From NCBI RefSeq assembly GCF_005234135.1, contig NZ_CP039965.1, forward strand, positions 744,001 to 808,000: 64,000 nt of DNA, given 5' to 3'. Below are positions 1 to 64,000 of this stretch, one piece after another. Position 1 is the first letter of the stretch; every line of letters starts with the position of its first letter. Both the position numbers and the translations under genes were made by a program. Origin of the DNA: Pseudorhodobacter turbinis (GTDB taxonomy: Bacteria; Pseudomonadota; Alphaproteobacteria; Rhodobacterales; Rhodobacteraceae). The notes beneath the pieces were generated by a model. The model was not told the origin of the DNA and searched no databases. It saw nothing but the letters and a program-made list of their open reading frames with translations.

Positions 1-474
1 GATCGTGCCGTACCGGGGCACTGGGAAGGGGACCTTATTGGCGGATCCAAGAACAGCTATGTCGCGACGCTTGTTGAGCGGCATTCTCGGTACGTGATGC
101 TGGTGAAAGTCGCGAACAAGGGCACCAAGAGTGTCATCACGGCATTGATCAAGTCGGCACAATACCTGCCACGCGAGTTGTACAAATCTCTCACGTGGGA
201 TCGCGGAAAAGAGCTCGCGGATCATCCGCGCTTCACGCTGGCCACGGATGTTGATGTCTACTTTTGCGATCCTCAGTCACCGTGGCAACGCGGATCGAAC
301 GAAAATACCAACCGGCTTTTGAGGCAGTATTTACCACACGGAACCGACCTGTACGTCCATTCCCAAGCAAAACTCAGCGCTATCGCAAGGCAACTCAACG
401 AACGACCTCGCAAGACCTTGCAATATCAAACGCCAGCAGAGAAGTTCGCACAGTGTGTTGCATCGACCGGTTGA
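1..474 (+). CDS. IS30-family transposase, C-terminal part (cut by window edge)
   Basis: The frame is open from base 1, so the gene begins outside the window. The retained part is the DDE integrase core of an IS30-type transposase. GHWEGDLI carries the first catalytic Asp (about base 31), WDRGKE the second (about base 199), and the Glu of NENTNRLLRQYLP lies near base 301. The last part reads NERPRKTLQYQTPAEKF, typical of the family C-terminus. A TGA stop ends it. The visible part has no frameshift, so the gene may be intact upstream. Confidence 0.85.
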   Translation, partial: DRAVPGHWEGDLIGGSKNSYVATLVERHSRYVMLVKVANKGTKSVITALIKSAQYLPRELYKSLTWDRGKELADHPRFTLATDVDVYFCDPQSPWQRGSNENTNRLLRQYLPHGTDLYVHSQAKLSAIARQLNERPRKTLQYQTPAEKFAQCVASTG

Positions 475-543
475 GATCACCGCCCAAACTTACCATTATT
501 CTGTAGCGCAGCTAAAGCCCTCTTTGACGCGCCGATGCGAAGC

Positions 544-1728
544 CTACGCGACGAGGATTGTATTCGTATTGGATTGAACTGACGATTTCGCCAAGCGCAT
601 CTGCTCGACCTCATATTTCTCCAACGCTGCATCCACGTTCCATTTCTTGATTTCCTTGGCGATGAGTTTTCCCTTTTCCTTGAAGTGTTCGAAAATGCGG
701 CGTTTGACTGCGCCAACGGTCAGACATTCCCGTGCAGGTGGGCCATTCAGGGCCACGTCTGGCGTCAGCGCAGGTCCGTAGATATCGATCAGCGCGTTAC
801 GTTCGACGGTTTGCAATCCGTTCAAGACCATAGGCCCGAGCAGTAGGGATTCCGACAAACAGCCGTTGGCGGTTACAACTTCATGGCGGTCGCAGGCGAA
901 ATGAACCCATGTTATTTTGGCCTTGCTCTGCATGTGGCGGATGCCCTGCACACTTGTCAGCGATTTCGCGGGCGCAAACGCCTCGGTGGCAAAGACCTGA
1001 TGCAACTGTCCGACCCCGCCGACAAGGATGCGGTGTTGCGGCGATACGATCAAGTCATGGGACGGAAGACCGTACCCGAGGGAGCCAGCCTTGATTTGGA
1101 CTGGTTTTTCATTAACTTCGGCGTCGTCCAACGAGTGCTCGCCTTGGTGAGTCCAGCGGATTGGCTGAGGACCGTGGTCGCGGGTAATGACCATATCTCC
1201 GGGCTCAAGCGCTTCAACTGCTCGCGGACCGTCAGGTGTGTCGATTAAAGTTCCTGGTGCATAACACGGAGGAACGTCCGCAAGCGAGGCATAGGATGGC
1301 GTATTGCCCTGTGGAGCATCACTGTCTGGCGCATTATCCTCCGAGTCCATCTTAGTTGTTTGGGAATAAGTCAGACTGGGATCCAGAGGCGCGCTGACCA
1401 GGTAACCGACATGCTTGCCTGCTATCTCCACTTTTTCGATCCAGATCGGCCCCGTCGCTGAGTTGGAAACGGCGTAAAATTCTTCGGCATAGACCTGCCC
1501 GCTTGCGACGGGCGAGCCATTCATATCCGTGACTGTTGCAAACTGGTTGGCGTCGTTGCCGGTTTCGTCATCGAAGTTGTCCCCGCCCATATAGGCGTCA
1601 TCGTCGCTTATGGAAAACTGAACCCTATGCAGGTCTTGGTCGTAGTCCGGCCGAAGCGACCACGAATTATTAACAGAATCGTAGACCAACGAGTCAGTCG
1701 AATAGCCGATGAATGAGTATGTGGGCAT
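544..1728 (-). CDS. Hint-domain (hedgehog/intein-like) protein
   Basis: A 394-residue protein. I chose the ATG at 1728 because AAGGA lies eight bases upstream; an in-frame ATG at 1803 has no comparable site. Residues 1-150 are acidic and Asp/Asn-rich with no recognised fold. From residue 155 the sequence CYAPGTLIDTPDGPRAVEALEPGDMV starts a Hint_2-type domain, with the Cys at the autocatalytic position, followed by DLIVSPQHRILV. Such proteins are common in Rhodobacteraceae, often as large secreted or surface proteins, and their role is mostly unknown. No signal peptide is obvious. It stands alone between IS remnants. Family is fairly sure, function unknown. Confidence 0.75.
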   Translation of the reverse strand: MPTYSFIGYSTDSLVYDSVNNSWSLRPDYDQDLHRVQFSISDDDAYMGGDNFDDETGNDANQFATVTDMNGSPVASGQVYAEEFYAVSNSATGPIWIEKVEIAGKHVGYLVSAPLDPSLTYSQTTKMDSEDNAPDSDAPQGNTPSYASLADVPPCYAPGTLIDTPDGPRAVEALEPGDMVITRDHGPQPIRWTHQGEHSLDDAEVNEKPVQIKAGSLGYGLPSHDLIVSPQHRILVGGVGQLHQVFATEAFAPAKSLTSVQGIRHMQSKAKITWVHFACDRHEVVTANGCLSESLLLGPMVLNGLQTVERNALIDIYGPALTPDVALNGPPARECLTVGAVKRRIFEHFKEKGKLIAKEIKKWNVDAALEKYEVEQMRLAKSSVQSNTNTILVA

Positions 1729-2007
1729 CGGGCAGTCCTTTTGCGTCGTGTGAATCCCTTGGTACGGCTTAAGCAAGAAGGAAGAATGAAGCCGAGGCAC
1801 CAAATGGCCTCAATTTTACGCAGTACGAGCTAAAGATTCGAAAATGAAATCGTTAGCACGGTTGAAGGGAGAGCTGGGTCCGGGGAAGTAGAACGCCCGA
1901 GAGGTGCGGGGCGAAGAATGGCCGCTGTAGGGAGTGAACCTGGATTATCCGGCGAGGGAGCTGGACATTGCGGATTTGATTAGAACGGCGTTTGCAGTCG
2001 CGAGCGG

Positions 2008-2270
2008 CTTTGTTGCACAAATCGGCCTGAGGTCACACTTCCCCTAACCCCAGACGGATTTAGCCTACGACCACTGTATGGGGTATGCCGAGAGCTGTGA
2101 AGCCATTTAGGATCGCTGCGCGGATTTGGATCTCCGCAACCTGACGATCGAAGTCACGCGCGGAGAGGCGTTGACCGAGCAGTTTCATACAATGCATCCG
2201 CTGCCCGGCAGGGTTATGCGAAGCATGAGCCCGAAAGGGTTTGTCTCGACGCGGCTCCGGCGGTAAGGGG
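2008..2270 (-). mobile_element. IS5-family remnant #1 (3' end only)
   Basis: Reading on the minus strand, this matches the last part of the IS5 transposase also found at 10908-11501, 18575-19254 and 29774-30809 (MHC-MKLLGQ through to the ALGIP region), plus the right terminal repeat GGCTTTGTTGCACAAATC near 2008. The first three quarters of the element are missing. It is the most diverged of the four copies. It carries the shared 41 bp hairpin at 2199-2239, which breaks the frame between the VETK and MHCMK blocks. Confidence 0.75.
2199..2239 (+). repeat. Hairpin insert HP1 (41 bp)
   Basis: Order is CTGCCC, GGCAG, left stem GGTTATGC, loop GAA, right stem GCATGAGCC, CGAAA, GGG. It interrupts the IS5 transposase at a fixed site, and identical copies occur at 11100-11140, 19165-19205 and 30576-30616. 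It belongs to the hairpin family described in the findings. Confidence 0.8.
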
Positions 2271-2486
2271 CGGTGTTGGAGTGGAGTGCTGAATGCTCAT
2301 GGGAAAACCCTCTGTCAATCGAGGCAAAATCACCTCAACCAACAGCACACACCCAACATCTCAAATCGCGAAACAAATCCCAACTCAGCGCAACACCAGA
2401 AACAAGCGCCCATATCGCGGAGCGATTTAGTGCCTGGGCGCAAAAACTATCTGTTCGTTGGATCACAAACCGGCGGTCGCGCAGGG

Positions 2487-2762
2487 GCGTGGTTCCGATA
2501 ATGCCGTGGTCAGGACTGTTGCCGACCAACATTGAGCACGCCTATGAGATAGGCACATCGGAATTGCATTTGAACCAGCATCATGTTGGCAGCCAAGCGC
2601 TGCCCACGGACCGAAGCATGCACCCGGGATGATCTCCGACGAAGGCCGCGGCGAAAGCAGAACGGCTCAGAAAGCAACTGTCATCAAATCTGCAACTATG
2701 CGGTCGGATGCGTATGTCAAAAAGCACTTGACTGAGACGTCCCCGTTAGCGAAGGCCTGAAC
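2487..2762 (+). repeat. Orphan IS1111/IS110-type right end
   Basis: About 275 bp, roughly 90% identical by eye to 41414-41692, the non-coding stretch just downstream of the IS110-family transposase at 40325-41356. Here there is no transposase beside it. In IS1111-group elements the long non-coding end encodes the bridge RNA that guides recombination, so this may be a stranded bridge-RNA end. The flanking 2271-2486 shows no gene I can support. Confidence 0.6.
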
Positions 2763-2844
2763 CTTGGCGTTGGGTGTAAGGACTATGCCAAACACAGTGG
2801 TAGTTTGAAAATTGCCCAACCACGTCGAAACGGGATAACAGGCA

Positions 2845-3909
2845 TTACGACCCGCCCCATGTTCGCTCCAACACCGCAAGCCAGTTTTCATGGCAAATCT
2901 TAGCGAGGATGGCATCGTCATAACCATGGCTGCGCAGCGCGTCTTGTAGGGCATGTTGCCCTGTTACATCGCCTATCCCTTTGGGCAATGTTGCGCCGTC
3001 GAAATCAGATCCAAGCCCGACATGATCTTCGCCCAGCCGCTCAATGAGATGGTCCATATGGCGCAAGATCGGTTCCCATCCCATATCGGCGCCCTCTTTA
3101 CCGTCAGGATGCAAAAAGCCGCTGGCATAGTTTAGCCCGACCATGCCACCGCTATCACGGATCATCGCCAGCTGCCGGTCTGTCAAGTTGCGGGTGGAGG
3201 GGGTCACCGCATGGGCGTTTGAATGGGTCGCAACAAGTGGCGCGTCTGAAAGTCGGGCGACATCATTAAACCCCACCTCGTTCAAATGGCTCAGGTCCAG
3301 CATGATGCGCATTTCATTACAGGCGCGGACCAAATCTTTACCTGCATCCGTCAGGCCCGGACCCGTATCGGGGGAGCCGGGAAACTTGAACGGCACGCCA
3401 TGACCAAAGGCCGTAGGTCGCGACCAAACCGGCCCGAGAGAGCGCAAACCCATCGCATGATATAGCGGCAATTCGTCCAGAGAGGGGCTGATCGCCTCGG
3501 CGCCTTCCATATGCATGATCGCGGCTATCTTGCCTTTTGCCATGGCATCACGGATTTGAACAACCGTGGTACAGAGCGCGAAATCATCAGGTGCAGCACG
3601 CTGCATCCACAATAGGTGCCCCGCCATCGCAAGCGCCGTGGGCTGTGCGATATGGGCCGGGATAGGGTCCGGCAGCGGCACCTCAAACGGTGGGTTTTGC
3701 ATCATCTCTTGAAAATCAGGCGCGTCATGCGCCATGGGCGACGGGATATAGATCGCAAAGAACCCGCCTGCAAAGCTGCCCTTGCGCATACGTGGCAAGT
3801 CAAGATGGCCCGTGCCATCACCCTTGAGCCAGATATCCTCTCGCCGTTCGGGGTCCTTTAAAAGCCGGAGCAGAAAGTCGTTATGGCCGTCGAAAACCGG
3901 ATGATACAT
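2845..3909 (-). CDS. Membrane-type dipeptidase, peptidase family M19
   Basis: A 354-residue zinc dipeptidase of the renal-dipeptidase type, full length for the family. The metal and active-site residues are visible: H9 and D11 in FDGHND, bridging E135 in HMEGAEA, H208 in LDLSHLN, H229 in VATHSNAH, and Asp in GSDFDG near 302-304. No signal peptide is seen, so cytoplasmic action is likely. It is the last gene of the minus-strand peptide importer operon, 47 bases after the second ATPase gene. The natural reading is that it hydrolyses dipeptides brought in by that importer. The substrate, L- or D-containing, cannot be told from sequence. Confidence 0.88.
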   Translation of the reverse strand: MYHPVFDGHNDFLLRLLKDPERREDIWLKGDGTGHLDLPRMRKGSFAGGFFAIYIPSPMAHDAPDFQEMMQNPPFEVPLPDPIPAHIAQPTALAMAGHLLWMQRAAPDDFALCTTVVQIRDAMAKGKIAAIMHMEGAEAISPSLDELPLYHAMGLRSLGPVWSRPTAFGHGVPFKFPGSPDTGPGLTDAGKDLVRACNEMRIMLDLSHLNEVGFNDVARLSDAPLVATHSNAHAVTPSTRNLTDRQLAMIRDSGGMVGLNYASGFLHPDGKEGADMGWEPILRHMDHLIERLGEDHVGLGSDFDGATLPKGIGDVTGQHALQDALRSHGYDDAILAKICHENWLAVLERTWGGS

Positions 3910-3956
3910 GAAGAAAGACCTGTTTAATTACTGGTTTTTGGGGTGCGGGGTAAGGG

Positions 3957-4712
3957 TTAGCCTTCAAGCATACGGTCCGCACTCGCGTCGAAAAGGGTGC
4001 GGGCATAGTCGGTTTGCATCTGGGCACCGGCAAGTTGATCGCGGGTCAGTTCTTCAACCGCGCTGCCCTGTTGCATCACAAGAATGCGATCGCACATATG
4101 GTCGATGACCGCCAAATCGTGACTGACCATCAGGAAGGTCAAGCCGCGTTCGTTGCGCAAACGGGACAGAAGATTCAGGGTTTCCGCCTGCACCGATGCA
4201 TCCAGCGCCGAGGTCGGCTCATCCAGCAGCAAGATCGACGGCTCCAACATCAGTGCGCGCGCAATCGCAACCCGCTGGCGTTGACCACCCGAAAGTTGGT
4301 GCGGATAGCGGAAGCGAAAGCTGGTCGGCAGGCCAACATCGGTCAGCGCCTGAATAACGCGGGCGTCGCTGTCTTTGATCCCGTGGATCGCCAGCGGTTC
4401 CGACAGGGTGCGGTCAATCGTGTGGCGCGGGTGGATCGAGGCATAGGGATCCTGGAAGACCATCTGGACCTGACGCACAAAATCGCGGCTGCGGGGGGCG
4501 GTCAAAGGCTGCCCGTCAATGCGGATCGAGCCGGCACTGATAGGTGCGAGCCCGCAGATCGCGCGCAGGATGGTCGATTTTCCCGACCCGCTTTCCCCCA
4601 CCAAGCCATAGCTTTCATGCAAGCCAACAGACAGGCTGACGTTCTCTACGGCGCGGACCTTGCGCCCTTTGGCAGTATAGGTGACGGATAGGTTTTCAAC
4701 TTCAATCAGCAT
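3957..4712 (-). CDS. Peptide ABC importer, ATPase (DppF/OppF-like)
   Basis: A 251-residue ABC ATPase. Walker A GESGSGKST is at 39-47, the signature LSGGQ at 140-144 and Walker B LLLDEP at 161-166. The start at 4712 (MLIEVENL) lies one base after the TAA of the preceding ATPase gene, which points to translational coupling; an in-frame ATG at 4751 would run back into that gene. The protein is shorter than usual DppF and lacks the C-terminal cysteine-rich oligopeptide extension seen in the second importer at 25585-27575. It should act with the ATPase at 4714-5544 as a heterodimer under the two permeases. Confidence 0.88.
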   Translation of the reverse strand: MLIEVENLSVTYTAKGRKVRAVENVSLSVGLHESYGLVGESGSGKSTILRAICGLAPISAGSIRIDGQPLTAPRSRDFVRQVQMVFQDPYASIHPRHTIDRTLSEPLAIHGIKDSDARVIQALTDVGLPTSFRFRYPHQLSGGQRQRVAIARALMLEPSILLLDEPTSALDASVQAETLNLLSRLRNERGLTFLMVSHDLAVIDHMCDRILVMQQGSAVEELTRDQLAGAQMQTDYARTLFDASADRMLEG

Positions 4713-4713
4713 T

Positions 4714-5544
4714 TTACGTTGCCCATTCTGCATCGCGATCAAGCCCGGCAAGCGGGGCGCGATTGCCGCCGATCCGTGGCAGGCAGTTCAGCAAACCTTG
4801 TGTATAGGGGTGTTTGGCGTGCATCAGATCTTTCGCTGCCAACTCCTCTACCACGCGGCCTTTGTACATCACCAAAACGCGGTCACAAAAACGCCCGACC
4901 AGACGCAAATCATGCGAGATAAAGATCAGCCCCATGCCGCGCGTTTTCACCAGATTATCAAGAATGGACAGGATTTCCGCCTGAACCGTAACGTCCAGTG
5001 CCGAGGTCGGCTCATCCGCGATCAGTAAATCAGGGTCAGGGATCAGCATCATCGCGATCATTACACGCTGGCCCATGCCGCCCGACAGCTCATGCGGATA
5101 GGCGTCCATCACGCGTTCAGGGTCGCGGATTTGCACAGCCTCCAGCGCGGCGATGGCCTTGATGCGGGCCTCTGCCTTTGACATCCGGTCGCGCTGGCGC
5201 AGGCCTTCGGTCAATTGTGCGCCGATCCGCATGACCGGATTTAGCGAGTATTTCGGGTCTTGCATCACCATCGCGATACGTTGCCCGCGCAGCGCGCGCA
5301 TTTCCTTTTGACTGGCTCCGATCAAGTCGATGCCGTCAAACACCATCTCATCCGCGCTGATATGGCCCGGCGGGCGGATCAACCGCAGCACCGAACGTCC
5401 CGTCATGGTTTTCCCGGACCCGCTTTCACCGACAATCCCCAACCGTTCGCGCCCAAGCGAGAATGACACGCCGCGAACCGCCTCCACCACGCCGGTTTCG
5501 GTGTCGAAATTAACACGCAGATTCTTAACTGAAAGAAGGGTCAT
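4714..5544 (-). CDS. Peptide ABC importer, ATPase (DppD/OppD-like)
   Basis: A 276-residue ABC ATPase with Walker A GESGSGKT near residue 37, LSGGMGQR signature and [13 protein letters not shown]alker B. The sequence [12 protein letters not shown] near the end is the start of the oligopeptide-type extension, but the later cysteine-rich part is missing. Its start overlaps the permease stop by four bases (ATGA). It is the fourth gene of the importer operon 9149-2845. Substrate is inferred from the dipeptidase at the operon end. Confidence 0.88.
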
Positions 5545-6446
5545 TTGCCACTATTCCTTGGGTCCAGTACATCGCGCAACCCGTCGCCCAAAAGGTTAAA
5601 GCCAAGCGAGACGATGAAAATGGCAAGGCCCGGCACCGTCGCGACCCACCACTGTTCAAACAACAGTTTGCGCCCCGACGAAATCATCAGCCCCCATTCC
5701 GGCAAGGGCGGCTGCACGCCAAGGCCCAAAAAGCCCAGACCGGCAGCGATCAAAATCACCCCTGCCATATCAAGCGTGACGCGGATAATGACAGACGGCA
5801 GGCACATCGGCATCACATGGCCCCAGATGATCCGCCCCGACCCCGCCCCTTGCAAACCAACTGCCGCGATATAGTCCGAGGTGCGAACCGTCAGCGTTTC
5901 CGCCCGCGCCACACGCGCATAGGGTGGCCATGCGGTCAGGGCGATGGCCAGCACCGCGTTTTCAATCCCCGGCCCCATCACCGCGATCAGTGCAAGCGCA
6001 AGGATAAGACGCGGGAAGGCAAGGAAGATATCGGTAATGCGCATCAGGATCTGATCCGTCCAGCCGCCGAAATACCCCGCCACGGTGCCAACCAACAACC
6101 CCAGAACCGGGGCAGTAACGGCGACCAGCGACACAATATAAAGCGTAATCCGGCTGCCAAACAAAATCCGGCTAAGCATGTCACGACCAAAATCATCGGT
6201 GCCAAATAAATGGCCCGGCGACAACGGTGGCAGCAGGCGACGGCCCAAATCCTGCTCCAATGGGTCATAGGGTGCCAGCCATGGCGCAAAAGCGGCGACG
6301 AAAAGCAGCGCCAGAATGATTGCAAGCCCGGTCATCGCCAGTGGATTGCGCCGCATCCGCAGCCACGCCAAATACCATTGCCCCAGCCGTGCCTGCATCC
6401 GCGAGGACGGGTTCTGGTCGCGCAAATATGTAAAGACAGCCATCAC
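5541..6446 (-). CDS. Peptide ABC importer, inner-membrane permease (DppC-like)
   Basis: A 301-residue permease of the binding-protein-dependent type. The N-terminal helix near residues 35-60 is followed by the family block HLFGTDDFGRDMLSR, then several further hydrophobic segments. The EAA-type loop that contacts the ATPase is visible around RVARAETLTVRTSDYIAAV. It overlaps both neighbours by four bases, as expected in a coupled operon. It should pair with the DppB-like protein at 6443-7504. Confidence 0.9.
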   Translation of the reverse strand: MMAVFTYLRDQNPSSRMQARLGQWYLAWLRMRRNPLAMTGLAIILALLFVAAFAPWLAPYDPLEQDLGRRLLPPLSPGHLFGTDDFGRDMLSRILFGSRITLYIVSLVAVTAPVLGLLVGTVAGYFGGWTDQILMRITDIFLAFPRLILALALIAVMGPGIENAVLAIALTAWPPYARVARAETLTVRTSDYIAAVGLQGAGSGRIIWGHVMPMCLPSVIIRVTLDMAGVILIAAGLGFLGLGVQPPLPEWGLMISSGRKLLFEQWWVATVPGLAIFIVSLGFNLLGDGLRDVLDPRNSGK

Positions 6447-7504
6447 CGCGCCCTCGGATCAACAAGTCGGTACAAGATATCCGACAGCATGTTCAGCGTT
6501 ACAAACACCGCCCCCACAACCACAGTCCCGCCCAAAACCGCAGGCATATCAGCGGAAAACAAAGAGTCGGTGATATAACGCCCCAACCCGGGCCACGCAA
6601 AAATAGTCTCGGTCAAAACCGAACCTTCCAGCAGGTAGGCATAGGACAAGGCGATCACGGTAATCAGCGGCACCATCACGTTTTTCAGGGCATGCACCCA
6701 GATCACACGGTATTCCGGCATGCCCTTGACGCGCGCCGTCGTAATATATTCTTGCCCCAGTTCGTTCATCATAAAGCTGCGCGTCATCCGGCTGATATAG
6801 GCCATAGAGGTGTAGCCCAACAGCGAGGCAGGCAAAATGATATGGCTGATGGCGTTGGCGAACATATCCCAACGCCCGTTCAGCGCGGTATCCAGCAAGA
6901 TCATGCCGGTATATTGGGTCAGATCAAATTCCAGCATCATCTCAAAACCGCTGTCCAGCCGCCCCGGCCCGCCCACCCAGCCAAGAATGCCGTAAAACAG
7001 CAGCAAACCGATCAGCCCCAGCCAGAACACCGGCATAGAATACCCCATCAAACCCACAACCCGCACGATCTGGTCAATCCAGGTTCCGGGTTTGGTGGCG
7101 GCCAAAACGCCCGCAGGCACCCCGACAATGACGCCGATAATTGTGGCAAGCGTTGCCAGTTCCAAGGTGGCGGGGAAATAGCGGGCAATTTCCTGCGCGA
7201 CGGGCCTGCCGGATTTGATCGAATTGCCCAGATCACCGTGCAGCGCGTCCCAGACATAGATGGCGAATTGTTTCCACAACGGCTCATCCAACCCCAAAGC
7301 CAGCCGCACTTCATCATATTGCGCGGTTGTCGCGCGTTCACCGAGCACGGCCAAAACCGGGTCAATCGGCACCACACGGGAGATGACAAAGGTCACCAGA
7401 AGCAGCCCCAACAGAGTGATGGCCAGCGTCAGAATAATGCCTGCAATCTGCTGTAAAAACGCAGGCAAGCGCGAAATACGGGAGGGGTGCGAAGTATCTG
7501 TCAT
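6443..7504 (-). CDS. Peptide ABC importer, inner-membrane permease (DppB-like)
   Basis: A 353-residue permease. An N-terminal transmembrane helix (about residues 20-48) is followed by the family block around DPVLAVLGERAT and LGLDEPLWKQF. The cytoplasmic EAA-type loop is near ARVKGMPEYRVIWVHALKN. It lies 43 bases after the binding-protein gene, separated by a strong hairpin at 7514-7539. It overlaps the DppC-like gene by four bases. Confidence 0.9.
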   Translation of the reverse strand: MTDTSHPSRISRLPAFLQQIAGIILTLAITLLGLLLVTFVISRVVPIDPVLAVLGERATTAQYDEVRLALGLDEPLWKQFAIYVWDALHGDLGNSIKSGRPVAQEIARYFPATLELATLATIIGVIVGVPAGVLAATKPGTWIDQIVRVVGLMGYSMPVFWLGLIGLLLFYGILGWVGGPGRLDSGFEMMLEFDLTQYTGMILLDTALNGRWDMFANAISHIILPASLLGYTSMAYISRMTRSFMMNELGQEYITTARVKGMPEYRVIWVHALKNVMVPLITVIALSYAYLLEGSVLTETIFAWPGLGRYITDSLFSADMPAVLGGTVVVGAVFVTLNMLSDILYRLVDPRAR

Positions 7505-7513
7505 ATAAATAGC

Positions 7514-7539
7514 GGCGGGCGGCCAAAAAACCGCCCGCC
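7514..7539 (-). terminator. Intercistronic hairpin after the binding-protein gene
   Basis: GGCGGGCGG and CCGCCCGCC form a perfect 9 bp stem with an 8-base A-rich loop. It sits between the binding-protein stop and the DppB start. No U-tract follows on the minus strand, so partial attenuation or 3'-end protection of the binding-protein message is more likely than full termination. Confidence 0.65.
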
Positions 7540-7547
7540 TGCTGTGC

Positions 7548-9149
7548 TTACTTCGTGGCCAGCCAGAACGTCGCCTGATCGGTCGCCCCGCCAGTATAGA
7601 AGCTCTCTACATTCTTGCGCATGGCCGATTGTTCGGCCTGCTGGAACATCACAATAAAGGGCGATGTTTCGCGATGCTTTTGCTGAATTTCTTCGTAAAG
7701 GACCTTACGCTTGGCCGTGTCACGCTCTGTAACGGCTTGCTCCGCCATAGTCATCAGCTCACCGGGATCATAGGCGGTGCGCCATGCCAGATATCCGGTC
7801 AGTTTCGCCTCGTCCGAGTTGTCGGGGTTCATCGCAAAAGTGGAGGCGTTGGTATGCGGGTCAGGATAATCCGGACCCCATGTTTGCACAGTGATTTCGT
7901 GCTGACGGGCGCGGTAAATGCCCAACACCTCGGCCCCGTCACCGACTTTCAGCTCCACCTCAATGCCAGCTTGGCCAAAAGTGTTCTGGATCGACTGGGC
8001 GATGTCCATACGCTCTTGCACGTTGCGCACAGTGATCGAGGTTTTAATCGGCCCGACACCGCTTTCTGCCAACAGCGCCTTGGCCTTTTCAATATCAAGA
8101 CTGTAGGGTGTATCGTCCAGCGCGCCAAGATAGCCTGAGGGCAAGAAGGCCTGATGCACAACCTGCTGACCTTTCAGAAAACTGCCCGCCATACCCTGAT
8201 AATCCACAGCATAGCGCATCGCTTCCAGAACCTTGGGGTTATTGAAAACCTCATTTTTCTGGTTCATCGCAAGGTAGTAAACCTGCCCGCCAACATCATC
8301 CTGCACCTTCAGATCGGCGTTGCCTTCGATGCCCGAAATATCGGTCGGCGTCATTTCACGGCTGATGTCGATATCGCTCTTTTCCAGCAGCAGACGGTTG
8401 GTCGCCGCCTCTGGAATATGGCGGATGAAGACGCGCTTCAACTTGGCATCCCCGCGCCAATAGCCCTCACGCGCCTCCAGAACAACGCTTTCATTCGGCT
8501 TGAACGACCGCAGCGTATAAGCACCTGTACCAGCCGAGTTGGTATTGAGCCACTTGCCACCCATGTCACCACCGTCGTCATGGGACATGACGGTTTCTTT
8601 GTCCACAATGGCACCGGTGGCCGCCGTCAGGCAGTTGTAAAAGAATGTTGGCGCATAGGGTTTGTCAGTGACAATGGTAAGGGTGTCACCATCCGCTGTG
8701 ATTTTTCCCTCAACGTTTTCGGGGGTAAAGCCGAACTGGTTGATAATGAACGCCGGGTTCTTGTTCAGCTTGACGACGCGTTGCAGTGACCATGCCGCAT
8801 CCTCAGCCCGCACTGGATTGCCAGACGAAAAGGTGATGCCCGGCTTCATCTTGAATACATAGGTCAGGCCGTCTTCGGACACATCCCAGCTTTCAGCAAG
8901 GCCGGGCAGCAATTCGCCGGGCTGTTGCGGGTCAAGCTCGATCAGGCTGTCATAGGTGTTGTTGACGATATCAGTGCCCGAAAACTCGAACGCCTCATGC
9001 GGGTCGAGCGAGACGATATCGTCAATCGCATCGGCAATCACGAGCGTATCGGCCGGAGTGTTGGCAAAGAGTGCTGCGGGAGCAACCCCAAGCAAAAGCG
9101 AAGAAAGCGCAAAGGCGCCTAATTTACGAAAAGATGGATCAAAAGACAT
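7548..9149 (-). CDS. Peptide ABC importer, periplasmic binding protein (SBP family 5)
   Basis: A 533-residue solute-binding protein of the DppA/OppA fold. The start at 9149 is preceded by AGGGAG at good spacing; an in-frame ATG 39 bases upstream lacks this. Residues about 8-30 form a Sec signal peptide, cut near ALFANTPADT. The family block GLAESWDVSEDGLTYVFK lies near residue 90. It is first in the operon, ahead of a hairpin that would let it be made in excess. A perfect 10 bp inverted repeat lies upstream (9178-9205). Confidence 0.9.
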   Translation of the reverse strand: MSFDPSFRKLGAFALSSLLLGVAPAALFANTPADTLVIADAIDDIVSLDPHEAFEFSGTDIVNNTYDSLIELDPQQPGELLPGLAESWDVSEDGLTYVFKMKPGITFSSGNPVRAEDAAWSLQRVVKLNKNPAFIINQFGFTPENVEGKITADGDTLTIVTDKPYAPTFFYNCLTAATGAIVDKETVMSHDDGGDMGGKWLNTNSAGTGAYTLRSFKPNESVVLEAREGYWRGDAKLKRVFIRHIPEAATNRLLLEKSDIDISREMTPTDISGIEGNADLKVQDDVGGQVYYLAMNQKNEVFNNPKVLEAMRYAVDYQGMAGSFLKGQQVVHQAFLPSGYLGALDDTPYSLDIEKAKALLAESGVGPIKTSITVRNVQERMDIAQSIQNTFGQAGIEVELKVGDGAEVLGIYRARQHEITVQTWGPDYPDPHTNASTFAMNPDNSDEAKLTGYLAWRTAYDPGELMTMAEQAVTERDTAKRKVLYEEIQQKHRETSPFIVMFQQAEQSAMRKNVESFYTGGATDQATFWLATK

Positions 9150-9177
9150 GATGGACTCCCTATTGTTTTTACTTTCT

Positions 9178-9205
9178 CTGTTCTGCACCCATGACTGCAG
9201 AACAG
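9178..9205. promoter_or_regulatory. Inverted repeat upstream of the peptide importer
   Basis: CTGTTCTGCA, 8 bases, TGCAGAACAG: perfect 10 bp arms, 29-57 bases ahead of the binding-protein ATG. The position fits an operator for a dimeric regulator. No regulator gene is adjacent, so the protein is unknown. Confidence 0.45.
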
Positions 9206-9249
9206 ATTTTTACCAAATGGGCAGCTTTCGTGCCTATTTGTCAAGCGGC

Positions 9250-9790
9250 CTGTTGAAGTGTTCCGTGGAGTAGGCGCGGGTGCGCGCCTCAAGCCTGAGG
9301 CGTGACTTCCCCTTTCCCCACGGGCTTCAGGCCACGCGAACGTTCTTGGCGATGCCTGACGCATTGAAGTGGTTTGTCGGCGCGATGCTGATTTGGGTTT
9401 CGCGGTCTGGATGTCTTGCCGCGATGCACTGCCTGAAGCCCTTCGGCGAACGCATCGCGGACTCTCGACCCGGCTTTGGGCGTCATAGCCGCCACCAGCA
9501 GTCCCCAAGCCGATCGCTTGCCCTTTGGGATCCGGACAGCCCGCGTCTTTTGCCGTCGCACAAGGTGGTGTAATCGGGCACCGCCCCGTTCAAGATCCGC
9601 CATCTGCAGCAAGCCGACAACCATACCTGGCGTCTGTCTCAGGGGCAGCTTGAACGGAGCCTGGATCGTGGCATCCCGAAAACCGCAGGGCGGCCAAGGC
9701 TTGCGCCAGCTTCTTTCCCTGTCCAGCCCCCCTCTCCCCCATGCAAGCACGCGGTGCTGGCCGGAAAAACAGACGAAGTCGGTTCAACAA
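9250..9790 (-). pseudogene. Degenerate IS5-family transposase
   Basis: Blocks matching the IS5-family element at 11865-13035 survive: KLPLRQTPGMV followed by LLQMADLE, RRQKT, and a C-terminal RDAFAEGLQ region. They lie in shifted frames with a large internal deletion between RRQKT and the C-terminal block. The N-terminal end (about 9735-9775) keeps a degraded hairpin insert at the same place as HP4, with GGGGAGAGGGGG still visible on the minus strand. No function is possible. Confidence 0.6.
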
Positions 9791-10009
9791 TTAGTTGCCG
9801 AACTTATGGGAAAGCGCCGTGCCTGAAAATGGTTGGCGTATGTACCACCAGATTTTTTTCACCAATAAAATAATAACAACAGCTTGATAGACTGCAAGAC
9901 TCAATGCGCCTGCTTTACTCACGCACTGCTAGGGTCAGGACGGCATTGCCAAGTTGTTCAGCCCTGCTGGATTGGCTATCGGGTGGCGCATGAAAATACC
10001 GGGCCAATG

Positions 10010-10155
10010 CTCCGCCTTAAGGGCTTTCGTCACCCACGTAAAATCATCGCTTACGCTGTCCGGGCGTACCACCGGTTCCCGCTGAGCGCGGCGGGTGTCG
10101 AGGATCTGCTTGCCGAACGTGGTGTGATTGTTAGCCGCGGTGGTGTCAGACAAAT
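10010..10155 (+). pseudogene. IS6-family transposase N-terminal fragment
   Basis: Translates to KGFRHPRKIIAYAVRAYHRF, then PLSAAGVEDLLAERGVIVS, the start of an IS6-family transposase. It stops being related after about 10155. It lies just beside, and opposite to, the nearly complete IS6 gene at 10192-10899. Confidence 0.6.
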
Positions 10156-10191
10156 GCGAAGCTGTCTCTCCAAGGACAGTAAGGCTGATCC

Positions 10192-10899
10192 TTATGCCGC
10201 GCCGAGTTGACGCCACTCGGCAAGAGCGATTGCGCGGTTGAGCTTGAAATTTGATCGGCTGTAGAGATGTCGTTCCTGATTGAAATGGTTGTGGACCGAG
10301 GCGTGGACGGCGACAAATATCTGCAGGGTTCGCATCCGCCTCAAGCGTCGCATAGCCCGTTCCCGCCTTCGAAATGGCTGGTGTGAATTCTCGGCCCAAT
10401 TATTTAGCCAGCGGCCAGTTTCCTGTTTTTCGGTGCTGCCGATTACCTTCATCGCCGCACCGTAGGATCGCAGCTTGTCGGTCACGAAAATATGTGCGCG
10501 CCCATGACGCTTCATTGTTTTACTCAGGAATTTCAATGCTGCCTTGCGATCCCGGCGCTTTGTAACAAAGCCTTCCAGGGCTTCTCCTTCGTGATCCACC
10601 GCCCGCCAAAGATAATGCGTCTCGCCGTTAATTTTCAAGAACACTTCGTCCAAGTGCCATTGCCAATTCGAATATGCGCGCATCTGGCTGACCCTTTTCT
10701 TACGGATCTCTGCAGCAAACAGCGGACAAAATCTGTGCCACCCAAATCGAACCGTCTCATGGCTGATTTCGATGCCGCGTTCGTGCAAAACATCCTCAAC
10801 ATTGCGAAGCGAAAGCGGAAACCGCACATATAGCATCACGGCCAGACGGATAATCTCTGGGTTCGTCTTGAAGCAACGAAAGGGACTGCGTTTTGTCAT
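10192..10899 (-). CDS. IS6-family transposase
   Basis: A 235-residue transposase, normal length for IS6. Start at 10899 (MTKRSPFRCFKTNPEI). The HTH region includes SLRNVEDVLHERGIEISHETV. The DDE residues are in LDEVFLKING, VTDKLRSYGAA and the Glu of FRRRERAMRRLRRM. The C-terminus is intact. The terminal repeat next to its start (10908 onward) belongs to the neighbouring IS5 remnant, so the IS6 may have lost its own end. IS6 elements move by cointegrate formation, which suits the nested mosaic around it. Confidence 0.85.
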   Translation of the reverse strand: MTKRSPFRCFKTNPEIIRLAVMLYVRFPLSLRNVEDVLHERGIEISHETVRFGWHRFCPLFAAEIRKKRVSQMRAYSNWQWHLDEVFLKINGETHYLWRAVDHEGEALEGFVTKRRDRKAALKFLSKTMKRHGRAHIFVTDKLRSYGAAMKVIGSTEKQETGRWLNNWAENSHQPFRRRERAMRRLRRMRTLQIFVAVHASVHNHFNQERHLYSRSNFKLNRAIALAEWRQLGAA

Positions 10900-11099
10900 C
10901 CCACGCAACTCTGTTGCGCAAATCAGCTGACGAACGGTTCGCGCCTTTCCCCAGACGGATTTACCCCACGGCTTCCGCGACGGGGATGCCAAGGGCGGTG
11001 TAGCCGTTCAGGATCGCAACGCGCACTTGAACCTCGGCGACCAGGCGGTCGAAGTCGCGCGCCATTAGGCTCTGGCCCAGCAGTTTCATGCAATGCATC

Positions 11100-11140
11100 C
11101 GCTGCCCGGCAGGGTTATGCGAAGCATGAGCCCGAAAGGG
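11100..11140 (+). repeat. Hairpin insert HP2 (41 bp)
   Basis: Same sequence and same insertion site as HP1, HP8 and HP12, within IS5 remnant #2. Confidence 0.8.
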
Positions 11141-11340
11141 TTTGTCTAGACGCGGCTCCGGCGGAGGTATCCGCTCCAGTTTCGCCAGAGCGCCCGACCC
11201 AGATATCTTGATGCGCGGAGTGCGTCGTTCCTGGCCATGGCCCCGGCAGTGGTTGGCTTCCATGGCCGGGCATTTTGCGTGGCGGTATCACCGCAGCCGC
11301 ACCGCGCTCGGCGATGCCGTTATGACATCGGCGCGTGTCG

Positions 11341-11352
11341 TACCGGCCAACG
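11341..11352 (-). repeat. Hairpin insert HP3, half element at a deletion junction
   Basis: On the minus strand CGTTGGCCGGTA equals the first 12 bases of the 39 bp hairpin HP9 and lies at the same IS5 site. The rest of the hairpin and about half the transposase are gone, so the deletion began inside the hairpin. Confidence 0.65.
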
Positions 11353-11501
11353 GATCGTCAGTGATCCGCGGCGCTTTAACGCCGCGTTATAATCAGCCCA
11401 GTTCGTCGTCTTATAGGTAGGTGATGTCGGTTTGCTTATGCAGGGAAGCTACCACACTGGATTCACGACATGAATCCCTTCTGGATTTGTGCAACATAGT
11501 C

Positions 11502-11864
11502 ATCCCACGAAGCTAATTGCTCGCCCTGCCCGCCTCAACAAGGTTTCTTCTGACAGTGCCCCCAGACGTGTTCGGGCTTGAGCGGCCTTTTCTAGTCGAT
11601 GATCCGGCCCTTATTCTAGGCCGACGAAGCGCGCGGATGGCGGGTAAGTTTGGTGTTTGCATGACAGTTCCTCCGATCTGCCACGCCCTCCCACAACGAC
11701 AACCCGACGTTGACAATGCATCATATCGTGAAATGCTGCGCTGCATTCGAGGTCGGCATTGAGCCTTCTTCGACCGATGCTGCGATGAGCGCAAGCGTCG
11801 AATGTCGGTGGTGAGATCAAAGATCTGAAAAATCAAGTTAGGTTTTGCCAAGGGCAGATGGTAT
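11502..11864. other. Gap between two IS5 elements
   Basis: I find no gene, tRNA or clear repeat here. Short open frames on both strands match nothing I recognise. It is probably decayed host or IS sequence. Confidence 0.4.
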
Positions 11865-12019
11865 GGGCGTTGTTGCAAAACTCTGACGGCAGGCGATTCA
11901 CAAGGTGAAACAATGCGGTTAGACAGGCTTTCATGAGCAAGCCCCCAATCGCCCGCTATCGCACGACGAACTGGAAATCCTACAACGATGCGCTGAAGCG
12001 CCGTGGTTCACTGTTGATC

Positions 12020-12056
12020 CGTTGCCCGGCAACGCATGCCTGCATGCGTGAGAGGG
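12020..12056 (+). repeat. Hairpin insert HP4 (37 bp)
   Basis: Sits between the ATC and TGG codons of a conserved GSLLI-W site. Core is TTGCCC, GGCA, stem ACGCATGC, loop CT, stem GCATGCGT, GAGAGGG. The 8 bp stem is perfect. HP9 lies at the equivalent codon boundary in the other IS5 lineage. Confidence 0.85.
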
Positions 12057-12362
12057 TGGTTGGACAAGGACATGATGTGGCTCGCCCCGAAGGCGGGCCG
12101 CCCTGGTCGCCCACCAGTGTTTTCTCCCGCCGCGATACAGTTCTGCCTCATGGTGAAGGTTCTGTTCAGCCTACCACTGCGGCAAGCGACTGGCATGGTG
12201 GGCAGCATCCTGCAGATGGCAGGCCTGGACTGGACGGTGCCCGACTTTTCGACCCTGAGTCGGCGACAAAAGACCATCACGGTGCAAATGTCGAACCGCC
12301 GTGCGCCGGGGCCTATGAACCTGCTGGTGGACAGCACGGGGATCAAGTTCTTGGGCGATGGC

Positions 12363-12403
12363 GCCCTCTCGGGCGATTGCGATGCAATCCCCTGCCGGGT
12401 AAC
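12363..12403 (-). repeat. Hairpin insert HP5 (41 bp)
   Basis: Minus-strand reading gives TACCC, GGCAG, GGGATTGC, loop ATC, GCAATCGCC, CGAGA, GGG. It interrupts the transposase between FLGDG and the KWLARKHG block just after the DSTGIK motif. Confidence 0.85.
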
Positions 12404-12590
12404 AAATGGCTTGCGCGCAAGCATGGCACACATCGCCGCCGCCAGTATCGTAAGGTGCATCTGGCGATGGATACTGCCACCGACGACATCCGGGCGGTGG
12501 AGTTCACCTCAAGCGACCACGGTGACAGCCCGGTTCTACCTCATCTTCTGGACCAGATCCCGCCCGATGAACAGATCGGCACAGTGACCG

Positions 12591-12627
12591 GTCCCTCACA
12601 TGCATGTAAACATGCACTGCCGGGCAG
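12591..12627 (-). repeat. Hairpin insert HP6 (37 bp)
   Basis: Minus-strand reading gives CTGCCC, GGCAG, TGCATGT, TT, ACATGCA, TGTGA, GGGAC. It interrupts the transposase between GTVT and DGAFDTRRCH. Confidence 0.85.
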
Positions 12628-13191
12628 TGGATGGCGCCTTCGACACCCGCCGTTGTCACACCGCGATCCTTGATCGAGGCGGCACCGCAGTCATCCCCAT
12701 TCGCAAGAATGGCCGCCGCTGGAAAGAGGATTGTCCCTCCGCCCAAGCCCGCAACGACATCCTCAGGGCGACCTAACGCCTGGGCAGGGCCATTTGGAAA
12801 CGCTGGTCCGGCTATCACGTCAGAAGTCGTATCGAGGCCGGGATGCGATGTCTCAAAGCATTCGGTGAGAGGATCGCGTCACGAGACCCCGACCGCCAAG
12901 CTGCTGAAGTCCATATCCGTGTGGCACTCATGAACCGCTTCAATGCACTCGGCACCGCCGAGATCGAACGCGTTGCCTGACCCAAAAGGGGAACGGGGAC
13001 GTCGCGTCTTAAAACCGACTTATGCAACAACGCCCATCAAAGGAACCGTTTGGGAAAAGAGGAGCCCCTTCCCGATGCGGCAATTTAATGGCCTGGTAAT
13101 CGGCCAATTAAAAAATACAAAAACAGGCCCAGATATAAAATAGCGCTGACAATAACCCCACTTAATAAAGGGAATACGTTTTCCGGTTTAG

Positions 13192-13240
13192 AAACACATA
13201 TCAAGCACAGGCATGAAGATGCCTACGCAAGCATGTGTTT
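13192..13240. repeat. Nested inverted repeat upstream of the acyltransferase
   Basis: Outer arms AAACACAT and ATGTGTTT enclose inner arms AGGCAT and ATGCCT with a GAAG loop. It sits 66-114 bases ahead of the gene at 13306 in an AT-rich leader. A leader-RNA structure or an old terminator are both possible. Confidence 0.35.
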
Positions 13241-13305
13241 TATCCCATTAACTTGAGAATACCCCCTTGGGCCGATACAGTCGCCCAAACTGAGGAACTA
13301 CATAA

Positions 13306-13914
13306 ATGTTACGTGAGTTATTGATTAAGTTTCTGCGAAAGTCTGCGGTCGAGCACGGAAAATATGTCAAGATTTGGCGTAAATTCGGCAATCCGTCGCT
13401 GGATGACTGGACAGAATACATGCGCCGCCATGCCGGTTTTGAAAGCATGGGTGATAATTGCTCTATCAATCCTGCGGCCGTTTTTACGGACCCGCATCTA
13501 ACGCGGATTGGAAATAACGTCTGGATCACAGGCGGGTTTGTATCCGGCCACGACGGATCGGCGATTATGCTTAATCAAGCGCATGGAACCAAATTTGATG
13601 CCGTGGGGCCCGTTGTCATCGGTGACAACGTATTCATCGGGGTGGGCACCTATATCCTTCCGGGATCGAACATCGGCCCCAACACCATAATCGGCGCGGG
13701 CAGCGTGGTCAGCGGACGCATTGAAGGTGGTATGGTCTATGCCGGGAACCCGCCCCGCAAGATTAGAACGATGGAAGAGCACATGGCCATCCTTGAAAGC
13801 CGCAACATAAGCTACCCTTGGCGCGCCATGATTGAAGCGCGCAAAGGCGGCTACGATCCCGAAATGGAACCGGAGCTCAGCCGACAGAGGGCGGCGTATT
13901 TCTTCAAGGCTTAG
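13306..13914 (+). CDS. Hexapeptide-repeat (LbetaH) acyltransferase
   Basis: A 202-residue protein of the left-handed beta-helix acyltransferase class (maltose/galactoside/Vat-like). Hexapeptide turns are visible in INPAAVFTDPHLTRIGNNVW and VVIGDNVFIGVGTYILPGS, ending with IGAGSVVSGRIEGGMVYAGN. The catalytic His is probable in GHDGSAIMLNQAHG. It transfers an acyl group from acyl-CoA to a sugar or other hydroxyl or amino acceptor. The acceptor is unknown and no polysaccharide genes are adjacent. It ends three bases before the ATPase pseudogene that runs towards it. Confidence 0.8.
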   Translation: MLRELLIKFLRKSAVEHGKYVKIWRKFGNPSLDDWTEYMRRHAGFESMGDNCSINPAAVFTDPHLTRIGNNVWITGGFVSGHDGSAIMLNQAHGTKFDAVGPVVIGDNVFIGVGTYILPGSNIGPNTIIGAGSVVSGRIEGGMVYAGNPPRKIRTMEEHMAILESRNISYPWRAMIEARKGGYDPEMEPELSRQRAAYFFKA

Positions 13915-13917
13915 CGC

Positions 13918-14802
13918 TTATCCCTCCTGTTCGGGGTTGAAACGCAACAGGCGCAGCGCGTTCAATGTCACCAGCACAGTGGCACCGGTATCGGCCAAAA
14001 TGGCGATCCAAAGGCCCGTCAAGCCCAGGACCGAGGTGACAAGAAACACGGCCTTCAATCCCAGCGCCAACATCACATTCTGGCGGATGTTGGCCATCGC
14101 CCCCCGTGCCAGCCGGATTTGCGCGGGCACATCTGTCACACGATCCCGCAGGATGGCCGCATCAGCGGTTTCCAGCGCCACATCGGTGCCCGATCCCATC
14201 GCCACACCGACGCAGGCCTGCTTCAACGCGGGTGCATCATTGATGCCGTCACCAATCATCATCACATGGCCGCTCTCACCCAGCTTTTTGATCGCGACCA
14301 GCTTGTCCTCGGGCATCATCTCTGCCTGAAACTCCATGCCCAGACCGCCCGCAATAGCGGCCGCAGTGCGCGGGTTGTCACCTGTCAGGATAATCGGTCT
14401 AATTCCCATGGCGCGCAACTAGCGCACGGCCTCGGCCGCGTCCTTGCGTGGCTCATCGCGCAGCGCAAAAAGGGCAAGGGGTTCTTGGTCGCGGTAGAGC
14501 ACGGCAACGGTCTTGCCTTCCTCCTCCAGCGCGGTCGCCCGCCGCAATCCGGCTGCGTCCAACCCGCCATTCTTTGATCCCATAACCAAGCGCCTTCACC
14601 GTTGCCTCCACCTTGTCACGGCGTGTCTGCGTTTCATCAAGCGAGAGTTTCAACCTCTCGGTCATCAAGGCCACGTTGATATCGGACACGCCCGGAAGCC
14701 GCTCCAAGGCGGTTTTGTTCTTATTGGCACATGATCCGCAATCCATGCCCGAACGGTCCATTCGCAACGGGGTTCGGCTTGGTCGGGCAAAGTTGTGGTC
14801 AT
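13918..14802 (-). pseudogene. Heavy-metal P-type ATPase (ZntA/CadA-like), internally deleted and interrupted
   Basis: What remains is the N-terminal metal-binding HMA domain (MDCGSCANKNKTALERLPGV, metal site Cys-Gly-Ser-Cys) and the C-terminal end ([34 protein letters not shown] and the last membrane helices). The membrane core, actuator domain and DKTGT phosphorylation site are deleted; HMA joins the ATP-binding region at about 14555. There are also an apparent one-base loss after CEWTVR, a frame change at the junction, and a TAG at 14419-14421 before LRAMGIRPI. The start ATG at 14802 has GGAGAG upstream. The MerR-type operator survives at 14846-14876. Normally such a pump exports Zn, Cd or Pb. 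Confidence 0.85.
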
Positions 14803-14845
14803 CGTTCTCTCCGGATATGGCTGGGCATCACTCTTCGTGATTCTA

Positions 14846-14876
14846 TGCCTAACGCCTCTAGCAACTAGAGGTTCAA
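14846..14876 (-). promoter_or_regulatory. MerR-type promoter/operator (ZntR/CadR/PbrR class)
   Basis: On the minus strand: -35 TTGAAC, then the dyad CCTCTAGTTGCTAGAGG lying in a 19 bp spacer, then -10 TAGGCA. The over-long spacer filled by a CTCTAG dyad is the hallmark of promoters twisted open by MerR-family activators. It faces the broken ATPase gene. The regulator is probably the MerR gene at 15762. Confidence 0.75.
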
Positions 14877-15071
14877 GAGATTTTTGGATTGACCGGAATT
14901 AAGGGGCGCGCCCCTCAGATCCCTTCGCTAACATAGTTTTCGACCTTCATGGTGTTCAACGACAACCGGTAATTATACACCATGATCGGGCCGGACATTG
15001 CATCCGCCAAGGGTTGTGCAACAGAGCCAGCGAAAGCACACAGACGTGCCGCCCCCACCAAGAACGCCAAT

Positions 15072-15530
15072 TCAAAGTGTAATTGTAAGAAAGATGCTGT
15101 TGGGATCTTCGCTATAGCCCTCGAACGGGGGGCACAGGATAAAGCCCGCTTTTTCGTAAAGTGCACGCGCGGCAACAAATGTGGGCTGTATGCCGGTCTC
15201 TAGGCTTAGCCTGCGAAGGCCGCTTGCACGCGCCTCATCCACCAAATGCGACAACATACGTTTGGACAGGCCACGGCCGCGGGCTTCGACCAGAATATGC
15301 ATCGACTTTATCTCGGCATGCGTGTCGTCAATCCGCTTGAAAGCCCCCATGCCGACCGGAACACCATTATCGCGCATCACGAAAAATGAGACCGCAGGCA
15401 CGGCCAGCTGGCCTGCGTCCATCATATGGATGCTATCAGGAGGGGTATCTGCATGCATATCCGCCGTATGGCGGGCCATTAGCAAGTCCAGATCCGGCCC
15501 CAAGGGGCTCTCTGCAACGATGGAAATCAT
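15072..15530 (-). CDS. GNAT-family N-acetyltransferase
   Basis: A 152-residue GNAT protein, full length for a single domain. The acetyl-CoA site is in EIKSMHILVEARGRGLSKRM (residues about 93-112), with the usual beta strand before and helix after. The C-terminal RRLSLETG and ARALYEKAGF blocks also fit. The closest type is the small amino-group acetyltransferases (PhnO/YhhY-like), but the substrate is unknown. It is alone on its strand between the ATPase pseudogene and the MerR gene. Confidence 0.82.
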   Translation of the reverse strand: MISIVAESPLGPDLDLLMARHTADMHADTPPDSIHMMDAGQLAVPAVSFFVMRDNGVPVGMGAFKRIDDTHAEIKSMHILVEARGRGLSKRMLSHLVDEARASGLRRLSLETGIQPTFVAARALYEKAGFILCPPFEGYSEDPNSIFLTITL

Positions 15531-15761
15531 ATTGCGAACCCCGCGAAACAGACAGATTTAGCCTTAGATATCAACACCGAGATCACCCTTATATCCATAC
15601 GCACGACGGCACCGCCCACGCTTTTGCTGGCATAGTTTATCGCCGCCCCCCATATTATGCAAAGAAAATACATAGCCCGAAAACCGGTGATGCGGGCGGC
15701 TCTTGAGTTCGGGCACCAGCCCCCGCAATATCTATACAAGCTAGAGGTTATAGGGGCTTTC

Positions 15762-16178
15762 ATGTATTCTATCAGCGAACGGTCAAAGCGCACCAAGGTC
15801 AAAGTTCCCACGGTTCGCTACTATGAGGGCATGGGACTTATGCCAGAGGCGGAACGCACCGAGGGGAACCAAAGACGATACGACAAGACCGGATTGGAAC
15901 GGCTCAGCTTTATCCGCCACGCACGTGATCTGGGGTTCTCGATAGAGGCGATCTCTTCCCTGATCGAGCTCCAGGAACACCCCGACAAGTCCTGCGAAGC
16001 CGCGAACGAAATCGCAACTTCGCAGCTTGCCCATGTGCGCGAGAAGATCAAACGCCTAAAGACCTTGGAGCAGGAACTTAGCCGGATTGCCAAGGGCTGT
16101 CACGGAGGCGGCGTCTCGGAAGATTGCTACGTGCTCGCCTCTTTGGCTGATCATGGCCTTTGTGACAGGGAGCACTGA
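15762..16178 (+). CDS. MerR-family metal-responsive regulator (ZntR/CadR/PbrR-like)
   Basis: A 138-residue protein; start at 15762 (MYSISERS) with AGGGG seven bases upstream. Residues 1-70 are the winged HTH (VPTVRYYEGMGLMPEAERTE). A long dimer helix follows, with Cys in DKSCEAA near 79. The C-terminal loop AKGCHGGGVSEDC holds two Cys and a His, the pattern of Zn/Cd/Pb sensors rather than Cu(I) sensors. Its natural target would be the promoter at 14846-14876, so the sensor outlives its pump. CTAGAGG just upstream of its own start may be an autoregulatory half-site. Confidence 0.82.
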   Translation: MYSISERSKRTKVKVPTVRYYEGMGLMPEAERTEGNQRRYDKTGLERLSFIRHARDLGFSIEAISSLIELQEHPDKSCEAANEIATSQLAHVREKIKRLKTLEQELSRIAKGCHGGGVSEDCYVLASLADHGLCDREH

Positions 16179-16208
16179 TGCGGTAACCGATCTTGCCAGC
16201 AAAAGAGA

Positions 16209-16847
16209 TCAATCCGCCAGCCAGCTTTGATCGAACCACGCCGAAACATCCCCCGGCCATTCCAGCGGTGTGCCGGTCGTGTCCTTGAGGACACCACTGT
16301 CAAAAAGGAACCGTGCCATCGCGGCAAAACGATCTGCATCGATCGTGCCAACCGCCGTATCACCATCCCGCAAATAGCCGCCGCCAACGATGCTTTGAAT
16401 AGAGGCGCCAACCAAAGCCGGGTTCGGAAATTCGCCTGCTGCCATCAACATGTCCGCCGCCTGCGCCGGGTGGTCGGCCGCCCATTCATAGCCCTGCTGC
16501 GTTGCTTGCATAAATGCGGCCACCATTTCGGCATCCTCTTGCAACACCTCCGCGCGGGTGCCGATATAGCCGTTTTGTTGATCGGGGATACCGTAATCGG
16601 CATAGGTGAAATAGGATTTCTGACGCCCCAAAAGCACGCCATTCACCCCCTTCCAAGTCGCCACTTCAAGGGTGAAATCGGCCCTGCCCGCCACCAACGC
16701 CTGCATAGGTCTTGCCTGACAGATCTGCAGGTCGGGTGCGGGCAGCAGCAGCGGTGACACGGCGGCCAGCGTGCAATAGGCTTGCCACGCCATCAAAAGC
16801 GCCGCGGCAAGCAAAATGGTCGGCAGAATATGTCGCATGAACTGCAT
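16209..16847 (-). pseudogene. Chimera of an ABC permease N-terminus and a thiamine-precursor binding protein C-terminus
   Basis: Residues 1-39 (ILPTILLAAALLMAWQAY, SPLLLPAP) are the start of a ThiX-type permease. From about residue 43 (RPMQALVAGRADFTLEVATW) the sequence is the C-terminal half of an NMT1/THI5-like (ThiY-type) binding protein. The reading frame is open across the join, so a 212-residue product could be made, but it has only one membrane helix and half a binding lobe. A deletion between two adjacent transporter genes is the simplest origin. No ATPase gene follows. It sits after the YkoF-type gene under the TPP riboswitch. Confidence 0.7.
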
Positions 16848-16885
16848 GACGTCTCCAAACGCAACCGTGCCGCGCTGATCGGGAA

Positions 16886-17479
16886 TTAGCCGAGGCTGGG
16901 GCTGTTGGCCGAGGCCGTCAGATCGATCGTGACATGACCCTCGGCAGGACCGAACCGTAAGAACGCTTGCCGCACAGTCTCAAATACCACGCCCGCATCA
17001 CCACGCGGGCGCGTGCAGAAGTTCTTGGGTTTCACGAATGTACCTGACGCCTTCAGGAAATCGATGCAGCCATAGATTTCATCCATATGCCTGTCTTGCC
17101 CCAGCACATCGATCGTGGCCTCAAGATCTGGGGCTGCGCGCACCGCCGCAAGCGCAAGCGATTTGCGGTCCTCAAGGGATTGATCTTGTGCACGGGCCAG
17201 CGTGTCACAACGACAGCTTGGATCGTCAGGCTCACCCGGACAACCACGCGACAGGGTGACATGCATCGTAACATGATCGGGGCGACGCGCGGTGGCAGCA
17301 AATAGATCGCGAATGGCATCAATCAGCGGATCAGGCGCACCGACCATCAAGGTCGAAATGTCGTCCGTCTCAACCCGCAGCTTGTCTTGATAGGGTGTAA
17401 GGGCCGCGAGCCCCGATGTGATAACGCCAACAAAATCTGACGTCATCGGATAAAGCGACACTTGCGCGCCTATAAACAT
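16886..17479 (-). CDS. YkoF-like thiamine/HMP-binding protein
   Basis: A 197-residue protein with two repeats of the YkoF fold (residues about 1-80 and 110-190), known to bind thiamine or its pyrimidine precursor HMP. Start at 17479 (MFIGAQVSLYPM) with GAGGG just upstream; an in-frame ATG at 17527 would lie inside the riboswitch. It directly follows the TPP riboswitch and precedes the broken transporter chimera, so it belongs to a thiamine-precursor salvage operon. Six cysteines, including a CRC motif, are unusual for the family. Confidence 0.75.
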   Translation of the reverse strand: MFIGAQVSLYPMTSDFVGVITSGLAALTPYQDKLRVETDDISTLMVGAPDPLIDAIRDLFAATARRPDHVTMHVTLSRGCPGEPDDPSCRCDTLARAQDQSLEDRKSLALAAVRAAPDLEATIDVLGQDRHMDEIYGCIDFLKASGTFVKPKNFCTRPRGDAGVVFETVRQAFLRFGPAEGHVTIDLTASANSPSLG

Positions 17480-17483
17480 TTTC

Positions 17484-17572
17484 CCTCGCTCCCCCGGTAT
17501 TATCCGGATCAGCGGTGAAGGGTTCACGCGGTCTTGCGCATCTCAGCTCTGAACAGAGCACCCCTGGTTGTA
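17484..17572 (-). promoter_or_regulatory. TPP (thi-box) riboswitch
   Basis: On the minus strand the order is GGGGTGCTC, GCTGAGA, GTGAACCCTT, then CTGATCCGGATAATACCGG, followed within a few bases by the ribosome-binding site and ATG of the YkoF-like gene. These are the conserved thi-box blocks (P2/J3-2 CTGAGA, P4/P5 CTGAT and TAATACC) in correct order and spacing. Closeness to the start codon suggests translational control when TPP is bound. Confidence 0.93.
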
Positions 17573-17626
17573 TGGTGAGGGTTACAACCGGACCTTGCGG
17601 CCACTCAAGCCGGGCAAACCGACGTC

Positions 17627-18160
17627 CTAACCGGCTTGTCCTTTTGAGGGACCATTCCGCAGGTCTTCGACTTGCGACACAATGGCCAAACTTACTTCGG
17701 TGAAGGCTTCGGTCAATTGCACCAAGTGATCCATCAGGTTCGTTTCCAAGGGGGTAAACATCCCCCAGCTATACTTGATGTGCGTGGCAAGGGGGCGAAT
17801 AGTGATCCCCTGAACAGGCACACCAAAGGCCGTGACGGGATCGCAATTCCGATGCCCACCCCCGCCGCCATAACCGCGTTCAAAGAAGAGTGGTCAAAAT
17901 TTCGGCAGTCGGGCGCACATCCTGACCTTGCAACGCACGGCCGATCTGGTTGCGAATGCGAAAGCTGTTACTGACGGTTGCTAGCCTCACCTCTGTGAAC
18001 ACCGAAAGCGGCAAATGTTCGGCGGAGTCGTATACGCCACCTTTTTGGACCGCGGCGACAAGCGGCGAATCGCATTGGGCAAGGCATTTAAGACGCTCAT
18101 GATCTAGGGGAAAGGCAGAAAACCCCACGTCGGCCGTGCGCATCAAAGGCGGCCAGTCGC
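17627..18160 (-). pseudogene. LysR-type regulator, C-terminal effector domain remnant
   Basis: Effector-domain blocks are readable in shifted frames: ADVGFSAFPLDHERLKCLA, PLSVFTEVRLATVSNSF, then NAVMAAGVGIGIAIP, then PLATHIKYSWGMFTPLE. A frameshift lies near 17880 and another near 17830. The HTH domain is missing; the remnant runs into the AhpD-like remnant on the other strand near 18150. Non-functional. Confidence 0.65.
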
Positions 18161-18516
18161 GGGCAAACTGTGAACTTGGTGCGCTTGGCGCCTCGCTGGT
18201 CAACGGCTGCAAATACTGCGCCTATGTTCCTGCGGATCACCATGCGACTGAGAGCGGGTCCTCAGATGTGATATACGGGATCTGGACCCGAAACCGTGAC
18301 CGGCTGTCGCTGCGGGATGCCGCAATCCTTGCCTTTGCAGAGGCGCTTTCGGCCACACCCGTAGCCGCCACACGTGACCATGTCGCCACGTTGCGCGATG
18401 CCGGATTATCGCCGGATGAGATCGACAACCTGATCCACGCAATCGCCATTTTCTGCTGGGCCAATCGCCTGATGCATCCGCTTGGGTCCGCCACGCTGAA
18501 GCGCAAACAAAAGTGA
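18160..18516 (+). pseudogene. AhpD-like (carboxymuconolactone decarboxylase family) protein, 5' truncated
   Basis: GASLVNGCKYCAYVPADHHA shows the Cys-x-x-Cys and downstream His of alkylhydroperoxidase D-like, peroxidase-related proteins, followed by the helical TRDHVATLRDAGLSPDEID block. The N-terminal 40-50 residues are missing at the join with the LysR remnant. The last 28 codons plus downstream DNA are repeated at 19251-19384 on the far side of an IS5 remnant. Confidence 0.7.
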
Positions 18517-18574
18517 GCTGTCGTTGAAACCAGGAATGGACTGGAATGCCTTTTCCCTAAAACAGGGGCACTGT
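18430..18574 (+). repeat. Direct repeat flanking IS5 remnant #3, left copy
   Basis: The 3' end of the AhpD-like gene plus about 60 downstream bases, repeated with a few mismatches at 19251-19384. It is far too long for an IS5 target duplication, so a recombination or slippage event is implied. Confidence 0.75.
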
Positions 18575-18813
18575 TGCACAAAGGGGTTGAGGGATTCATG
18601 TCGTGAAACCAGTGCGGTAGCTTCCCTGCATGAGGAAACCGACATCGCCGACCTATAAGACGACGGACCGGGCTGATTATAACGCGGCACTGAAGCGCCG
18701 CGGATCACTGACGATGTGGTTCGATCCCGAGATGAAGCGGGATGCCGAACCTTCCGGCAAGAGGGGCAGGTCACGGACATTCAGTGAAGCTGCCATCCAG
18801 ACGTGCTTGACCA

Positions 18814-18830
18814 CTGCCCGGCAGGGCATT
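18814..18830 (+). repeat. Hairpin insert HP7, left part only
   Basis: CTGCCCGGCAGGGCATT, the left flank and part of the stem of the HP10/HP13 type, at the junction where the central transposase region is deleted. The rest of the stem is replaced by transposase sequence (GATGAGCAA). Confidence 0.6.
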
Positions 18831-19164
18831 GATGAGCAACGCTGGAAATCAGAGCAGTCGAGATCACGGGCAGCAATACCGGTGATGCACCGATGTTACC
18901 TCATCTGCTCAACCAGATCCCACGCGATCAGCAGATCGGCAGCGTAACTGCGGATGGTGCATACGACACGCGCCGATGTCATAACGGCATCGCCGAGCGC
19001 GGTGCGGCTGCGGTGATACCGCCACGCAAAAATGCCCGGCCATGGAAGCCAACCACTGCCGGGGCCATGGCCAGGAACGACGCACTCCGCGCATCAAGAT
19101 ATCTGGGTCGGGCACTCTGGCGAAACTGGAGCGGATACCTCCGCCGGAGCCGCGTCGAGACAAG

Positions 19165-19205
19165 CCCTTTCGGGCTCATGCTTCGCATAACCCTGCCGGG
19201 CAGCG
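19165..19205 (-). repeat. Hairpin insert HP8 (41 bp)
   Basis: Same insert and site as HP1, HP2 and HP12. It shifts the transposase frame so that translation ends 20 codons later. Confidence 0.8.
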
Positions 19206-19250
19206 GATGCATTGCATGAAACTGCTGGGCCAGAGCCTGATGGCGCGCGA

Positions 19251-19384
19251 CCTGGTCCACGCAATCGCCATTTTCTGCTGGGCCAATCGCTTGATGCATC
19301 CGCTTGGGTCCGCCACGCTGAAGCGCAAACAAAAGTGAGCTGTCGTTGAAACCAAGAATAGACTGCAATGCCTTTCCCTAAAAC
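19251..19384 (+). repeat. Direct repeat flanking IS5 remnant #3, right copy
   Basis: Second copy of the AhpD-like 3' end (WANRLMHPLGSATLKRKQK), 822 bases after the first, with mismatches such as CCAAG for CCAGG. The mismatches suggest the duplication is not recent. Confidence 0.75.
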
Positions 19385-19417
19385 GGGAGACAGACAATAA
19401 AGTTTTTACGGTTCTAA

Positions 19418-19735
19418 ATGGGGGCCAGCGCGCTTGCGCTCGGCATGGCACTTGCAGGCGGCGCTTTAGCCATGCCCCTATGGGCGGAGGAGCGTGACAT
19501 TCTGGATGCCGCCGTGCGGGTTGATGTCGCCAATGCCGAAGGTATGGACGGCGCGCGATTGCTCGCGATGAAGGAAAGCGACGAAATCCACGCCCTTTGG
19601 GAAAAAAGCCATACCGAGGCCAGCGCCGCAGGCGTGTTTGGCACGCCCACCTATGTCTATAAGAGCGCGCGTTTTTGGGCTCAGGACCGTTTGGAGTTTC
19701 TAGATGAAAGGCTGAACGCCACTCTGTGGGCATAA
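19418..19735 (+). pseudogene. 2-hydroxychromene-2-carboxylate isomerase-like (DsbA/GST-kappa fold), C-terminal half
   Basis: WAEERDILDAAV, ANAEGMDGARLLA, GVFGTPTYVYKSARFWAQDR and the final LEFLDERLN are the C-terminal half of the HCCA-isomerase family: the helical insert, the cis-Pro strand and the FWGQDRL-type end. The thioredoxin-like N-terminus with the active-site Ser is missing, so no activity is expected. The family works in aromatic degradation or glutathione-linked chemistry. An in-frame ATG at 19418 is probably fortuitous. Confidence 0.65.
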
Positions 19736-19838
19736 GCGGGCTACGAGGGCGCAGCATAAACCGAATTTGTCGTGCGCCCGCCCCCTGCAGCAAGGCGATA
19801 AGCCATTGCCGCAAGGGCTTTTCGGGCAAAAATACCGC

Positions 19839-21056
19839 TTAGCCCAGCAGCTGCAATCCAATGCCTCCAACTGCCGCGATAATCACGACCAGCCATGGCG
19901 GTGCCTTCCAAACCAGCAGCGCCACGAAGCAAAGCAGCGCCAGCGCAAAGTCCTGCATGTCCAGAACCGCACTGGTGAAAACCGGTGTATAGAGTGCGGC
20001 CCCAAGAATACCGACCACAGCGGCATTCGACCCCTGGAGCGCTGATTGGGCGGCGGGTATGGTCCGGAAATGATCCCAGAACGGCAAAGCCCCTATCAAC
20101 AGCAAAAACCCGGGCAGAAACAGCGCCAAAAGCGCCAGAACCGCACCGACACCCCCGTTCGGCTCGGGGCCAAGCACCGCCCCCAGATAAGCTGCGAAAG
20201 CAAAGAGCGGCCCCGGGACTGCCTGCGCGGCCCCATAGCCCGCCAAGAACTGATCCGCCGTGACCCAGCCCGGATCAACGACCTCGGCCTGCAACAACGG
20301 CAAAACCACATGGCCGCCCCCGAACACCAAAGAGCCTGCACGAAAGAAGCTGTCCACCACATTCAGACTGTTGGAAACACCCGCAATCAAGGGCAAACCG
20401 ACCAGCAGCACGGCGAAAGTGGCCAAGGCAAGACCTGCCTGCACTTTGGTCACCGGCATTGCCATGTGGCCGCCGGTCGACATCGCTGTTCCCCGCCCAA
20501 GCATCAGGCCGATCACAGCGCCCACAACGATAGCACAGATCATGCCAACTGCCGCAGGCAGGAACGCCAGAAGGATAACCGCCAGAACGGCAATAGCTGC
20601 ACGCGCGCGGTCGGGGCAAAGGGTCCGCGCCATGCCCCAGACCGCTTGTGCGACAATTGCCACCGCCACAATCTTCAACCCGTGAAGAGCACCAGAGCCA
20701 ATAGGCCCGGACATCGACGCCGCCGTCACAGCAAACCCCGATAGTACGAGGGCGGACGGCAGGGTGAAGGCCACGAAGGCCGCAATTGCGCCCATCCAAC
20801 CTGCCCGCATCATACCCAAGGCAAAGCCCACTTGGGACGACGCCGGACCGGGCAGGAACTGACACAGTGCCACAAGATCCGCATATGATTGATCCGACAG
20901 CCAGCGCCGCCGGATCACCAGCTCATCGCGAAAATAACCCAGATGTGCAATCGGCCCGCCGAAACTGGTCAGTCCCAGCCAAAGGAACGCCCAAAAGACC
21001 TCAGTCGGCGATCCCTGCGTTTGTCGCGCTTCACTCGCCCCAAGTCGGTCCGTCAT
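19839..21056 (-). CDS. chrA: Chromate transporter ChrA (CHR family, two-domain)
   Basis: A 405-residue long-chain CHR protein with two homologous halves. The first begins EVFWAFLWLGLTSFGGPIAH with the family block QFLPGPASSQVGF; the second has FFRAGSLVFGGGHVVLPLLQ and AVPGPLFAFAAYLG. Start at 21056 (MTDRLGASEARQ) with GAGGAAA upstream. About 10-12 membrane segments. ChrA exports chromate. It is the last gene of a minus-strand operon with an ArsR regulator and a metalloid-type permease. Confidence 0.9.
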   Translation of the reverse strand: MTDRLGASEARQTQGSPTEVFWAFLWLGLTSFGGPIAHLGYFRDELVIRRRWLSDQSYADLVALCQFLPGPASSQVGFALGMMRAGWMGAIAAFVAFTLPSALVLSGFAVTAASMSGPIGSGALHGLKIVAVAIVAQAVWGMARTLCPDRARAAIAVLAVILLAFLPAAVGMICAIVVGAVIGLMLGRGTAMSTGGHMAMPVTKVQAGLALATFAVLLVGLPLIAGVSNSLNVVDSFFRAGSLVFGGGHVVLPLLQAEVVDPGWVTADQFLAGYGAAQAVPGPLFAFAAYLGAVLGPEPNGGVGAVLALLALFLPGFLLLIGALPFWDHFRTIPAAQSALQGSNAAVVGILGAALYTPVFTSAVLDMQDFALALLCFVALLVWKAPPWLVVIIAAVGGIGLQLLG

Positions 21057-21115
21057 TGTGATTTCCTCTTCTTTGCATACCCGGCCCATGGCAGTATTCA
21101 CTGTGCTCCGCGGCC

Positions 21116-21520
21116 CTATCCCAGTGTTGCAGGGCCAGAGATTTCCGCCCACTCGGCACTCCCTGCCCCCACAACACAACGCCCGTCTTTGCGCAGGCTC
21201 AACCGCAAACGACATCGCTTGATTTCATCCTCACACTCATATGCAGGGATCGTCTGGACGGTATTTGCAAGGCTGCGGTAAAAAGCGTTATCCTTGGTGT
21301 TCAACGTATAAAACACCCATTTTCCGTCTTTCTCGGCGCGCACAAGCCCCGCTTTCAGCAAGATCTTCAGATTTCGGGACACGTTGTAATGGGTCTCTCC
21401 CAGCACATCCATGGCTTCGGCAACACAGATACGCTCATTGACCTCCAGCAAAAGCCAAAACAACCGCAAACGGTGGGGCTCTGCTATGGCCTTCAGCGCT
21501 TCGACGTAGCGGTCATCCAT
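21116..21520 (-). CDS. ArsR/SmtB-family transcriptional regulator
   Basis: A 134-residue winged-helix protein. PHRLRLFWLLLEVNERICV leads into the HTH region LGETHYNVSRNLKILLKAGLV and the wing EKDGKWVFYTL. Cysteines occur at ERICV and in the C-terminal ECEDEIKRC pair, possible metal(loid) ligands. Its start overlaps the upstream small membrane gene by eight bases, so it is co-transcribed with the permease and chrA, and it likely represses the dyad at 23007-23038. Confidence 0.85.
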   Translation of the reverse strand: MDDRYVEALKAIAEPHRLRLFWLLLEVNERICVAEAMDVLGETHYNVSRNLKILLKAGLVRAEKDGKWVFYTLNTKDNAFYRSLANTVQTIPAYECEDEIKRCRLRLSLRKDGRCVVGAGSAEWAEISGPATLG

Positions 21521-21881
21521 CTTTTCCCCCGTGATCAGCCCTATCGGAATCTATCCGAGCCCTCACAGAACGGCAATGCGTTGGATCCTTTGCAGAGAGG
21601 TTACGGCTTTCTTTCGCAAGACCGACCAACAACATCACGATCCCGATCAAAAACACGACGCCCGAATGGATCGCATGAAAGATCAGCTCCCCTTTGCCCG
21701 CCCCTGAAAACAAGGCAATCCAGAAGAGCGGGCAAAACAGCCCCAACAGCGCGATACAGGCCCCCGGCCGCGCGGATTCGGGCAGCTTTCGGTCCGTTAT
21801 CATCCGCCTGCCGGCCCGCCAGAGATGGGTATAGGGACACAGGTTCAAGAGCGTTGTTTTGATCTTAAGCTTCATGGCCAT
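21513..21881 (-). CDS. Small membrane protein in the permease/ArsR/ChrA operon
   Basis: About 122 residues from an ATG at 21881 (MAMKLKIKTTLLNL). Two hydrophobic segments: ACIALLGLFCPLFWIALF and SGVVFLIGIVMLLVGLA. The tail is charged and overlaps the ArsR start. I do not recognise the family. It lies between a YraQ/ArsP-type permease and the regulator, so a role in transport or metal sensing at the membrane is possible but unproven. Confidence 0.5.
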   Translation of the reverse strand: MAMKLKIKTTLLNLCPYTHLWRAGRRMITDRKLPESARPGACIALLGLFCPLFWIALFSGAGKGELIFHAIHSGVVFLIGIVMLLVGLAKESRNLSAKDPTHCRSVRARIDSDRADHGGKDG

Positions 21882-21957
21882 CCATGCTCGTAAGGGGCAG
21901 GTTAGTGCTGCCAGACCAAGGCTGCGGGGTGCCCTGCGGTCGCCCCCCATGACATCA

Positions 21958-22992
21958 TCAGGCGATGACAACGAACAGCCCCCCGCCAACCATGGCAAGC
22001 GTCAGCACGGTAAAGACGAAAGCCACAACGGCTTTGGGCTTGAGGATTGAGGAGATAATCGCGATCTCGGGCAGACTGGCCCCTGTGCCGCCGATCAAAA
22101 GCGCCATGGCGGCCCCCATACCCATGCCTTTGGCGATCAACACCTGAAGCAGGGGCAGCGCCATTTCAATGCGCAGATAGAGCGGAACACCAATCCCGGC
22201 CGCAATCGGAATCGCAGACCAGCTATCGCTGCCGACGTATTTTTCAACCATTTCCGCAGGCAGGAATGCCGCGGACAGGGCGCTGATCACGGCACCGATC
22301 AGGACATAGGGGATGATGCGCTTGAACAAGGCCCAAGCAAAGGGCATGGAGGCGCGGATACGGTCGGCATGGGACAGTCCGGGATGGGCCGCCACGCCCG
22401 CACCGCCAAAGCAATCGACAGGCGCAGACATGTCACCGCTGGTTGCTACAGCGTCATCACAGCTTACCGACGCCACCGTTGGCGCGCCGCCCCCGCAGGC
22501 AGGCACCGGCACACCGCCACAACTGGGTGCAGGCGCGGATATGTTGCGTCGAACGGCGTGCTTCAATGGCGTAAGCCCGATCAAATACCCCGAAAGAACC
22601 GCCCCACCGAGTGTGATGGCAATATAGACAAGAGTGACTTTAAGGCCGAAGGTTGCAAAAATAAGCGCGACCACCACAAAGTTGCACAAGGGCGCAGAGA
22701 TCAGGAACCCGAAGATCGTCCCCATCGAGGCCCCCATCTCTACCATTCCCATCACGACCGGCACCATCGACGCACTGCAAAACGGGGTCAACGTCCCAAG
22801 AAGCGCGCCCATCAAAGGGCCGCGATTCTCGTGTTTTGCCAGTTTCTTCTGCAGCTTGTCCTGCGGGATATATTCCCGAAGAATGCCCGTCATCACCGTT
22901 ACAAATGCGATGATAACGACCAGTGCGCCACCGACATGTAGGAACTCATCTATTGCTATCGTCCACGGGTTTTCTTGCATTTTGTTCACCAT
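21958..22992 (-). CDS. YraQ/ArsP-type permease (UPF0718)
   Basis: A 344-residue membrane protein with about eight helices in two halves. The conserved LLGTLTPFCSASMVPVVMGM block matches the TPFCSC-type motif of the YraQ/ArsP family, which includes efflux permeases for trivalent organoarsenicals. A cytosolic loop (residues about 155-190) is rich in Cys and Gly (CGGVPVPACGGGAP) and may bind metal. It is first in the operon and preceded by a palindromic operator. Substrate is inferred, not shown; a role in arsenical or other thiophilic metal export fits the ArsR and ChrA neighbours. Confidence 0.75.
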   Translation of the reverse strand: MVNKMQENPWTIAIDEFLHVGGALVVIIAFVTVMTGILREYIPQDKLQKKLAKHENRGPLMGALLGTLTPFCSASMVPVVMGMVEMGASMGTIFGFLISAPLCNFVVVALIFATFGLKVTLVYIAITLGGAVLSGYLIGLTPLKHAVRRNISAPAPSCGGVPVPACGGGAPTVASVSCDDAVATSGDMSAPVDCFGGAGVAAHPGLSHADRIRASMPFAWALFKRIIPYVLIGAVISALSAAFLPAEMVEKYVGSDSWSAIPIAAGIGVPLYLRIEMALPLLQVLIAKGMGMGAAMALLIGGTGASLPEIAIISSILKPKAVVAFVFTVLTLAMVGGGLFVVIA

Positions 22993-23006
22993 CTTTGTTC
23001 AGGCAT

Positions 23007-23038
23007 ATATACGTACATTAGCGCATATGTGCGTATAT
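23007..23038 (-). promoter_or_regulatory. ArsR-like operator of the permease operon
   Basis: Arms ATATACGTACAT and ATGTGCGTATAT (11 of 12 paired) around an 8-base centre, 15-46 bases upstream of the permease start. AT-rich imperfect dyads of this length are typical ArsR/SmtB operators. The ArsR gene in the same operon is the likely ligand-controlled repressor. Confidence 0.6.
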
Positions 23039-23199
23039 AAATCACCGAAGGCCTGCGCAAGAGGTTTTGTACTCAGGATCGGGCATCATCGCGCTTGCGC
23101 CATCCAAAACCTTTGGTACAGTGACGTGGTATCAAATTGAACCGTCGCATGGGTTTGGATCGGTGAACGGCCAAACCACTTCACACGAAGTGCCCCGAA

Positions 23200-23215
23200 C
23201 GTGCCTGCAGGCACG
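23200..23215. repeat. Perfect 16 bp palindrome ahead of the GST gene
   Basis: CGTGCCTGCAGGCACG ends six bases before the TTG start proposed for the GST. Its position overlaps where a ribosome-binding site should be. It could be an operator or a leader hairpin. Confidence 0.35.
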
Positions 23216-23220
23216 GGATC

Positions 23221-23901
23221 TTGCTATCGGACAAAATATCAGTATCGGAACGGCTTTTGCAAAAAGAACAGGACCTAAAGGCATGGCTTTGGGCCACACC
23301 AAATTCGAACCGCGTCTCGATACTCCTAGAGGAGCTGGGCCTCGATTATACCGTCGTGCCAATCAATATCCGGCGCGGCGAACAGAATGCCCCCGAGGTG
23401 CTGGCCCGCAATCCCTATGGCAAGATCCCCATCGTCGAGTGGAATGACGCATCGGGGGACCATGTGCTATTCGAATCCGGGGCCATTCTTCTTGATTTCG
23501 CACAGCGTCACGGGCGCCTTTTGCCTACAAGCGACCGCCCCCTTGCAGACGCGATGGCGTGGCTGATGGTGGCGCTGACCGGGCTTGGGCCGACAATGGG
23601 GCAAGCGCACCACTGGACCGATCTGGCCCCTGAAAAACCGGAGGCCGCGCGCCTGCATAGCGTCGGCCTGGTCCGCAGGATCTACAACGTATTGGAAAAG
23701 CGTTTATCTGAGGTGCCCTATCTTGGCGGCGACTATTCAATCGCTGATATCGCGGCTTTTCCATGGATTGCCCGCTCGGATTGGGCAACGCTTGACCTCA
23801 ATGATTTTCCGCATCTGGAGCGCTGGCACGACCGTGTCGCGAAACGTCCGGCAGTCGCTATCGGCATGTCCAAGCCCGACGGCGCTGTTCTGCAAGATTG
23901 A
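23221..23901 (+). CDS. Glutathione S-transferase (YfcG/Ure2-like)
   Basis: About 226 residues with the thioredoxin-like GST_N domain (LWATPNSNRVSILLEELGLD, then NPYGKIPIVEWND, ESGAILLDFAQRHGRLLP) and the helical GST_C domain (YLGGDYSIADIAAFPWIARS). The class resembles bacterial nu-class YfcG, which works on organic peroxides and disulphides. The start is uncertain: no in-frame ATG; TTG at 23221 or 23257 is likely, and domain homology begins near 23278. It is followed 30 bases later by a peptide-type binding protein, so the pair may handle glutathione or glutathione conjugates. Confidence 0.82.
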   Translation: MLSDKISVSERLLQKEQDLKAWLWATPNSNRVSILLEELGLDYTVVPINIRRGEQNAPEVLARNPYGKIPIVEWNDASGDHVLFESGAILLDFAQRHGRLLPTSDRPLADAMAWLMVALTGLGPTMGQAHHWTDLAPEKPEAARLHSVGLVRRIYNVLEKRLSEVPYLGGDYSIADIAAFPWIARSDWATLDLNDFPHLERWHDRVAKRPAVAIGMSKPDGAVLQD

Positions 23902-23931
23902 CCCCGCAACCGCAACGATAAGGATGCTATA

Positions 23932-25536
23932 ATGACAGTACTTCGAAGATTGAAAGGTGGGCTTGCCGGTGCAATGCTCACCTGTTTAATGGCAACCGCG
24001 CCCGCGCTTGCGCAGACCTCAGTGCCCGAAAACCGTGTTCTTCGCGTTGTACCCTATGCCGATTTGCAATCGCTTGATCCGATCGTCACGACCCTGGGCA
24101 TCGTTCAGCGCCACGCCGCAATGGTCTATGACGTCCTGTTTGCCCGTGATGAGGACCAGACCCCCAAGCCGCAGATGGTCGAAAGCTGGACAGAATCCGA
24201 AGACGGGCTGACCTGGACATTCGTTCTGCGCGACGGGCTGGCGTTCCACGATGGTGCGCCTGTCACCGCCGAGGATGTGGTCGCCTCCATGACCCGCTGG
24301 GCTGCGAAAGACAGCTTTGGACGGCAAATCTGGAGCCGCACCGCCGAGCTAAAGGCTGCGGACGACAAGACAGTCGTCTGGAGCCTGAACAAACCCTATG
24401 GACTGATGCTTTATGCCTTGTCCAAACCGAGCGTAATCCTGCCGGTCATTATGCCCAAGCGATTGGCAGAAACGCCCCCCGATGTGGCCGTTACCGAAGT
24501 TATCGGCTCCGGCCCCTTTGAGTTTGTCGCCGAAGAATGGGTTCCGGGATCTAAGGTCGTCTATAAGCGCAATGAGAACTACGTCCCGCGTGATGAACCC
24601 GCAAACGGGGCCAGCGGCGGTAAGGTTGTCAATGTCGACCGTGTGGAATGGCTGAACATCCGCGACCAGCAATCGGCAATCCTTGCCTTGCAAAACGGCG
24701 AAGTGGATTATCTTGAATCGCCCGGCACCGACTTCTTGCCAATCTTGCGGTCTGCCGGAATAGAAATCCGCCGGACAGACACGCTTGGCTCGCAGGGGAT
24801 GATACGGATGAACCATATTCATCCACCCTTTGATGATATCCGTGCGCGGCGTGCCTTGCTGTATCTTGTTGACCAGAATGAATTCCTGACCACAATGTTC
24901 AGTGATCCGGAACTGTATTCAACCTGTAGCGCCTTCTTGGTTTGCGGCGCGCCGCTGGCCAGCGATGCCGGGGTTGAGGCTGATTTTGGCAAGGATAAGG
25001 AAAAAGCCAAGGCGCTTTTTGCCGAAGCGGGTTATGACGGCGAAACCATCATCATCCTGCACCCGACGGATGTCCAAACCATGAACTCTTCGACACTGGT
25101 CCTTGCAGAAGCCCTGCGATCCATTGGTGTCAATGTTGAGTTGCAGGCGCTGGATTATGCTGCGATGTCAGGGCGCCGTGCAAGCCGTGCCGCACCGTCC
25201 GAGGGTGGTTGGCATATCGGCCTGACCTATTGGCCCGGTCTGCTGATCTCTGATCCGGTCGGGAACATCCCGCTGCAGGCAAGCTGTGACAAGGCCTGGC
25301 CAGGATGGCCTTGCAACGATGAGATGCAGGCCCTGATCAATCAGTTCCCCGATGCAGCGACACCTGAGGATCGTCAGGCGCTCGCCGATCAGATCCAGGT
25401 CATGGCTTACAATGATGTTGTGCCCTACGTGCCCTTTGGCCAGTGGTACGTACCAGCCGCACATTCGCCCAAGCTGAGCGGTGTTATCGGGATGCCCGGC
25501 ACGATGATCCTTTGGAACATCTCCAAGTCGGAATAA
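23932..25536 (+). CDS. Peptide-type ABC importer, periplasmic binding protein (SBP family 5)
   Basis: A 534-residue binding protein with a Sec signal peptide (residues about 1-27, ending APALAQ). MVESWTESEDGLTWTFVLRD is the family block near residue 85. The C-terminal half contains a disulphide-prone pair (TCSAFLVCG). It converges on the four importer genes at 25585-29384, which lack a binding protein of their own, so it is probably their partner although on the other strand. The adjacent GST suggests glutathione-related substrates; this is inference. Confidence 0.85.
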   Translation: MTVLRRLKGGLAGAMLTCLMATAPALAQTSVPENRVLRVVPYADLQSLDPIVTTLGIVQRHAAMVYDVLFARDEDQTPKPQMVESWTESEDGLTWTFVLRDGLAFHDGAPVTAEDVVASMTRWAAKDSFGRQIWSRTAELKAADDKTVVWSLNKPYGLMLYALSKPSVILPVIMPKRLAETPPDVAVTEVIGSGPFEFVAEEWVPGSKVVYKRNENYVPRDEPANGASGGKVVNVDRVEWLNIRDQQSAILALQNGEVDYLESPGTDFLPILRSAGIEIRRTDTLGSQGMIRMNHIHPPFDDIRARRALLYLVDQNEFLTTMFSDPELYSTCSAFLVCGAPLASDAGVEADFGKDKEKAKALFAEAGYDGETIIILHPTDVQTMNSSTLVLAEALRSIGVNVELQALDYAAMSGRRASRAAPSEGGWHIGLTYWPGLLISDPVGNIPLQASCDKAWPGWPCNDEMQALINQFPDAATPEDRQALADQIQVMAYNDVVPYVPFGQWYVPAAHSPKLSGVIGMPGTMILWNISKSE

Positions 25537-25542
25537 ACAGAT

Positions 25543-25568
25543 GGGCCGCCTTCTGATGGGGGCGGCCC
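25543..25568. terminator. Bidirectional terminator-like hairpin
   Basis: GGGCCGCC and GGCGGCCC, perfect 8 bp arms with a 10-base loop, between the convergent ends of the binding-protein gene and the ATPase gene. No strong U-tract on either side. Confidence 0.6.
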
Positions 25569-25584
25569 GTTACTGTCAAAAGGT

Positions 25585-26559
25585 CTATTCCGCGAAGTGA
25601 CAGGCGGTACTATGACCTGCCGAGACCTGCCGCAAGGGTGGCTCTTGCTTGGCGCAAATAGCTTGAGCGATGGGACAGCGCGTGCGGAAGCGGCAGCCTG
25701 ACGGCGGCTGGATCGGGCTTGGCAAATCACCCTTCAGAATGATCTTGTCGCGTTGCACCTGGGTATCGGCAACCGGCACAGCCGACAAAAGCGCTTGCGT
25801 ATAGGGATGGCGGGGCCGTGCAAAAAGGCTGCGCTTTTCGGCCAGCTCCACAATCTTGCCCAGATACATCACGGCGACACGGTCGCTGATATGTTCCACC
25901 ACCGCCAGATCATGCGCGATAAACAGATAGGCGATGCCGAATTCCTGCTGCAAACGGATCAACAGGTTAATTACCTGCGCCTGTACCGAAACATCCAGCG
26001 CCGACACCGGTTCGTCCAAAACAATCAGTTTCGGGTTCAAGCCAAGCGCACGGGCAATGCCGATGCGCTGACGCTGGCCACCTGAAAATTCATGTGGAAA
26101 ACGGTCCATCTGGTCGGGTCGCAACCCCACGCGTTCAATCAGCTCGGCCACTCTTGCACGGCGGGCGACCGGATCGGTGGCACCGAAATTGCGCAAAGGT
26201 TCCCCCACAGCTTGTGCCACCGTCATGCGCGGGTTCAGCGAGGCGAAGGGGTCTTGGAACACAAACTGCACATCTTTGCGCAGGCTGCGAAAATCATGTC
26301 GGCTAAGCGTGGTAATGGCCCGCCCGTCAATGCTGATATCCCCGGCGGTGGCATCTTCCAGCCGCACGATACTGCGGCCGACCGTGGATTTTCCGCAACC
26401 GGACTCGCCCACAAGGCCCAAGGTCTCGCCCGCCGCAATGTCAAAGCTGACCCCGTCCACCGCATGTACAACCTGAGCCGGTGCACCCTTCAGCCAATCA
26501 AGCGCGCCGCGCCGGACTGGGAAATGCTTCTTCAGATCCTGAACGTGTAAAAGCGTCAT
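25585..26559 (-). CDS. Peptide ABC importer, ATPase (DppF/OppF-like)
   Basis: A 324-residue ATPase; start at 26559 overlaps the previous stop (ATGA). Walker [10 protein letters not shown], signature [10 protein letters not shown], Walker [14 protein letters not shown]. The C-terminal oligopeptide extension is complete, with [15 protein letters not shown] holding the cysteines that in some relatives bind an iron-sulphur cluster. Last gene of the operon. Confidence 0.9.
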
Positions 26560-27575
26560 GGCGTGCCTTCCCGCAATTTCGCAGCCATGGCAGGAACATC
26601 CTCTGTGCGCCAGCACGCGCTGACATGCCCTGCGCCCTGATCGACGGCCGGTGGCAGTTCGGCACGGCAACGGTCCACGGCCAGCGGACAGCGCGGCGCA
26701 AACGCACAAGAACTTTGGGCCGCACGCACAAGCGGCACGGTTCCGGGAATTTCGGCAAGCGTCGGGCGCGGGCCGGCCTTCAGGCTTGACCCCAGCTTGG
26801 GCACCGCCCCCAGCAGCCCGACCGTATAAGGATGGCGCGGATTGTGCAGCACATCCGCCACGGCCCCTTGCTCTACCATGCGGCCGGCATACATCACCAC
26901 AACGCGCGACGCCATCTCGGCCACAACGCCAAGATCATGTGTGATCAACATGGTCGCCATGCCAAGACGTGTGGAGAGGTCCCTTAGAATTTCCAGAATT
27001 TGTGCCTGAATCGTGACATCAAGCGCGGTCGTCGGCTCATCCGCGATCAGCAGTTTCGGGTCGCAGGCCAATGCCATTGCGATCATCACCCTTTGCCGCA
27101 TGCCGCCCGACAACTCATGTGGATATTGCGTCAATCGCCGCGCGGGTTCGGGGATCTGGACAAGCTCCAACATCTCCAACGCGCGCGCCCGCGTATCTGT
27201 CGCGTTCAGCCCCATATGCAGGCGCACCGTCTCGCCGATCTGGCGCTGGATGGTCAACACGGGGTTCAGGCTTGTCATTGGCTCTTGAAAGATCATCGCG
27301 ATGTCACGACCGCGCACTTTGCGCATCTGTGCTTCGCTAAGGCCTGCAAGGTCACGCCCATCAAAGCGGATTTGCCCGCCGGTAATCCGCCCGTGGGGTT
27401 CGGGCAACAAGCGCATCGCAGACAGGGCTGTTACGCTTTTGCCGCAGCCGGATTCGCCAACGACGGCCAGCGTCTCCCCCCGCTCTACTTGCAGCGATAG
27501 TCGATCCACGGCCAGAACCTGACCTTGGCGACTGGCAAAAGCCGTCGAAAGCGTATCGATTTCTAACAAGGCCAT
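26556..27575 (-). CDS. Peptide ABC importer, ATPase (DppD/OppD-like)
   Basis: A 339-residue ATPase. Start at 27575 ([13 protein letters not shown]), one base after the TGA of the permease gene. Walker [10 protein letters not shown], signature [10 protein letters not shown], Walker [14 protein letters not shown]. The C-terminal extension has [15 protein letters not shown]. Pairs with the ATPase at 25585-26559. Confidence 0.9.
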
Positions 27576-27576
27576 A

Positions 27577-28446
27577 TCAGCGCACCCGGAAGTTTGGATC
27601 GAGCACATCACGCAGCCCGTCACCGATCATATTCACCGCAAGCACCGTCAGCGCCAGGGCCACACCCGGAAAGATCACCAGATGTGGTGCGATCTGAAAT
27701 ACAAGGCGACCGTCCGAAATCATGTTGCCCCAGCTTGGCACTTCGGGCGGCGTACCGGCACCGATAAAGCTAAGCGCAGCTTCGGTCAGCACCGCCGCGG
27801 CAAAGATATAGCTGCCCTGCACCAACAAAGGCGCAAGCGTATTGGGCAGGATGTGGCGCCAAAGCAGCGCGGGAAAGGGTGTGCCGACAACCAGCGCCGC
27901 CTCGACAAAAGGTCGCTCTTTTAACGAGAGCACTGTACTTCGTACCAACCGGGAAACGCGCGGCACTTCGGATATTGTGATCGCAAGGATCACGTTCCCC
28001 ACACTGGCACCGGTAAGGGCGATCAATGCCACCGCCAAAAGAATAGACGGGATCGCCATCAGCCCATCCATAATGCGCATCACAATAGCATCTATCCAGC
28101 CGACAAACCCGGCCAATAATCCGATGCTTAACCCGATCAAAATTGAGATCGTGGCCACGGACAGCCCGACCATCAGTGAAACCCGCGCACCGTAAACTGT
28201 GCGGCTATAGACATCGCGACCGACCATATCGCCGCCAAACCAGATCTCCATGCTTGGGGGCTTCAACCGCCGCAGACCCGAAAGCGATTGCGGGTCAACC
28301 GTCCCCAGCCAAGGCGCGAGCAGGGCCGCTGCCATCATAACCAACATGATAATGCCACCGATCATGATCGTCGGGTGGCGCAATACATCACCAAGGGTCA
28401 ACCCGTCCGGGGTTGAAGCAGTTGTGGGGGAAACAGCGGCGCTCAA
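27577..28446 (-). CDS. Peptide ABC importer, permease (DppC-like)
   Basis: A 289-residue permease. First helix at residues about 30-52, then IWFGGDMVGRDVYSRTVYGA, the DppC-type block. The EAA-type loop is near LVRSTVLSLKERPFVEAA. It overlaps the upstream permease by four bases. Confidence 0.9.
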   Translation of the reverse strand: MSAAVSPTTASTPDGLTLGDVLRHPTIMIGGIIMLVMMAAALLAPWLGTVDPQSLSGLRRLKPPSMEIWFGGDMVGRDVYSRTVYGARVSLMVGLSVATISILIGLSIGLLAGFVGWIDAIVMRIMDGLMAIPSILLAVALIALTGASVGNVILAITISEVPRVSRLVRSTVLSLKERPFVEAALVVGTPFPALLWRHILPNTLAPLLVQGSYIFAAAVLTEAALSFIGAGTPPEVPSWGNMISDGRLVFQIAPHLVIFPGVALALTVLAVNMIGDGLRDVLDPNFRVR

Positions 28447-29384
28447 TATTTCATCCTCGGATCGAAAAGCCCGTAACTAAGATCAACCAGAAGATTGATC
28501 AGAACGTAAACACCTGACAACGCCAATACCACGCCTTGAATGACAGGATAATCGCGGCGCAGAATTGCATCGACGGTCAGCCGCCCGATGCCGGGAATGT
28601 TGAACACCGTCTCCGTCACGACAACGCCGCTAATGACCGAGCCAAAGCCGATACCCACAATGGTCATAATCGGGATCGCCGCATTTTTAAGTGCATGCCC
28701 CAGCAACATGGACCAAAGGCTCAGGCCTTTGGCGCGGGCCGTACGCATATAATCCTGGCGCAAAACCTCTAGCATGGCGGAACGGGTGATCCGTGCAATA
28801 AGCGCGGCATACACCACCCCAAGCGTAAAGGCGGGTAGGATGAGATGGCTCAGGAAAGGCCAAAGCCCCTCTGACGGCGGTTTGTAGCCCTGGACAGGAA
28901 ACCAGCCAAGCCAGACCGAGAATGCAAAGATCAGCAAGTAACCCAAAACAAAGACCGGCATTGAATAGCCCAGCACGGCAAAGCCCATCGCTATCCGGTC
29001 AGGCGCGCGCCCGGCCTGCCAGGCGGCCACGATGCCAAGCGGCAGCGACAAGGCCAGCGCAAAAAACATGGTCAAAAGCGAAAGCCAAAGCGTTGGCATG
29101 GTGCGCTGTACGATCAGCTCTGCGACGGATTTGCCGAAGAATATCGATTGGCCAAAATCACCCCTCAGTATCCCAAAAGACCATTCAGCAAGCCGCACCA
29201 GATAGGGCCGATCAAGGCCCAGCGCCGTGCGGATACGTGCGATTTCCTCTGGCGTAGCCGTCTCGCCCGCCATCACCAATGCGGGGTCACCCGGACTAAA
29301 GTAGAGCAGCGAGAAGACAACCAGTGCGACCACGACCATCACGGGGATAATCGCCAGCACACGGCGTAGAGTATAGATCAGCAT
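28443..29384 (-). CDS. Peptide ABC importer, permease (DppB-like)
   Basis: A 313-residue permease and first gene of the operon. YTLRRVLAIIPVMVVVALVV starts the N-terminal helix, followed by FSPGDPALVMAGETATPEEI. The EAA-type loop is near RTARAKGLSLWSMLLGHALK. The stretch upstream (29385-29773) has no gene and should hold the promoter. Confidence 0.9.
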   Translation of the reverse strand: MLIYTLRRVLAIIPVMVVVALVVFSLLYFSPGDPALVMAGETATPEEIARIRTALGLDRPYLVRLAEWSFGILRGDFGQSIFFGKSVAELIVQRTMPTLWLSLLTMFFALALSLPLGIVAAWQAGRAPDRIAMGFAVLGYSMPVFVLGYLLIFAFSVWLGWFPVQGYKPPSEGLWPFLSHLILPAFTLGVVYAALIARITRSAMLEVLRQDYMRTARAKGLSLWSMLLGHALKNAAIPIMTIVGIGFGSVISGVVVTETVFNIPGIGRLTVDAILRRDYPVIQGVVLALSGVYVLINLLVDLSYGLFDPRMKY

Positions 29385-29773
29385 CTACTGACCGTTGCCG
29401 GATTGAGAAGGCAGGCTGTCATGGAAACGTGAAATCCTTGAGTGTGCAAATGTAAGGGTTGTGGCGGCAAGCCACCTGTAGTGGACGACTATTACCTGTC
29501 ATGGCTTACCCCGCAACACTTTGTTGCCAATGCGTAAGTTTTCACGCAGACGTGATCCATGCTTGTGATCCCATCAGGCATTCCAGAAATCTGCGCGAAG
29601 TTCGGAGCGCAGCCTGACCATGTCAGCCACCTACAAAAAGCACAGCGAGACTCCAGACCCTTTGCATGGGAATTCATAAAAAATCCTTAAATTCAATCAA
29701 CTTATAGCATCCGCCTTGCCTTCGCATGCCGCAAGTCCTACCAAATAGCTATGACGCAGACAGCGTCCCCCAT
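29385..29773. other. Leader region upstream of the importer operon
   Basis: No supportable gene. GGCAAGCCA and TGGCTTACC (about 29466-29508) could pair. A short minus-strand open frame at 29492-29677 has no recognisable content. The promoter of the operon at 29384 is presumably here. Confidence 0.35.
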
Positions 29774-29922
29774 GACTATGTTGCACAAATCCAGAAGGGG
29801 TTCATGTCGTGAATCCAGTGTGGTAGCTTCCCTGCATAAGCAAACCGACATCACCTACCTATAAGACGACGAACTGGGCTGATTATAACGCGGCGTTAAA
29901 GCGCCGCGGATCACTGACGATC

Positions 29923-29961
29923 CGTTGGCCGGTAGGCGATTACGTGTAATCGCCGTAAGGC
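29923..29961 (+). repeat. Hairpin insert HP9 (39 bp)
   Basis: Lies between the ATC and TGG codons of GSLTI-W. TTGGCC, GGTAG, stem GCGATTAC, loop GT, stem GTAATCGC, CGTAA, GGC. The 8 bp stem is perfect. The outer CCC/GGG pair of other members is GCC/GGC here, a paired change. Confidence 0.85.
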
Positions 29962-30058
29962 TGGTTCGGTCCCGAGATGAGCTGGGATGCCGAACCTTCC
30001 GGCAAGCGGGGCAGGTCGCGGACATTTAGTGACGCTGCCATCCAGACGTGCCTGACCA

Positions 30059-30099
30059 CTGCCCTCTCAGGCATTGCTGCGCACTACCCTGCCGGGCAG
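30059..30099 (-). repeat. Hairpin insert HP10 (41 bp) replacing part of the transposase
   Basis: Minus-strand order: CTGCCC, GGCAG, GGTAGTGC, GCA, GCAATGCC, TGAGA, GGGCAG. It joins CLT directly to DSTGIK, so about 180 bases of transposase are missing where it sits. Confidence 0.8.
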
Positions 30100-30196
30100 C
30101 GGACAGCACTGGCATCAAGGTCGAGGGTGAAGGCGAATGGAACGCCCGCAAGCACGGCGGCCCCAAGCGACGCGTCTGGCGCAAGATCCACATCCA

Positions 30197-30237
30197 CTGC
30201 CCGGTAGGCGATTGCAAAGCAATCTGCCGAGAGGGGG
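30197..30237 (+). repeat. Hairpin insert HP11 (41 bp)
   Basis: CTGCCC, GGTAG, GCGATTGC, AAA, GCAATCTGC, CGAGA, GGG, between the KIHI and IDEQ blocks. HP7 in copy #3 ends at the same IDEQ boundary. Confidence 0.85.
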
Positions 30238-30575
30238 TATCGATGAGCAAACGCTGGAAGCCAGAGCGGTTGAGATCACGGGCAGCAATACCGGTGATGC
30301 ACCGATGTTACCTCATCTGCTCAACCAGATCCCACGCGATCAGCAGATCGGCAGCGTAACTGCGGATGGTGCATACGACACGCGCCGATGCCATAACGCC
30401 ATTGCCGATCATGGAGCCTCTGCGGTCATCCCCCCGCGTAGAAATGCCCAGCCATGGAAGCCAACCACTGCCGGGGCCATGGCAGGAACGACGCACTCCG
30501 CGCATCAAGATATCTGGGTCGGGCACTCTGGCGAAACTGGAGCGGATACCTCCGCCGGAGCCGCGTCGAGACAAA

Positions 30576-30616
30576 CCCTTTCGGGCTCATGCTTCGCATA
30601 ACCCTGCCGGGCAGCG
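30576..30616 (-). repeat. Hairpin insert HP12 (41 bp)
   Basis: Same insert and site as HP1, HP2 and HP8, between VETK and MHCMK. Confidence 0.8.
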
Positions 30617-30882
30617 GATGCATTGCATGAAACTGCTGGGCCAGGGCCTAATGGCGCGCGACTTTGACCGCCAGGTCGCCGAGGTTCAAGTGCGCGTTGC
30701 GATCCTGAACGGCTACACCGCGCTTGGCATCCCCGTCACGGAAGCCGTGGGGTAAATCCGTCTGAGATAAGGGGAGAGCCGTCCGTCAGCTGATTTGAGC
30801 AACAGAGTCAGCCAAGAGCAATGGCGGTGACACGAAGCCGAAATTGCAATTCACGATACTGGAAAAAGAATCCGCATGCCCC

Positions 30883-30897
30883 TAGACGACTGGTCTA
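30883..30897. promoter_or_regulatory. TetR operator, site 1
   Basis: TAGACGACTGGTCTA, an inverted repeat TAGAC-N5-GTCTA, 21-35 bases upstream of the TetR start. The same box recurs at 31530-31544 ahead of yqhD. It resembles NemR-type boxes (TAGACC/GGTCTA). Confidence 0.75.
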
Positions 30898-30917
30898 ATT
30901 ATGCCTATGTATCCCCT

Positions 30918-31508
30918 ATGAGCACACAAACCAAAGATACACGCAGTCACATTTTATCCGTTGGGCGCAGCCTGACGGCGCGGCAGGGATATTCTGGCGT
31001 GGGGCTGAATGAACTGTTGAAAGCAGCGGGCGTGCCCAAAGGCTCCTTCTACCACTACTTTGCGTCCAAAGAGGCTTATGGTTGCGCGCTACTCGATGAT
31101 TTTGTCTCACAATACCACGCTAGTCTTGGCGAAACGCTGCTCGATTCCAAGCTTGATGCACGCGCACGGTTGCTGCGTTATTTTGAGGGCTGGCTACAAA
31201 AACAAACCGGGCCAAACCTGCAGGACCGCTGCCTCGTGGTGAAGCTATCTGCCGAGGTGGCCGATCTTTCACCGGATATGAGCAAAATCTTGCAGCGCGG
31301 CGTTACTGACATCATCACAAGCCTGACCGAAACCATTGAAGAGGGCATCAACGAAGGCTCGATTGCCCCGATCAAAGACATCCAGAGCGTCGCCCAATCA
31401 ATCTATCACCAGTGGCTAGGCGCCAGCCTTATTGCAGGGCTGACACAGGACAGCACCCCCTTGGACGCCGCGCTAAGATCGACGGACATCGCAATCCCAC
31501 CCCCATAA
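30918..31508 (+). CDS. TetR/AcrR-family regulator (NemR-like)
   Basis: A 196-residue regulator; start at 30918 (MSTQTKDTRSHILSVGRSL). The HTH is residues 20-55, with GYSGVGLNELLKAAGVPKGS then FYHYFASKEAYG. NemR-type regulators sense electrophiles through Cys; here Cys occurs at YGCALL and DRCLVV, the latter at the position of the sensing Cys in NemR. It probably represses itself and the three-gene operon downstream through the two TAGAC-N5-GTCTA boxes. Confidence 0.82.
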   Translation: MSTQTKDTRSHILSVGRSLTARQGYSGVGLNELLKAAGVPKGSFYHYFASKEAYGCALLDDFVSQYHASLGETLLDSKLDARARLLRYFEGWLQKQTGPNLQDRCLVVKLSAEVADLSPDMSKILQRGVTDIITSLTETIEEGINEGSIAPIKDIQSVAQSIYHQWLGASLIAGLTQDSTPLDAALRSTDIAIPPP

Positions 31509-31529
31509 GCCATTTTTTTGCCGCAAACC

Positions 31530-31544
31530 TAGACGACCGGTCTA
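31530..31544. promoter_or_regulatory. TetR operator, site 2
   Basis: TAGACGACCGGTCTA, 14 of 15 bases as at 30883-30897, 75-89 bases ahead of yqhD. Two copies around one regulator and one target operon are strong evidence for a shared operator. Confidence 0.78.
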
Positions 31545-31618
31545 TTTATACGTCGAAACCATACACCGTGCAGCGACATTGAGATGTGCCTGCGCACTTT
31601 AATCAAAGGAAACCACCC

Positions 31619-32776
31619 ATGAACAACTTCGATTTGCACAACCCGACACATATTCTTTTTGGCAAAGGTCGTATCGCGGATCTTGATGCCCAAATACCGG
31701 CGCAAGCAAAGGTTCTGCTTCTTTATGGCGGCGGTAGCGCCGAACGAACCGGCGTTCTGGGCCAAGTCCGGTCCGCACTTGGCAATCGCACGGTTGTTGA
31801 ATTCGGTGGAATTGAGCCGAACCCACGCTTTGCCACTGCGATCAAAGCTGTGGATGTGATCGCCGAGCATGGCATCACTTTCCTGTTGGCTGTCGGCGGC
31901 GGTTCCGTCATTGATGCAACCAAGTTCATCGCAGCGGCGGCCAAGTACGACGGCGATGCATGGGAAATTCTGACCTCTATGGGCAGCGTTGTGAAATCCG
32001 CGATGCCGTTTGGCACAGTGCTAACCTTGCCCGCAACAGGGTCCGAGATGAACCCCGGCTCTGTCATTACACATGCCGAAAAAGGTGCGAAACTGCCGTT
32101 TATGACCGCGCATTGCTATCCCGTTTTCTCTATCCTTGACCCAGAGCTTACCTACACGCTGCCCCCGCGCCAGATCGCGAATGGCGTGGCCGATGCTTTC
32201 GTGCATATTATCGAACAGTATCTGACATACCCCGTCGCAGCCTCTGTTCAGGACGGCTTTGCCGAAACGCTTTTGCGCACGCTGATCGAGCTGGGCCCTA
32301 AGGCGCTGGAAACGCCAGATGACTACGACATCCGCGCCAATCTGATGTGGACCGCAACACTTGCCTTGAACGGTCTGATCGGCGCAGGCGTGCCGCAAGA
32401 CTGGGCAAGCCATATGATCGGGCATGAAATCACCGCGTTAAATGACACAGATCACGCCCGTACTTTGGCCGTTGTTCTGCCCGCCTTGATGCAAGACCAG
32501 CGCGGCCCCAAGCGCGAAAAGCTGCTGCAATATGCGGCCAATGTTTGGAACATTCGCGAAGGCGACGACGACACGCGCATCGACGCCGCGATTGATGCAA
32601 CCCGGAACTTTTTCCACGCAATGGGGATCGACACCCGCCTTGGGGACTATGGCCTTGGGGCACCCGACATCGACCTGCTTGTCGCAGCCCTGGAAAGCCA
32701 CGGCATGACCGCACTTGGTGAAAACCAGGCCATTACACCAGACACCGCGCGCCGCATTCTTAACGCAGCACTGTAA
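31619..32776 (+). CDS. yqhD: NADPH-dependent aldehyde reductase YqhD (iron-containing ADH family)
   Basis: A 385-residue protein close to E. coli YqhD throughout: MNNFDLHNPTHILFGKGRI, then EFGGIEPNP, AVGGGSVIDATKFIAAAA, LPATGSEMNPG, and PPRQIANGVADAFVHIIEQY. Metal ligands are the Asp and His of ADAFVH and two His of GHEITALNDTDHA. Start at 31619, after AAAGGA. It reduces short toxic aldehydes (acrolein, malondialdehyde, methylglyoxal-type) with NADPH. First gene of an operon with CurA and a DJ-1-like protein. Confidence 0.93.
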   Translation: MNNFDLHNPTHILFGKGRIADLDAQIPAQAKVLLLYGGGSAERTGVLGQVRSALGNRTVVEFGGIEPNPRFATAIKAVDVIAEHGITFLLAVGGGSVIDATKFIAAAAKYDGDAWEILTSMGSVVKSAMPFGTVLTLPATGSEMNPGSVITHAEKGAKLPFMTAHCYPVFSILDPELTYTLPPRQIANGVADAFVHIIEQYLTYPVAASVQDGFAETLLRTLIELGPKALETPDDYDIRANLMWTATLALNGLIGAGVPQDWASHMIGHEITALNDTDHARTLAVVLPALMQDQRGPKREKLLQYAANVWNIREGDDDTRIDAAIDATRNFFHAMGIDTRLGDYGLGAPDIDLLVAALESHGMTALGENQAITPDTARRILNAAL

Positions 32777-32788
32777 GAGGGCTCAATC

Positions 32789-33823
32789 ATGACACAGACA
32801 ACAACAACCAATCGGCAGCTTGTTTTGGCGACGCGTCCAAAGGGCGCACCGACCAGAGACACCCTAACCCTTAAGGAAACCACGATCCCCACAGCGGGCG
32901 CAGATCAGATGCTGTTGCGCACTGAATTTCTGTCGCTTGACCCTTACATGCGCGGCCGGATGAGCGATGCCCCCTCCTACGCCCCACCCGTTGAGATTGG
33001 CGGCGTGATGGTTGGTGGCACAGTGGCGCAGGTTATCACATCCAATGTCGACGGGTTTGCTGAGGGTGACTTTGTTCTCAGCTTCAATGGCTGGCAGGAT
33101 TACGCCCTATCGGATGGCACGGGTGTGACCAACCTTGGCAAAACGCCGGATCACCCGTCATGGGCGCTTGGTATCCTCGGGATGCCCGGCTTTACGGCAT
33201 GGGCTGGACTAACACGGATTGGTGAGCCAAAGGCAGGAGAGACGATTGTTGTCGCCGCAGCCACCGGCCCGGTCGGTGCTACGGTTGGTCAAATCGGCAA
33301 ACTTTTGGGGTGCCGCGTCGTAGGCATCGCAGGTGGGCGAGATAAATGTGCCTATGCGGTGAACGAATTGGGCTTTGACGCCTGTATTGACCACAAAGCC
33401 GATGACTTTGCCGATCAGCTGGGCAAAGCGACGCCCAATGGCATCGATGTCTATTATGAGAATGTTGGCGGCAAGGTCCTTGATGCCGTTATCCCATTGC
33501 TAAACCCCAACGCGAGGGTACCGGTTTGTGGGTTAATCTCGCAATATAACGCAACCGCACTGCCAAATGGCCCTGATCGTATGAATTGGTTAATGGGTCA
33601 GATTTTGCGCAAAAAGGTCAAGGTTCAGGGCTTTATCATTTTTGATGATTTCGGCCACCTCTACCCTGAATTCGCCAAGGAAATGTCTGCGTGGATTGAG
33701 ACGGGTAAAATCAAATATCGCGAAGAGATCATCGACGGCTTGGAAAATGCACCCGAGGCTTTTGTCGGACTTTTGAACGGCGAAAACTTTGGCAAGCGCG
33801 TGATCCGCGTTGGCAATAAATGA
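32789..33823 (+). CDS. curA: NADPH-dependent enone/curcumin reductase (CurA-like MDR)
   Basis: A 344-residue medium-chain reductase without zinc ligands. The N-terminal ETTIPTAGADQMLLRTEFLS and the LDPYMRGRM block, then AAATGPVGATVGQIGKLLGC (nucleotide-binding), YYENVGGKVLDAV and VQGFIIFDDF, match CurA/LTB4DH-type enzymes. It reduces the C=C bond of alpha,beta-unsaturated carbonyls. Twelve bases after yqhD, so one transcript; both remove reactive carbonyls. Confidence 0.9.
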   Translation: MTQTTTTNRQLVLATRPKGAPTRDTLTLKETTIPTAGADQMLLRTEFLSLDPYMRGRMSDAPSYAPPVEIGGVMVGGTVAQVITSNVDGFAEGDFVLSFNGWQDYALSDGTGVTNLGKTPDHPSWALGILGMPGFTAWAGLTRIGEPKAGETIVVAAATGPVGATVGQIGKLLGCRVVGIAGGRDKCAYAVNELGFDACIDHKADDFADQLGKATPNGIDVYYENVGGKVLDAVIPLLNPNARVPVCGLISQYNATALPNGPDRMNWLMGQILRKKVKVQGFIIFDDFGHLYPEFAKEMSAWIETGKIKYREEIIDGLENAPEAFVGLLNGENFGKRVIRVGNK

Positions 33824-33834
33824 AGGATATAGTC

Positions 33835-34512
33835 ATGAAAATTCTTATGGTTCTCACCTCACACGATAAAATGGGCGACACGGGCAAGAAAACCGGCTTT
33901 TGGCTGGAGGAATTCGCAGCCCCCTATTACGTCTTCAAAGACGCAGGGGCCGAGATCACCATCGCGTCGCCCAAAGGGGGGCAGCCACCCATTGACCCCT
34001 CCAGCGATGATGACGGTGCCCAGACGGACGACACGCGTCGTTTCAAGGCCGATGCTGATGCGCAAAAACAGCTTGCGACGACGCTTGAACTTGCCGACGT
34101 GACAGAGACCGGCTTTGACGCGATTTTCTATCCCGGTGGCCACGGCCCGCTTTGGGATCTTGCCGAAGATGCCGACAGCAAGCGCCTGATCGAAGCCTTT
34201 GCCGCAGCAGACCATCCCGTTGGTGCCGTTTGTCACGCCCCGGCCGTGTTCCGCCATACGCTTGGGACAGACGGAAAACCCTTGGTTTCGGGGCGCCGCG
34301 TAACGGGCTTCACCAACACCGAAGAAGAGGCTGTTGGCCTGACAGACATCGTTCCATTTTTGGTGGAGGATATGTTGAAAGCCAAAGGTGGTGCCTATGA
34401 AAAGGGTGCGGATTGGGCAAGCTTTGTGCTGCGCGATGGCAAGCTGGTAACAGGGCAAAACCCTGCGTCCTCGGCTGCAGCGGCACAGGAAATTCTGGCC
34501 CTGCTGGCATAA
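33835..34512 (+). CDS. DJ-1/PfpI-type class I glutamine amidotransferase-like protein (Hsp31/glyoxalase III-like)
   Basis: A 225-residue protein. Start at 33835 with AAGGA eight bases upstream. Conserved site: Glu in GFWLEEFAAPYY (25/26), Cys133 in VGAVCHAPAV on the nucleophile elbow, and YPGGHGPLWDL. This is the Hsp31-like subgroup, several members of which turn methylglyoxal into lactate without glutathione. Third gene of the operon; the three together read as electrophile and dicarbonyl detoxification. Confidence 0.88.
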   Translation: MKILMVLTSHDKMGDTGKKTGFWLEEFAAPYYVFKDAGAEITIASPKGGQPPIDPSSDDDGAQTDDTRRFKADADAQKQLATTLELADVTETGFDAIFYPGGHGPLWDLAEDADSKRLIEAFAAADHPVGAVCHAPAVFRHTLGTDGKPLVSGRRVTGFTNTEEEAVGLTDIVPFLVEDMLKAKGGAYEKGADWASFVLRDGKLVTGQNPASSAAAAQEILALLA

Positions 34513-34972
34513 AGCCCCGTCTAAAGCATTTCTCCTAGGCAATCTGAAGAGTATTTGGACCGTCTGGCTCGTCTTCTGAACTTTCACGCTTCGGAAGCTA
34601 CGCGTTGCCTGCGCGACCGAAATGAGACGAGGAAGCTGAATGCTGGTGGGTCGATCATGTAAAAGCTGACCCGAAAGTGTGCTGACAACCGCGGGCGTTT
34701 CGCTGGGAACGAGGTGTCCAGCGCGATCAAGAATGTCGAGGGCGTCGCTATCCGGTCGCGCTAATGTCGCGTCGAGAGGACCGCCAGGCTCCATCCACCG
34801 CAGAACCACGCGTTTCGCTTGGTCCAAGTTGTGCAGGTAACTCAAATCGCCGTTTTTTGTATTCGGGCAGGTTTATTAGCCACTTTGCAGCCTTTGGCCA
34901 GCCGTCGATACGAGGGGGCAGACCAAAAACTATACTACAAACACCGGTAAAACGTCATTAGTTACGTCTTTC
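34513..34972. other. Gap with an unrecognised minus-strand fragment
   Basis: From 34845 down to about 34520 the minus strand is open and reads like coding sequence (KRVVLRWMEPGGPLDA, DALDILDRAGHLVPSE), but I do not recognise it, and further on it runs antisense to the DJ-1-like gene. It may be the end of a lost gene. The rest up to the IS3 boundary holds nothing I can name. Confidence 0.3.
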
Positions 34973-35011
34973 GGTAATCGCCCCCTTTTTAACGGGGTGC
35001 ATCTGTAGAAC

Positions 35012-35845
35012 TTACGCGGCCATTTTCAGTTTCATAGCGGGTGTGATGCCGCCGATGCCCATGTTCGGGCGGTCGTTGTTATATGTCCAGAGCCATTGTG
35101 TGGCCTGATCCTGAGCCTCCTCGATGCTTTCGATGATGTATTGATCCAGCCATTCATGCCGAACCGTCCGGTTGTAGCGCTCGACATAGGCGTTCTGCTG
35201 GGGCTGTCCGGGTTGGATGTGCTGGATCGTAACACTATGTTTCTCAGCCCATTTTCTCAGTGTTTCGCTGATATATTCCGGCCCATTGTCGACCCTGATC
35301 GTGCCCGGTTTTCCGCGCCATTCGATAATGCGATCAAGGCTGCGGATGACCCGTTCGGCAGGGAGCGAGAAATCAACCTCGATCCCCAGCCCTTCGCGGT
35401 TGAAGTCGTCCAACACATTCAAAAGCCGAAAAGCCCTGCCGTCGCCGAGGCGATCCGCCATGAAGTCCATGGACCAGGTCACATTCGGTCTGTTCGGGAC
35501 CGCCAGAACGTCAGGCTTCTCCCGTTTCAGCCGCTTGCGCGGCTTGATGCGCAGGTTCAGTTCCAGCTCACAGTAGATCCGGTAGACCCGCTTGTGGTTC
35601 CACGGATGCCCCTTCACGTTGCGCAAATGCAGGAAACACAGGCCAAATCCCCAAGTCTTGCGCGCATCCGTCAGCCCTGTCAGCAGATCGGCGATCACCT
35701 CGTTCTCGTCTTTCAGCTTCGGGCTGTAACGATAGCAGGTCTCGCTGACCTCGAAGGCCCGGCACGCCAGCGCGATGCTGACGCCCCGTCGCTCTACCGC
35801 CGTTTCGGCCATCTCGCGGCGCTGAGATGGCCCCGTTACTTTTTT
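35012..35845 (-). CDS. IS3-family transposase OrfB (copy 1)
   Basis: About 270 residues of DDE integrase, made by -1 frameshift from OrfA at the A6G run. HTH_21-type N-terminus ([20 protein letters not shown]), then WSMDFMAD (first Asp), [11 protein letters not shown] (second Asp), and the Glu of [15 protein letters not shown]. Intact to TAA. An internal ATG ([11 protein letters not shown]) could also start a separate OrfB. Confidence 0.9.
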
Positions 35846-36099
35846 CCGAGGGCTTCCTTCAATAAGTCCGCCTGCATGCTCAGATCTGCATACATCCGCT
35901 TCAGCCTGCGGTTCTCTTCCTCCATGGCTTTCATCTGGCTGACCATGGATGCATCCATGCCACCATACTTCGCACGCCATTTGTAAAACGACGCATTGCT
36001 CATGCCATGTTCACGGCAAAGCTCGGCCACCGGCACACCACCTTCGGCTTGGCGCAGGATCGCAAGGATCTGGGGTTCGCTATATCTGGTCATTTTCAT
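35836..36099 (-). CDS. IS3-family transposase OrfA (copy 1)
   Basis: An 87-residue HTH protein ([37 protein letters not shown]) with a leucine-zipper-like C-terminus ([18 protein letters not shown]). It ends in GKK-stop at an A AAA AAG slippery heptamer used for the OrfAB fusion. Confidence 0.9.
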
Positions 36100-36170
36100 T
36101 CAAAATCTCCTCGTTCATCTTGCCGAGAAAATTCTACTTCCGCAGCCCCTTACTTTCGGGGGGGATTACC

Positions 36171-36925
36171 CTTTCGACAGAGCGGGATGCGTCCCACCTC
36201 TAATGTTAAAATGGAGTCATTACGCCCGCTTCGCGCTGGCACCCTACCTGTATGTGGATGGTTCGTCTGGAAGTATCGAAGAGACACAGGCAATTCTTCA
36301 GCATTACGGCTGGCGCTCATTTTATTTAGACTTCTCTTCCAATCCTGCCGTATCTTCTTGGTTCGCATCGCACCAATATCAAAGCGACCAATCTATAGAG
36401 ATGAGCGAAGATTGGCATGAGGACCCGATATGGCGAGTGCATCAAACGGCTGGCTATACGGAGTTTGTTGGTAATTGCCATCTTTATGCTGTCGATCCAA
36501 GTCGAGCCAAGAGTCAAAGCATACATGCGCACGACCTTTCGAGTATTTCGATTTCCGGCGCTCGTCCACGATTCCACGCTCAGGATGCCTGGCTGCTGGG
36601 TCCTGTTGCGGGTACACTACCTGAAGGCATAATAACGCACCACTTTATCGCTGACGCAAAGCTATTTAGAGAATATTCTGGTATTTCCTCCACGAACGAT
36701 CTCTTTCCGCCACCTTCGCAGGACCCGATTCTTCGTGCTCTCATGTCCGTTCCATGGCGAAGGCTATGCACCAAAGATGAAGATGAGGGCTTGCCTGCTA
36801 TTCCGGTTTTTCGACGATCGCTTGTCCTCACCCCAACGCAACACGGTATCAGCATTGCGCAATGGCCGATCGATCATGAGGCGAAGAAGTTTTTTCTGTC
36901 TCGGGAGTGGAGGGCAATGGGTTGA
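36171..36925 (+). pseudogene. FRG-domain protein, N-terminus cut by IS3
   Basis: About 250 residues remain. QHYGWRSFYLDFSSNPAVSS leading into WFASHQYQ matches the FRG domain, whose usual core is QHYGxPTRLLDxTxNPxxAxxFA. FRG proteins often occur in phage-defence and abortive-infection neighbourhoods. The start is gone: the frame continues into IS3 copy 1. Its 3' end overlaps, tail to tail, the HTH gene at 36849-37394 by 77 bases. Confidence 0.65.
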
Positions 36926-37394
36926 GATCAACTTTCAAAGCCATCGGTTGCGGTTTAGCGAACACGGGGAGATGTGGAAGTCGGCGGATTTCCTTTGCTC
37001 GTACTAAGTACAGGCTTGGCTGCTCAAATGCGAGAATCTCCAGAGAGATCCATAATTTCTTGCGTGGGCCAAGCCGAATGGGTGGAGGGAAGCGCTCTGG
37101 ATATCTATCCTTGTTGCACCAAGCATTGATTGCACCGACGCTAATGCCCGTAACCTGGGATACCTCCTTAATGTCCCAGAGCGGTGCTTGAAGGTCACCC
37201 CAAAGCTTCTTGCGCTGAGTCGGGTCTAATCCCATCGAGGACCAGAGTTCGGACCACAACATTGAACGATTACTCGGAAGACCCCAGTGGGCGAAGAGTT
37301 CTCTTCGCTTGTCGCCCTTTACCCTGAGGTAATGTTCAATTTCTTCGATCGTTGCGATGCTGGAGTAGTGTTCTGTTACTGAAGATTTCATCAT
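36849..37394 (-). CDS. HTH-domain protein (AlpA/MerR-like HTH), function unknown
   Basis: About 181 residues, start at 37394 or 37391. Residues about 90-130 (DIKEVSQVTGISVGAINAWC, then FPPPIRLGPRKKLW) look like the HTH_17/AlpA winged type used by excisionases and small regulators, with the usual wing RLGxRKxW. The N-terminal part is helical with no recognised domain. It lies between the FRG gene and tRNA-Ser, so an integrative-element origin is plausible. Confidence 0.55.
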   Translation of the reverse strand: MMKSSVTEHYSSIATIEEIEHYLRVKGDKRRELFAHWGLPSNRSMLWSELWSSMGLDPTQRKKLWGDLQAPLWDIKEVSQVTGISVGAINAWCNKDRYPERFPPPIRLGPRKKLWISLEILAFEQPSLYLVRAKEIRRLPHLPVFAKPQPMALKVDLNPLPSTPETEKTSSPHDRSAIAQC

Positions 37395-37720
37395 GATGAG
37401 AAACTCGGTGCGAAGTCTACGCATCGGAAATCATATCGCGCGAAAGTTTGATAAATTTTTGTGGGGTTTGTCGGTTGGGGGGCGTGAGGTTTGTATAAAT
37501 GTCTGAAGGGACTACAGCACGTAATCGCAACCGTTTGTGGTGCTTGTTCGAGCCGAAGGCGCTTTTCCTGTAAGGGAAATTGCCCAAATGTTTCCCATAC
37601 CCAGTGCCATTCAGTGCCTCTCAGTGCCACTTTGAGGGTTTTTTTGACCACATTGGAAAATTTCAAAAATTGGCTTTTTAGCCTTGTGTCACCCATGTTT
37701 ACTTGGCTATACGCGTAAGT

Positions 37721-37810
37721 GGAGATGTGGCCGAGTGGTCGAAGGCGCTCCCCTGCTAAGGGAGTAGGCCCGGAAGGGTCTCGAGGGTTCGAATCCCTTC
37801 GTCTCCGCCA
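37721..37810 (+). tRNA. tRNA-Ser (GCU)
   Basis: A 90-nt class II tRNA with CCA encoded. Acceptor GGAGATG pairs with CGTCTCC, the anticodon loop is CTGCTAA with GCT, the long variable arm is AGGCCCGGAAGGGTCT, and the T-arm has GGTTCGAATCC. tRNA-Ser genes are common integration sites, and accessory genes lie on both sides. Confidence 0.96.
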
Positions 37811-38007
37811 CAATCCCCTGTAAGTGTTTGTTTTTAAATGAAAACCTATGGGTGGATTGTCTCTTTGCATGTTGCAATGCATGTCGCGGAATTGACTGGA
37901 ATGCGCTGCTATTTGAGTGAGGCTCTTACGGAAACGTGAATCCTAATCTTGTGCTAAGATCGAAGTTGTCGCAAAGTTTCGTTGAATTTATTATGAACGG
38001 TTGAGCG

Positions 38008-38280
38008 ATGAAAATTACAGGCCTTGATGCGATTATGAAGAAGACAGAGCAAATGTCGAAATTTGCCCGCGAAATCGACGGCGAATTGGCTAGTGTAAGT
38101 TTTGATCCAAGCGATCCCGCAAGCATCGAAGCCGCATTGCAAAAAATAAGCGATGCAATCGACGATAAAACACGATCTTATGAGCGAAACGACTGGATAC
38201 AGAACCTTGCCGGACAACTCAAAGAACAAGCACGCAACAGCATTCTTGAAAAAGCAGCGGCGGCGCGGATTGGGAAATAG
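38008..38280 (+). CDS. Small hypothetical protein (phage-like neighbourhood)
   Basis: A 90-residue soluble helical protein (MKITGLDAIMKKTEQMSKF; DPSDPASIEAALQKISDAID). I do not recognise a named family. The composition and the DPxDPASIEAA phrase recall small prophage or tail-associated proteins, but this is only an impression. Followed six bases later by another small gene cut by IS3. Confidence 0.5.
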   Translation: MKITGLDAIMKKTEQMSKFAREIDGELASVSFDPSDPASIEAALQKISDAIDDKTRSYERNDWIQNLAGQLKEQARNSILEKAAAARIGK

Positions 38281-38286
38281 AATTTT

Positions 38287-38515
38287 ATGACCGTAGCTTC
38301 CGCACTTGAAGACCTCAACAATGCAATTTTAGACATTCAGCAAGCAGACTATAACACGTACGGTCGACCAATACGAAAATTGGCGACAGCCTTGAGTGAT
38401 CCAGACCTGCAAGTAATCAACGATGATCTTAAATCGAAAGTCGATTTTGACGCTTTCGTTGGCAATTCGTCCAAGGGCGGCATGGCTGGAAGCGGTCAAC
38501 TCGACTGGCCCTTAG
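38287..38515 (+). CDS. Small hypothetical protein, 3' end cut by IS3
   Basis: About 76 codons remain (MTVASALEDLNNAILDIQQ; YGRPIRKLATALSDPDLQVI). The frame stops within the IS3 end, so the true C-terminus is missing. Co-oriented with the preceding small gene; probably one operon. Function unknown. Confidence 0.45.
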
Positions 38516-38586
38516 GGTAATCCCCCCCGAAAGTAAGGGGCTGCGGAAGTAGAATTTTCTCGGCAAGATGAACGAGGAGATTTTGA

Positions 38587-38850
38587 ATGAAAATGACCAG
38601 ATATAGCGAACCCCAGATCCTTGCGATCCTGCGCCAAGCCGAAGGTGGTGTGCCGGTGGCCGAGCTTTGCCGTGAACATGGCATGAGCAATGCGTCGTTT
38701 TACAAATGGCGTGCGAAGTATGGTGGCATGGATGCATCCATGGTCAGCCAGATGAAAGCCATGGAGGAAGAGAACCGCAGGCTGAAGCGGATGTATGCAG
38801 ATCTGAGCATGCAGGCGGACTTATTGAAGGAAGCCCTCGGAAAAAAGTAA
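38587..38850 (+). CDS. IS3-family transposase OrfA (copy 2)
   Basis: Identical to the copy 1 OrfA protein. The slippery A6G run is at 38841-38847, with TAA directly after it, a layout that favours -1 frameshifting into OrfB. Confidence 0.9.
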
Positions 38851-39674
38851 CGGGGCCATCTCAGCGCCGCGAGATGGCCGAAACGGCGGTAGAGCGACGG
38901 GGCGTCAGCATCGCGCTGGCGTGCCGGGCCTTCGAGGTCAGCGAGACCTGCTATCGTTACAGCCCGAAGCTGAAAGACGAGAACGAGGTGATCGCCGATC
39001 TGCTGACAGGGCTGACGGATGCGCGCAAGACTTGGGGATTTGGCCTGTGTTTCCTGCATTTGCGCAACGTGAAGGGGCATCCGTGGAACCACAAGCGGGT
39101 CTACCGGATCTACTGTGAGCTGGAACTGAACCTGCGCATCAAGCCGCGCAAGCGGCTGAAACGGGAGAAGCCTGACGTTCTGGCGGTCCCGAACAGACCG
39201 AATGTGACCTGGTCCATGGACTTCATGGCGGATCGCCTCGGCGACGGCAGGGCTTTTCGGCTTTTGAATGTGTTGGACGACTTCAACCGCGAAGGGCTGG
39301 GGATCGAGGTTGATTTCTCGCTCCCTGCCGAACGGGTCATCCGCAGCCTTGATCGCATTATCGAATGGCGCGGAAAACCGGGCACGATCAGGGTCGACAA
39401 TGGGCCGGAATATATCAGCGAAACACTGAGAAAATGGGCTGAGAAACATAGTGTTACGATCCAGCACATCCAACCCGGACAGCCCCAGCAGAACGCCTAT
39501 GTCGAGCGCTACAACCGGACGGTTCGGCATGAATGGCTGGATCAATACATCATCGAAAGCATCGAGGAGGCTCAGGATCAGGCCACACAATGGCTCTGGA
39601 CATATAACAACGACCGCCCGAACATGGGCATCGGCGGCATCACACCCGCTATGAAACTGAAAATGGCCGCGTAA
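38841..39674 (+). CDS. IS3-family transposase OrfB (copy 2)
   Basis: DDE integrase part as in copy 1, with the full set of catalytic residues. Expressed as OrfAB by -1 frameshift at 38841-38847, or possibly from ATG at 38874. Complete. Confidence 0.9.
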
Positions 39675-39713
39675 GTTCTACAGATGCACCCCGTTAAAAA
39701 GGGGGCGATTACC

Positions 39714-40230
39714 CCCCCGACAACAAAACCATCTCAATCGACGCCACCTACCTCAAGGCACATCGTACGGCCTCCAGCCTGCGGTTAAAAAAGGGGGGCG
39801 AGGACGCCTGATCGGGTTGACCAAGGGCGGTATGAATACAAAGCTACATGCTGTCACAGACACCAGCGGACGACCAATCCGCCTCTTCATCACAGCAGGA
39901 CAAGTCAGTGATTATACTGGTGCAGCCGCCTTGATGAATAGTCTGCCTGAGGCTGACTGGCTCCTCGCTGACAGAGGGTACGATGCTGATTGGTTCCGTG
40001 AAACCCTTGTCGACAAGGGCACAACGCCCTGCATCCCCGGTCGCAAGTCGCGCAAAAAGACCGTCAAGTACGACAAGCGCCGCTACAAACGACGTAACCG
40101 TATCGAGAGAATGTTCGGCAGGCTCAAGGATTGGCGACGCATCTCAACCCGCTACGACAGATCCCCAACCGTCTTCCTCTCTGCAATTGCTCTCGCAGCA
40201 GCCGTTATCTTTTGGTTATGAGATGCCGTA
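39714..40230 (+). mobile_element. IS5-family (IS427-like) element, 5' truncated by IS3
   Basis: The first visible block is NKTISIDATYLKAHRTASSL, then after an A6G6 run (39788-39799) the frame moves to GRGRLIGLTKGGMNTKLHAV, LLADRGYDADWFRET, and RRNRIERMFGRLKDW. The frame change at A6G6 is where IS427-type elements place their programmed frameshift. The N-terminal part before DATYLK is missing. The same lineage is found in the chimera at 60396-60812. Confidence 0.75.
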
Positions 40231-40324
40231 ACGGGGCCTGCGTTGCACACTGCCTGTTACCGCTTGCAAGATCAGGGGCAATTTGTCGACCATCCCGTAT
40301 TGGATCCACATGGAGGGCTACAGG

Positions 40325-41356
40325 ATGAGACTGTTTGTTGGGTTGGATGTATCGCTGGCAAAGACCGCAATTTGCGTGATCAGCGAGCATGGCAAGATCG
40401 TGAAAGAAGCGCAGGTCGCCAGTGAACCTGAAGAATTGGTGCGTTGGGCCCGCGAACAGGACGGCACTATTGCCGCCATTGGGCTCGAGGCTGGCCCATT
40501 GTCTCAATGGTTACATCGCGCAATGAGCGTTGCAGGGCTTGAAGTCGTCCTGATGGAAACCCGCCAGGTAAAAGGCGCCCTGAAGGCGATGCCAATCAAG
40601 ACGGACCGGCGGGATGCCGAGGGCATTGCGCGCCTGCTTCACCTTGGCTGGTTCCGGCCCGTTCACTGCAAATCCGTCTCGGCGCAAGAAGTTCGTGCCG
40701 TGCTCGGTGCCCGAAAGGCCATCCAGCAAGGTATGATCGCCCTAGAAATGTCTATGCGTGGGCTGTTGCGGAACTTTGGGTTGAAAGTTGGTGCTATCTC
40801 TCGGGGCAGGTATGAACACCGAATCCGCGAATTGGCGGACGGTAATTCGATGCTGGAGGCCGCGACAGGCCCTATGCTTCTGGCACGGGCATCCTTGCGA
40901 AAGGAGCTGGCGGGATTGGAACGCCTTGTCCGTCAGATGGCTCAGGATGACCCAGTCTGTCGTCGACTTATGTCGATGCCTGGAGTGGGAGCTGTTGTCG
41001 CGCTAACCTACAGATCAGCCGTCGATGATCCCACCCGGTTCACATCTTCCAAGAATGTTGGCCCGTGGGTCGGCATGACACCATCACGCAACCAGTCGGG
41101 CGAACGCGATGTCTCAGGCGGCATCACCAAGGCAGGTGATGTCAACCTGCGTCGCGCGCTATGTCAGGCTGCGACCGTGATGTTGCACCGCGGGCGTTCG
41201 ACCTGGCTGAGAACATGGGCAGCGCAAGTCGCCCGCCGCAGAGGTGGTAAGCGCGCCATGGTCGCGTTAGCCCGGCGCATCGGGGTGATCCTGCACCGGA
41301 TGTGGGTTGATGACACAGACTTTCGATCAGACACTGCCGTGCCCCATGCGGTCTAA
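40325..41356 (+). CDS. IS110-family (IS1111-like) transposase
   Basis: A 343-residue DEDD recombinase. Start at 40325, with GGAGGG upstream. RuvC-like N-terminal domain: D8 in GLDVS, E55 in GLEAGP, D94 and D97 in KTDRRDAEGIA. The C-terminal Tnp domain has SMPGVGAVVALTYRS, then GPWVGMTPSRNQSGERD with the catalytic Ser, and GGITKAGDVNLRRAL. Complete. Only about 100 bases lie upstream (to IS5), but a long conserved non-coding stretch lies downstream. Confidence 0.9.
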   Translation: MRLFVGLDVSLAKTAICVISEHGKIVKEAQVASEPEELVRWAREQDGTIAAIGLEAGPLSQWLHRAMSVAGLEVVLMETRQVKGALKAMPIKTDRRDAEGIARLLHLGWFRPVHCKSVSAQEVRAVLGARKAIQQGMIALEMSMRGLLRNFGLKVGAISRGRYEHRIRELADGNSMLEAATGPMLLARASLRKELAGLERLVRQMAQDDPVCRRLMSMPGVGAVVALTYRSAVDDPTRFTSSKNVGPWVGMTPSRNQSGERDVSGGITKAGDVNLRRALCQAATVMLHRGRSTWLRTWAAQVARRRGGKRAMVALARRIGVILHRMWVDDTDFRSDTAVPHAV

Positions 41357-41692
41357 AAAATTGCTTTTCCTGCCGTCACGCGCCTGACTGCAGGCCTTCG
41401 AGGTCCCCTAGGGACGTGGTTCCGATGATGCCGTGCTCCGGACTGTTGCCGACCAACATCGAGCACGCCTATGAGATGGGCACATCGGAATTGCATTTGA
41501 ACCAGCATCATGTTGGTAGCCATCGCGCTGACCACGGACCGAAGCATGCACCCGGGGTGATCTCAAAAGAAGGCTGTGGCGAAAGCAGAACGGCTCAGAA
41601 AACAACTGTCATCAAATCCGCAACTATGCGGCCGGATGCGTATGTCAAAAAGCACTTGACTGAGACGTCCCCGTTACCGAAGTCCTGACCCT
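41357..41692 (+). ncRNA. Non-coding right end of the IS1111-like element, candidate bridge RNA
   Basis: About 330 bases after the transposase without coding content, of which 41414-41692 is about 90% conserved with the orphan copy at 2487-2762. Conservation of a non-coding end in two places, plus the known position of bridge RNAs downstream of the gene in IS1111-group elements, makes a guide RNA likely. Loops were not folded. Confidence 0.45.
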
Positions 41693-41842
41693 AGCTGACC
41701 TGTTCGTGCCGCAAGACCGAAATCACTGTGCCCGATGTAAAGTTGCGCTACAGCATGGCTTGCCGGATGACGCTTTGAACATTATAAATCTGACGTTGGC
41801 TTTCCGTTCTTAAGTTTCAGACCAGCACCTTACTTGCGCAGA

Positions 41843-41881
41843 TGTAATTATTCGTTACGCGGGATGTAACGAATAATTACA
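41843..41881. repeat. Perfect 16 bp inverted repeat
   Basis: TGTAATTATTCGTTAC, 7 bases, GTAACGAATAATTACA. AT-rich arms in a GC-rich window, about 110 bases beyond the 3' end of the Prim-Pol gene. It could be a terminator, a regulator or partition site, or part of a plasmid-type origin. Confidence 0.6.
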
Positions 41882-41991
41882 CTTGAGCAGACGATGCGAA
41901 GCATTTTACGTCGCCAAACTCAAATGGCTACTGCTCGTTTGATTTGTAGGTGCGAAATTGCGCGTCATAAGTAATCTTAGCCCTCCCCCCG

Positions 41992-42885
41992 CTACATAGT
42001 CGCGCTATTGCTGTGTTGTGAGCTTGGCGTGTCGGCGATCCGATCAAGGGCGGACAGGCCCGAATTCATCCGTGTCAGAACAAACAGTTGTGGTTGCGAC
42101 CCTGCGCGATGCTTGCTCACCAGCCGAACCAGTCCGGCGCCTTCCAACATGCGGCGTGCGGCCCGTAGACGAGGCGTGGATATGTTAATCAAACCAGCTC
42201 GCCGCATGGCTTTAAAGTCCAAAGGAAACCGTTTTCCAGGGCTATGGCCGTGCTGATCCTCCAACAGCACCAACAGGGCGATAGCATCCACGCCATTAGC
42301 TTGGCCGCGCAGGGCGTCCAGGGCCAGCCGTTGAACAGGAAAGGCGCTGTCACGGCCACGATAGATGCCGTTTTTCAATCTGCAGTTCCAAGCCCATCCG
42401 GCAATGCCTGCCAATTCGCTATCGGGCATGGTTTCCGGCTCAGCACACCAATCGTCCCGGGTGCCTGCAAGGTTGGCTTGCAGTTCGTCGGCACTGTCAA
42501 CATACTCGACCATTCGCATAGCTTCTCGGACAAGTTCATTATGGCGATATCCGAATAGGATCGGCGCGGCCTTAGAGCGTGCAGGGCCACGCAGGCCTAG
42601 CAGTGTATCGTTCCCCAGCAAACCTTTTACTGGCTCATAGACCCCCCCGTCGGAGCGTGTAGAGAGCGGCCCCACCACGTAACTGTGCGGCCCGGTCTTA
42701 AAATCAACGGGCAAGCCTTCCCGACGAAGGTTTGGCATTTCACCGCCTGCTAAATAGTAAAGGTGCCAACCGCGTGGGGTTTTGACGTGGATGGGACTAA
42801 AGGGACATTGAACAAAAAGACAACGAGATTGCCCGACTACGTAAAGCACTGGAGAATCTGCGCGCAGAGGATCCGCTTGAGGCAT
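41992..42885 (-). pseudogene. Bifunctional primase/polymerase (Prim-Pol) domain protein, N-terminally truncated
   Basis: True similarity runs from about 42795 down: IHVKTPRGWHLYYLAGGEMP and VDFKTGPHSYVVGPLS are the second half of the Prim-Pol catalytic domain, followed by a winged-helix C-terminal region (KAMRRAGLINISTPRLRAAR). The first half with the catalytic Asp residues is missing. The first ~30 codons of this frame (42796-42885) are antisense to a different gene tail. Such proteins replicate plasmids and integrative elements. Confidence 0.6.
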
Positions 42886-42965
42886 ATTTGGCGAGGCTCG
42901 GAACGCGGCGTGTTGCTCGAACCGGTGCTACGGGAACGGCTCAAGGATCATCGGTTCGACCTTAA
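42790..42965 (+). pseudogene. C-terminal tail of a coiled-coil protein
   Basis: The plus strand reads DIEQKDNEIARLRKALENLR, then AEDPLEAYLARLGTRRVART and a TAA at 42963. A heptad-rich helix with good coding character ends a gene whose start is lost at the join with the Prim-Pol remnant (about 42790). The tail resembles ends of relaxase or mobilisation-type proteins but cannot be assigned. Confidence 0.45.
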
Positions 42966-43083
42966 TTCACGGTGCAGGACATGCCCGTGACCGTCGCGGT
43001 CGACACAAACGGCACATCAATTCACGAATCAGGCCCGTGCCAATGGGCGCGGGCCTGATTTTAGGGCTGTGTATTGAAGGGGG

Positions 43084-43833
43084 TTAGATGGTTCGACCGC
43101 CATCGACCTCCAGCACAACACCAGTGATGAAATCAGCATCACCCGAGGCAAGATACAGCGTCGCGTTGGCGATATCCCGTGCCTCGCACAGCCGACCCAT
43201 TGGCACGGTCGCGATGAATTTCTTGCGGTTTTCAGGCGTGTCTTCCATGCCCATGAACTGCTCCAGAAGGCCCGTCGCGCCCATGACGGGGGCCACGCAA
43301 TTGACGCGGATGTTGTCTGGTGCCAACTCTACTGCCAGCGATTTGGTCATCAAATTGACAGCGCCCTTGGACGAGTTGTACCACGTCAAGCCGGGGCGCG
43401 GACGGATACCGGCGACCGAACCGATATTGATCATCACACCGTTGCCCTGACTCCGCCACAGTGGGACGCAGGCCTTGGTCATGTGGAAAATCGACAGCAC
43501 GTTGATGTCATAGATCTTGCGGAATGTCACCTCGTCCGTGTCCATCAACGGGCTGTTCTTGTTGGTCCAGCCCGCGTTGTTAACCACGATATCCAGCGCG
43601 CCGAACGCCTCGGTCGTCTGCTTGACCGCGGCTGCCACCTGCGCGCCGTCCGCCACGTCGCAGCCGATTGCGATGGCTGCGCCGCCCAGACTGGCCGCGA
43701 CATCACGCGCGCCCTGCTCGTTCAAGTCTACGATGGCGACCTTTGCGCCCTCGGCCACGAATAGCTCGGCAATCCCCTTGCCAAAGCCCGAGGCCGCACC
43801 CGTCACGAGTGCTACTTTACCCTTAAGTTTCAT
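43084..43833 (-). CDS. SDR-family NAD(P)-dependent oxidoreductase
   Basis: A 249-residue classical short-chain dehydrogenase. TGAASGFGKG (11-20) binds the nucleotide, VDLN suggests NAD preference, then NNAG near 90, the catalytic Ser in NIGSVAG, YNSSK with Tyr and Lys, and DGG at the C-terminus. Last gene of the transporter/ALDH operon, nine bases after the ALDH stop. It probably oxidises or reduces a hydroxyl or keto intermediate of the imported substrate. Confidence 0.88.
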   Translation of the reverse strand: MKLKGKVALVTGAASGFGKGIAELFVAEGAKVAIVDLNEQGARDVAASLGGAAIAIGCDVADGAQVAAAVKQTTEAFGALDIVVNNAGWTNKNSPLMDTDEVTFRKIYDINVLSIFHMTKACVPLWRSQGNGVMINIGSVAGIRPRPGLTWYNSSKGAVNLMTKSLAVELAPDNIRVNCVAPVMGATGLLEQFMGMEDTPENRKKFIATVPMGRLCEARDIANATLYLASGDADFITGVVLEVDGGRTI

Positions 43834-43842
43834 AGTTCTACC

Positions 43843-45297
43843 TTAGTTGTGCTTATTGATGATCGTTTTGATCTGTGAAAACTCAAGCAGCGCCGCGAAC
43901 CCTTTTTCGCGACCATGCCCGGATTTACGCACGCCCCCGAACGGCAGTTCGATCCCGCCGCCTGCACCGAAACCGTTGATATAGACCTGACCGCCACGCA
44001 GCTTTTTCGCAACGCGCTGCTGTCGCGCGCCATCATGGGTCCAGACGGATGCCATAAGGCCATATTCGGTGTCGTTGGCGATGCGGATCGCGTCAGCCTC
44101 ATCCTTGAAGGTCATTGCACACAGGACAGGGCCGAACACTTCTTCCTGACCGATATTCGAGTGTGGATCGACCGGCCCGAACAACGCGGGAGCGACGTAA
44201 TATCCGCCCTTGGGCGCGCCCTCGCGTACTGTGCCGCGCGCGATCAGCGGCGCATCGGCACCGTCGATATAGGCCTCGACCCGCTTTTTCTGTTTGGCTG
44301 AAATGACCGGACCCAATGCCGCCTCTTCCGCGATATCGGATGCTTCCAGCGCCTCAAACCGCTCTTTCAGGCCCGCGACAACCTTGTCGTAGACACCTTC
44401 CTGAATCAGGATGCGCGACCCGGCCGAGCATGTCTGGCCCGCATTGGCGATGATCCCGCCCACAAGAAATGGCAGCGCCGCATCGATATCGGCATCGTCG
44501 AATACGATTTGCGGGGATTTGCCGCCCAGTTCCAGCGTGCAGGGGATATAGTTTTTCGCCGCTGCGATCTGGATCATCTGGCCCACTTCGGGCGAGCCGG
44601 TGAAGGCGATGAAATCCACGCCGGGATGTTCGGACAGGGCCCGGCCCGCAACGTCACCACGACCCGTGACCACGTTGATCGCGCCATCGGGAAAGCCGAC
44701 CTCACCCGCCAATTCGGCCAGACGCAGACAGGTCAGGCACGCATCCTCGGCCGGCTTCAAGACGGTGGAATTGCCCACAGCCAGCGCTGGTGCCAGCGCA
44801 CGCGCAAACATCTGTGACGGGTAGTTCCACGGGATGATGCAGGCGATCACGCCATACGGCTCGCGCACGACCTGCACGTTGTAACCCATCATGAACGGGA
44901 TCACCTCGCCGTGGACCTTGTCCGCGGCGCCGCCGTAGAATTCGAAATAACGCGCACAGGCAACCATATCGGCGCGCGCCTGTTTTAGCGGCTTGCCATT
45001 GTCGCGGGACTCCAGCTGGGCCAGCGGCTCGGCTTCTTCCAGAATGCGCAGGCTGAACCTCAGCATCAGACGCCCACGCTCGGCGGCGGTCAGTTGGCCC
45101 CAAGCACCTGTATCAAATGCTTCGCGCGCGGCCTTTACCGCCGCGTCCACATCTTCCGGCTGTGCCGCCGCGATTGTCGTGAACACCTCGCCATCCAAGG
45201 GCGAACGTACGTCCATTTCCTCGCCCGATGCGGCGGGCACCCATTTACCCGCGATCAGGTTCAGCGGTTTGGGCAGGCTAAGTTCGTTCGGCATCAT
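43843..45297 (-). CDS. Aldehyde dehydrogenase
   Basis: A 484-residue NAD(P)-dependent ALDH. Catalytic Cys290 in NAGQTCSAGS and general base Glu256 in LELGGKSP, with the nucleotide loop FTGSPEVG. The type resembles betaine-aldehyde/phenylacetaldehyde dehydrogenases. Its start overlaps the LivF-like gene by four bases, so it is co-expressed with the importer. With the divergent zinc ADH it would convert an alcohol through an aldehyde to an acid. Confidence 0.9.
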   Translation of the reverse strand: MMPNELSLPKPLNLIAGKWVPAASGEEMDVRSPLDGEVFTTIAAAQPEDVDAAVKAAREAFDTGAWGQLTAAERGRLMLRFSLRILEEAEPLAQLESRDNGKPLKQARADMVACARYFEFYGGAADKVHGEVIPFMMGYNVQVVREPYGVIACIIPWNYPSQMFARALAPALAVGNSTVLKPAEDACLTCLRLAELAGEVGFPDGAINVVTGRGDVAGRALSEHPGVDFIAFTGSPEVGQMIQIAAAKNYIPCTLELGGKSPQIVFDDADIDAALPFLVGGIIANAGQTCSAGSRILIQEGVYDKVVAGLKERFEALEASDIAEEAALGPVISAKQKKRVEAYIDGADAPLIARGTVREGAPKGGYYVAPALFGPVDPHSNIGQEEVFGPVLCAMTFKDEADAIRIANDTEYGLMASVWTHDGARQQRVAKKLRGGQVYINGFGAGGGIELPFGGVRKSGHGREKGFAALLEFSQIKTIINKHN

Positions 45298-45974
45298 GTC
45301 GTCTCCTTTTTGTCGTCAAGCGACCCTACTGCGACCGCGCCACGCTCGATCACAAAGGTCAGACTTGCAAATCCGCGCAACAGCGACGGGTTCGATTCAG
45401 TAATGATAAGTGTCACGTTCGGATCCGTATCTCGCAGGTCGCGCAGCGCATCGGCATAGCGTAGGGCCAATGCAGGGGCGAGGCCCTGAAAGGGTTCGTC
45501 CAACATGATCAATTTGGTGCCCAGCATCAGCGCACGTCCCAGAGCCACCATCTTGCCCTGCCCGCCTGAAACGTTCCCGGCGGGACGGTCTGCCATGACC
45601 TTAAGCTCAGGCAGAATGTGGTAGACACGGTCAATGCGCGATTGCGTTGTCTTGGCATCCAGTTTGGCCACTTGCGCGGGCAGCAGGATGTTTTCCTCGA
45701 CCGTGAAGGCCGAGAACAGACGCCGGTCCTCGGGCGCATAGCCGATACCAAGCGCGGGACGTTTGGCCGGGGTCATGTCGGTGATGTTCTGCCCGTCAAA
45801 CCGGATTTCGCCGGTGACATTGGTAAACCCCATGACCGAACGCAGCAGCGTCGTTTTGCCCGCGCCGTTGCGCCCGATCAGCGCGACGGTGCCAGAGGCA
45901 GGTACGGTGAAATCCAGACCACGCAGAATAGGAATTTTACCAATCGACGCATTGGCATTGTGAAAACTCAGCAT
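45294..45974 (-). CDS. Branched-chain-type ABC importer, ATPase (LivF-like)
   Basis: A 226-residue ATPase, usual LivF length. Walker A GRNGAGKT (34-41), signature VSGGQGKMVALGRAL, Walker B KLIMLDEPFQGLAPAL. One-base overlap (TGATG) with LivG. Confidence 0.9.
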   Translation of the reverse strand: MLSFHNANASIGKIPILRGLDFTVPASGTVALIGRNGAGKTTLLRSVMGFTNVTGEIRFDGQNITDMTPAKRPALGIGYAPEDRRLFSAFTVEENILLPAQVAKLDAKTTQSRIDRVYHILPELKVMADRPAGNVSGGQGKMVALGRALMLGTKLIMLDEPFQGLAPALALRYADALRDLRDTDPNVTLIITESNPSLLRGFASLTFVIERGAVAVGSLDDKKETT

Positions 45975-46720
45975 CAGACAACCTCCCCGATCACATCACG
46001 GATCACATCGGGATGCTCCAGCACTTCGGCGGGCGACCCGCGCATTTCGATCTTGCCCATATTCCAGACGGCAACCTCGTCGGCGTATTTCTCGACGATG
46101 CCCATGTCATGTTCGACAAAGACGGCGGTGACTTTGGCCTCGGTCAAGGCTTTGACCAGGATTTCCATCACCTCGAACTTTTCCGAGCTGGCGACGCCTG
46201 ATGTCGGCTCGTCCATCAACAGCAGCTTGGGCTTCAGCGCCAGCGCCACGGCGATGTCGATCAGCTTGCGCTGGCCTTCGGACAATTCATCCACTTGGCG
46301 ATGGGCCACATCAGTGCAGTTGATCATGTCCAGAAGGTGCATCATCTCGGCCTTCTGACGCGTGTCTTTCAACGCTCGGATCGGGTTGCGCAGCTGGTCG
46401 CGCGCAGCGGCGGCGATCAGCAGGTTTTCCAACGCAGTATGCTCGGTGAACAACTGTGGGATCTGGAACGCACGCGCCACGCCGCGCCGCGTGATCTGAC
46501 GCGGCGACAGGGGGGTCACGTCGCGGCCCTCGAAATAGACCTTGCCCTTGGAGGGTTTCAGCCAGCCGGTGCAAATGTTCAGAAAGGTCGTTTTGCCCGC
46601 CCCATTGGGACCGATGATGGCAAGGTTCTTGCCCGCGTCGATCTGCAACGAGATATTGTCGGCGGCCACAACCCCGCCAAAGCGGATCTCCAAGCCTTTG
46701 GTTTCAAGCAGATGGGTCAT
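45974..46720 (-). CDS. Branched-chain-type ABC importer, ATPase (LivG-like)
   Basis: A 248-residue ATPase. Walker A GPNGAGKTT (37-45), RRGVARAFQIPQLF, signature LSEGQRKLIDIAVAL, Walker B LLLMDEPTSGVAS. The family glycine-rich end VIGEVV is near the C-terminus. Four-base overlap with LivM. Confidence 0.9.
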   Translation of the reverse strand: MTHLLETKGLEIRFGGVVAADNISLQIDAGKNLAIIGPNGAGKTTFLNICTGWLKPSKGKVYFEGRDVTPLSPRQITRRGVARAFQIPQLFTEHTALENLLIAAAARDQLRNPIRALKDTRQKAEMMHLLDMINCTDVAHRQVDELSEGQRKLIDIAVALALKPKLLLMDEPTSGVASSEKFEVMEILVKALTEAKVTAVFVEHDMGIVEKYADEVAVWNMGKIEMRGSPAEVLEHPDVIRDVIGEVV

Positions 46721-47673
46721 TCGCCATCCTCCTTCGTTCCGGCGATGCAGTCCATCAGACTGTTATAGATACCGGCGATACCGCCCGGCGCGAAAAGGAT
46801 GATGATCAACAGGAAAGAGCCCAGTACCAACTGCCAAACATCCCCCGCAAAGGCCGAGGCATAGGTGCGTACGATTTCATAAATCGCGGCCCCTACCAAG
46901 GCCCCGGGAACCGATCCGGCCCCACCAAGGACGGCGATAAACACCATCTCGCCCGAGCGGATCCAATAGGCGTATTCCGGCGTCACAACACCCTGAACCA
47001 GCCCCATCAGAATACCACCTGTGCCGCACAGCATGGCAGACAGGACATACCCGCTCATCATCACGCGCTGAGGCGACATGCCCAGATATTGCAGACGTGT
47101 CTCGTTGGTCTTGAGTGTGCGGAACAACTGTCCGGCGGGTGACTCTAGCCAGCGCATTGAGAACCAGCCAAGGCCAATGGCCAGCGCCAGTGCAAGGTAG
47201 AACATGAACAGCTCATAGGCGCCGCGCTCCATCTCGATCCATAAGACCGTCGGGCGTGGCAGGCGCATACCGTCCGCGCCGCCAGTATAGTGATAGAATT
47301 TCTCCAAAATCGACCAGAAGATCATGGAAAACGCGAGGTTGAGCATCGCGAAAAAGATAAAGCGGTAGCGCGCCACGAACAGACCCACAAGGATGCCCGA
47401 CAGAACCGCCGCCATGACACCCAGCAAGAAGACGACGATCAGATCGGCGCCGGGCATCAGCATCAGGGTAAATGCGCCACCATAGGCCGCGATCGCAAAG
47501 AACAGCGCATGGCCAAACGACACCTGACCGCTACGCAACAGGACGGTGACGCCCATGACGGCGATGCCCTTGGCCAGCGCCAGCGTCAGAAGCACTTGCA
47601 GCGATTGCGCCCCGAACGGAACCAGCGCCAGCAAGAGCAGCAAGATTACGGGGGTGATGATACGGATCGACAT
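46717..47673 (-). CDS. Branched-chain-type ABC importer, permease (LivM-like)
   Basis: A 318-residue permease; start at 47673 (MSIRIITPVILLLLLALVPF). Eight or more hydrophobic segments; LLRSGQVSFGHALFFAIAAY is the LivM block, and AVLGGAGSVPGALVGAAIYE the conserved C-terminal one. Confidence 0.9.
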   Translation of the reverse strand: MSIRIITPVILLLLLALVPFGAQSLQVLLTLALAKGIAVMGVTVLLRSGQVSFGHALFFAIAAYGGAFTLMLMPGADLIVVFLLGVMAAVLSGILVGLFVARYRFIFFAMLNLAFSMIFWSILEKFYHYTGGADGMRLPRPTVLWIEMERGAYELFMFYLALALAIGLGWFSMRWLESPAGQLFRTLKTNETRLQYLGMSPQRVMMSGYVLSAMLCGTGGILMGLVQGVVTPEYAYWIRSGEMVFIAVLGGAGSVPGALVGAAIYEIVRTYASAFAGDVWQLVLGSFLLIIILFAPGGIAGIYNSLMDCIAGTKEDGE

Positions 47674-47686
47674 TATCTGCCCCCCC

Positions 47687-48592
47687 TCAAATCTTGCGTG
47701 CCGACGGGCTGCCAAACAGCCCTTCGGGGCGGACCAACAGCACGGCTACCATGATGAGATACGGCACCAGAACCTGCGTCTCGGGCCAGACATAGACCGC
47801 GAAAGACCGTCCAAGACCAATCATCAACGCGGTCAGCGCCGCGCCCTCGATCTGGCCCAGACCGGCGGTCGCGACCACCGCAAAACTAAGCACGATCATA
47901 TCCGCGCCGATCCCCGGCAGAATGGATGTGGTCGGCGAAGCCAACGCGCCACCAAGGCCGGCAAGGCCCGCGCCCACGATGAAGGTCAAAAGAAACACCT
48001 TGTCAGCATCAATGCCAATCGCCTGCGCAGCTTCGCGGTCCTCGGTTGTGGCCAGGATCAGCTTGCCCGCCACCGTGCGGCGCAGGAAATAGCGCAGCCC
48101 GAACAGCAGGGTAATCGCGACAATGGGCAGCAGGATCAGCTGATAAACTGTGTAGTTGACCGAAAACACCTTCACATTCCCCATCAGTTGCAGCGCGGCC
48201 GATTGGAATATCGGTTGCGTGCCCCAGATAAGGCGCTGAACGTCTTCGAGGATCATGAAGATCGCGAAGGTAACCAGCAGCTGTAGCACTTCGGGTTTGT
48301 GATAAATTCGCCTGAGCAGCAGCCACTCTAACGGGCCGCCCAATACAACGCCGATCAAGATGGACGAGACCAGCATGCAGGGAAAGGCAAAGACCGGCGG
48401 CAATCCGGCCGCCAGAACAAAGGTGGTCAGCGAGGCCGTCAAATAGGCGCCCATGGCATAAAGCGAGCCATGCGCGACGTTGAGAATACGCATAACACCG
48501 AAGATCAGCGTCAAGCCGACGGCGACAATAAAGACGAGCGCCGCGTAGGCAATACCGTCGAACAAAGCGAGCAGAAACAAGGTCAGGTTCAT
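47687..48592 (-). CDS. Branched-chain-type ABC importer, permease (LivH-like)
   Basis: A 301-residue permease; start at 48592 (MNLTLFLLALFDGIAYAALV). VGLTLIFGVMRILNVAHGSL is the LivH signature; the C-terminal block is GQIEGAALTALMIGL. It follows the binding-protein gene after a strong hairpin. Confidence 0.9.
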   Translation of the reverse strand: MNLTLFLLALFDGIAYAALVFIVAVGLTLIFGVMRILNVAHGSLYAMGAYLTASLTTFVLAAGLPPVFAFPCMLVSSILIGVVLGGPLEWLLLRRIYHKPEVLQLLVTFAIFMILEDVQRLIWGTQPIFQSAALQLMGNVKVFSVNYTVYQLILLPIVAITLLFGLRYFLRRTVAGKLILATTEDREAAQAIGIDADKVFLLTFIVGAGLAGLGGALASPTTSILPGIGADMIVLSFAVVATAGLGQIEGAALTALMIGLGRSFAVYVWPETQVLVPYLIMVAVLLVRPEGLFGSPSARKI

Positions 48593-48670
48593 TGGGGTCC
48601 ACACTGTTTGGGCGGCGTTTGAAAGGCAGCGATCAGGCGAACACAGCCAGAAAATCATATCGAAGGCAGG

Positions 48671-48713
48671 GTGACAAACGGGGCCTTCGCCAGTCGAAGG
48701 CCCCGTTTGTCAC
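48671..48713 (-). terminator. Strong intercistronic hairpin between binding protein and LivH
   Basis: GTGACAAACGGGGCCTTCG and its perfect complement, 19 bp arms with a 5-base loop. It starts 12 bases after the binding-protein stop. Without a U-tract it more likely stabilises the upstream message and attenuates the permease genes than terminates fully. Confidence 0.75.
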
Positions 48714-48725
48714 CTGTATCCGAGA

Positions 48726-50012
48726 TCAGTTCTCGAATGTCTCGACAGTCAGGGTATCGACCCAGCCAGGTTGCAGCGTGCTAACCCAAGCGACCGATTC
48801 CTCGCCCACGGGTGATGTCAACTCGCCACCGTCAAAGATCATCATATTCTCAAGCGTAGCAAAAGGATGCTCGCCCGTTTGAACCGATGTGCCCATCAGC
48901 TGAGCCTCGATGCCTTGATGATCTTCGCGCAGTGTCACCGGACGGCCCAGACCCTGGAATTCCAGACCTGCCATCGCCGCGATTACTTGATCCTCATTGG
49001 GCCAGTTACCGCCATTTGCTTCGGCAGCTTTGTCATAGGCGGCCTGAATAGCGGCCATACCTTGGCTCATGTGAAAGACAGGATAGATCGCCTTGGCTCC
49101 AGTCTTGTCCTCGAATTTGGTCATGAACGCTTGGAAATCGGCGTCATCGCGACGCTCGGGGTGATCCCAATAGTGATCGCCACGCGCACCGACAATATGG
49201 CCGGACGGCAGGGCCGATCCTAGACGCTCAAGCGAACTTTCGGCCAGCGGCAGAACAAACGTCGAGGTGTTGGTCAAACCACGCTGCGAGGCTTGCTGGA
49301 CGAACGTGTCCAGATCGCCGCCCCAGCTGGTAGACAGGATGACATCGGGCTGAAGCGCCTGAAGACGCGAAATTTCGGTGGAAAAGTCAGCCGAACCGAA
49401 CTTGGGGAAGAATTCACCGACGACTTCGACATCGGGACGCAGCGCAGTCAGCGCAGCACTAAAGATATCCCAGCTATCACGACCCCAAGCATAGTCTTGG
49501 TTCACAACGGCGATGGTTTTGAAGTCAGGCTTCGTCTTGAGCAGATAGGCGACAGTGGCCAGCATTTCTGTGCCAGCATGCGCGCCCGAGCGGAAGACGT
49601 AGTTGTAATCGTCTTCTTCAAAGATCTTCTGCGTGCCGCAATCCCACATGATGTTGATGACCTTGAGATCTTCGGCCAGTGGTGCCAGCGTCTTGCAGTT
49701 GCCCGACGAAATCGCGGCCAGCATGACATCTGCCCCACCTTCGACGATGCGGCGATACTCAGAGGTCAGAACCTCGGTGCCAGCACCCTCGTCGATAAAG
49801 GTCAGTTCGACCGGAACACCCTGAATGCCGCCTGCGGCATTGATGTCTTCGGCCAGAATTTCGGCTGCGGCCTTGGCCGGCACGCCAAAGACCGACGCAG
49901 GGCCGGTCAGAAAGGACGTGACGCCGATTTGCAATTTCTCGGGCTTGTCCTGCGCGAACGTCGCAAGCGGCAGTAGAGCGCAGGCAGCAGTTGCCATAAG
50001 CAGTTTTTTCAT
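48726..50012 (-). CDS. Branched-chain-type ABC importer, periplasmic binding protein
   Basis: A 428-residue type-I fold binding protein. Signal peptide MKKLLMATAACALLPLATFA, cut before QDKPEK. LQIGVTSFLTGPASVFGVPA then AAEILAEDINAAGGIQG is the Peripla_BP_6 start. The substrate is unlikely to be leucine-type amino acids, since ALDH, SDR and ADH genes surround it; an alcohol, aldehyde precursor or aromatic/short acid is more likely (inference). Confidence 0.88.
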   Translation of the reverse strand: MKKLLMATAACALLPLATFAQDKPEKLQIGVTSFLTGPASVFGVPAKAAAEILAEDINAAGGIQGVPVELTFIDEGAGTEVLTSEYRRIVEGGADVMLAAISSGNCKTLAPLAEDLKVINIMWDCGTQKIFEEDDYNYVFRSGAHAGTEMLATVAYLLKTKPDFKTIAVVNQDYAWGRDSWDIFSAALTALRPDVEVVGEFFPKFGSADFSTEISRLQALQPDVILSTSWGGDLDTFVQQASQRGLTNTSTFVLPLAESSLERLGSALPSGHIVGARGDHYWDHPERRDDADFQAFMTKFEDKTGAKAIYPVFHMSQGMAAIQAAYDKAAEANGGNWPNEDQVIAAMAGLEFQGLGRPVTLREDHQGIEAQLMGTSVQTGEHPFATLENMMIFDGGELTSPVGEESVAWVSTLQPGWVDTLTVETFEN

Positions 50013-50392
50013 TGGTTTCTCTCCCCTTTATTATTGCTTGGGCTGCCCCGAATTGGCCGGTGCGGCCCGATAAACGATCAGCGGGTCGCGATCGGATTGA
50101 TAATCATCTGGATGGCGCCTTGTGCGACAGTGGCGACACCAGTGCAGGCCATCTATGTGGCTAAGGCATTATTATGTGCAACAAACATGATCTACCCCCT
50201 CCCAAAGGTATGACTGAGGGCAGCTTACTCTTGATCGTTGGATGGCGACTAATAGTTTATCCCTTGTACAGCTATAGCGCTAGCCTATCCCTTGTGGCGC
50301 AAGCTGCTCTTTTGCATTACGCTGAACGCGTGCAGAATCAACTTGCCGGGCCATCAGCAACGCGCCGGGCGCGACATTTGGGAGAGGTCACC
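50013..50392. promoter_or_regulatory. Divergent promoter region between importer and alcohol dehydrogenase
   Basis: No gene. TATCCCTTGT occurs twice in direct orientation (50258-50267 and 50286-50295), 28 bases apart, with the palindrome TAGCGCTA between. This is a candidate binding region for a regulator of both operons, perhaps the LysR protein at 51592. Confidence 0.4.
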
Positions 50393-51517
50393 ATGAAAAT
50401 CACCGCAGCCGTGTTGATGCGCGACGGGATTACCAAAAATTTCGCCGCCGAAGCCCCGCTAGAGGTGCGCGAGGTCGATCTTGCGCCGCCGGGCCGGGGC
50501 GAGGTTTTGATCCGTGTCGGCGCGGCAGGCGTCTGCCATTCCGACCTGTCCGTCATCAACGGCACCCGTCCGCGCCCCCTGCCGATGGCACTGGGCCATG
50601 AGGCGTCGGGCTATGTCGAGAAAATCGGCGAAGGCGTCGATGACCTGAAGGTCGGCGATCATGTTGTGTGCATTTTCGCCCCCGGTTGCCGTCACTGCAA
50701 TCCCTGCGCCGAGGGCCGCCCCGCCCTGTGCGAGCGCGCGGCCAAGCATCACGGCGTTGGCGAATTGATGACCGGTGCGCGACGCCTGTCGATGGATGGC
50801 CAGCCCATTAATCACCACGTCGGTGTCTCGGCCTTTGCCACCCATGCGGTTCTGGATCGCCGCTCGCTCGTCAAGGTGGAACACGATCTGCCAGCCCACG
50901 TTTCGGCCTTGTTTTCCTGTGCGATGCTGACCGGCGCGGGCGCCGTATTCAACACCGCGCGCATCTTGCCGGGTCAAACGGTGGCCGTGATCGGCCTGGG
51001 CGGCGTCGGCCTGTCGGCTGTGCTTGGGGCCGCTGCGGCTGGTGCGGGTCGTGTCATTGCGATTGATCCATTCGAGTCCAAAATGGACGCCGCGCGTAGC
51101 ATGGGTGCGACCGATTGCATCAAGGCGGACGGCGATACCATTCAGGCCGTGCGCGATATGACCAATGGCGGCGTTGATTGCGCCATCGAACTGGCCGGGT
51201 CGGTCAAGGCGCTGGAGACTGCGTATGAAATCACCCGCCGCGGCGGCCTGACCGTGACGGCGGGCCTGCCCCACCCTGATCAACGCATGGCCCTGAACGC
51301 GCTGAAACTGGTCGCCGAGGAACGCACCCTGAAGGGTAGCTATATCGGATCCTGCGTGCCGCAACGCGATCTGCCCCGCATGTTCGCCCTTTATGAGCAA
51401 GGCAAGCTGCCGGTTGAAAAAATGCTAAGCCACCGGATTCGTCTGGATGAAATCAACCTGGCAATGGACCGGCTGAACGACGGCACGGCGATCCGCCAGA
51501 TCGTCGATTTTAGCTGA
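50393..51517 (+). CDS. Zinc-dependent alcohol dehydrogenase
   Basis: A 374-residue zinc MDR. Start at 50393 (MKITAAVLMRDGITKNF) with GGGAGAGG upstream; an open frame extends 73 codons further but without coding character. Catalytic zinc ligands: Cys48 in GVCHSD and His69 of LGHEASGYV. Structural zinc: the Cys cluster in APGCRHCNPCAEGRPALC. Nucleotide site: VIGLGGVGLSAVLGAAAAGA. Followed by a LysR gene. Likely oxidises the alcohol whose aldehyde is handled by the ALDH. Confidence 0.88.
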   Translation: MKITAAVLMRDGITKNFAAEAPLEVREVDLAPPGRGEVLIRVGAAGVCHSDLSVINGTRPRPLPMALGHEASGYVEKIGEGVDDLKVGDHVVCIFAPGCRHCNPCAEGRPALCERAAKHHGVGELMTGARRLSMDGQPINHHVGVSAFATHAVLDRRSLVKVEHDLPAHVSALFSCAMLTGAGAVFNTARILPGQTVAVIGLGGVGLSAVLGAAAAGAGRVIAIDPFESKMDAARSMGATDCIKADGDTIQAVRDMTNGGVDCAIELAGSVKALETAYEITRRGGLTVTAGLPHPDQRMALNALKLVAEERTLKGSYIGSCVPQRDLPRMFALYEQGKLPVEKMLSHRIRLDEINLAMDRLNDGTAIRQIVDFS

Positions 51518-51545
51518 CGCTCTGACAGAGAAAACTTGACAAATT

Positions 51546-51594
51546 CATAGGCGCTCCCTTTAGCTAACCCTCTAAAGCCAAGGGAACGCCTATG
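51546..51594 (+). promoter_or_regulatory. Long inverted repeat over the LysR start
   Basis: CATAGGCGCTCCCTT and AAGGGAACGCCTATG (14 of 15 paired), with inner arms CTTTAG and CTAAAG. The right arm includes the first base triplet of the LysR gene (ATG at 51592) and its ribosome-binding AAGGGAA. It could be an operator, or an mRNA hairpin that hides the start. Confidence 0.6.
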
Positions 51595-52527
51595 GATATC
51601 CGTCAGCTTCGGTACTTCATTGCCATCGCCGAATCGCCCTCCCTGTCGGTCGCGGCCAGCATTCTGGGCGTCGCGCAGCCGTCGCTGTCGCAAAATGTGG
51701 TGCGCATGGAGGAAGAGCTGGGTGTGCGCTTGGTCGAGCGTAGCCCGCGCGGCACCATCCTTACCGATGATGGAACGCTACTTTTGAAACATGCCCGCAC
51801 CGTCTGCGCCGCGTTCGAGGATTGCCTTGATGAAATGCGCGAGGCGGGCGGCGCGGTGCGTGGCAAGGTCGGGTTTGGTATGCCGCCCTCGGTTTCGATG
51901 GTCATGGCCGTGCCTATGGCCGAAACGGTTCGGGTCGAATTCCCCGATCTGCGATTGCAGGCAATCGAGGCGATGAGCGGTTATATCAAGACGTGGATCG
52001 ACGATGGCACCGTCGATATAGGCTTTATCTATGACCTGACCAAAGCCGATCATTTTCGCGTCACACACGTGCTGAACGAGTGCCTGTTCTTCTTTTCGGC
52101 GCCGGACGCTTGGCCGCTTGATACACCGCCCGGGACGCCCGTCCGCCTACACGACCTGCAAAAGCTAGAGCTGATCCTGCCCAGCCCGTCGCACGGCCTG
52201 CGCAAGACAGTCGAAAGTTACGCCCAGCCACGCGGGGTGCAATTGAACGTGACCATCGAAATGGACGCGATGACACAGATAAAAGAACTGGTGGCGCGCG
52301 GGTCGGGCCATACCATTTTTGCCCCGGCCGCCGCGCATGATTTCGTCGCACGCGGCGAATTGGTCAAGGCCCCGATCCACGAACCAGACATGGTGCGCCC
52401 CGTCTATTTGGCGACCAATCCGGCCCGCAAAAGTAGCCGCGCCTGCCATGCCATCGCCCAAGTCACCTTGGATGTCGCGCGCGACCTGGTGCAGCGCGGC
52501 ATATGGGAGGGCGACTTGAAGGCATAG
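51592..52527 (+). CDS. LysR-type regulator
   Basis: A 311-residue LTTR. HTH in residues 1-60 (MDIRQLRYFIAIAESPSLSV; LGVAQPSLSQNVVRMEEELG), then the effector domain from about residue 90. It lies 74 bases after the ADH gene and presumably controls the ADH and the divergent importer operon. A long inverted repeat covers its start. Confidence 0.87.
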   Translation: MDIRQLRYFIAIAESPSLSVAASILGVAQPSLSQNVVRMEEELGVRLVERSPRGTILTDDGTLLLKHARTVCAAFEDCLDEMREAGGAVRGKVGFGMPPSVSMVMAVPMAETVRVEFPDLRLQAIEAMSGYIKTWIDDGTVDIGFIYDLTKADHFRVTHVLNECLFFFSAPDAWPLDTPPGTPVRLHDLQKLELILPSPSHGLRKTVESYAQPRGVQLNVTIEMDAMTQIKELVARGSGHTIFAPAAAHDFVARGELVKAPIHEPDMVRPVYLATNPARKSSRACHAIAQVTLDVARDLVQRGIWEGDLKA

Positions 52528-52684
52528 GCCATCTTTATATGCGCCAGACGCCCAACCTATTGGCCGAACCACTCCTGTTGTTGCACATATGGCGCGACAC
52601 ATTTGGCGAGGTAGCACTATGACATCCTTTGGTTGCTGTCGCAAATTTTATTGGAGTTTGAGTGCGGGCATAGCCTGGACATAC

Positions 52685-52912
52685 CTATGCTGCGGGCGCA
52701 GCAATCTGCTGAAACGCGGTGAGGCCGTTGGCATAGATTTGCCCCTTTCGGGTCATGTGCACGGTCTCGATCCCAGCCAAGGTAGCCTCGGCAGAATTGA
52801 AGGCCTTGAAGCCAAGCATTGGGCCCGTGATCCGCTTTACGAAGCGATGGTCCTGTTCAATGATGTTGTTGAGGTATTTGACCTGCAGGATCTTGAATCA
52901 TCGCGTCTTGAT
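52685..52912 (-). pseudogene. IS6-family transposase, C-terminal fragment
   Basis: The minus strand reads KILQVKYLNNIIEQDHRFVK, RITGPMLGFKAFNSAEATLA and GIETVHMTRKGQIYANG, ending in a stop at 52685. This is the C-terminal third of an IS6-type transposase of a lineage different from that at 10192. It marks the left break of the helicase gene that follows. Confidence 0.75.
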
Positions 52913-52914
52913 AG

Positions 52915-54186
52915 TCGCCAACCCTATCTGAACTCCGCGGAGATATCGAAATCCTGAACGACGATATTGCCGCCGGAAATGACGCGCTTACTGCATCGCG
53001 AAATTACCTTTCCCTATTCCAAGGCCGTTCGGATATTGATCTGCACGAAATCGAAGAATTTATCGGAAACCGGGCCCGCATCCAATCATTGGAGAGTTCA
53101 CTCGCGACATCTGAGATCGGGGGCCTTCTTGGAGATCGCTATCTGGGGAAAGCTACCGCGATCGTGGCTGTGGAAAGAGAGGTTCGTTTGGCGAGGGCGA
53201 TACTCGATTTCGAAAATACTGATCTGGCAGTATCTATCCTGCGCTCAGCCGATGCGGATTCCCTGTTGCGAACAGTCATGGAAATAGATGAGCGTCGCAA
53301 CGACTTGGCCGCACGCGCTGGAGAATTCTGCGATAGTGTCCGTCTGCCGGTAGATTATAGGTCCCTGCAATTTTTGTTTGATCACAAATCTGATTTGGAA
53401 GCGGCGTCGCTGGATCCAGACGCTTTGTTGGATCGTGCACAACTCAAACGTTCCGAAGATGCCTTGCGTCGTCAAGGGTACACTGAATTGGTCGATTGGG
53501 CCTGCAATGATTTAGAGAATTTTGATCCCACTCGGCTTGCCAAGGTGATGCGAGCGATCATCGCCAAAAATATGGTCGACAAAGCATTCACCATTCACGG
53601 TTCTGCATTGCAGGACTACGACGGGCAGGATTTTGACCGGATTCGTGAAGAAATCATCGAGCGTGACCGCGAACTTATCCGGATGTCGCGCAAGGTCATT
53701 CGCCAGGGTTTGTTGCGCGATGCTCGTCCGCCGCAGGGAAACGGTATCGGTCACAAGTCGACTTATACCGAAATGAGCCTGATAATTAATGAGATGAATA
53801 AGCGACGGAATCGCCTTGGCATTCGAGAGCTTACTCAGCGGGCTGGCCAAGCGTTGTTAGAGCTGAAACCTTGTTGGATGATGTCGCCACTGGCAGTAGC
53901 ACAGTATTTGCATGAGGGCATGGAATTCGATCTTGTGGTGATCGATGAAGCGTCCCAAATGACGCCGGAGAATGCGATCGGGGCGCTTAGTCGTGCTGGC
54001 CAAGCGGTGGTCGTCGGGGATACCAAGCAGCTCCCTCCGACATCGTTCTTTCGCAAAATGCTGGACGATGAGGATATCGATGAGGACCTGCGCGAGGATA
54101 GCGAAAGCATTCTGGACATGGCGAACGTCGCCTTTATGCCGATCCGCCAGCTCCGCTGGCATTATAGATCTCGGCACTCGGCCCTA
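52915..54186 (+). pseudogene. Large SF1 (UPF1-like, DUF4011/AAA_11-type) helicase, central fragment
   Basis: About 420 codons open at both ends. The N-terminal side is a long helical region (LSELRGDIEILNDDIAAGND and on). Walker B and following motifs are clear: EFDLVVIDEASQMTPENAIG, then QAVVVGDTKQLPPTSFF (motif III), and RQLRWHYRSRHSAL (motif IV). The Walker A part lies upstream and is lost at the IS6 fragment. At 54186 it breaks into an IS5 end; the continuation lies inverted at 62889-63107. Such helicases are often found in defence islands. Confidence 0.8.
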
Positions 54187-54268
54187 GGTGATGTCGGTTT
54201 GCTTATGCAGGGAAGCTACCACACTGGATTCACGACATGAACCCCTTCTGGATTTTTGCAACATAGTC
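54185..54268 (-). mobile_element. IS5-family left end (part 1 of a split copy)
   Basis: The first about 80 bases of the IS5 copy #4 type, from GACTATGTTGCA (minus strand from 54268) to CATCACCTA. The rest of the same copy starts at 63108, so the element has been split by an inversion. Confidence 0.8.
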
Positions 54269-54321
54269 CCTTGCGTTCTCAAAACTGAGCGCCCAATTAA
54301 ATCCAATGGGGAATAATCGAT

Positions 54322-54795
54322 ATGCCGCAGACAATTCTTGAAAATTTCGCAGAGCAGGCTCGGATTGCCGCGGCACCCGACAACCGGACATCTGCAATCC
54401 GCGAACTGCTCAAGAACAGTATGTCGGAGGCTGACGCCATGGCGGATGCGATAACAGCACAGCAAGACGATGAAGTGACGTTATTTTAGGATGAGACTTG
54501 TACGATCTGGACCTGCCGGTTTGATCCAGACGTGGTCCTCGCACCGCATGAGCACTGCATGTCTGTGCATATCGCCGTCTACCGTGGTGCCGAAATAGAA
54601 TTTTTATATAAGCGCGAGCCGGGTCGGTTGAAGCATGGCGGAAACAAAGTAATTTTAGCGGGAGAAGTGGCCAGCCTCAGCCCCGATGCGATCCATGTCT
54701 ATGAAGGCCCCCTCACTGCGGTGAAGAGATCGCTGTTTGACTGGGCCAGCGGTGCGGAAGTCGACTTCACCGTGGGGAATTTCCATGCAACGTAA
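54322..54795 (+). pseudogene. Cupin (cysteine-dioxygenase-like fold) gene with an in-frame amber codon
   Basis: ATG at 54322 after GGGGA opens a frame of 55 codons (MPQTILENFAEQARIAAAPD to DDEVTLF), then TAG at 54487-54489, and the same frame continues to 54795: DETCTIWTCRFDPDVVLAPH, EHCMSVHIAVYRGAEIEFLY, SLFDWASGAEVDFTVGNFH. Together they make one 157-codon double-stranded beta-helix protein with the metal-ligand pattern HEH. About a dozen residues seem missing between SPDAIH and VYEGPL. The TAG replaces one residue in the LF-x-DET segment. Confidence 0.7.
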
Positions 54796-54915
54796 AGAGT
54801 GAAGTCAGACATGGAAGAGTTCCGGTAAAAGGCCCCGACGATAGCCTAACCTGACCACGCCTTTGCCCGTGTGCCAAAAATTCAATCCTCACGCTGGCCC
54901 GAGCGGTTCACACCA

Positions 54916-55968
54916 CTATGCGTGGTCCACCTTGAGGACAATCTTACCAGTATACCCTTTGTCGCCAAAGGCTATTTGTGCGGCATTGATGTCTTTCAGC
55001 TCAAAAACCTCTGCGACCAACGGCTTGATTTCGGATCGCTCAATCCGCCCGACAAGGGTGCCAAATACCTCTGGTTCCAGAACGGTGCAGCCGAAAAAGC
55101 TGAGATCCTTGAGATATAGGGTGCGCACATCCAGTTCGACCATCGCGCCGCCAATGGCGCCCGCAACGGCATAGCGACCACCGGGGCGCAGGACGTCCAA
55201 AAGCGCGGGCCAGCCGGGACCTGCGACCAGATCGACCACAACGTCGATAGAACCCGCACCCAATTCGGAAACGAGATCGGCATCACGCGGCAATGTCCGC
55301 GTGGCACCAAGGTCGCGCAATGTATCCATCTTGGCAGGGCTTGTGACTACGATCACTTTTGCACCTCGGGCGCGCGCCAACTGCACCGTTGCTGAGCCCA
55401 CACCACCCGAAGCGCCGGTCACCAGAACAGTCTCTCCCGCTTTAACGTTTGCACGGGTCAGCATGTTTTCAGCGGTTGAATACGAGCATGGAAAGGACGC
55501 CAGCTCGATGTCCGTCAAATCACTTTTAACCGCATAGGCATGAGACGTATCGACCCGCGCATATTGGGCAAAACCCCCATCGCATTCAGAGCCGAAATAC
55601 CAAGGCGGGGAATGTTCCTCACCATCTGCAACACGAAGACAAGGCTCGATCAAAACGCGCTCCCCTATGCGGCTGGCAGCAACGTTCCGGCCTACGGCAA
55701 CGATCCTTCCACAAACATCCGCCCCCTGAATGCGCGGAAATTCGAGTGGCGTTCCCGCCCATCCCGCATCCGCATCTTCACCCTCGCCTTTCGAATACCA
55801 GGCCGTGCGCGTATTAATGTCGGTGTTGTTCACACCAGCAGCGCCCACACGGATGATTACGTCGTTCGGTCCCGGTGTGGGAACCGTCAAATTATCGCGG
55901 ACCTCAAGCATCTCAGGTCCGCCATGGCCTGTCATAACAACGCCATACATCTTGTCGGGAAGGGTCAT
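54916..55968 (-). CDS. Zinc-type MDR / quinone oxidoreductase-like protein
   Basis: A 350-residue medium-chain reductase. N-terminal GroES-like domain (VIIRVGAAGVNNTDINTRTA, no full zinc set), then the Rossmann segment VLVTGASGGVGSATVQLARA and KVIVVTSPAKMDTLRDLGAT. Close to the alcohol-dehydrogenase/quinone-oxidoreductase group that acts on enones or quinones with NADPH. Divergent from the TetR gene at 56034 across a perfect operator, so likely its target. Confidence 0.87.
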   Translation of the reverse strand: MTLPDKMYGVVMTGHGGPEMLEVRDNLTVPTPGPNDVIIRVGAAGVNNTDINTRTAWYSKGEGEDADAGWAGTPLEFPRIQGADVCGRIVAVGRNVAASRIGERVLIEPCLRVADGEEHSPPWYFGSECDGGFAQYARVDTSHAYAVKSDLTDIELASFPCSYSTAENMLTRANVKAGETVLVTGASGGVGSATVQLARARGAKVIVVTSPAKMDTLRDLGATRTLPRDADLVSELGAGSIDVVVDLVAGPGWPALLDVLRPGGRYAVAGAIGGAMVELDVRTLYLKDLSFFGCTVLEPEVFGTLVGRIERSEIKPLVAEVFELKDINAAQIAFGDKGYTGKIVLKVDHA

Positions 55969-55994
55969 GAAAATCTCCGGTAGAATGTTTACTC

Positions 55995-56034
55995 TACTTG
56001 CGTAAGTAGAGGGATCACTCTACTTACGCAAGTA
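55995..56034. promoter_or_regulatory. TetR operator between oxidoreductase and its regulator
   Basis: TACTTGCGTAAGTAGAG, six bases, CTCTACTTACGCAAGTA: perfect 17 bp arms. Each arm has its own short symmetry (CTACTT/AAGTAG), suggesting two stacked dimer sites. The last base is the A of the TetR ATG, so binding would block both promoters and the TetR start. Confidence 0.82.
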
Positions 56035-56558
56035 TGAACGAGATGATGACAAAGATCGCGGGCGGATTGGAACGAACATTCGCCGCAAGAGGGTTCACCG
56101 AGCCCAGCGTCGAAGACTTGCGCGACGCGGCGGGTGTCAGCCTGCGCACGCTTTACAGATACGCACCCTCTCGCGATGCTATGGTCCGTTTGGCCTTGGA
56201 ACACCGACATCAGCGGTATCTGGTGCAGGTTTTTGGCGATGCTAATGCTTCATCAGGGAAAGGCTTGAGCGAGACCTTTGAGCGTGTCGCGGACTGGATG
56301 CGGGCGGAAGCAAGCCACGGCTGCTTGTTTCACGCCGCCGTCGCCTCGGCTCCAGATGATCCCGAACTTCGCAGACTATTAGAACAGCACAAGGCCGAAG
56401 TCTCGCAGATGGCGGCGGCAAAGGCAGGAACCGGCGTGAGTGTCAGCGATATTTTACTGATTATCGAAGGATTAACCCAAACTTGGCCATTGTCACAGGA
56501 TGCAGCATTGACCAGCGCAAAGCGACTGGCCAGCTTGGCCGAGGCGGCAGCAATCTGA
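56034..56558 (+). CDS. TetR-family regulator
   Basis: A 174-residue TetR protein, slightly short. HTH: FTEPSVEDLRDAAGVSLRTL then YRYAPSRDAM. The ligand domain carries Cys in SHGCLFHAAV. Divergent from the MDR oxidoreductase with a perfect 17 bp dyad between; local autorepression and control of the neighbour are expected. Confidence 0.85.
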   Translation: MNEMMTKIAGGLERTFAARGFTEPSVEDLRDAAGVSLRTLYRYAPSRDAMVRLALEHRHQRYLVQVFGDANASSGKGLSETFERVADWMRAEASHGCLFHAAVASAPDDPELRRLLEQHKAEVSQMAAAKAGTGVSVSDILLIIEGLTQTWPLSQDAALTSAKRLASLAEAAAI

Positions 56559-56731
56559 TTTTGGGGTTGGTCCAAAGCTGCCCCACGCCCTTGGTGTTGA
56601 CCGTAATGAACGTCCCATTGCCTGGCTTCACCTACTTAGGTTATTCGTTGGCTGTGCTGCATTTTCCCGTTTGATGTGTCTTACTTGGTCCTTTGAAATA
56701 TCAAGTTTTGGCATTCTGATGAAGCTGGTTT

Positions 56732-57586
56732 TCAGGTAAGCACATTGGCAAGTTCATCCCATTGGGACCGCGCAATTGCATCCGGCCCCGCGATTGCCCA
56801 ATAGCTTTCGTGATGTTCTATCGTCTCGTCGCTGAGCCGAACGAGCCGTCCATCCTGAATGTCCTTTTCACAAAGTGGCAGTGAAGCCAGAATGACTCCC
56901 ATACCGGCGCGTGCAGCACCAAGGGCAGACAGGAACGTGTCGAACCGCAATTGTGGAACCGGGGTTGTCGAAATGCCGAAGCGAGTGGCCCAGCTGTTCC
57001 AGCCCGGGCGTGATCCAGAGCAGGCGATGCGAGGCCAGTCCGTCCAATGACAGTCTCTTTTGAGCAACTCAGGCGATGCAAGCGGTGCGATCTTCTCCGA
57101 GAAAAGTTCCAATTTGTGATCATGCGGCCAGCCCCCCGAACCGTAACGTATGCGAATGACATCGTCGACATCCGCTTCGTGCGCGCCCAGCACCATAGAT
57201 TGGATAATCAATTGCCCCTCTGCAATGCCGCATAACCTCTCAAGGCGAGGCAGCAGCCACAAGTCAATTATCGATTGACTGGCCGAGATCGTCATCTGCC
57301 CCCGACCGGACCCAAAAAGCGCTTCGGAACTGTCACGCAGATTGGTGAGTGCCGTGCGCACATGGGGCAGCCAAGCTTCGCCATCCACAGTAAGTTCAAC
57401 GGCGCGCGCACGTCTGAAGAAAAGGGGGGTGCCAAGTTTCTTTTCCAGATTCCCGATCCGTTGGCTGATGGCCGATTGTGTTAGTCCAGTTTCAGCCGCT
57501 GCCGCTGTGAAGCTGCCACAGCGGGCCGCCGCTTCGAATGCGCGTATCCATTCCAGCGGGGGAGTTTTGAAGGGAGCGCCTGACAT
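56732..57586 (-). CDS. LysR-type regulator (GcvA-like) next to tmpA/tmpB
   Basis: About 285 residues, start at 57586 (MSGAPFKTPPLEWIRAFEAA) or 57592. HTH: RCGSFTAAAAETGLTQSAIS, then QRIGNLEKKLGTPLFFRRAR. The effector domain is of the GcvA type. Divergent from the TmpA/TmpB pair across about 100 bases, so it probably activates them in response to a phosphonate. Confidence 0.87.
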   Translation of the reverse strand: MSGAPFKTPPLEWIRAFEAAARCGSFTAAAAETGLTQSAISQRIGNLEKKLGTPLFFRRARAVELTVDGEAWLPHVRTALTNLRDSSEALFGSGRGQMTISASQSIIDLWLLPRLERLCGIAEGQLIIQSMVLGAHEADVDDVIRIRYGSGGWPHDHKLELFSEKIAPLASPELLKRDCHWTDWPRIACSGSRPGWNSWATRFGISTTPVPQLRFDTFLSALGAARAGMGVILASLPLCEKDIQDGRLVRLSDETIEHHESYWAIAGPDAIARSQWDELANVLT

Positions 57587-57620
57587 TAGCAAATCACAAT
57601 CTTAGGGTTGGTATTGTTAA

Positions 57621-59419
<1,799 letters not shown>

Positions 59420-59439
59420 CGGTGCCAGTCGACGACAAT

Positions 59440-59686
59440 TGAGAGCTTCATCAAAATATGCGGCCCTGTAGCGTCACAAGAAGCCTGCATTGCGGTCATC
59501 AAATTGGTATGGCCGCTTTTCCTGATTACGCAGTTCCACTGAATGTGACGCGGCGAAAAACCGCTTCCCGGCCTTTTGTATCGAGCGTTGCTGCCGGCCC
59601 AAAGCATGCGTAATTGGGCTGCCCTCTGTTCTGAGGTAGAGCTCCCGATAGGATCACAGGATGCCTGTGAACAAGGGAGATGAGAA
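59440..59686 (+). ncRNA. 5' non-coding region of an IS110-family element, candidate bridge RNA
   Basis: About 245 bases without coding content between tmpB and an IS110 transposase fragment. In IS110-group elements the bridge RNA is encoded in this left end. Self-complementary stretches are present (for example ATAGGATCACAGGATGCCTGTGA). Since the transposase is truncated, any RNA would be a relic. Confidence 0.3.
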
Positions 59687-60362
59687 ATGGAATATTTTGC
59701 CGGAATAGACGTGTCACTGCGATCCTGTGCGCTTTGCATTTTTTATGGCAAGGGAAAGATACTGCTTGAGCGAGACCTGCCATGCGAGATCAGCGACATC
59801 GCTGAGTATCTTGGAACGTTTCCCCATCCGATTGAACGGGTTGGTTTTGAAGCGGGCACCATGAGCCAGCATCTGTTCCATGGCCTGAAAGCGGAAGGTT
59901 TTGACGTTGTCTGCATGGAAGCACGTCAGGTGAATGCAGCGCTGTCGGAAATGCGTTACAAGACAGACAAGAATGACGCACGCGGCATCGCTCAAGTACT
60001 GCGCACCGGTTGGTTCAGCCCTGTTCACATGAAGAGCCGCGAAGCGCATGGCGTCCGTGCATTGCTGAGCACCCGCAAAGCGCTTCTGAAGAAGACGATG
60101 GATCTCGCCAATGAGGTTCGTGGGCTGTTGAAGATTCTCGGCATTCGCCTGCCCATGACCGTGAAGCACGGCAGCTTTGACGGTGTCGTGCGACCGTTGA
60201 TCGAGATGGATGAAGTTCTGACCCACGCTTTGGTGCCGCTGCTGGATCCACGCGTGGCTTTGTATCAGCACTTTTTGGAACTGGATCGCAGGGTCAAACG
60301 CGCTGCCGGCCAAGATGAGGTGTGCATGCGGATGATGACGGTCCCAGGCGTTGGTCCTGATC
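59687..60362 (+). pseudogene. IS110-family transposase, 3' truncated at a hairpin junction
   Basis: About 225 codons of an IS110 transposase (D8 in GIDVS, E in GFEAGTMSQ, D and D in KTDKNDARGIA) up to the start of the C-terminal domain (MTVPGVGP). There a 41 bp hairpin (60364-60404) is followed by an IS5 transposase piece, and the C-terminal domain with the catalytic Ser is lost. The frame stays open into the IS5 part until 60523, so a chimeric 278-residue product could be read. Confidence 0.85.
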
Positions 60363-60363
60363 A

Positions 60364-60404
60364 TTGCCCGGCAGGGCATTGCGCAGCAATGGCCCGAGAG
60401 GGGG
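60364..60404 (+). repeat. Hairpin insert HP13 (41 bp) joining IS110 to IS5
   Basis: TTGCCC, GGCAG, GGCATTGC, GCA, GCAATGGCC, CGAGA, GGGG. It lies exactly between the end of IS110-type and the start of IS5-type coding sequence. Confidence 0.85.
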
Positions 60405-60812
60405 CAGACAAAGGGTGGTGTGAATACAAAGTGCATGCCGTCACTGACACCAGCGGTCGCCCGATCCGCTTCTTCATCACAGCTGGCCAAGTCAGCGATT
60501 ATACCGGTGCCATGTCCAGCTGAGTAGTCTGCCAGATGCGGAATGGCTGTTAGCTGACCGAGGCTATGATGCAGATTGGTTCCGTGAAGCTTTGTCAGAC
60601 AGGGCAACGCAGTCCTGCATCCCAGGTCGTAAGTCCCGCAATAAGGTCGTCAGATACGACAAGCGCCGCTACAGACGCCGCAACCGTATTGAATGGATGT
60701 TCGGCAGGCTCAAAGACTGGCGACGCGTCTCAACCCGATATGACCGATGTCCCAAGGTCTTCCTGTCAGCTATCGCTCTGGCCGCAACCCTCTTATTTTG
60801 GTTATATGTCCT
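60396..60812 (+). pseudogene. IS5-family (IS427-like) transposase, C-terminal half
   Basis: KVHAVTDTSGRPIRFFITAG, LLADRGYDADWFREA and RRNRIEWMFGRLKDWRRVST, close to the element at 39714-40230. A small frameshift lies near 60520 (after DYTGA). The N-terminal half is absent; IS110 sequence and a hairpin stand in its place. Confidence 0.8.
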
Positions 60813-60903
60813 GAACCTAACACCAAAGTGGCCCTAAGGTCGATGTTTTGCACCGAACATGAAGTCAAAGCACGATAATAAACTGTTCGGATTTATCCGG
60901 ACG

Positions 60904-61863
60904 CTACCCGGCCTTCTTTACGGCATCCGGTTCGATGGTAGGAGTCGCCTCGAGTATTGTCGCTTGTGTAATCTGAACAGAGGGCTTTGCCTCTTCTGCT
61001 AAACGTACCGCACGCATACCACGGTTCTGGCCCAGCTTTCCGCCAGCCAGCCGGACGCCATCCAGCCCTTCGATATCAATATGGTCCAAGGCTGCCGCCC
61101 CGATCGGAAGCTGGTCACCGGGCTTCAGATGCAAGGTCAGGTCCAAAGGCACCTTAACCCGCGCCAAAACCGCGACCAATTCTACGTTAGCCTCCTGCAC
61201 CTGTTGCCCCAGCGCCACGCCGAAAACCATTTCGGCAGCGCGATTTGGAGGAGGCTCAAGCAATTTGGGCTGACGGCCCTTGCCATCAGCAGGTAACGCC
61301 AACAATATCTGCCCGGTTTTCGCCCCATCCGATAGGGATACATCAGTCTGAAGCACGCGATAAGGCACGTCTTCCAGCAACAACCCAAGCGGGCGTGCAT
61401 CTTCTAGAAACGAGGCGTAACGAAACCCGCTTGTCCAAATAAGATCCGCCGACTGCAACAGTTCTGTTTCCAAACCGTCCAATGCACGGTCGATCATCTC
61501 TGCAACCATTGCAGCATCGGTCCGGGTCGGCCTGCGCGTCAGGGCTGCTGCGCTACTGACTTTCCCGACCATTTGCATTTCCAGAATTCCGGACAACACC
61601 TCTGGTGACAACACCAAAAGCCCCAGACCATCCTTCGGGCCTTCCAGCATAATGATCAGCGCACGTTCAGGAAGCAATTCCAACAATTCGGTCAAAGATC
61701 GCCGGTTTTGACGAAGCTCCGTCACCGCCAGTTCCAGATCCACCGCATCGCGTGCCGCACGCGCCAGCGCCAGTTTCCACGATCTGCCCGCACCTTTCAC
61801 CTCAGGTGGGGCCGCACTCTTGCGAGACAGGTCGATTTTTCGTTTAATACCGTTATGTTCCAA
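60904..61863 (-). CDS. FliM/FliN-family flagellar motor switch-type protein
   Basis: A 319-residue protein. The C-terminal domain (residues about 215-290) LVAVLARVKVPLDLTLHLKP, GDQLPIGAAAL and MRAVRL is the SpoA/FliMN_C fold. The N-terminal part (residues about 40-200) resembles the FliM middle region loosely. Rhodobacteraceae carry such a protein at flagellar loci; no other flagellar gene is in the window. It would sit in the C-ring at the cytoplasmic face of the motor. Confidence 0.72.
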   Translation of the reverse strand: MEHNGIKRKIDLSRKSAAPPEVKGAGRSWKLALARAARDAVDLELAVTELRQNRRSLTELLELLPERALIIMLEGPKDGLGLLVLSPEVLSGILEMQMVGKVSSAAALTRRPTRTDAAMVAEMIDRALDGLETELLQSADLIWTSGFRYASFLEDARPLGLLLEDVPYRVLQTDVSLSDGAKTGQILLALPADGKGRQPKLLEPPPNRAAEMVFGVALGQQVQEANVELVAVLARVKVPLDLTLHLKPGDQLPIGAAALDHIDIEGLDGVRLAGGKLGQNRGMRAVRLAEEAKPSVQITQATILEATPTIEPDAVKKAG

Positions 61864-62002
61864 AGAAACCCCCTTCGCCGCTCCTCTATTTTACAGAAAC
61901 AAGTTTCTGATCGGTTAACGACAACAAACTCTTCTTGACCCTCCCATCCGTAGCGCATAGCAATTGGCCATCCGAACGGGGGCACCCTTCGTGCATCCTT
62001 CC

Positions 62003-62079
62003 GGGCCTGTAGCTCAACTGGTTAGAGCAGGGCGCTCATAACGCCTTGGTTGCGGGTTCAAGTCCTGCCGGGCCTACCA
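62003..62079 (+). tRNA. tRNA with CAU anticodon (tRNA-Ile2 or elongator tRNA-Met)
   Basis: A 77-nt cloverleaf with encoded CCA. Acceptor GGGCCTG/CGGGCCT, D-arm AGCTCAACTGGTTAGAGCA, anticodon stem GGCGC-TCATAAC-GCC with CAT, T-arm GGTTCAAGTCC. CAU tRNAs can be initiator, elongator Met or lysidine-modified Ile. The initiator is excluded by the ordinary D-arm. The GC-rich anticodon stem fits alphaproteobacterial Ile2 better than Met, but sequence alone does not settle it. Confidence 0.93.
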
Positions 62080-62725
62080 TACTTTTCAGTGACTTAGCTG
62101 AAACCGCCGATTTGCCAAAAAGGTTCATTGAACCGAGTTTTGGTTTTAGAGGTATTATCGGGCGCATCTGGCTGCGAATCCCGCAGGATCTTGGCAACAC
62201 AACTTCCCACATTTTACCACATTTTCTTTATGCCCGACAGTTGTAGGATCAGCTCGTGAGATTTCTCGTAAGGTTCCGGCCTACCGAGGAGCACGTGACC
62301 AAGAATTTCCAATACCCCCCAAGCTTTGTTCCATAAATTCTCGTCTCTTTGCGCATGGCTTCGCACGCCTTTCAAATTTTCCAGATGTAAGGCAGCCCCG
62401 TTGTCCCGCGTAGGACCGTAGCCAATAGGATCGCCGCATTCCTTAGGTCAAGCGGCGCCGCGAGGAAAAAAGAGGTAAAGACATTGGCAAGATTTTTCCA
62501 TTTCGTACTCCTCCTTGCGAGAGCACGAAATGGAAAAACGTGCCGAAGAAAAACATATGCACTGGTCGAAATACCTTCTGCTGCTCAGGACAGCCAGTAG
62601 CATCACACGCTTGGAAAAAGGGAGGGAGACCGAGCGTTTGAAGCCGCCACGAACGGCGGTAAAAAAGGACAGAAAAATGGAAAATTTCTCCCCCACCTCC
62701 TCGGTTTTTTCGAAGGACCCTTCCC
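62080..62725. other. Accessory stretch without a firm gene
   Basis: Lower in GC and purine-rich compared with the neighbourhood. A near-perfect 18 bp inverted repeat lies at 62493-62538 (TTTTTCCATTTCGTACTC and its complement with one mismatch). An ATG at 62530 (MEKRAEEKHMHWSKYLLLLR) opens a 119-codon plus-strand frame that may be a small gene, but its later part is antisense to helicase-like sequence. I cannot support it firmly. Confidence 0.3.
62493..62538. repeat. 18 bp inverted repeat
   Basis: Arms at 62493-62510 and 62521-62538 with a 10-base centre and one mismatch. It overlaps the possible start at 62530. Confidence 0.5.
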
Positions 62726-62754
62726 TCAAGATCGTTCGACTTTTTTTCGCCGAG

Positions 62755-62888
62755 TTCGGTGAAGCAACTCAGAACGCCATTCTCCTGCTGGGAGGTCCAA
62801 ACGCCCAGCCTCGATCAGGGCTGTTGCGATGCGGGTTTTGCCCATGCCGACCTCATCTGCGAGGAGGGTCATGCGACGGCCACCCCTG
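62755..62888 (-). pseudogene. SNF2/DEAD-type helicase fragment (Walker A region)
   Basis: The minus strand reads GRRMTLLADEVGMGKTRIAT then ALIEAGRLDLPAGEW. DEVGMGKT is the Walker A of SNF2/helicase-related proteins, distinct from the UPF1-like helicase whose fragment adjoins it at 62889. Only about 40 codons survive. Confidence 0.55.
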
Positions 62889-63107
62889 ATCACTGTTCAT
62901 CGTGCAGACGCCTAATGACTGATCTGGATGACGGCTCATGTGTCTTACAACAGCACTTACAACTGCCCGAGCCTCAATCTCGTTGCGACCAGATTTGTAA
63001 GCGCCAGGCACTTCAACGATATGGACACCCATGTCAGGGTCGTCCTCTTGTGGCGACGGGAAGATAGTCAACTCTTCCTTGTACATCATCTTGTTGGAAA
63101 ACTGGAT
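62889..63107 (-). pseudogene. Continuation of the SF1 helicase of 52915-54186 (inverted)
   Basis: IQFSNKMMYKEELTIFPSPQ, EDDPDMGVHIVEVPGAYKSG and RNEIEARAVVSAVVRHMSRH follow directly, in frame, from RSRHSAL at 54186 if the segment between is flipped. This is the usual sequence after motif IV in these helicases (SRHxxLIxFSN...FPSP). It ends at MNSDQ, next to a different helicase's Walker A. Confidence 0.82.
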
Positions 63108-63202
63108 TACCTATAAGACGACGAACTGGGCTGATTATAACGCGGCGTTAAAGCGCCGCGGATCACTGACGATCCGTTGGCCGGTAGGCGATTACGTGTA
63201 AT
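63108..63202 (+). mobile_element. IS5-family fragment (part 2 of a split copy), cut by IS3
   Basis: Continues exactly from the IS5 end at 54185-54268: CCTATAAGACGACGAACTGG then the transposase block NWADYNAALKRRGSLTI and the start of a hairpin (63175). IS3 copy 3 interrupts it. Confidence 0.82.
63175..63202 (+). repeat. Hairpin insert HP14, cut by IS3 copy 3
   Basis: The first 28 bases are identical to HP9 at the same IS5 site; IS3 begins within the right half of the stem. Confidence 0.78.
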
Positions 63203-63273
63203 GGTAATCCCCCCCGAAAGTAAGGGGCTGCGGAAGTAGAATTTTCTCGGCAAGATGAACGAGGAGATTTTGA

Positions 63274-63537
63274 ATGAAAATGACCAGATATAGCGAACCC
63301 CAGATCCTTGCGATCCTGCGCCAAGCCGAAGGTGGTGTGCCGGTGGCCGAGCTTTGCCGTGAACATGGCATGAGCAATGCGTCGTTTTACAAATGGCGTG
63401 CGAAGTATGGTGGCATGGATGCATCCATGGTCAGCCAGATGAAAGCCATGGAGGAAGAGAACCGCAGGCTGAAGCGGATGTATGCAGATCTGAGCATGCA
63501 GGCGGACTTATTGAAGGAAGCCCTCGGAAAAAAGTAA
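63274..63537 (+). CDS. IS3-family transposase OrfA (copy 3)
   Basis: Identical protein to the OrfA of copies 1 and 2, with the A6G slippery run at its end (63528-63534). Confidence 0.9.
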
Positions 63538-64000
63538 CGGGGCCATCTCAGCGCCGCGAGATGGCCGAAACGGCGGTAGAGCGACGGGGCGTCAGCATCG
63601 CGCTGGCGTGCCGGGCCTTCGAGGTCAGCGAGACCTGCTATCGTTACAGCCCGAAGCTGAAAGACGAGAACGAGGTGATCGCCGATCTGCTGACAGGGCT
63701 GACGGATGCGCGCAAGACTTGGGGATTTGGCCTGTGTTTCCTGCATTTGCGCAACGTGAAGGGGCATCCGTGGAACCACAAGCGGGTCTACCGGATCTAC
63801 TGTGAGCTGGAACTGAACCTGCGCATCAAGCCGCGCAAGCGGCTGAAACGGGAGAAGCCTGACGTTCTGGCGGTCCCGAACAGACCGAATGTGACCTGGT
63901 CCATGGACTTCATGGCGGATCGCCTCGGCGACGGCAGGGCTTTTCGGCTTTTGAATGTGTTGGACGACTTCAACCGCGAAGGGCTGGGGATCGAGGTTGA
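63528..64000 (+). CDS. IS3-family transposase OrfB (copy 3, cut by window end)
   Basis: Same frame and sequence as copy 2, present up to the [10 protein letters not shown] region. The second catalytic Asp and the Glu would lie beyond the window. Confidence 0.85.

Follow-up and report, generated by a model that had tools for sequence, protein, structure and literature searches.

Why should the transposase gene of an insertion sequence (IS) be broken at three places by hairpins of about 40 nt, and how do such hairpins spread? The question is raised by the 64,000-nt stretch of Pseudorhodobacter turbinis DNA that was analysed here (the window; its genome, G000, comprises 4.25 Mb in four contigs), in which an IS5-family (ISPpa3-like) transposase gene at 11933..12980 (+ strand; PF01609, E = 1.3e-6, and alignment to locus L322) is split by elements of 37, 41 and 37 nt. 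The first, at 12020..12056 (+), is the one that a first-pass annotation of the window had singled out; it lies between ..TTGATC and TGG.., matches covariance model R2 (E = 2.2e-10; covariance-model E-values are rough throughout) and has an empty counterpart in L322. The second (12364..12404, −; model R1, E = 8.5e-13) represents a net insert of 41 nt relative to locus L110, and the third (12593..12629, −; R2, E = 3.4e-11) a net insert of 37 nt. This IS5 copy also contains one stop codon that is absent from copy L100.

We consider it fairly probable that these elements belong to a family of very small, non-autonomous, REP-like mobile DNA hairpins that break IS genes and ride on the IS copies. 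Mechanistically, an enzyme that cuts next to a short target motif would recognize the hairpin in single-stranded form, in a manner that may be comparable to that of IS200/IS605-type or REP transposases, and the spread of the hairpin would depend on IS copies that are moved in trans. No published description of the family was found in a search that covered few subscription papers, and the family is apparently undescribed.

Hairpin copies in the window

The first-pass annotation had counted at least 14 whole or partial copies in the window, and ten of these are well supported by a covariance model, some with their starts shifted by 1–3 nt. Besides the three described above, four copies of 41 nt (each R1, E = 9.3e-13) are located at 2199..2239 (+), 11100..11140 (+), 19165..19205 (−) and 30576..30616 (−), the flanks of the copy at 11100 being identical to those of the other three. 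The remaining well-supported copies are one of 40 nt at 30062..30101 (−; R1, E = 1.4e-7), a 41-nt GGTAG variant at 30195..30235 (+; R1, E = 1.2e-14; net insert 41) and one of 41 nt at 60362..60402 (+; R1, E = 1e-14, and sequence). The last of these joins two genes in a chimera (59687-60837), where the 5′ part of an IS110 transposase gene (59687..60361, +; PF01548, E = 5.8e-16) reaches to the hairpin and is followed beyond it by the 3′ part of an IS5-family transposase gene (60403..60837, +), read by eye and matching the flanks of other hairpin loci in G000. An eleventh copy, at 29923..29964 (+; right end approximate), is weak and degraded (R1, E = 3.1e-4). Three of the claimed copies were seen by eye to be partial arms only, namely a left arm of the 29923 type at 11341..11352 (−), a truncated arm at 18814..18831 (+) and a truncated or degraded arm of the 29923 type at 63175..63200 (+; end approximate), and a degraded copy claimed near 9737-9775 was matched by neither covariance model. 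An Rfam scan of the window returned two tRNAs only.

A conserved fold with variable stems

The element follows the plan CRYTG-CCC-GGCAG-stem-loop-YGAGA-GGG and measures about 36–44 nt, mostly 37–43 nt. It starts with CRYTG, 5 nt ahead of CCC (TGTTA takes the place of CRYTG in one subfamily), and ends with GAGAGGG. Within the window, the pattern CCCGGCAGN{10,30}CGAGAGGG was matched twice versus 0.01 matches expected, and CCCKGCAGN{10,30}GAGAGGG had 51 matches across the whole of G000 versus 1 for the reversed pattern.

Long forms (n = 16) and short forms (n = 16) were aligned separately, their pairs were counted, and two covariance models, R1 and R2, were built. The sequences had been collected with a pattern that fixed CCC, GGCAG, GAGA and GGG and left the stem free, so that constancy at the fixed positions, including the outer CCC/GGG pairs of both alignments, is partly by choice. 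Five and six stem pairs were altered on both sides in the two alignments, and the covariation score was 0.357 (versus 0.072 shuffled) in one and 0.542 (versus 0.166) in the other; none of 500 shuffles scored as high, and on weaker measures the observed value was reached in 13 and 54 of 500 shuffles for alignment A2 and in 8 of 500 for A3. Slid pairings scored at most 0.058, below the observed value in both alignments. It is the pairing of the stem that is conserved and not its sequence, which bears out the first-pass description of stems that differ and still pair. Moreover, joint changes of the outer pairs were seen among copies found by the models, which were collected without a fixed pattern: CCT occurs with AGG at C1:7358 and GCC with GGC at C1:96135. 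In G000 the two models gave 96 and 107 matches (E ≤ 0.1), falling at 127 distinct places in 55 clusters; the first-pass annotation had proposed such a search for further copies, and it yielded more than 100 additional places in the same genome.

Wobble pairs provide a means of judging which strand folds. After the removal of eight loci that looked like chance matches on visual inspection (L162, L167, L170, L173, L175, L178, L188 and L235, which were likewise removed before the orientation counts below and were kept in the target logo), G.T wobbles on the element strand numbered 71 versus 9 for A.C, or 25 versus 8 with the closing pair left out, and a slight excess (10 versus 6, closing pair left out) was present in elements opposite to the coding strand. 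This excess weakly suggests that folding takes place in the CCCGGCAG strand. A pairing of GG(C/T)AG with C(A/G)TC was also considered, for which the set contains a single T variant.

Clean insertion directly 3′ of a short motif

The insertions distinct by sequence numbered 322, and an empty relative was present among the fetched loci for 125 of them; distinctness in both counts was defined by the element plus 10-nt flanks, so that slight variants of one insertion are counted apart. The net insert equalled the length of the element in 96 of the 125 comparisons and came within 1 nt of it in 119, and neither target duplication nor deletion was found at occupied versus empty sites. An initial comparison had found an empty homologue for 26 of 86 copies in G000. 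The hairpin is a clean insertion directly 3′ of the short motif YCRTC, missing from relatives, and the first-pass view of these sequences as inserted elements and not ancestral coding sequence is upheld. In the target logo (207 strict non-redundant matches), position −4 is C (.59), −3 is A (.53) or G (.31), −2 is T (.62) and −1 is C (.73), with little beyond −5; the scan pattern of the contigs fixed a T before TGCCC and a G after GGG, which inflates those logo positions and confounds the base right after the element.

For example, sites 1 and 3 of the window IS5 are empty in a Paracoccus liaowanqingii plasmid copy (L322), and the target motif stays in the empty site. Similarly, the four-hairpin IS3 of genome G021, when set beside an intact 1197-bp copy on a Pseudosulfitobacter plasmid, contains inserts of 38, 40, 38 and 38 nt. 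At about 2455-2510 of L322, the place of the window IS5’s second hairpin, there are some 40 extra nt that lack the hairpin motif, and the IS is unannotated there. Among the 125 comparisons, the net insert modulo 3 was 0 in 34, 1 in 35 and 2 in 56, with no preference for frame, and approximately three-quarters of the insertions shift it.

Insertion directed by a motif would be expected to recur at the same positions, and in one IS3 transposase different genomes have hairpins at residues 6, 86, 189, 192, 215 and 227, the stems at a given residue mostly differing. At residue 227, two of the three hairpins have the same stem, and it is possible that some of the recurrent IS3 sites reflect common ancestry. 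Together, the exact ends, the target motif and the 125 occupied/empty comparisons make movement of the hairpin testable. The fetched loci yielded no occupied site with an empty relative of more than 86% identity, and movement in the present day is thus a possibility only.

Probable recombination at hairpins

Hairpins also stand at the joins of IS chimeras (window 60362; C1:271378), and at C1:271378 a stretch between two hairpins has apparently been lost that is still present at C1:497826-497939. Hybrid hairpins of left-left and right-right types occur at L061 (C1:929082) and L062 (C1:945560) of G000, as would be expected from crossing over in the palindromic stem, with the segments between inverted hairpins flipped. 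These chimeras and hybrids, the identical sites in different genomes (including the stem shared by two genomes at residue 227) and the lack of an empty relative above 86% identity would all agree with a history in which old hairpins spread among ISs through homologous recombination or gene conversion only, without the hairpin itself actively transposing. We nevertheless judge such a history to be quite unlikely, given the many non-homologous places and unrelated genes that are occupied, the 5-nt target motif that they have in common, the exactness of the ends and the stems that mostly differ at the same site.

Transposase genes as sites of insertion

A Pfam-verified transposase lies within 700 nt of 69 of the 82 distinct hairpin sites in G000 (113 of 127 copies), versus 4 of 60 random positions; the references for this count were all Pfam-verified, and many came from hairpin loci. 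Most of the other 13 sites were read by eye as IS genes. In the window, each of the 11 copies supported by a model is inside a stretch of verified transposase or no more than 18 nt from one, versus 23 of 218 YCRTCG sites; four of the transposase references for this comparison come from the window itself. A position inside the gene was seen in the empty-site alignments, and none of the sites read in G000 was recognized as intergenic. Pfam assigned transposases beside hairpins to IS3, IS5, IS6/IS240, IS66, IS91, IS110 and IS256, and the first-pass annotation, which had named two IS5 lineages and an IS110/IS5 join, was thus correct about transposase genes and too narrow in their range. IS21 may be a further target in G000, as read by eye at C1:123658 in an ORF without a Pfam match, and IstB_IS21 itself gave two matches, at loci outside G000. 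Among 105 new non-redundant loci, 69 match reference transposases, some of which are not Pfam-verified, and 36 do not. Both orientations occur, as had been noted for the window: relative to the transposase gene, 86 elements are opposite and 49 are in the same direction, so that no single transcript strand is required.

The first-pass account saw no copies in host genes of the window, where the model-supported copies lie by transposases; elsewhere, a few are located outside IS genes. For example, two (pro)phage contigs from IMG/VR have a hairpin at one shared position of a C5-cytosine methylase gene, with a net insert of 36 nt in L164 (8880-8916) that is in frame and stop-free and leaves the gene open, and a frame-breaking net insert of 53 nt in L183 (5556-5594), where an additional C-rich stretch lies beside the hairpin. 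This site is empty in the other 79 of the 80 homologous loci kept (352 found). Another exception is a hairpin found at the 3′ end of an ornithine cyclodeaminase gene or close by. With one hairpin as query, no match was found in 50,697 records of deposited phages. In other genomes, ORFs close to hairpins (alignment A4) had Pfam matches to RelE (2), phage portal protein (1) and DAO (1), genes that the hairpins may or may not interrupt.

The predominance of IS genes may reflect the survival and carriage of insertions there, a targeting of insertion to IS DNA, or both. Survival in dispensable, self-copying DNA accounts for part of the preference, and not for the fact that no copy in G000 was recognized as intergenic. 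A more far-reaching proposal, which we regard as doubtful, is that hairpins are written selectively into transposable-element DNA, either as hyperparasites on IS transposition intermediates or as an insertional anti-transposon system. If true, bacteria would have their own counterpart of repeat-directed transposon mutation, achieved by inserting a self-copying 40-nt hairpin at YCRTC, and insertion directed at IS genes would constitute a new route for silencing bacterial transposons. An anti-transposon system, whether of the host or borne by an element, would put hairpins into IS DNA (e.g., into circular or single-stranded intermediates) and so inactivate transposases. Such a system would be in keeping with the excess of hairpin sites over random positions beside verified transposases, with the unrelated IS families struck, and with the finding that, in both lineages studied in detail, a single IS gene bears three or four hairpins and its coding segments were intact before the copies diverged. 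However, no candidate system was found, the (pro)phage methylase in two contigs and the 3′ end of the ornithine cyclodeaminase gene were also struck, and survival on mobile copies could yield part of the pattern, all of which make an anti-transposon role unlikely.

Multiplication and decay of hairpin-bearing copies

IS copies that already carried hairpins have multiplied, as shown by the multiple copies of a hairpin-laden IS5 and a hairpin-laden IS3. The window IS5, with its three hairpins, is represented in G000 by two full-length and three partial copies of 99–100% identity, which have in common the hairpin sites that they span; a search of G000 for a hairpin-free relative gave no stretch of more than 200 nt above 75% identity (40 of 92 candidates scored). 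In G021, contig C1 contains six full copies of the four-hairpin IS3 (L121 and L151-L155) at different places, all with the same four hairpins, which lie in two orientations, and with perfect 3-bp duplications in three of the six. All coding segments of this IS3 are open, and no hairpin-free full-length copy was found among 36 scored candidates. For an IS to gather three or four hairpins while its coding segments stay intact, either the rate of insertion must be high or the hairpin must be tolerated.

Substitutions among the hairpin-bearing copies look neutral, like those of dead genes. The ratio of nonsynonymous to synonymous changes (N:S) was 12:3 among the six IS3 copies, including loss of the orfA start codon, with a neutral share of synonymous changes of 0.26–0.29, and 12:8 among the five copies of the window IS5, where stops and indels occur in single copies and a 1-nt insertion is common to two. 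The IS lineages were under constraint before their copies diverged: codon N:S on the earlier branch was 11:47 for the G021 IS3 versus 5:43 in its hairpin-free sister, and for the window IS5 it was 10:43 versus 9:40 in one sister and 11:53 versus 11:29 in another. The simplest reading is that the hairpins came late and broke the genes, and that the copies then moved in trans or were duplicated, which requires several hairpin insertions per IS within a short time. Copies that have TACCTGGCAG hairpins in common were also tried as a test of selection, and they proved to be mosaics of decayed genes and unusable.

It is also conceivable that the hairpins are skipped or removed at the RNA level, as intron-like elements or by translational bypass, and that the transposases stay functional. 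The low N:S on the earlier branches would be compatible with such a process, as would the six G021 IS3 copies that bear four hairpins between open coding segments and have no hairpin-free full-length counterpart. Yet the hairpins occur in both orientations within the same gene, the one opposite to the coding strand being the commoner, and the copies diverge as they would without selection, with a start codon lost, stops and indels; this mixture of orientations and later decay speaks against hairpin-bearing genes having worked for long. Moreover, the sole phage gene that is open has a net insert that keeps the frame. Skipping or removal in RNA is accordingly disfavoured and, in our estimation, very unlikely.

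Distribution among genomes and plasmids

When G000 and 60 relatives were scanned with a simple pattern, 28 of the 61 genomes had at least one match. The matches cluster within the same genus and family, and some of the single ones look like chance. A scan of contigs, in which at least 120 stretches matched and 80 loci were kept, included many Rhodobacterales genera among the matches listed, together with some Cohaesibacter, Labrenzia, Rhizobiaceae and other alphaproteobacterial contigs; its Verrucomicrobiota match looks like chance.

Plasmids are also well represented. For one IS5 copy of the window genome, the best plasmid matches come from Paracoccus, and Rhodobacterales genera account for most of the 261 plasmid records matched. 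One hairpin used as query matched 47 PLSDB plasmid records, from genera that we take to be all Rhodobacterales, and plasmid-borne hairpins are present in cultured roseobacters such as Dinoroseobacter shibae, Ruegeria pomeroyi and Phaeobacter. The best match in these 47 records had no annotated feature in 43, fell in an IS3 transposase in two and in a hypothetical protein in one, and the remaining record was unannotated; the 43 unannotated places suggest why such ISs get missed.

Search for a mobilizing enzyme

The first-pass annotation had looked to a RAYT or Y1-type transposase as a partner for the hairpins, and no Y1/RAYT gene was found in G000 (Y1_Tnp, PF01797: 0 matches). PF01797 is present in 10 of the 61 genomes, and among the seven richest in hairpins it is absent in G000, G002, G008, G010 and G021, marginal in G006 and strong in G015. 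In these searches no RAYT/Y1 gene was associated with the hairpins. G015, the second most hairpin-rich genome, encodes a Y1 transposase gene with an open frame of 243 aa at L327 (C30:29535-29888), and no hairpin of the family occurs in the 3.35 kb fetched around it. When a partner gene was sought by its recurrence beside hairpins in 80 named loci, the clusters that matched references were all transposases, and five clusters of 4–5 loci had no reference match. It is possible that a Y1 supplier has since been lost or that the enzyme is of another kind. The ends of IS91 were rejected as an origin of the hairpin, since those of two near-identical IS91 copies are unlike it.

Comparison with known systems

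Short hairpins that split coding sequences in large numbers are known from the mitochondrial byp elements of Magnusiomyces, which the present family resembles in this respect; unlike byp elements, these hairpins lie on either strand, in copies that diverge without visible selection, and give no sign of being skipped. Rickettsia palindromic elements likewise represent palindromes within protein genes of Alphaproteobacteria, but they are longer and are kept in frame in functional genes, whereas all three length classes are present here.

IS200/IS605 elements insert cleanly 3′ of a fixed short motif, without target duplication and with recognition of hairpins. The hairpins described here share insertion 3′ of a short motif without duplication with these elements and their palindrome-associated derivatives, but each consists of one hairpin of about 40 nt only, and no Y1 gene was found in five of the seven hairpin-richest genomes.

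CGTC-tagged REPs are widespread short palindromes of Alphaproteobacteria for which no transposase of their own is known; they are described as having CGTC as the end of the repeat, stems that begin with A-T pairs and a CCA-like tail (PMC3733652). In the present family, by contrast, CRTC belongs to the target and stays in the empty site, and the element ends in GAGAGGG; with neither a terminal CGTC nor a CCA-like tail, it is a different repeat, and its assignment to CGTC-tagged REPs was rejected.

Finally, the hairpins invite comparison with GTAG REPs and their RAYTs. They differ from GTAG REPs in having no GTAG tag, in their conserved 3′ YGAGAGGG and outer CCC/GGG pairing, in residing in IS genes where REPs are mainly extragenic, and in that most hairpin-rich genomes have no Y1 gene; REPs reported inside RAYT genes keep the frame (PMC6006769). 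An unpaired GTAG is not seen at the 5′ foot, where C stands in 206 of 207 strict non-redundant matches (GGCAG or GGCAA) and T in one (GGTAG), in a scan that allowed C or T only. In Alphaproteobacteria, REP-like palindromes for which no transposase is known pose a standing question (PMC3733652). The present family has much in common with GTAG REPs: a single hairpin of 20–40 bp that is multi-copy and thought to be mobile, with a variable stem and conserved unpaired bases 5′ of it, here GGCAG.
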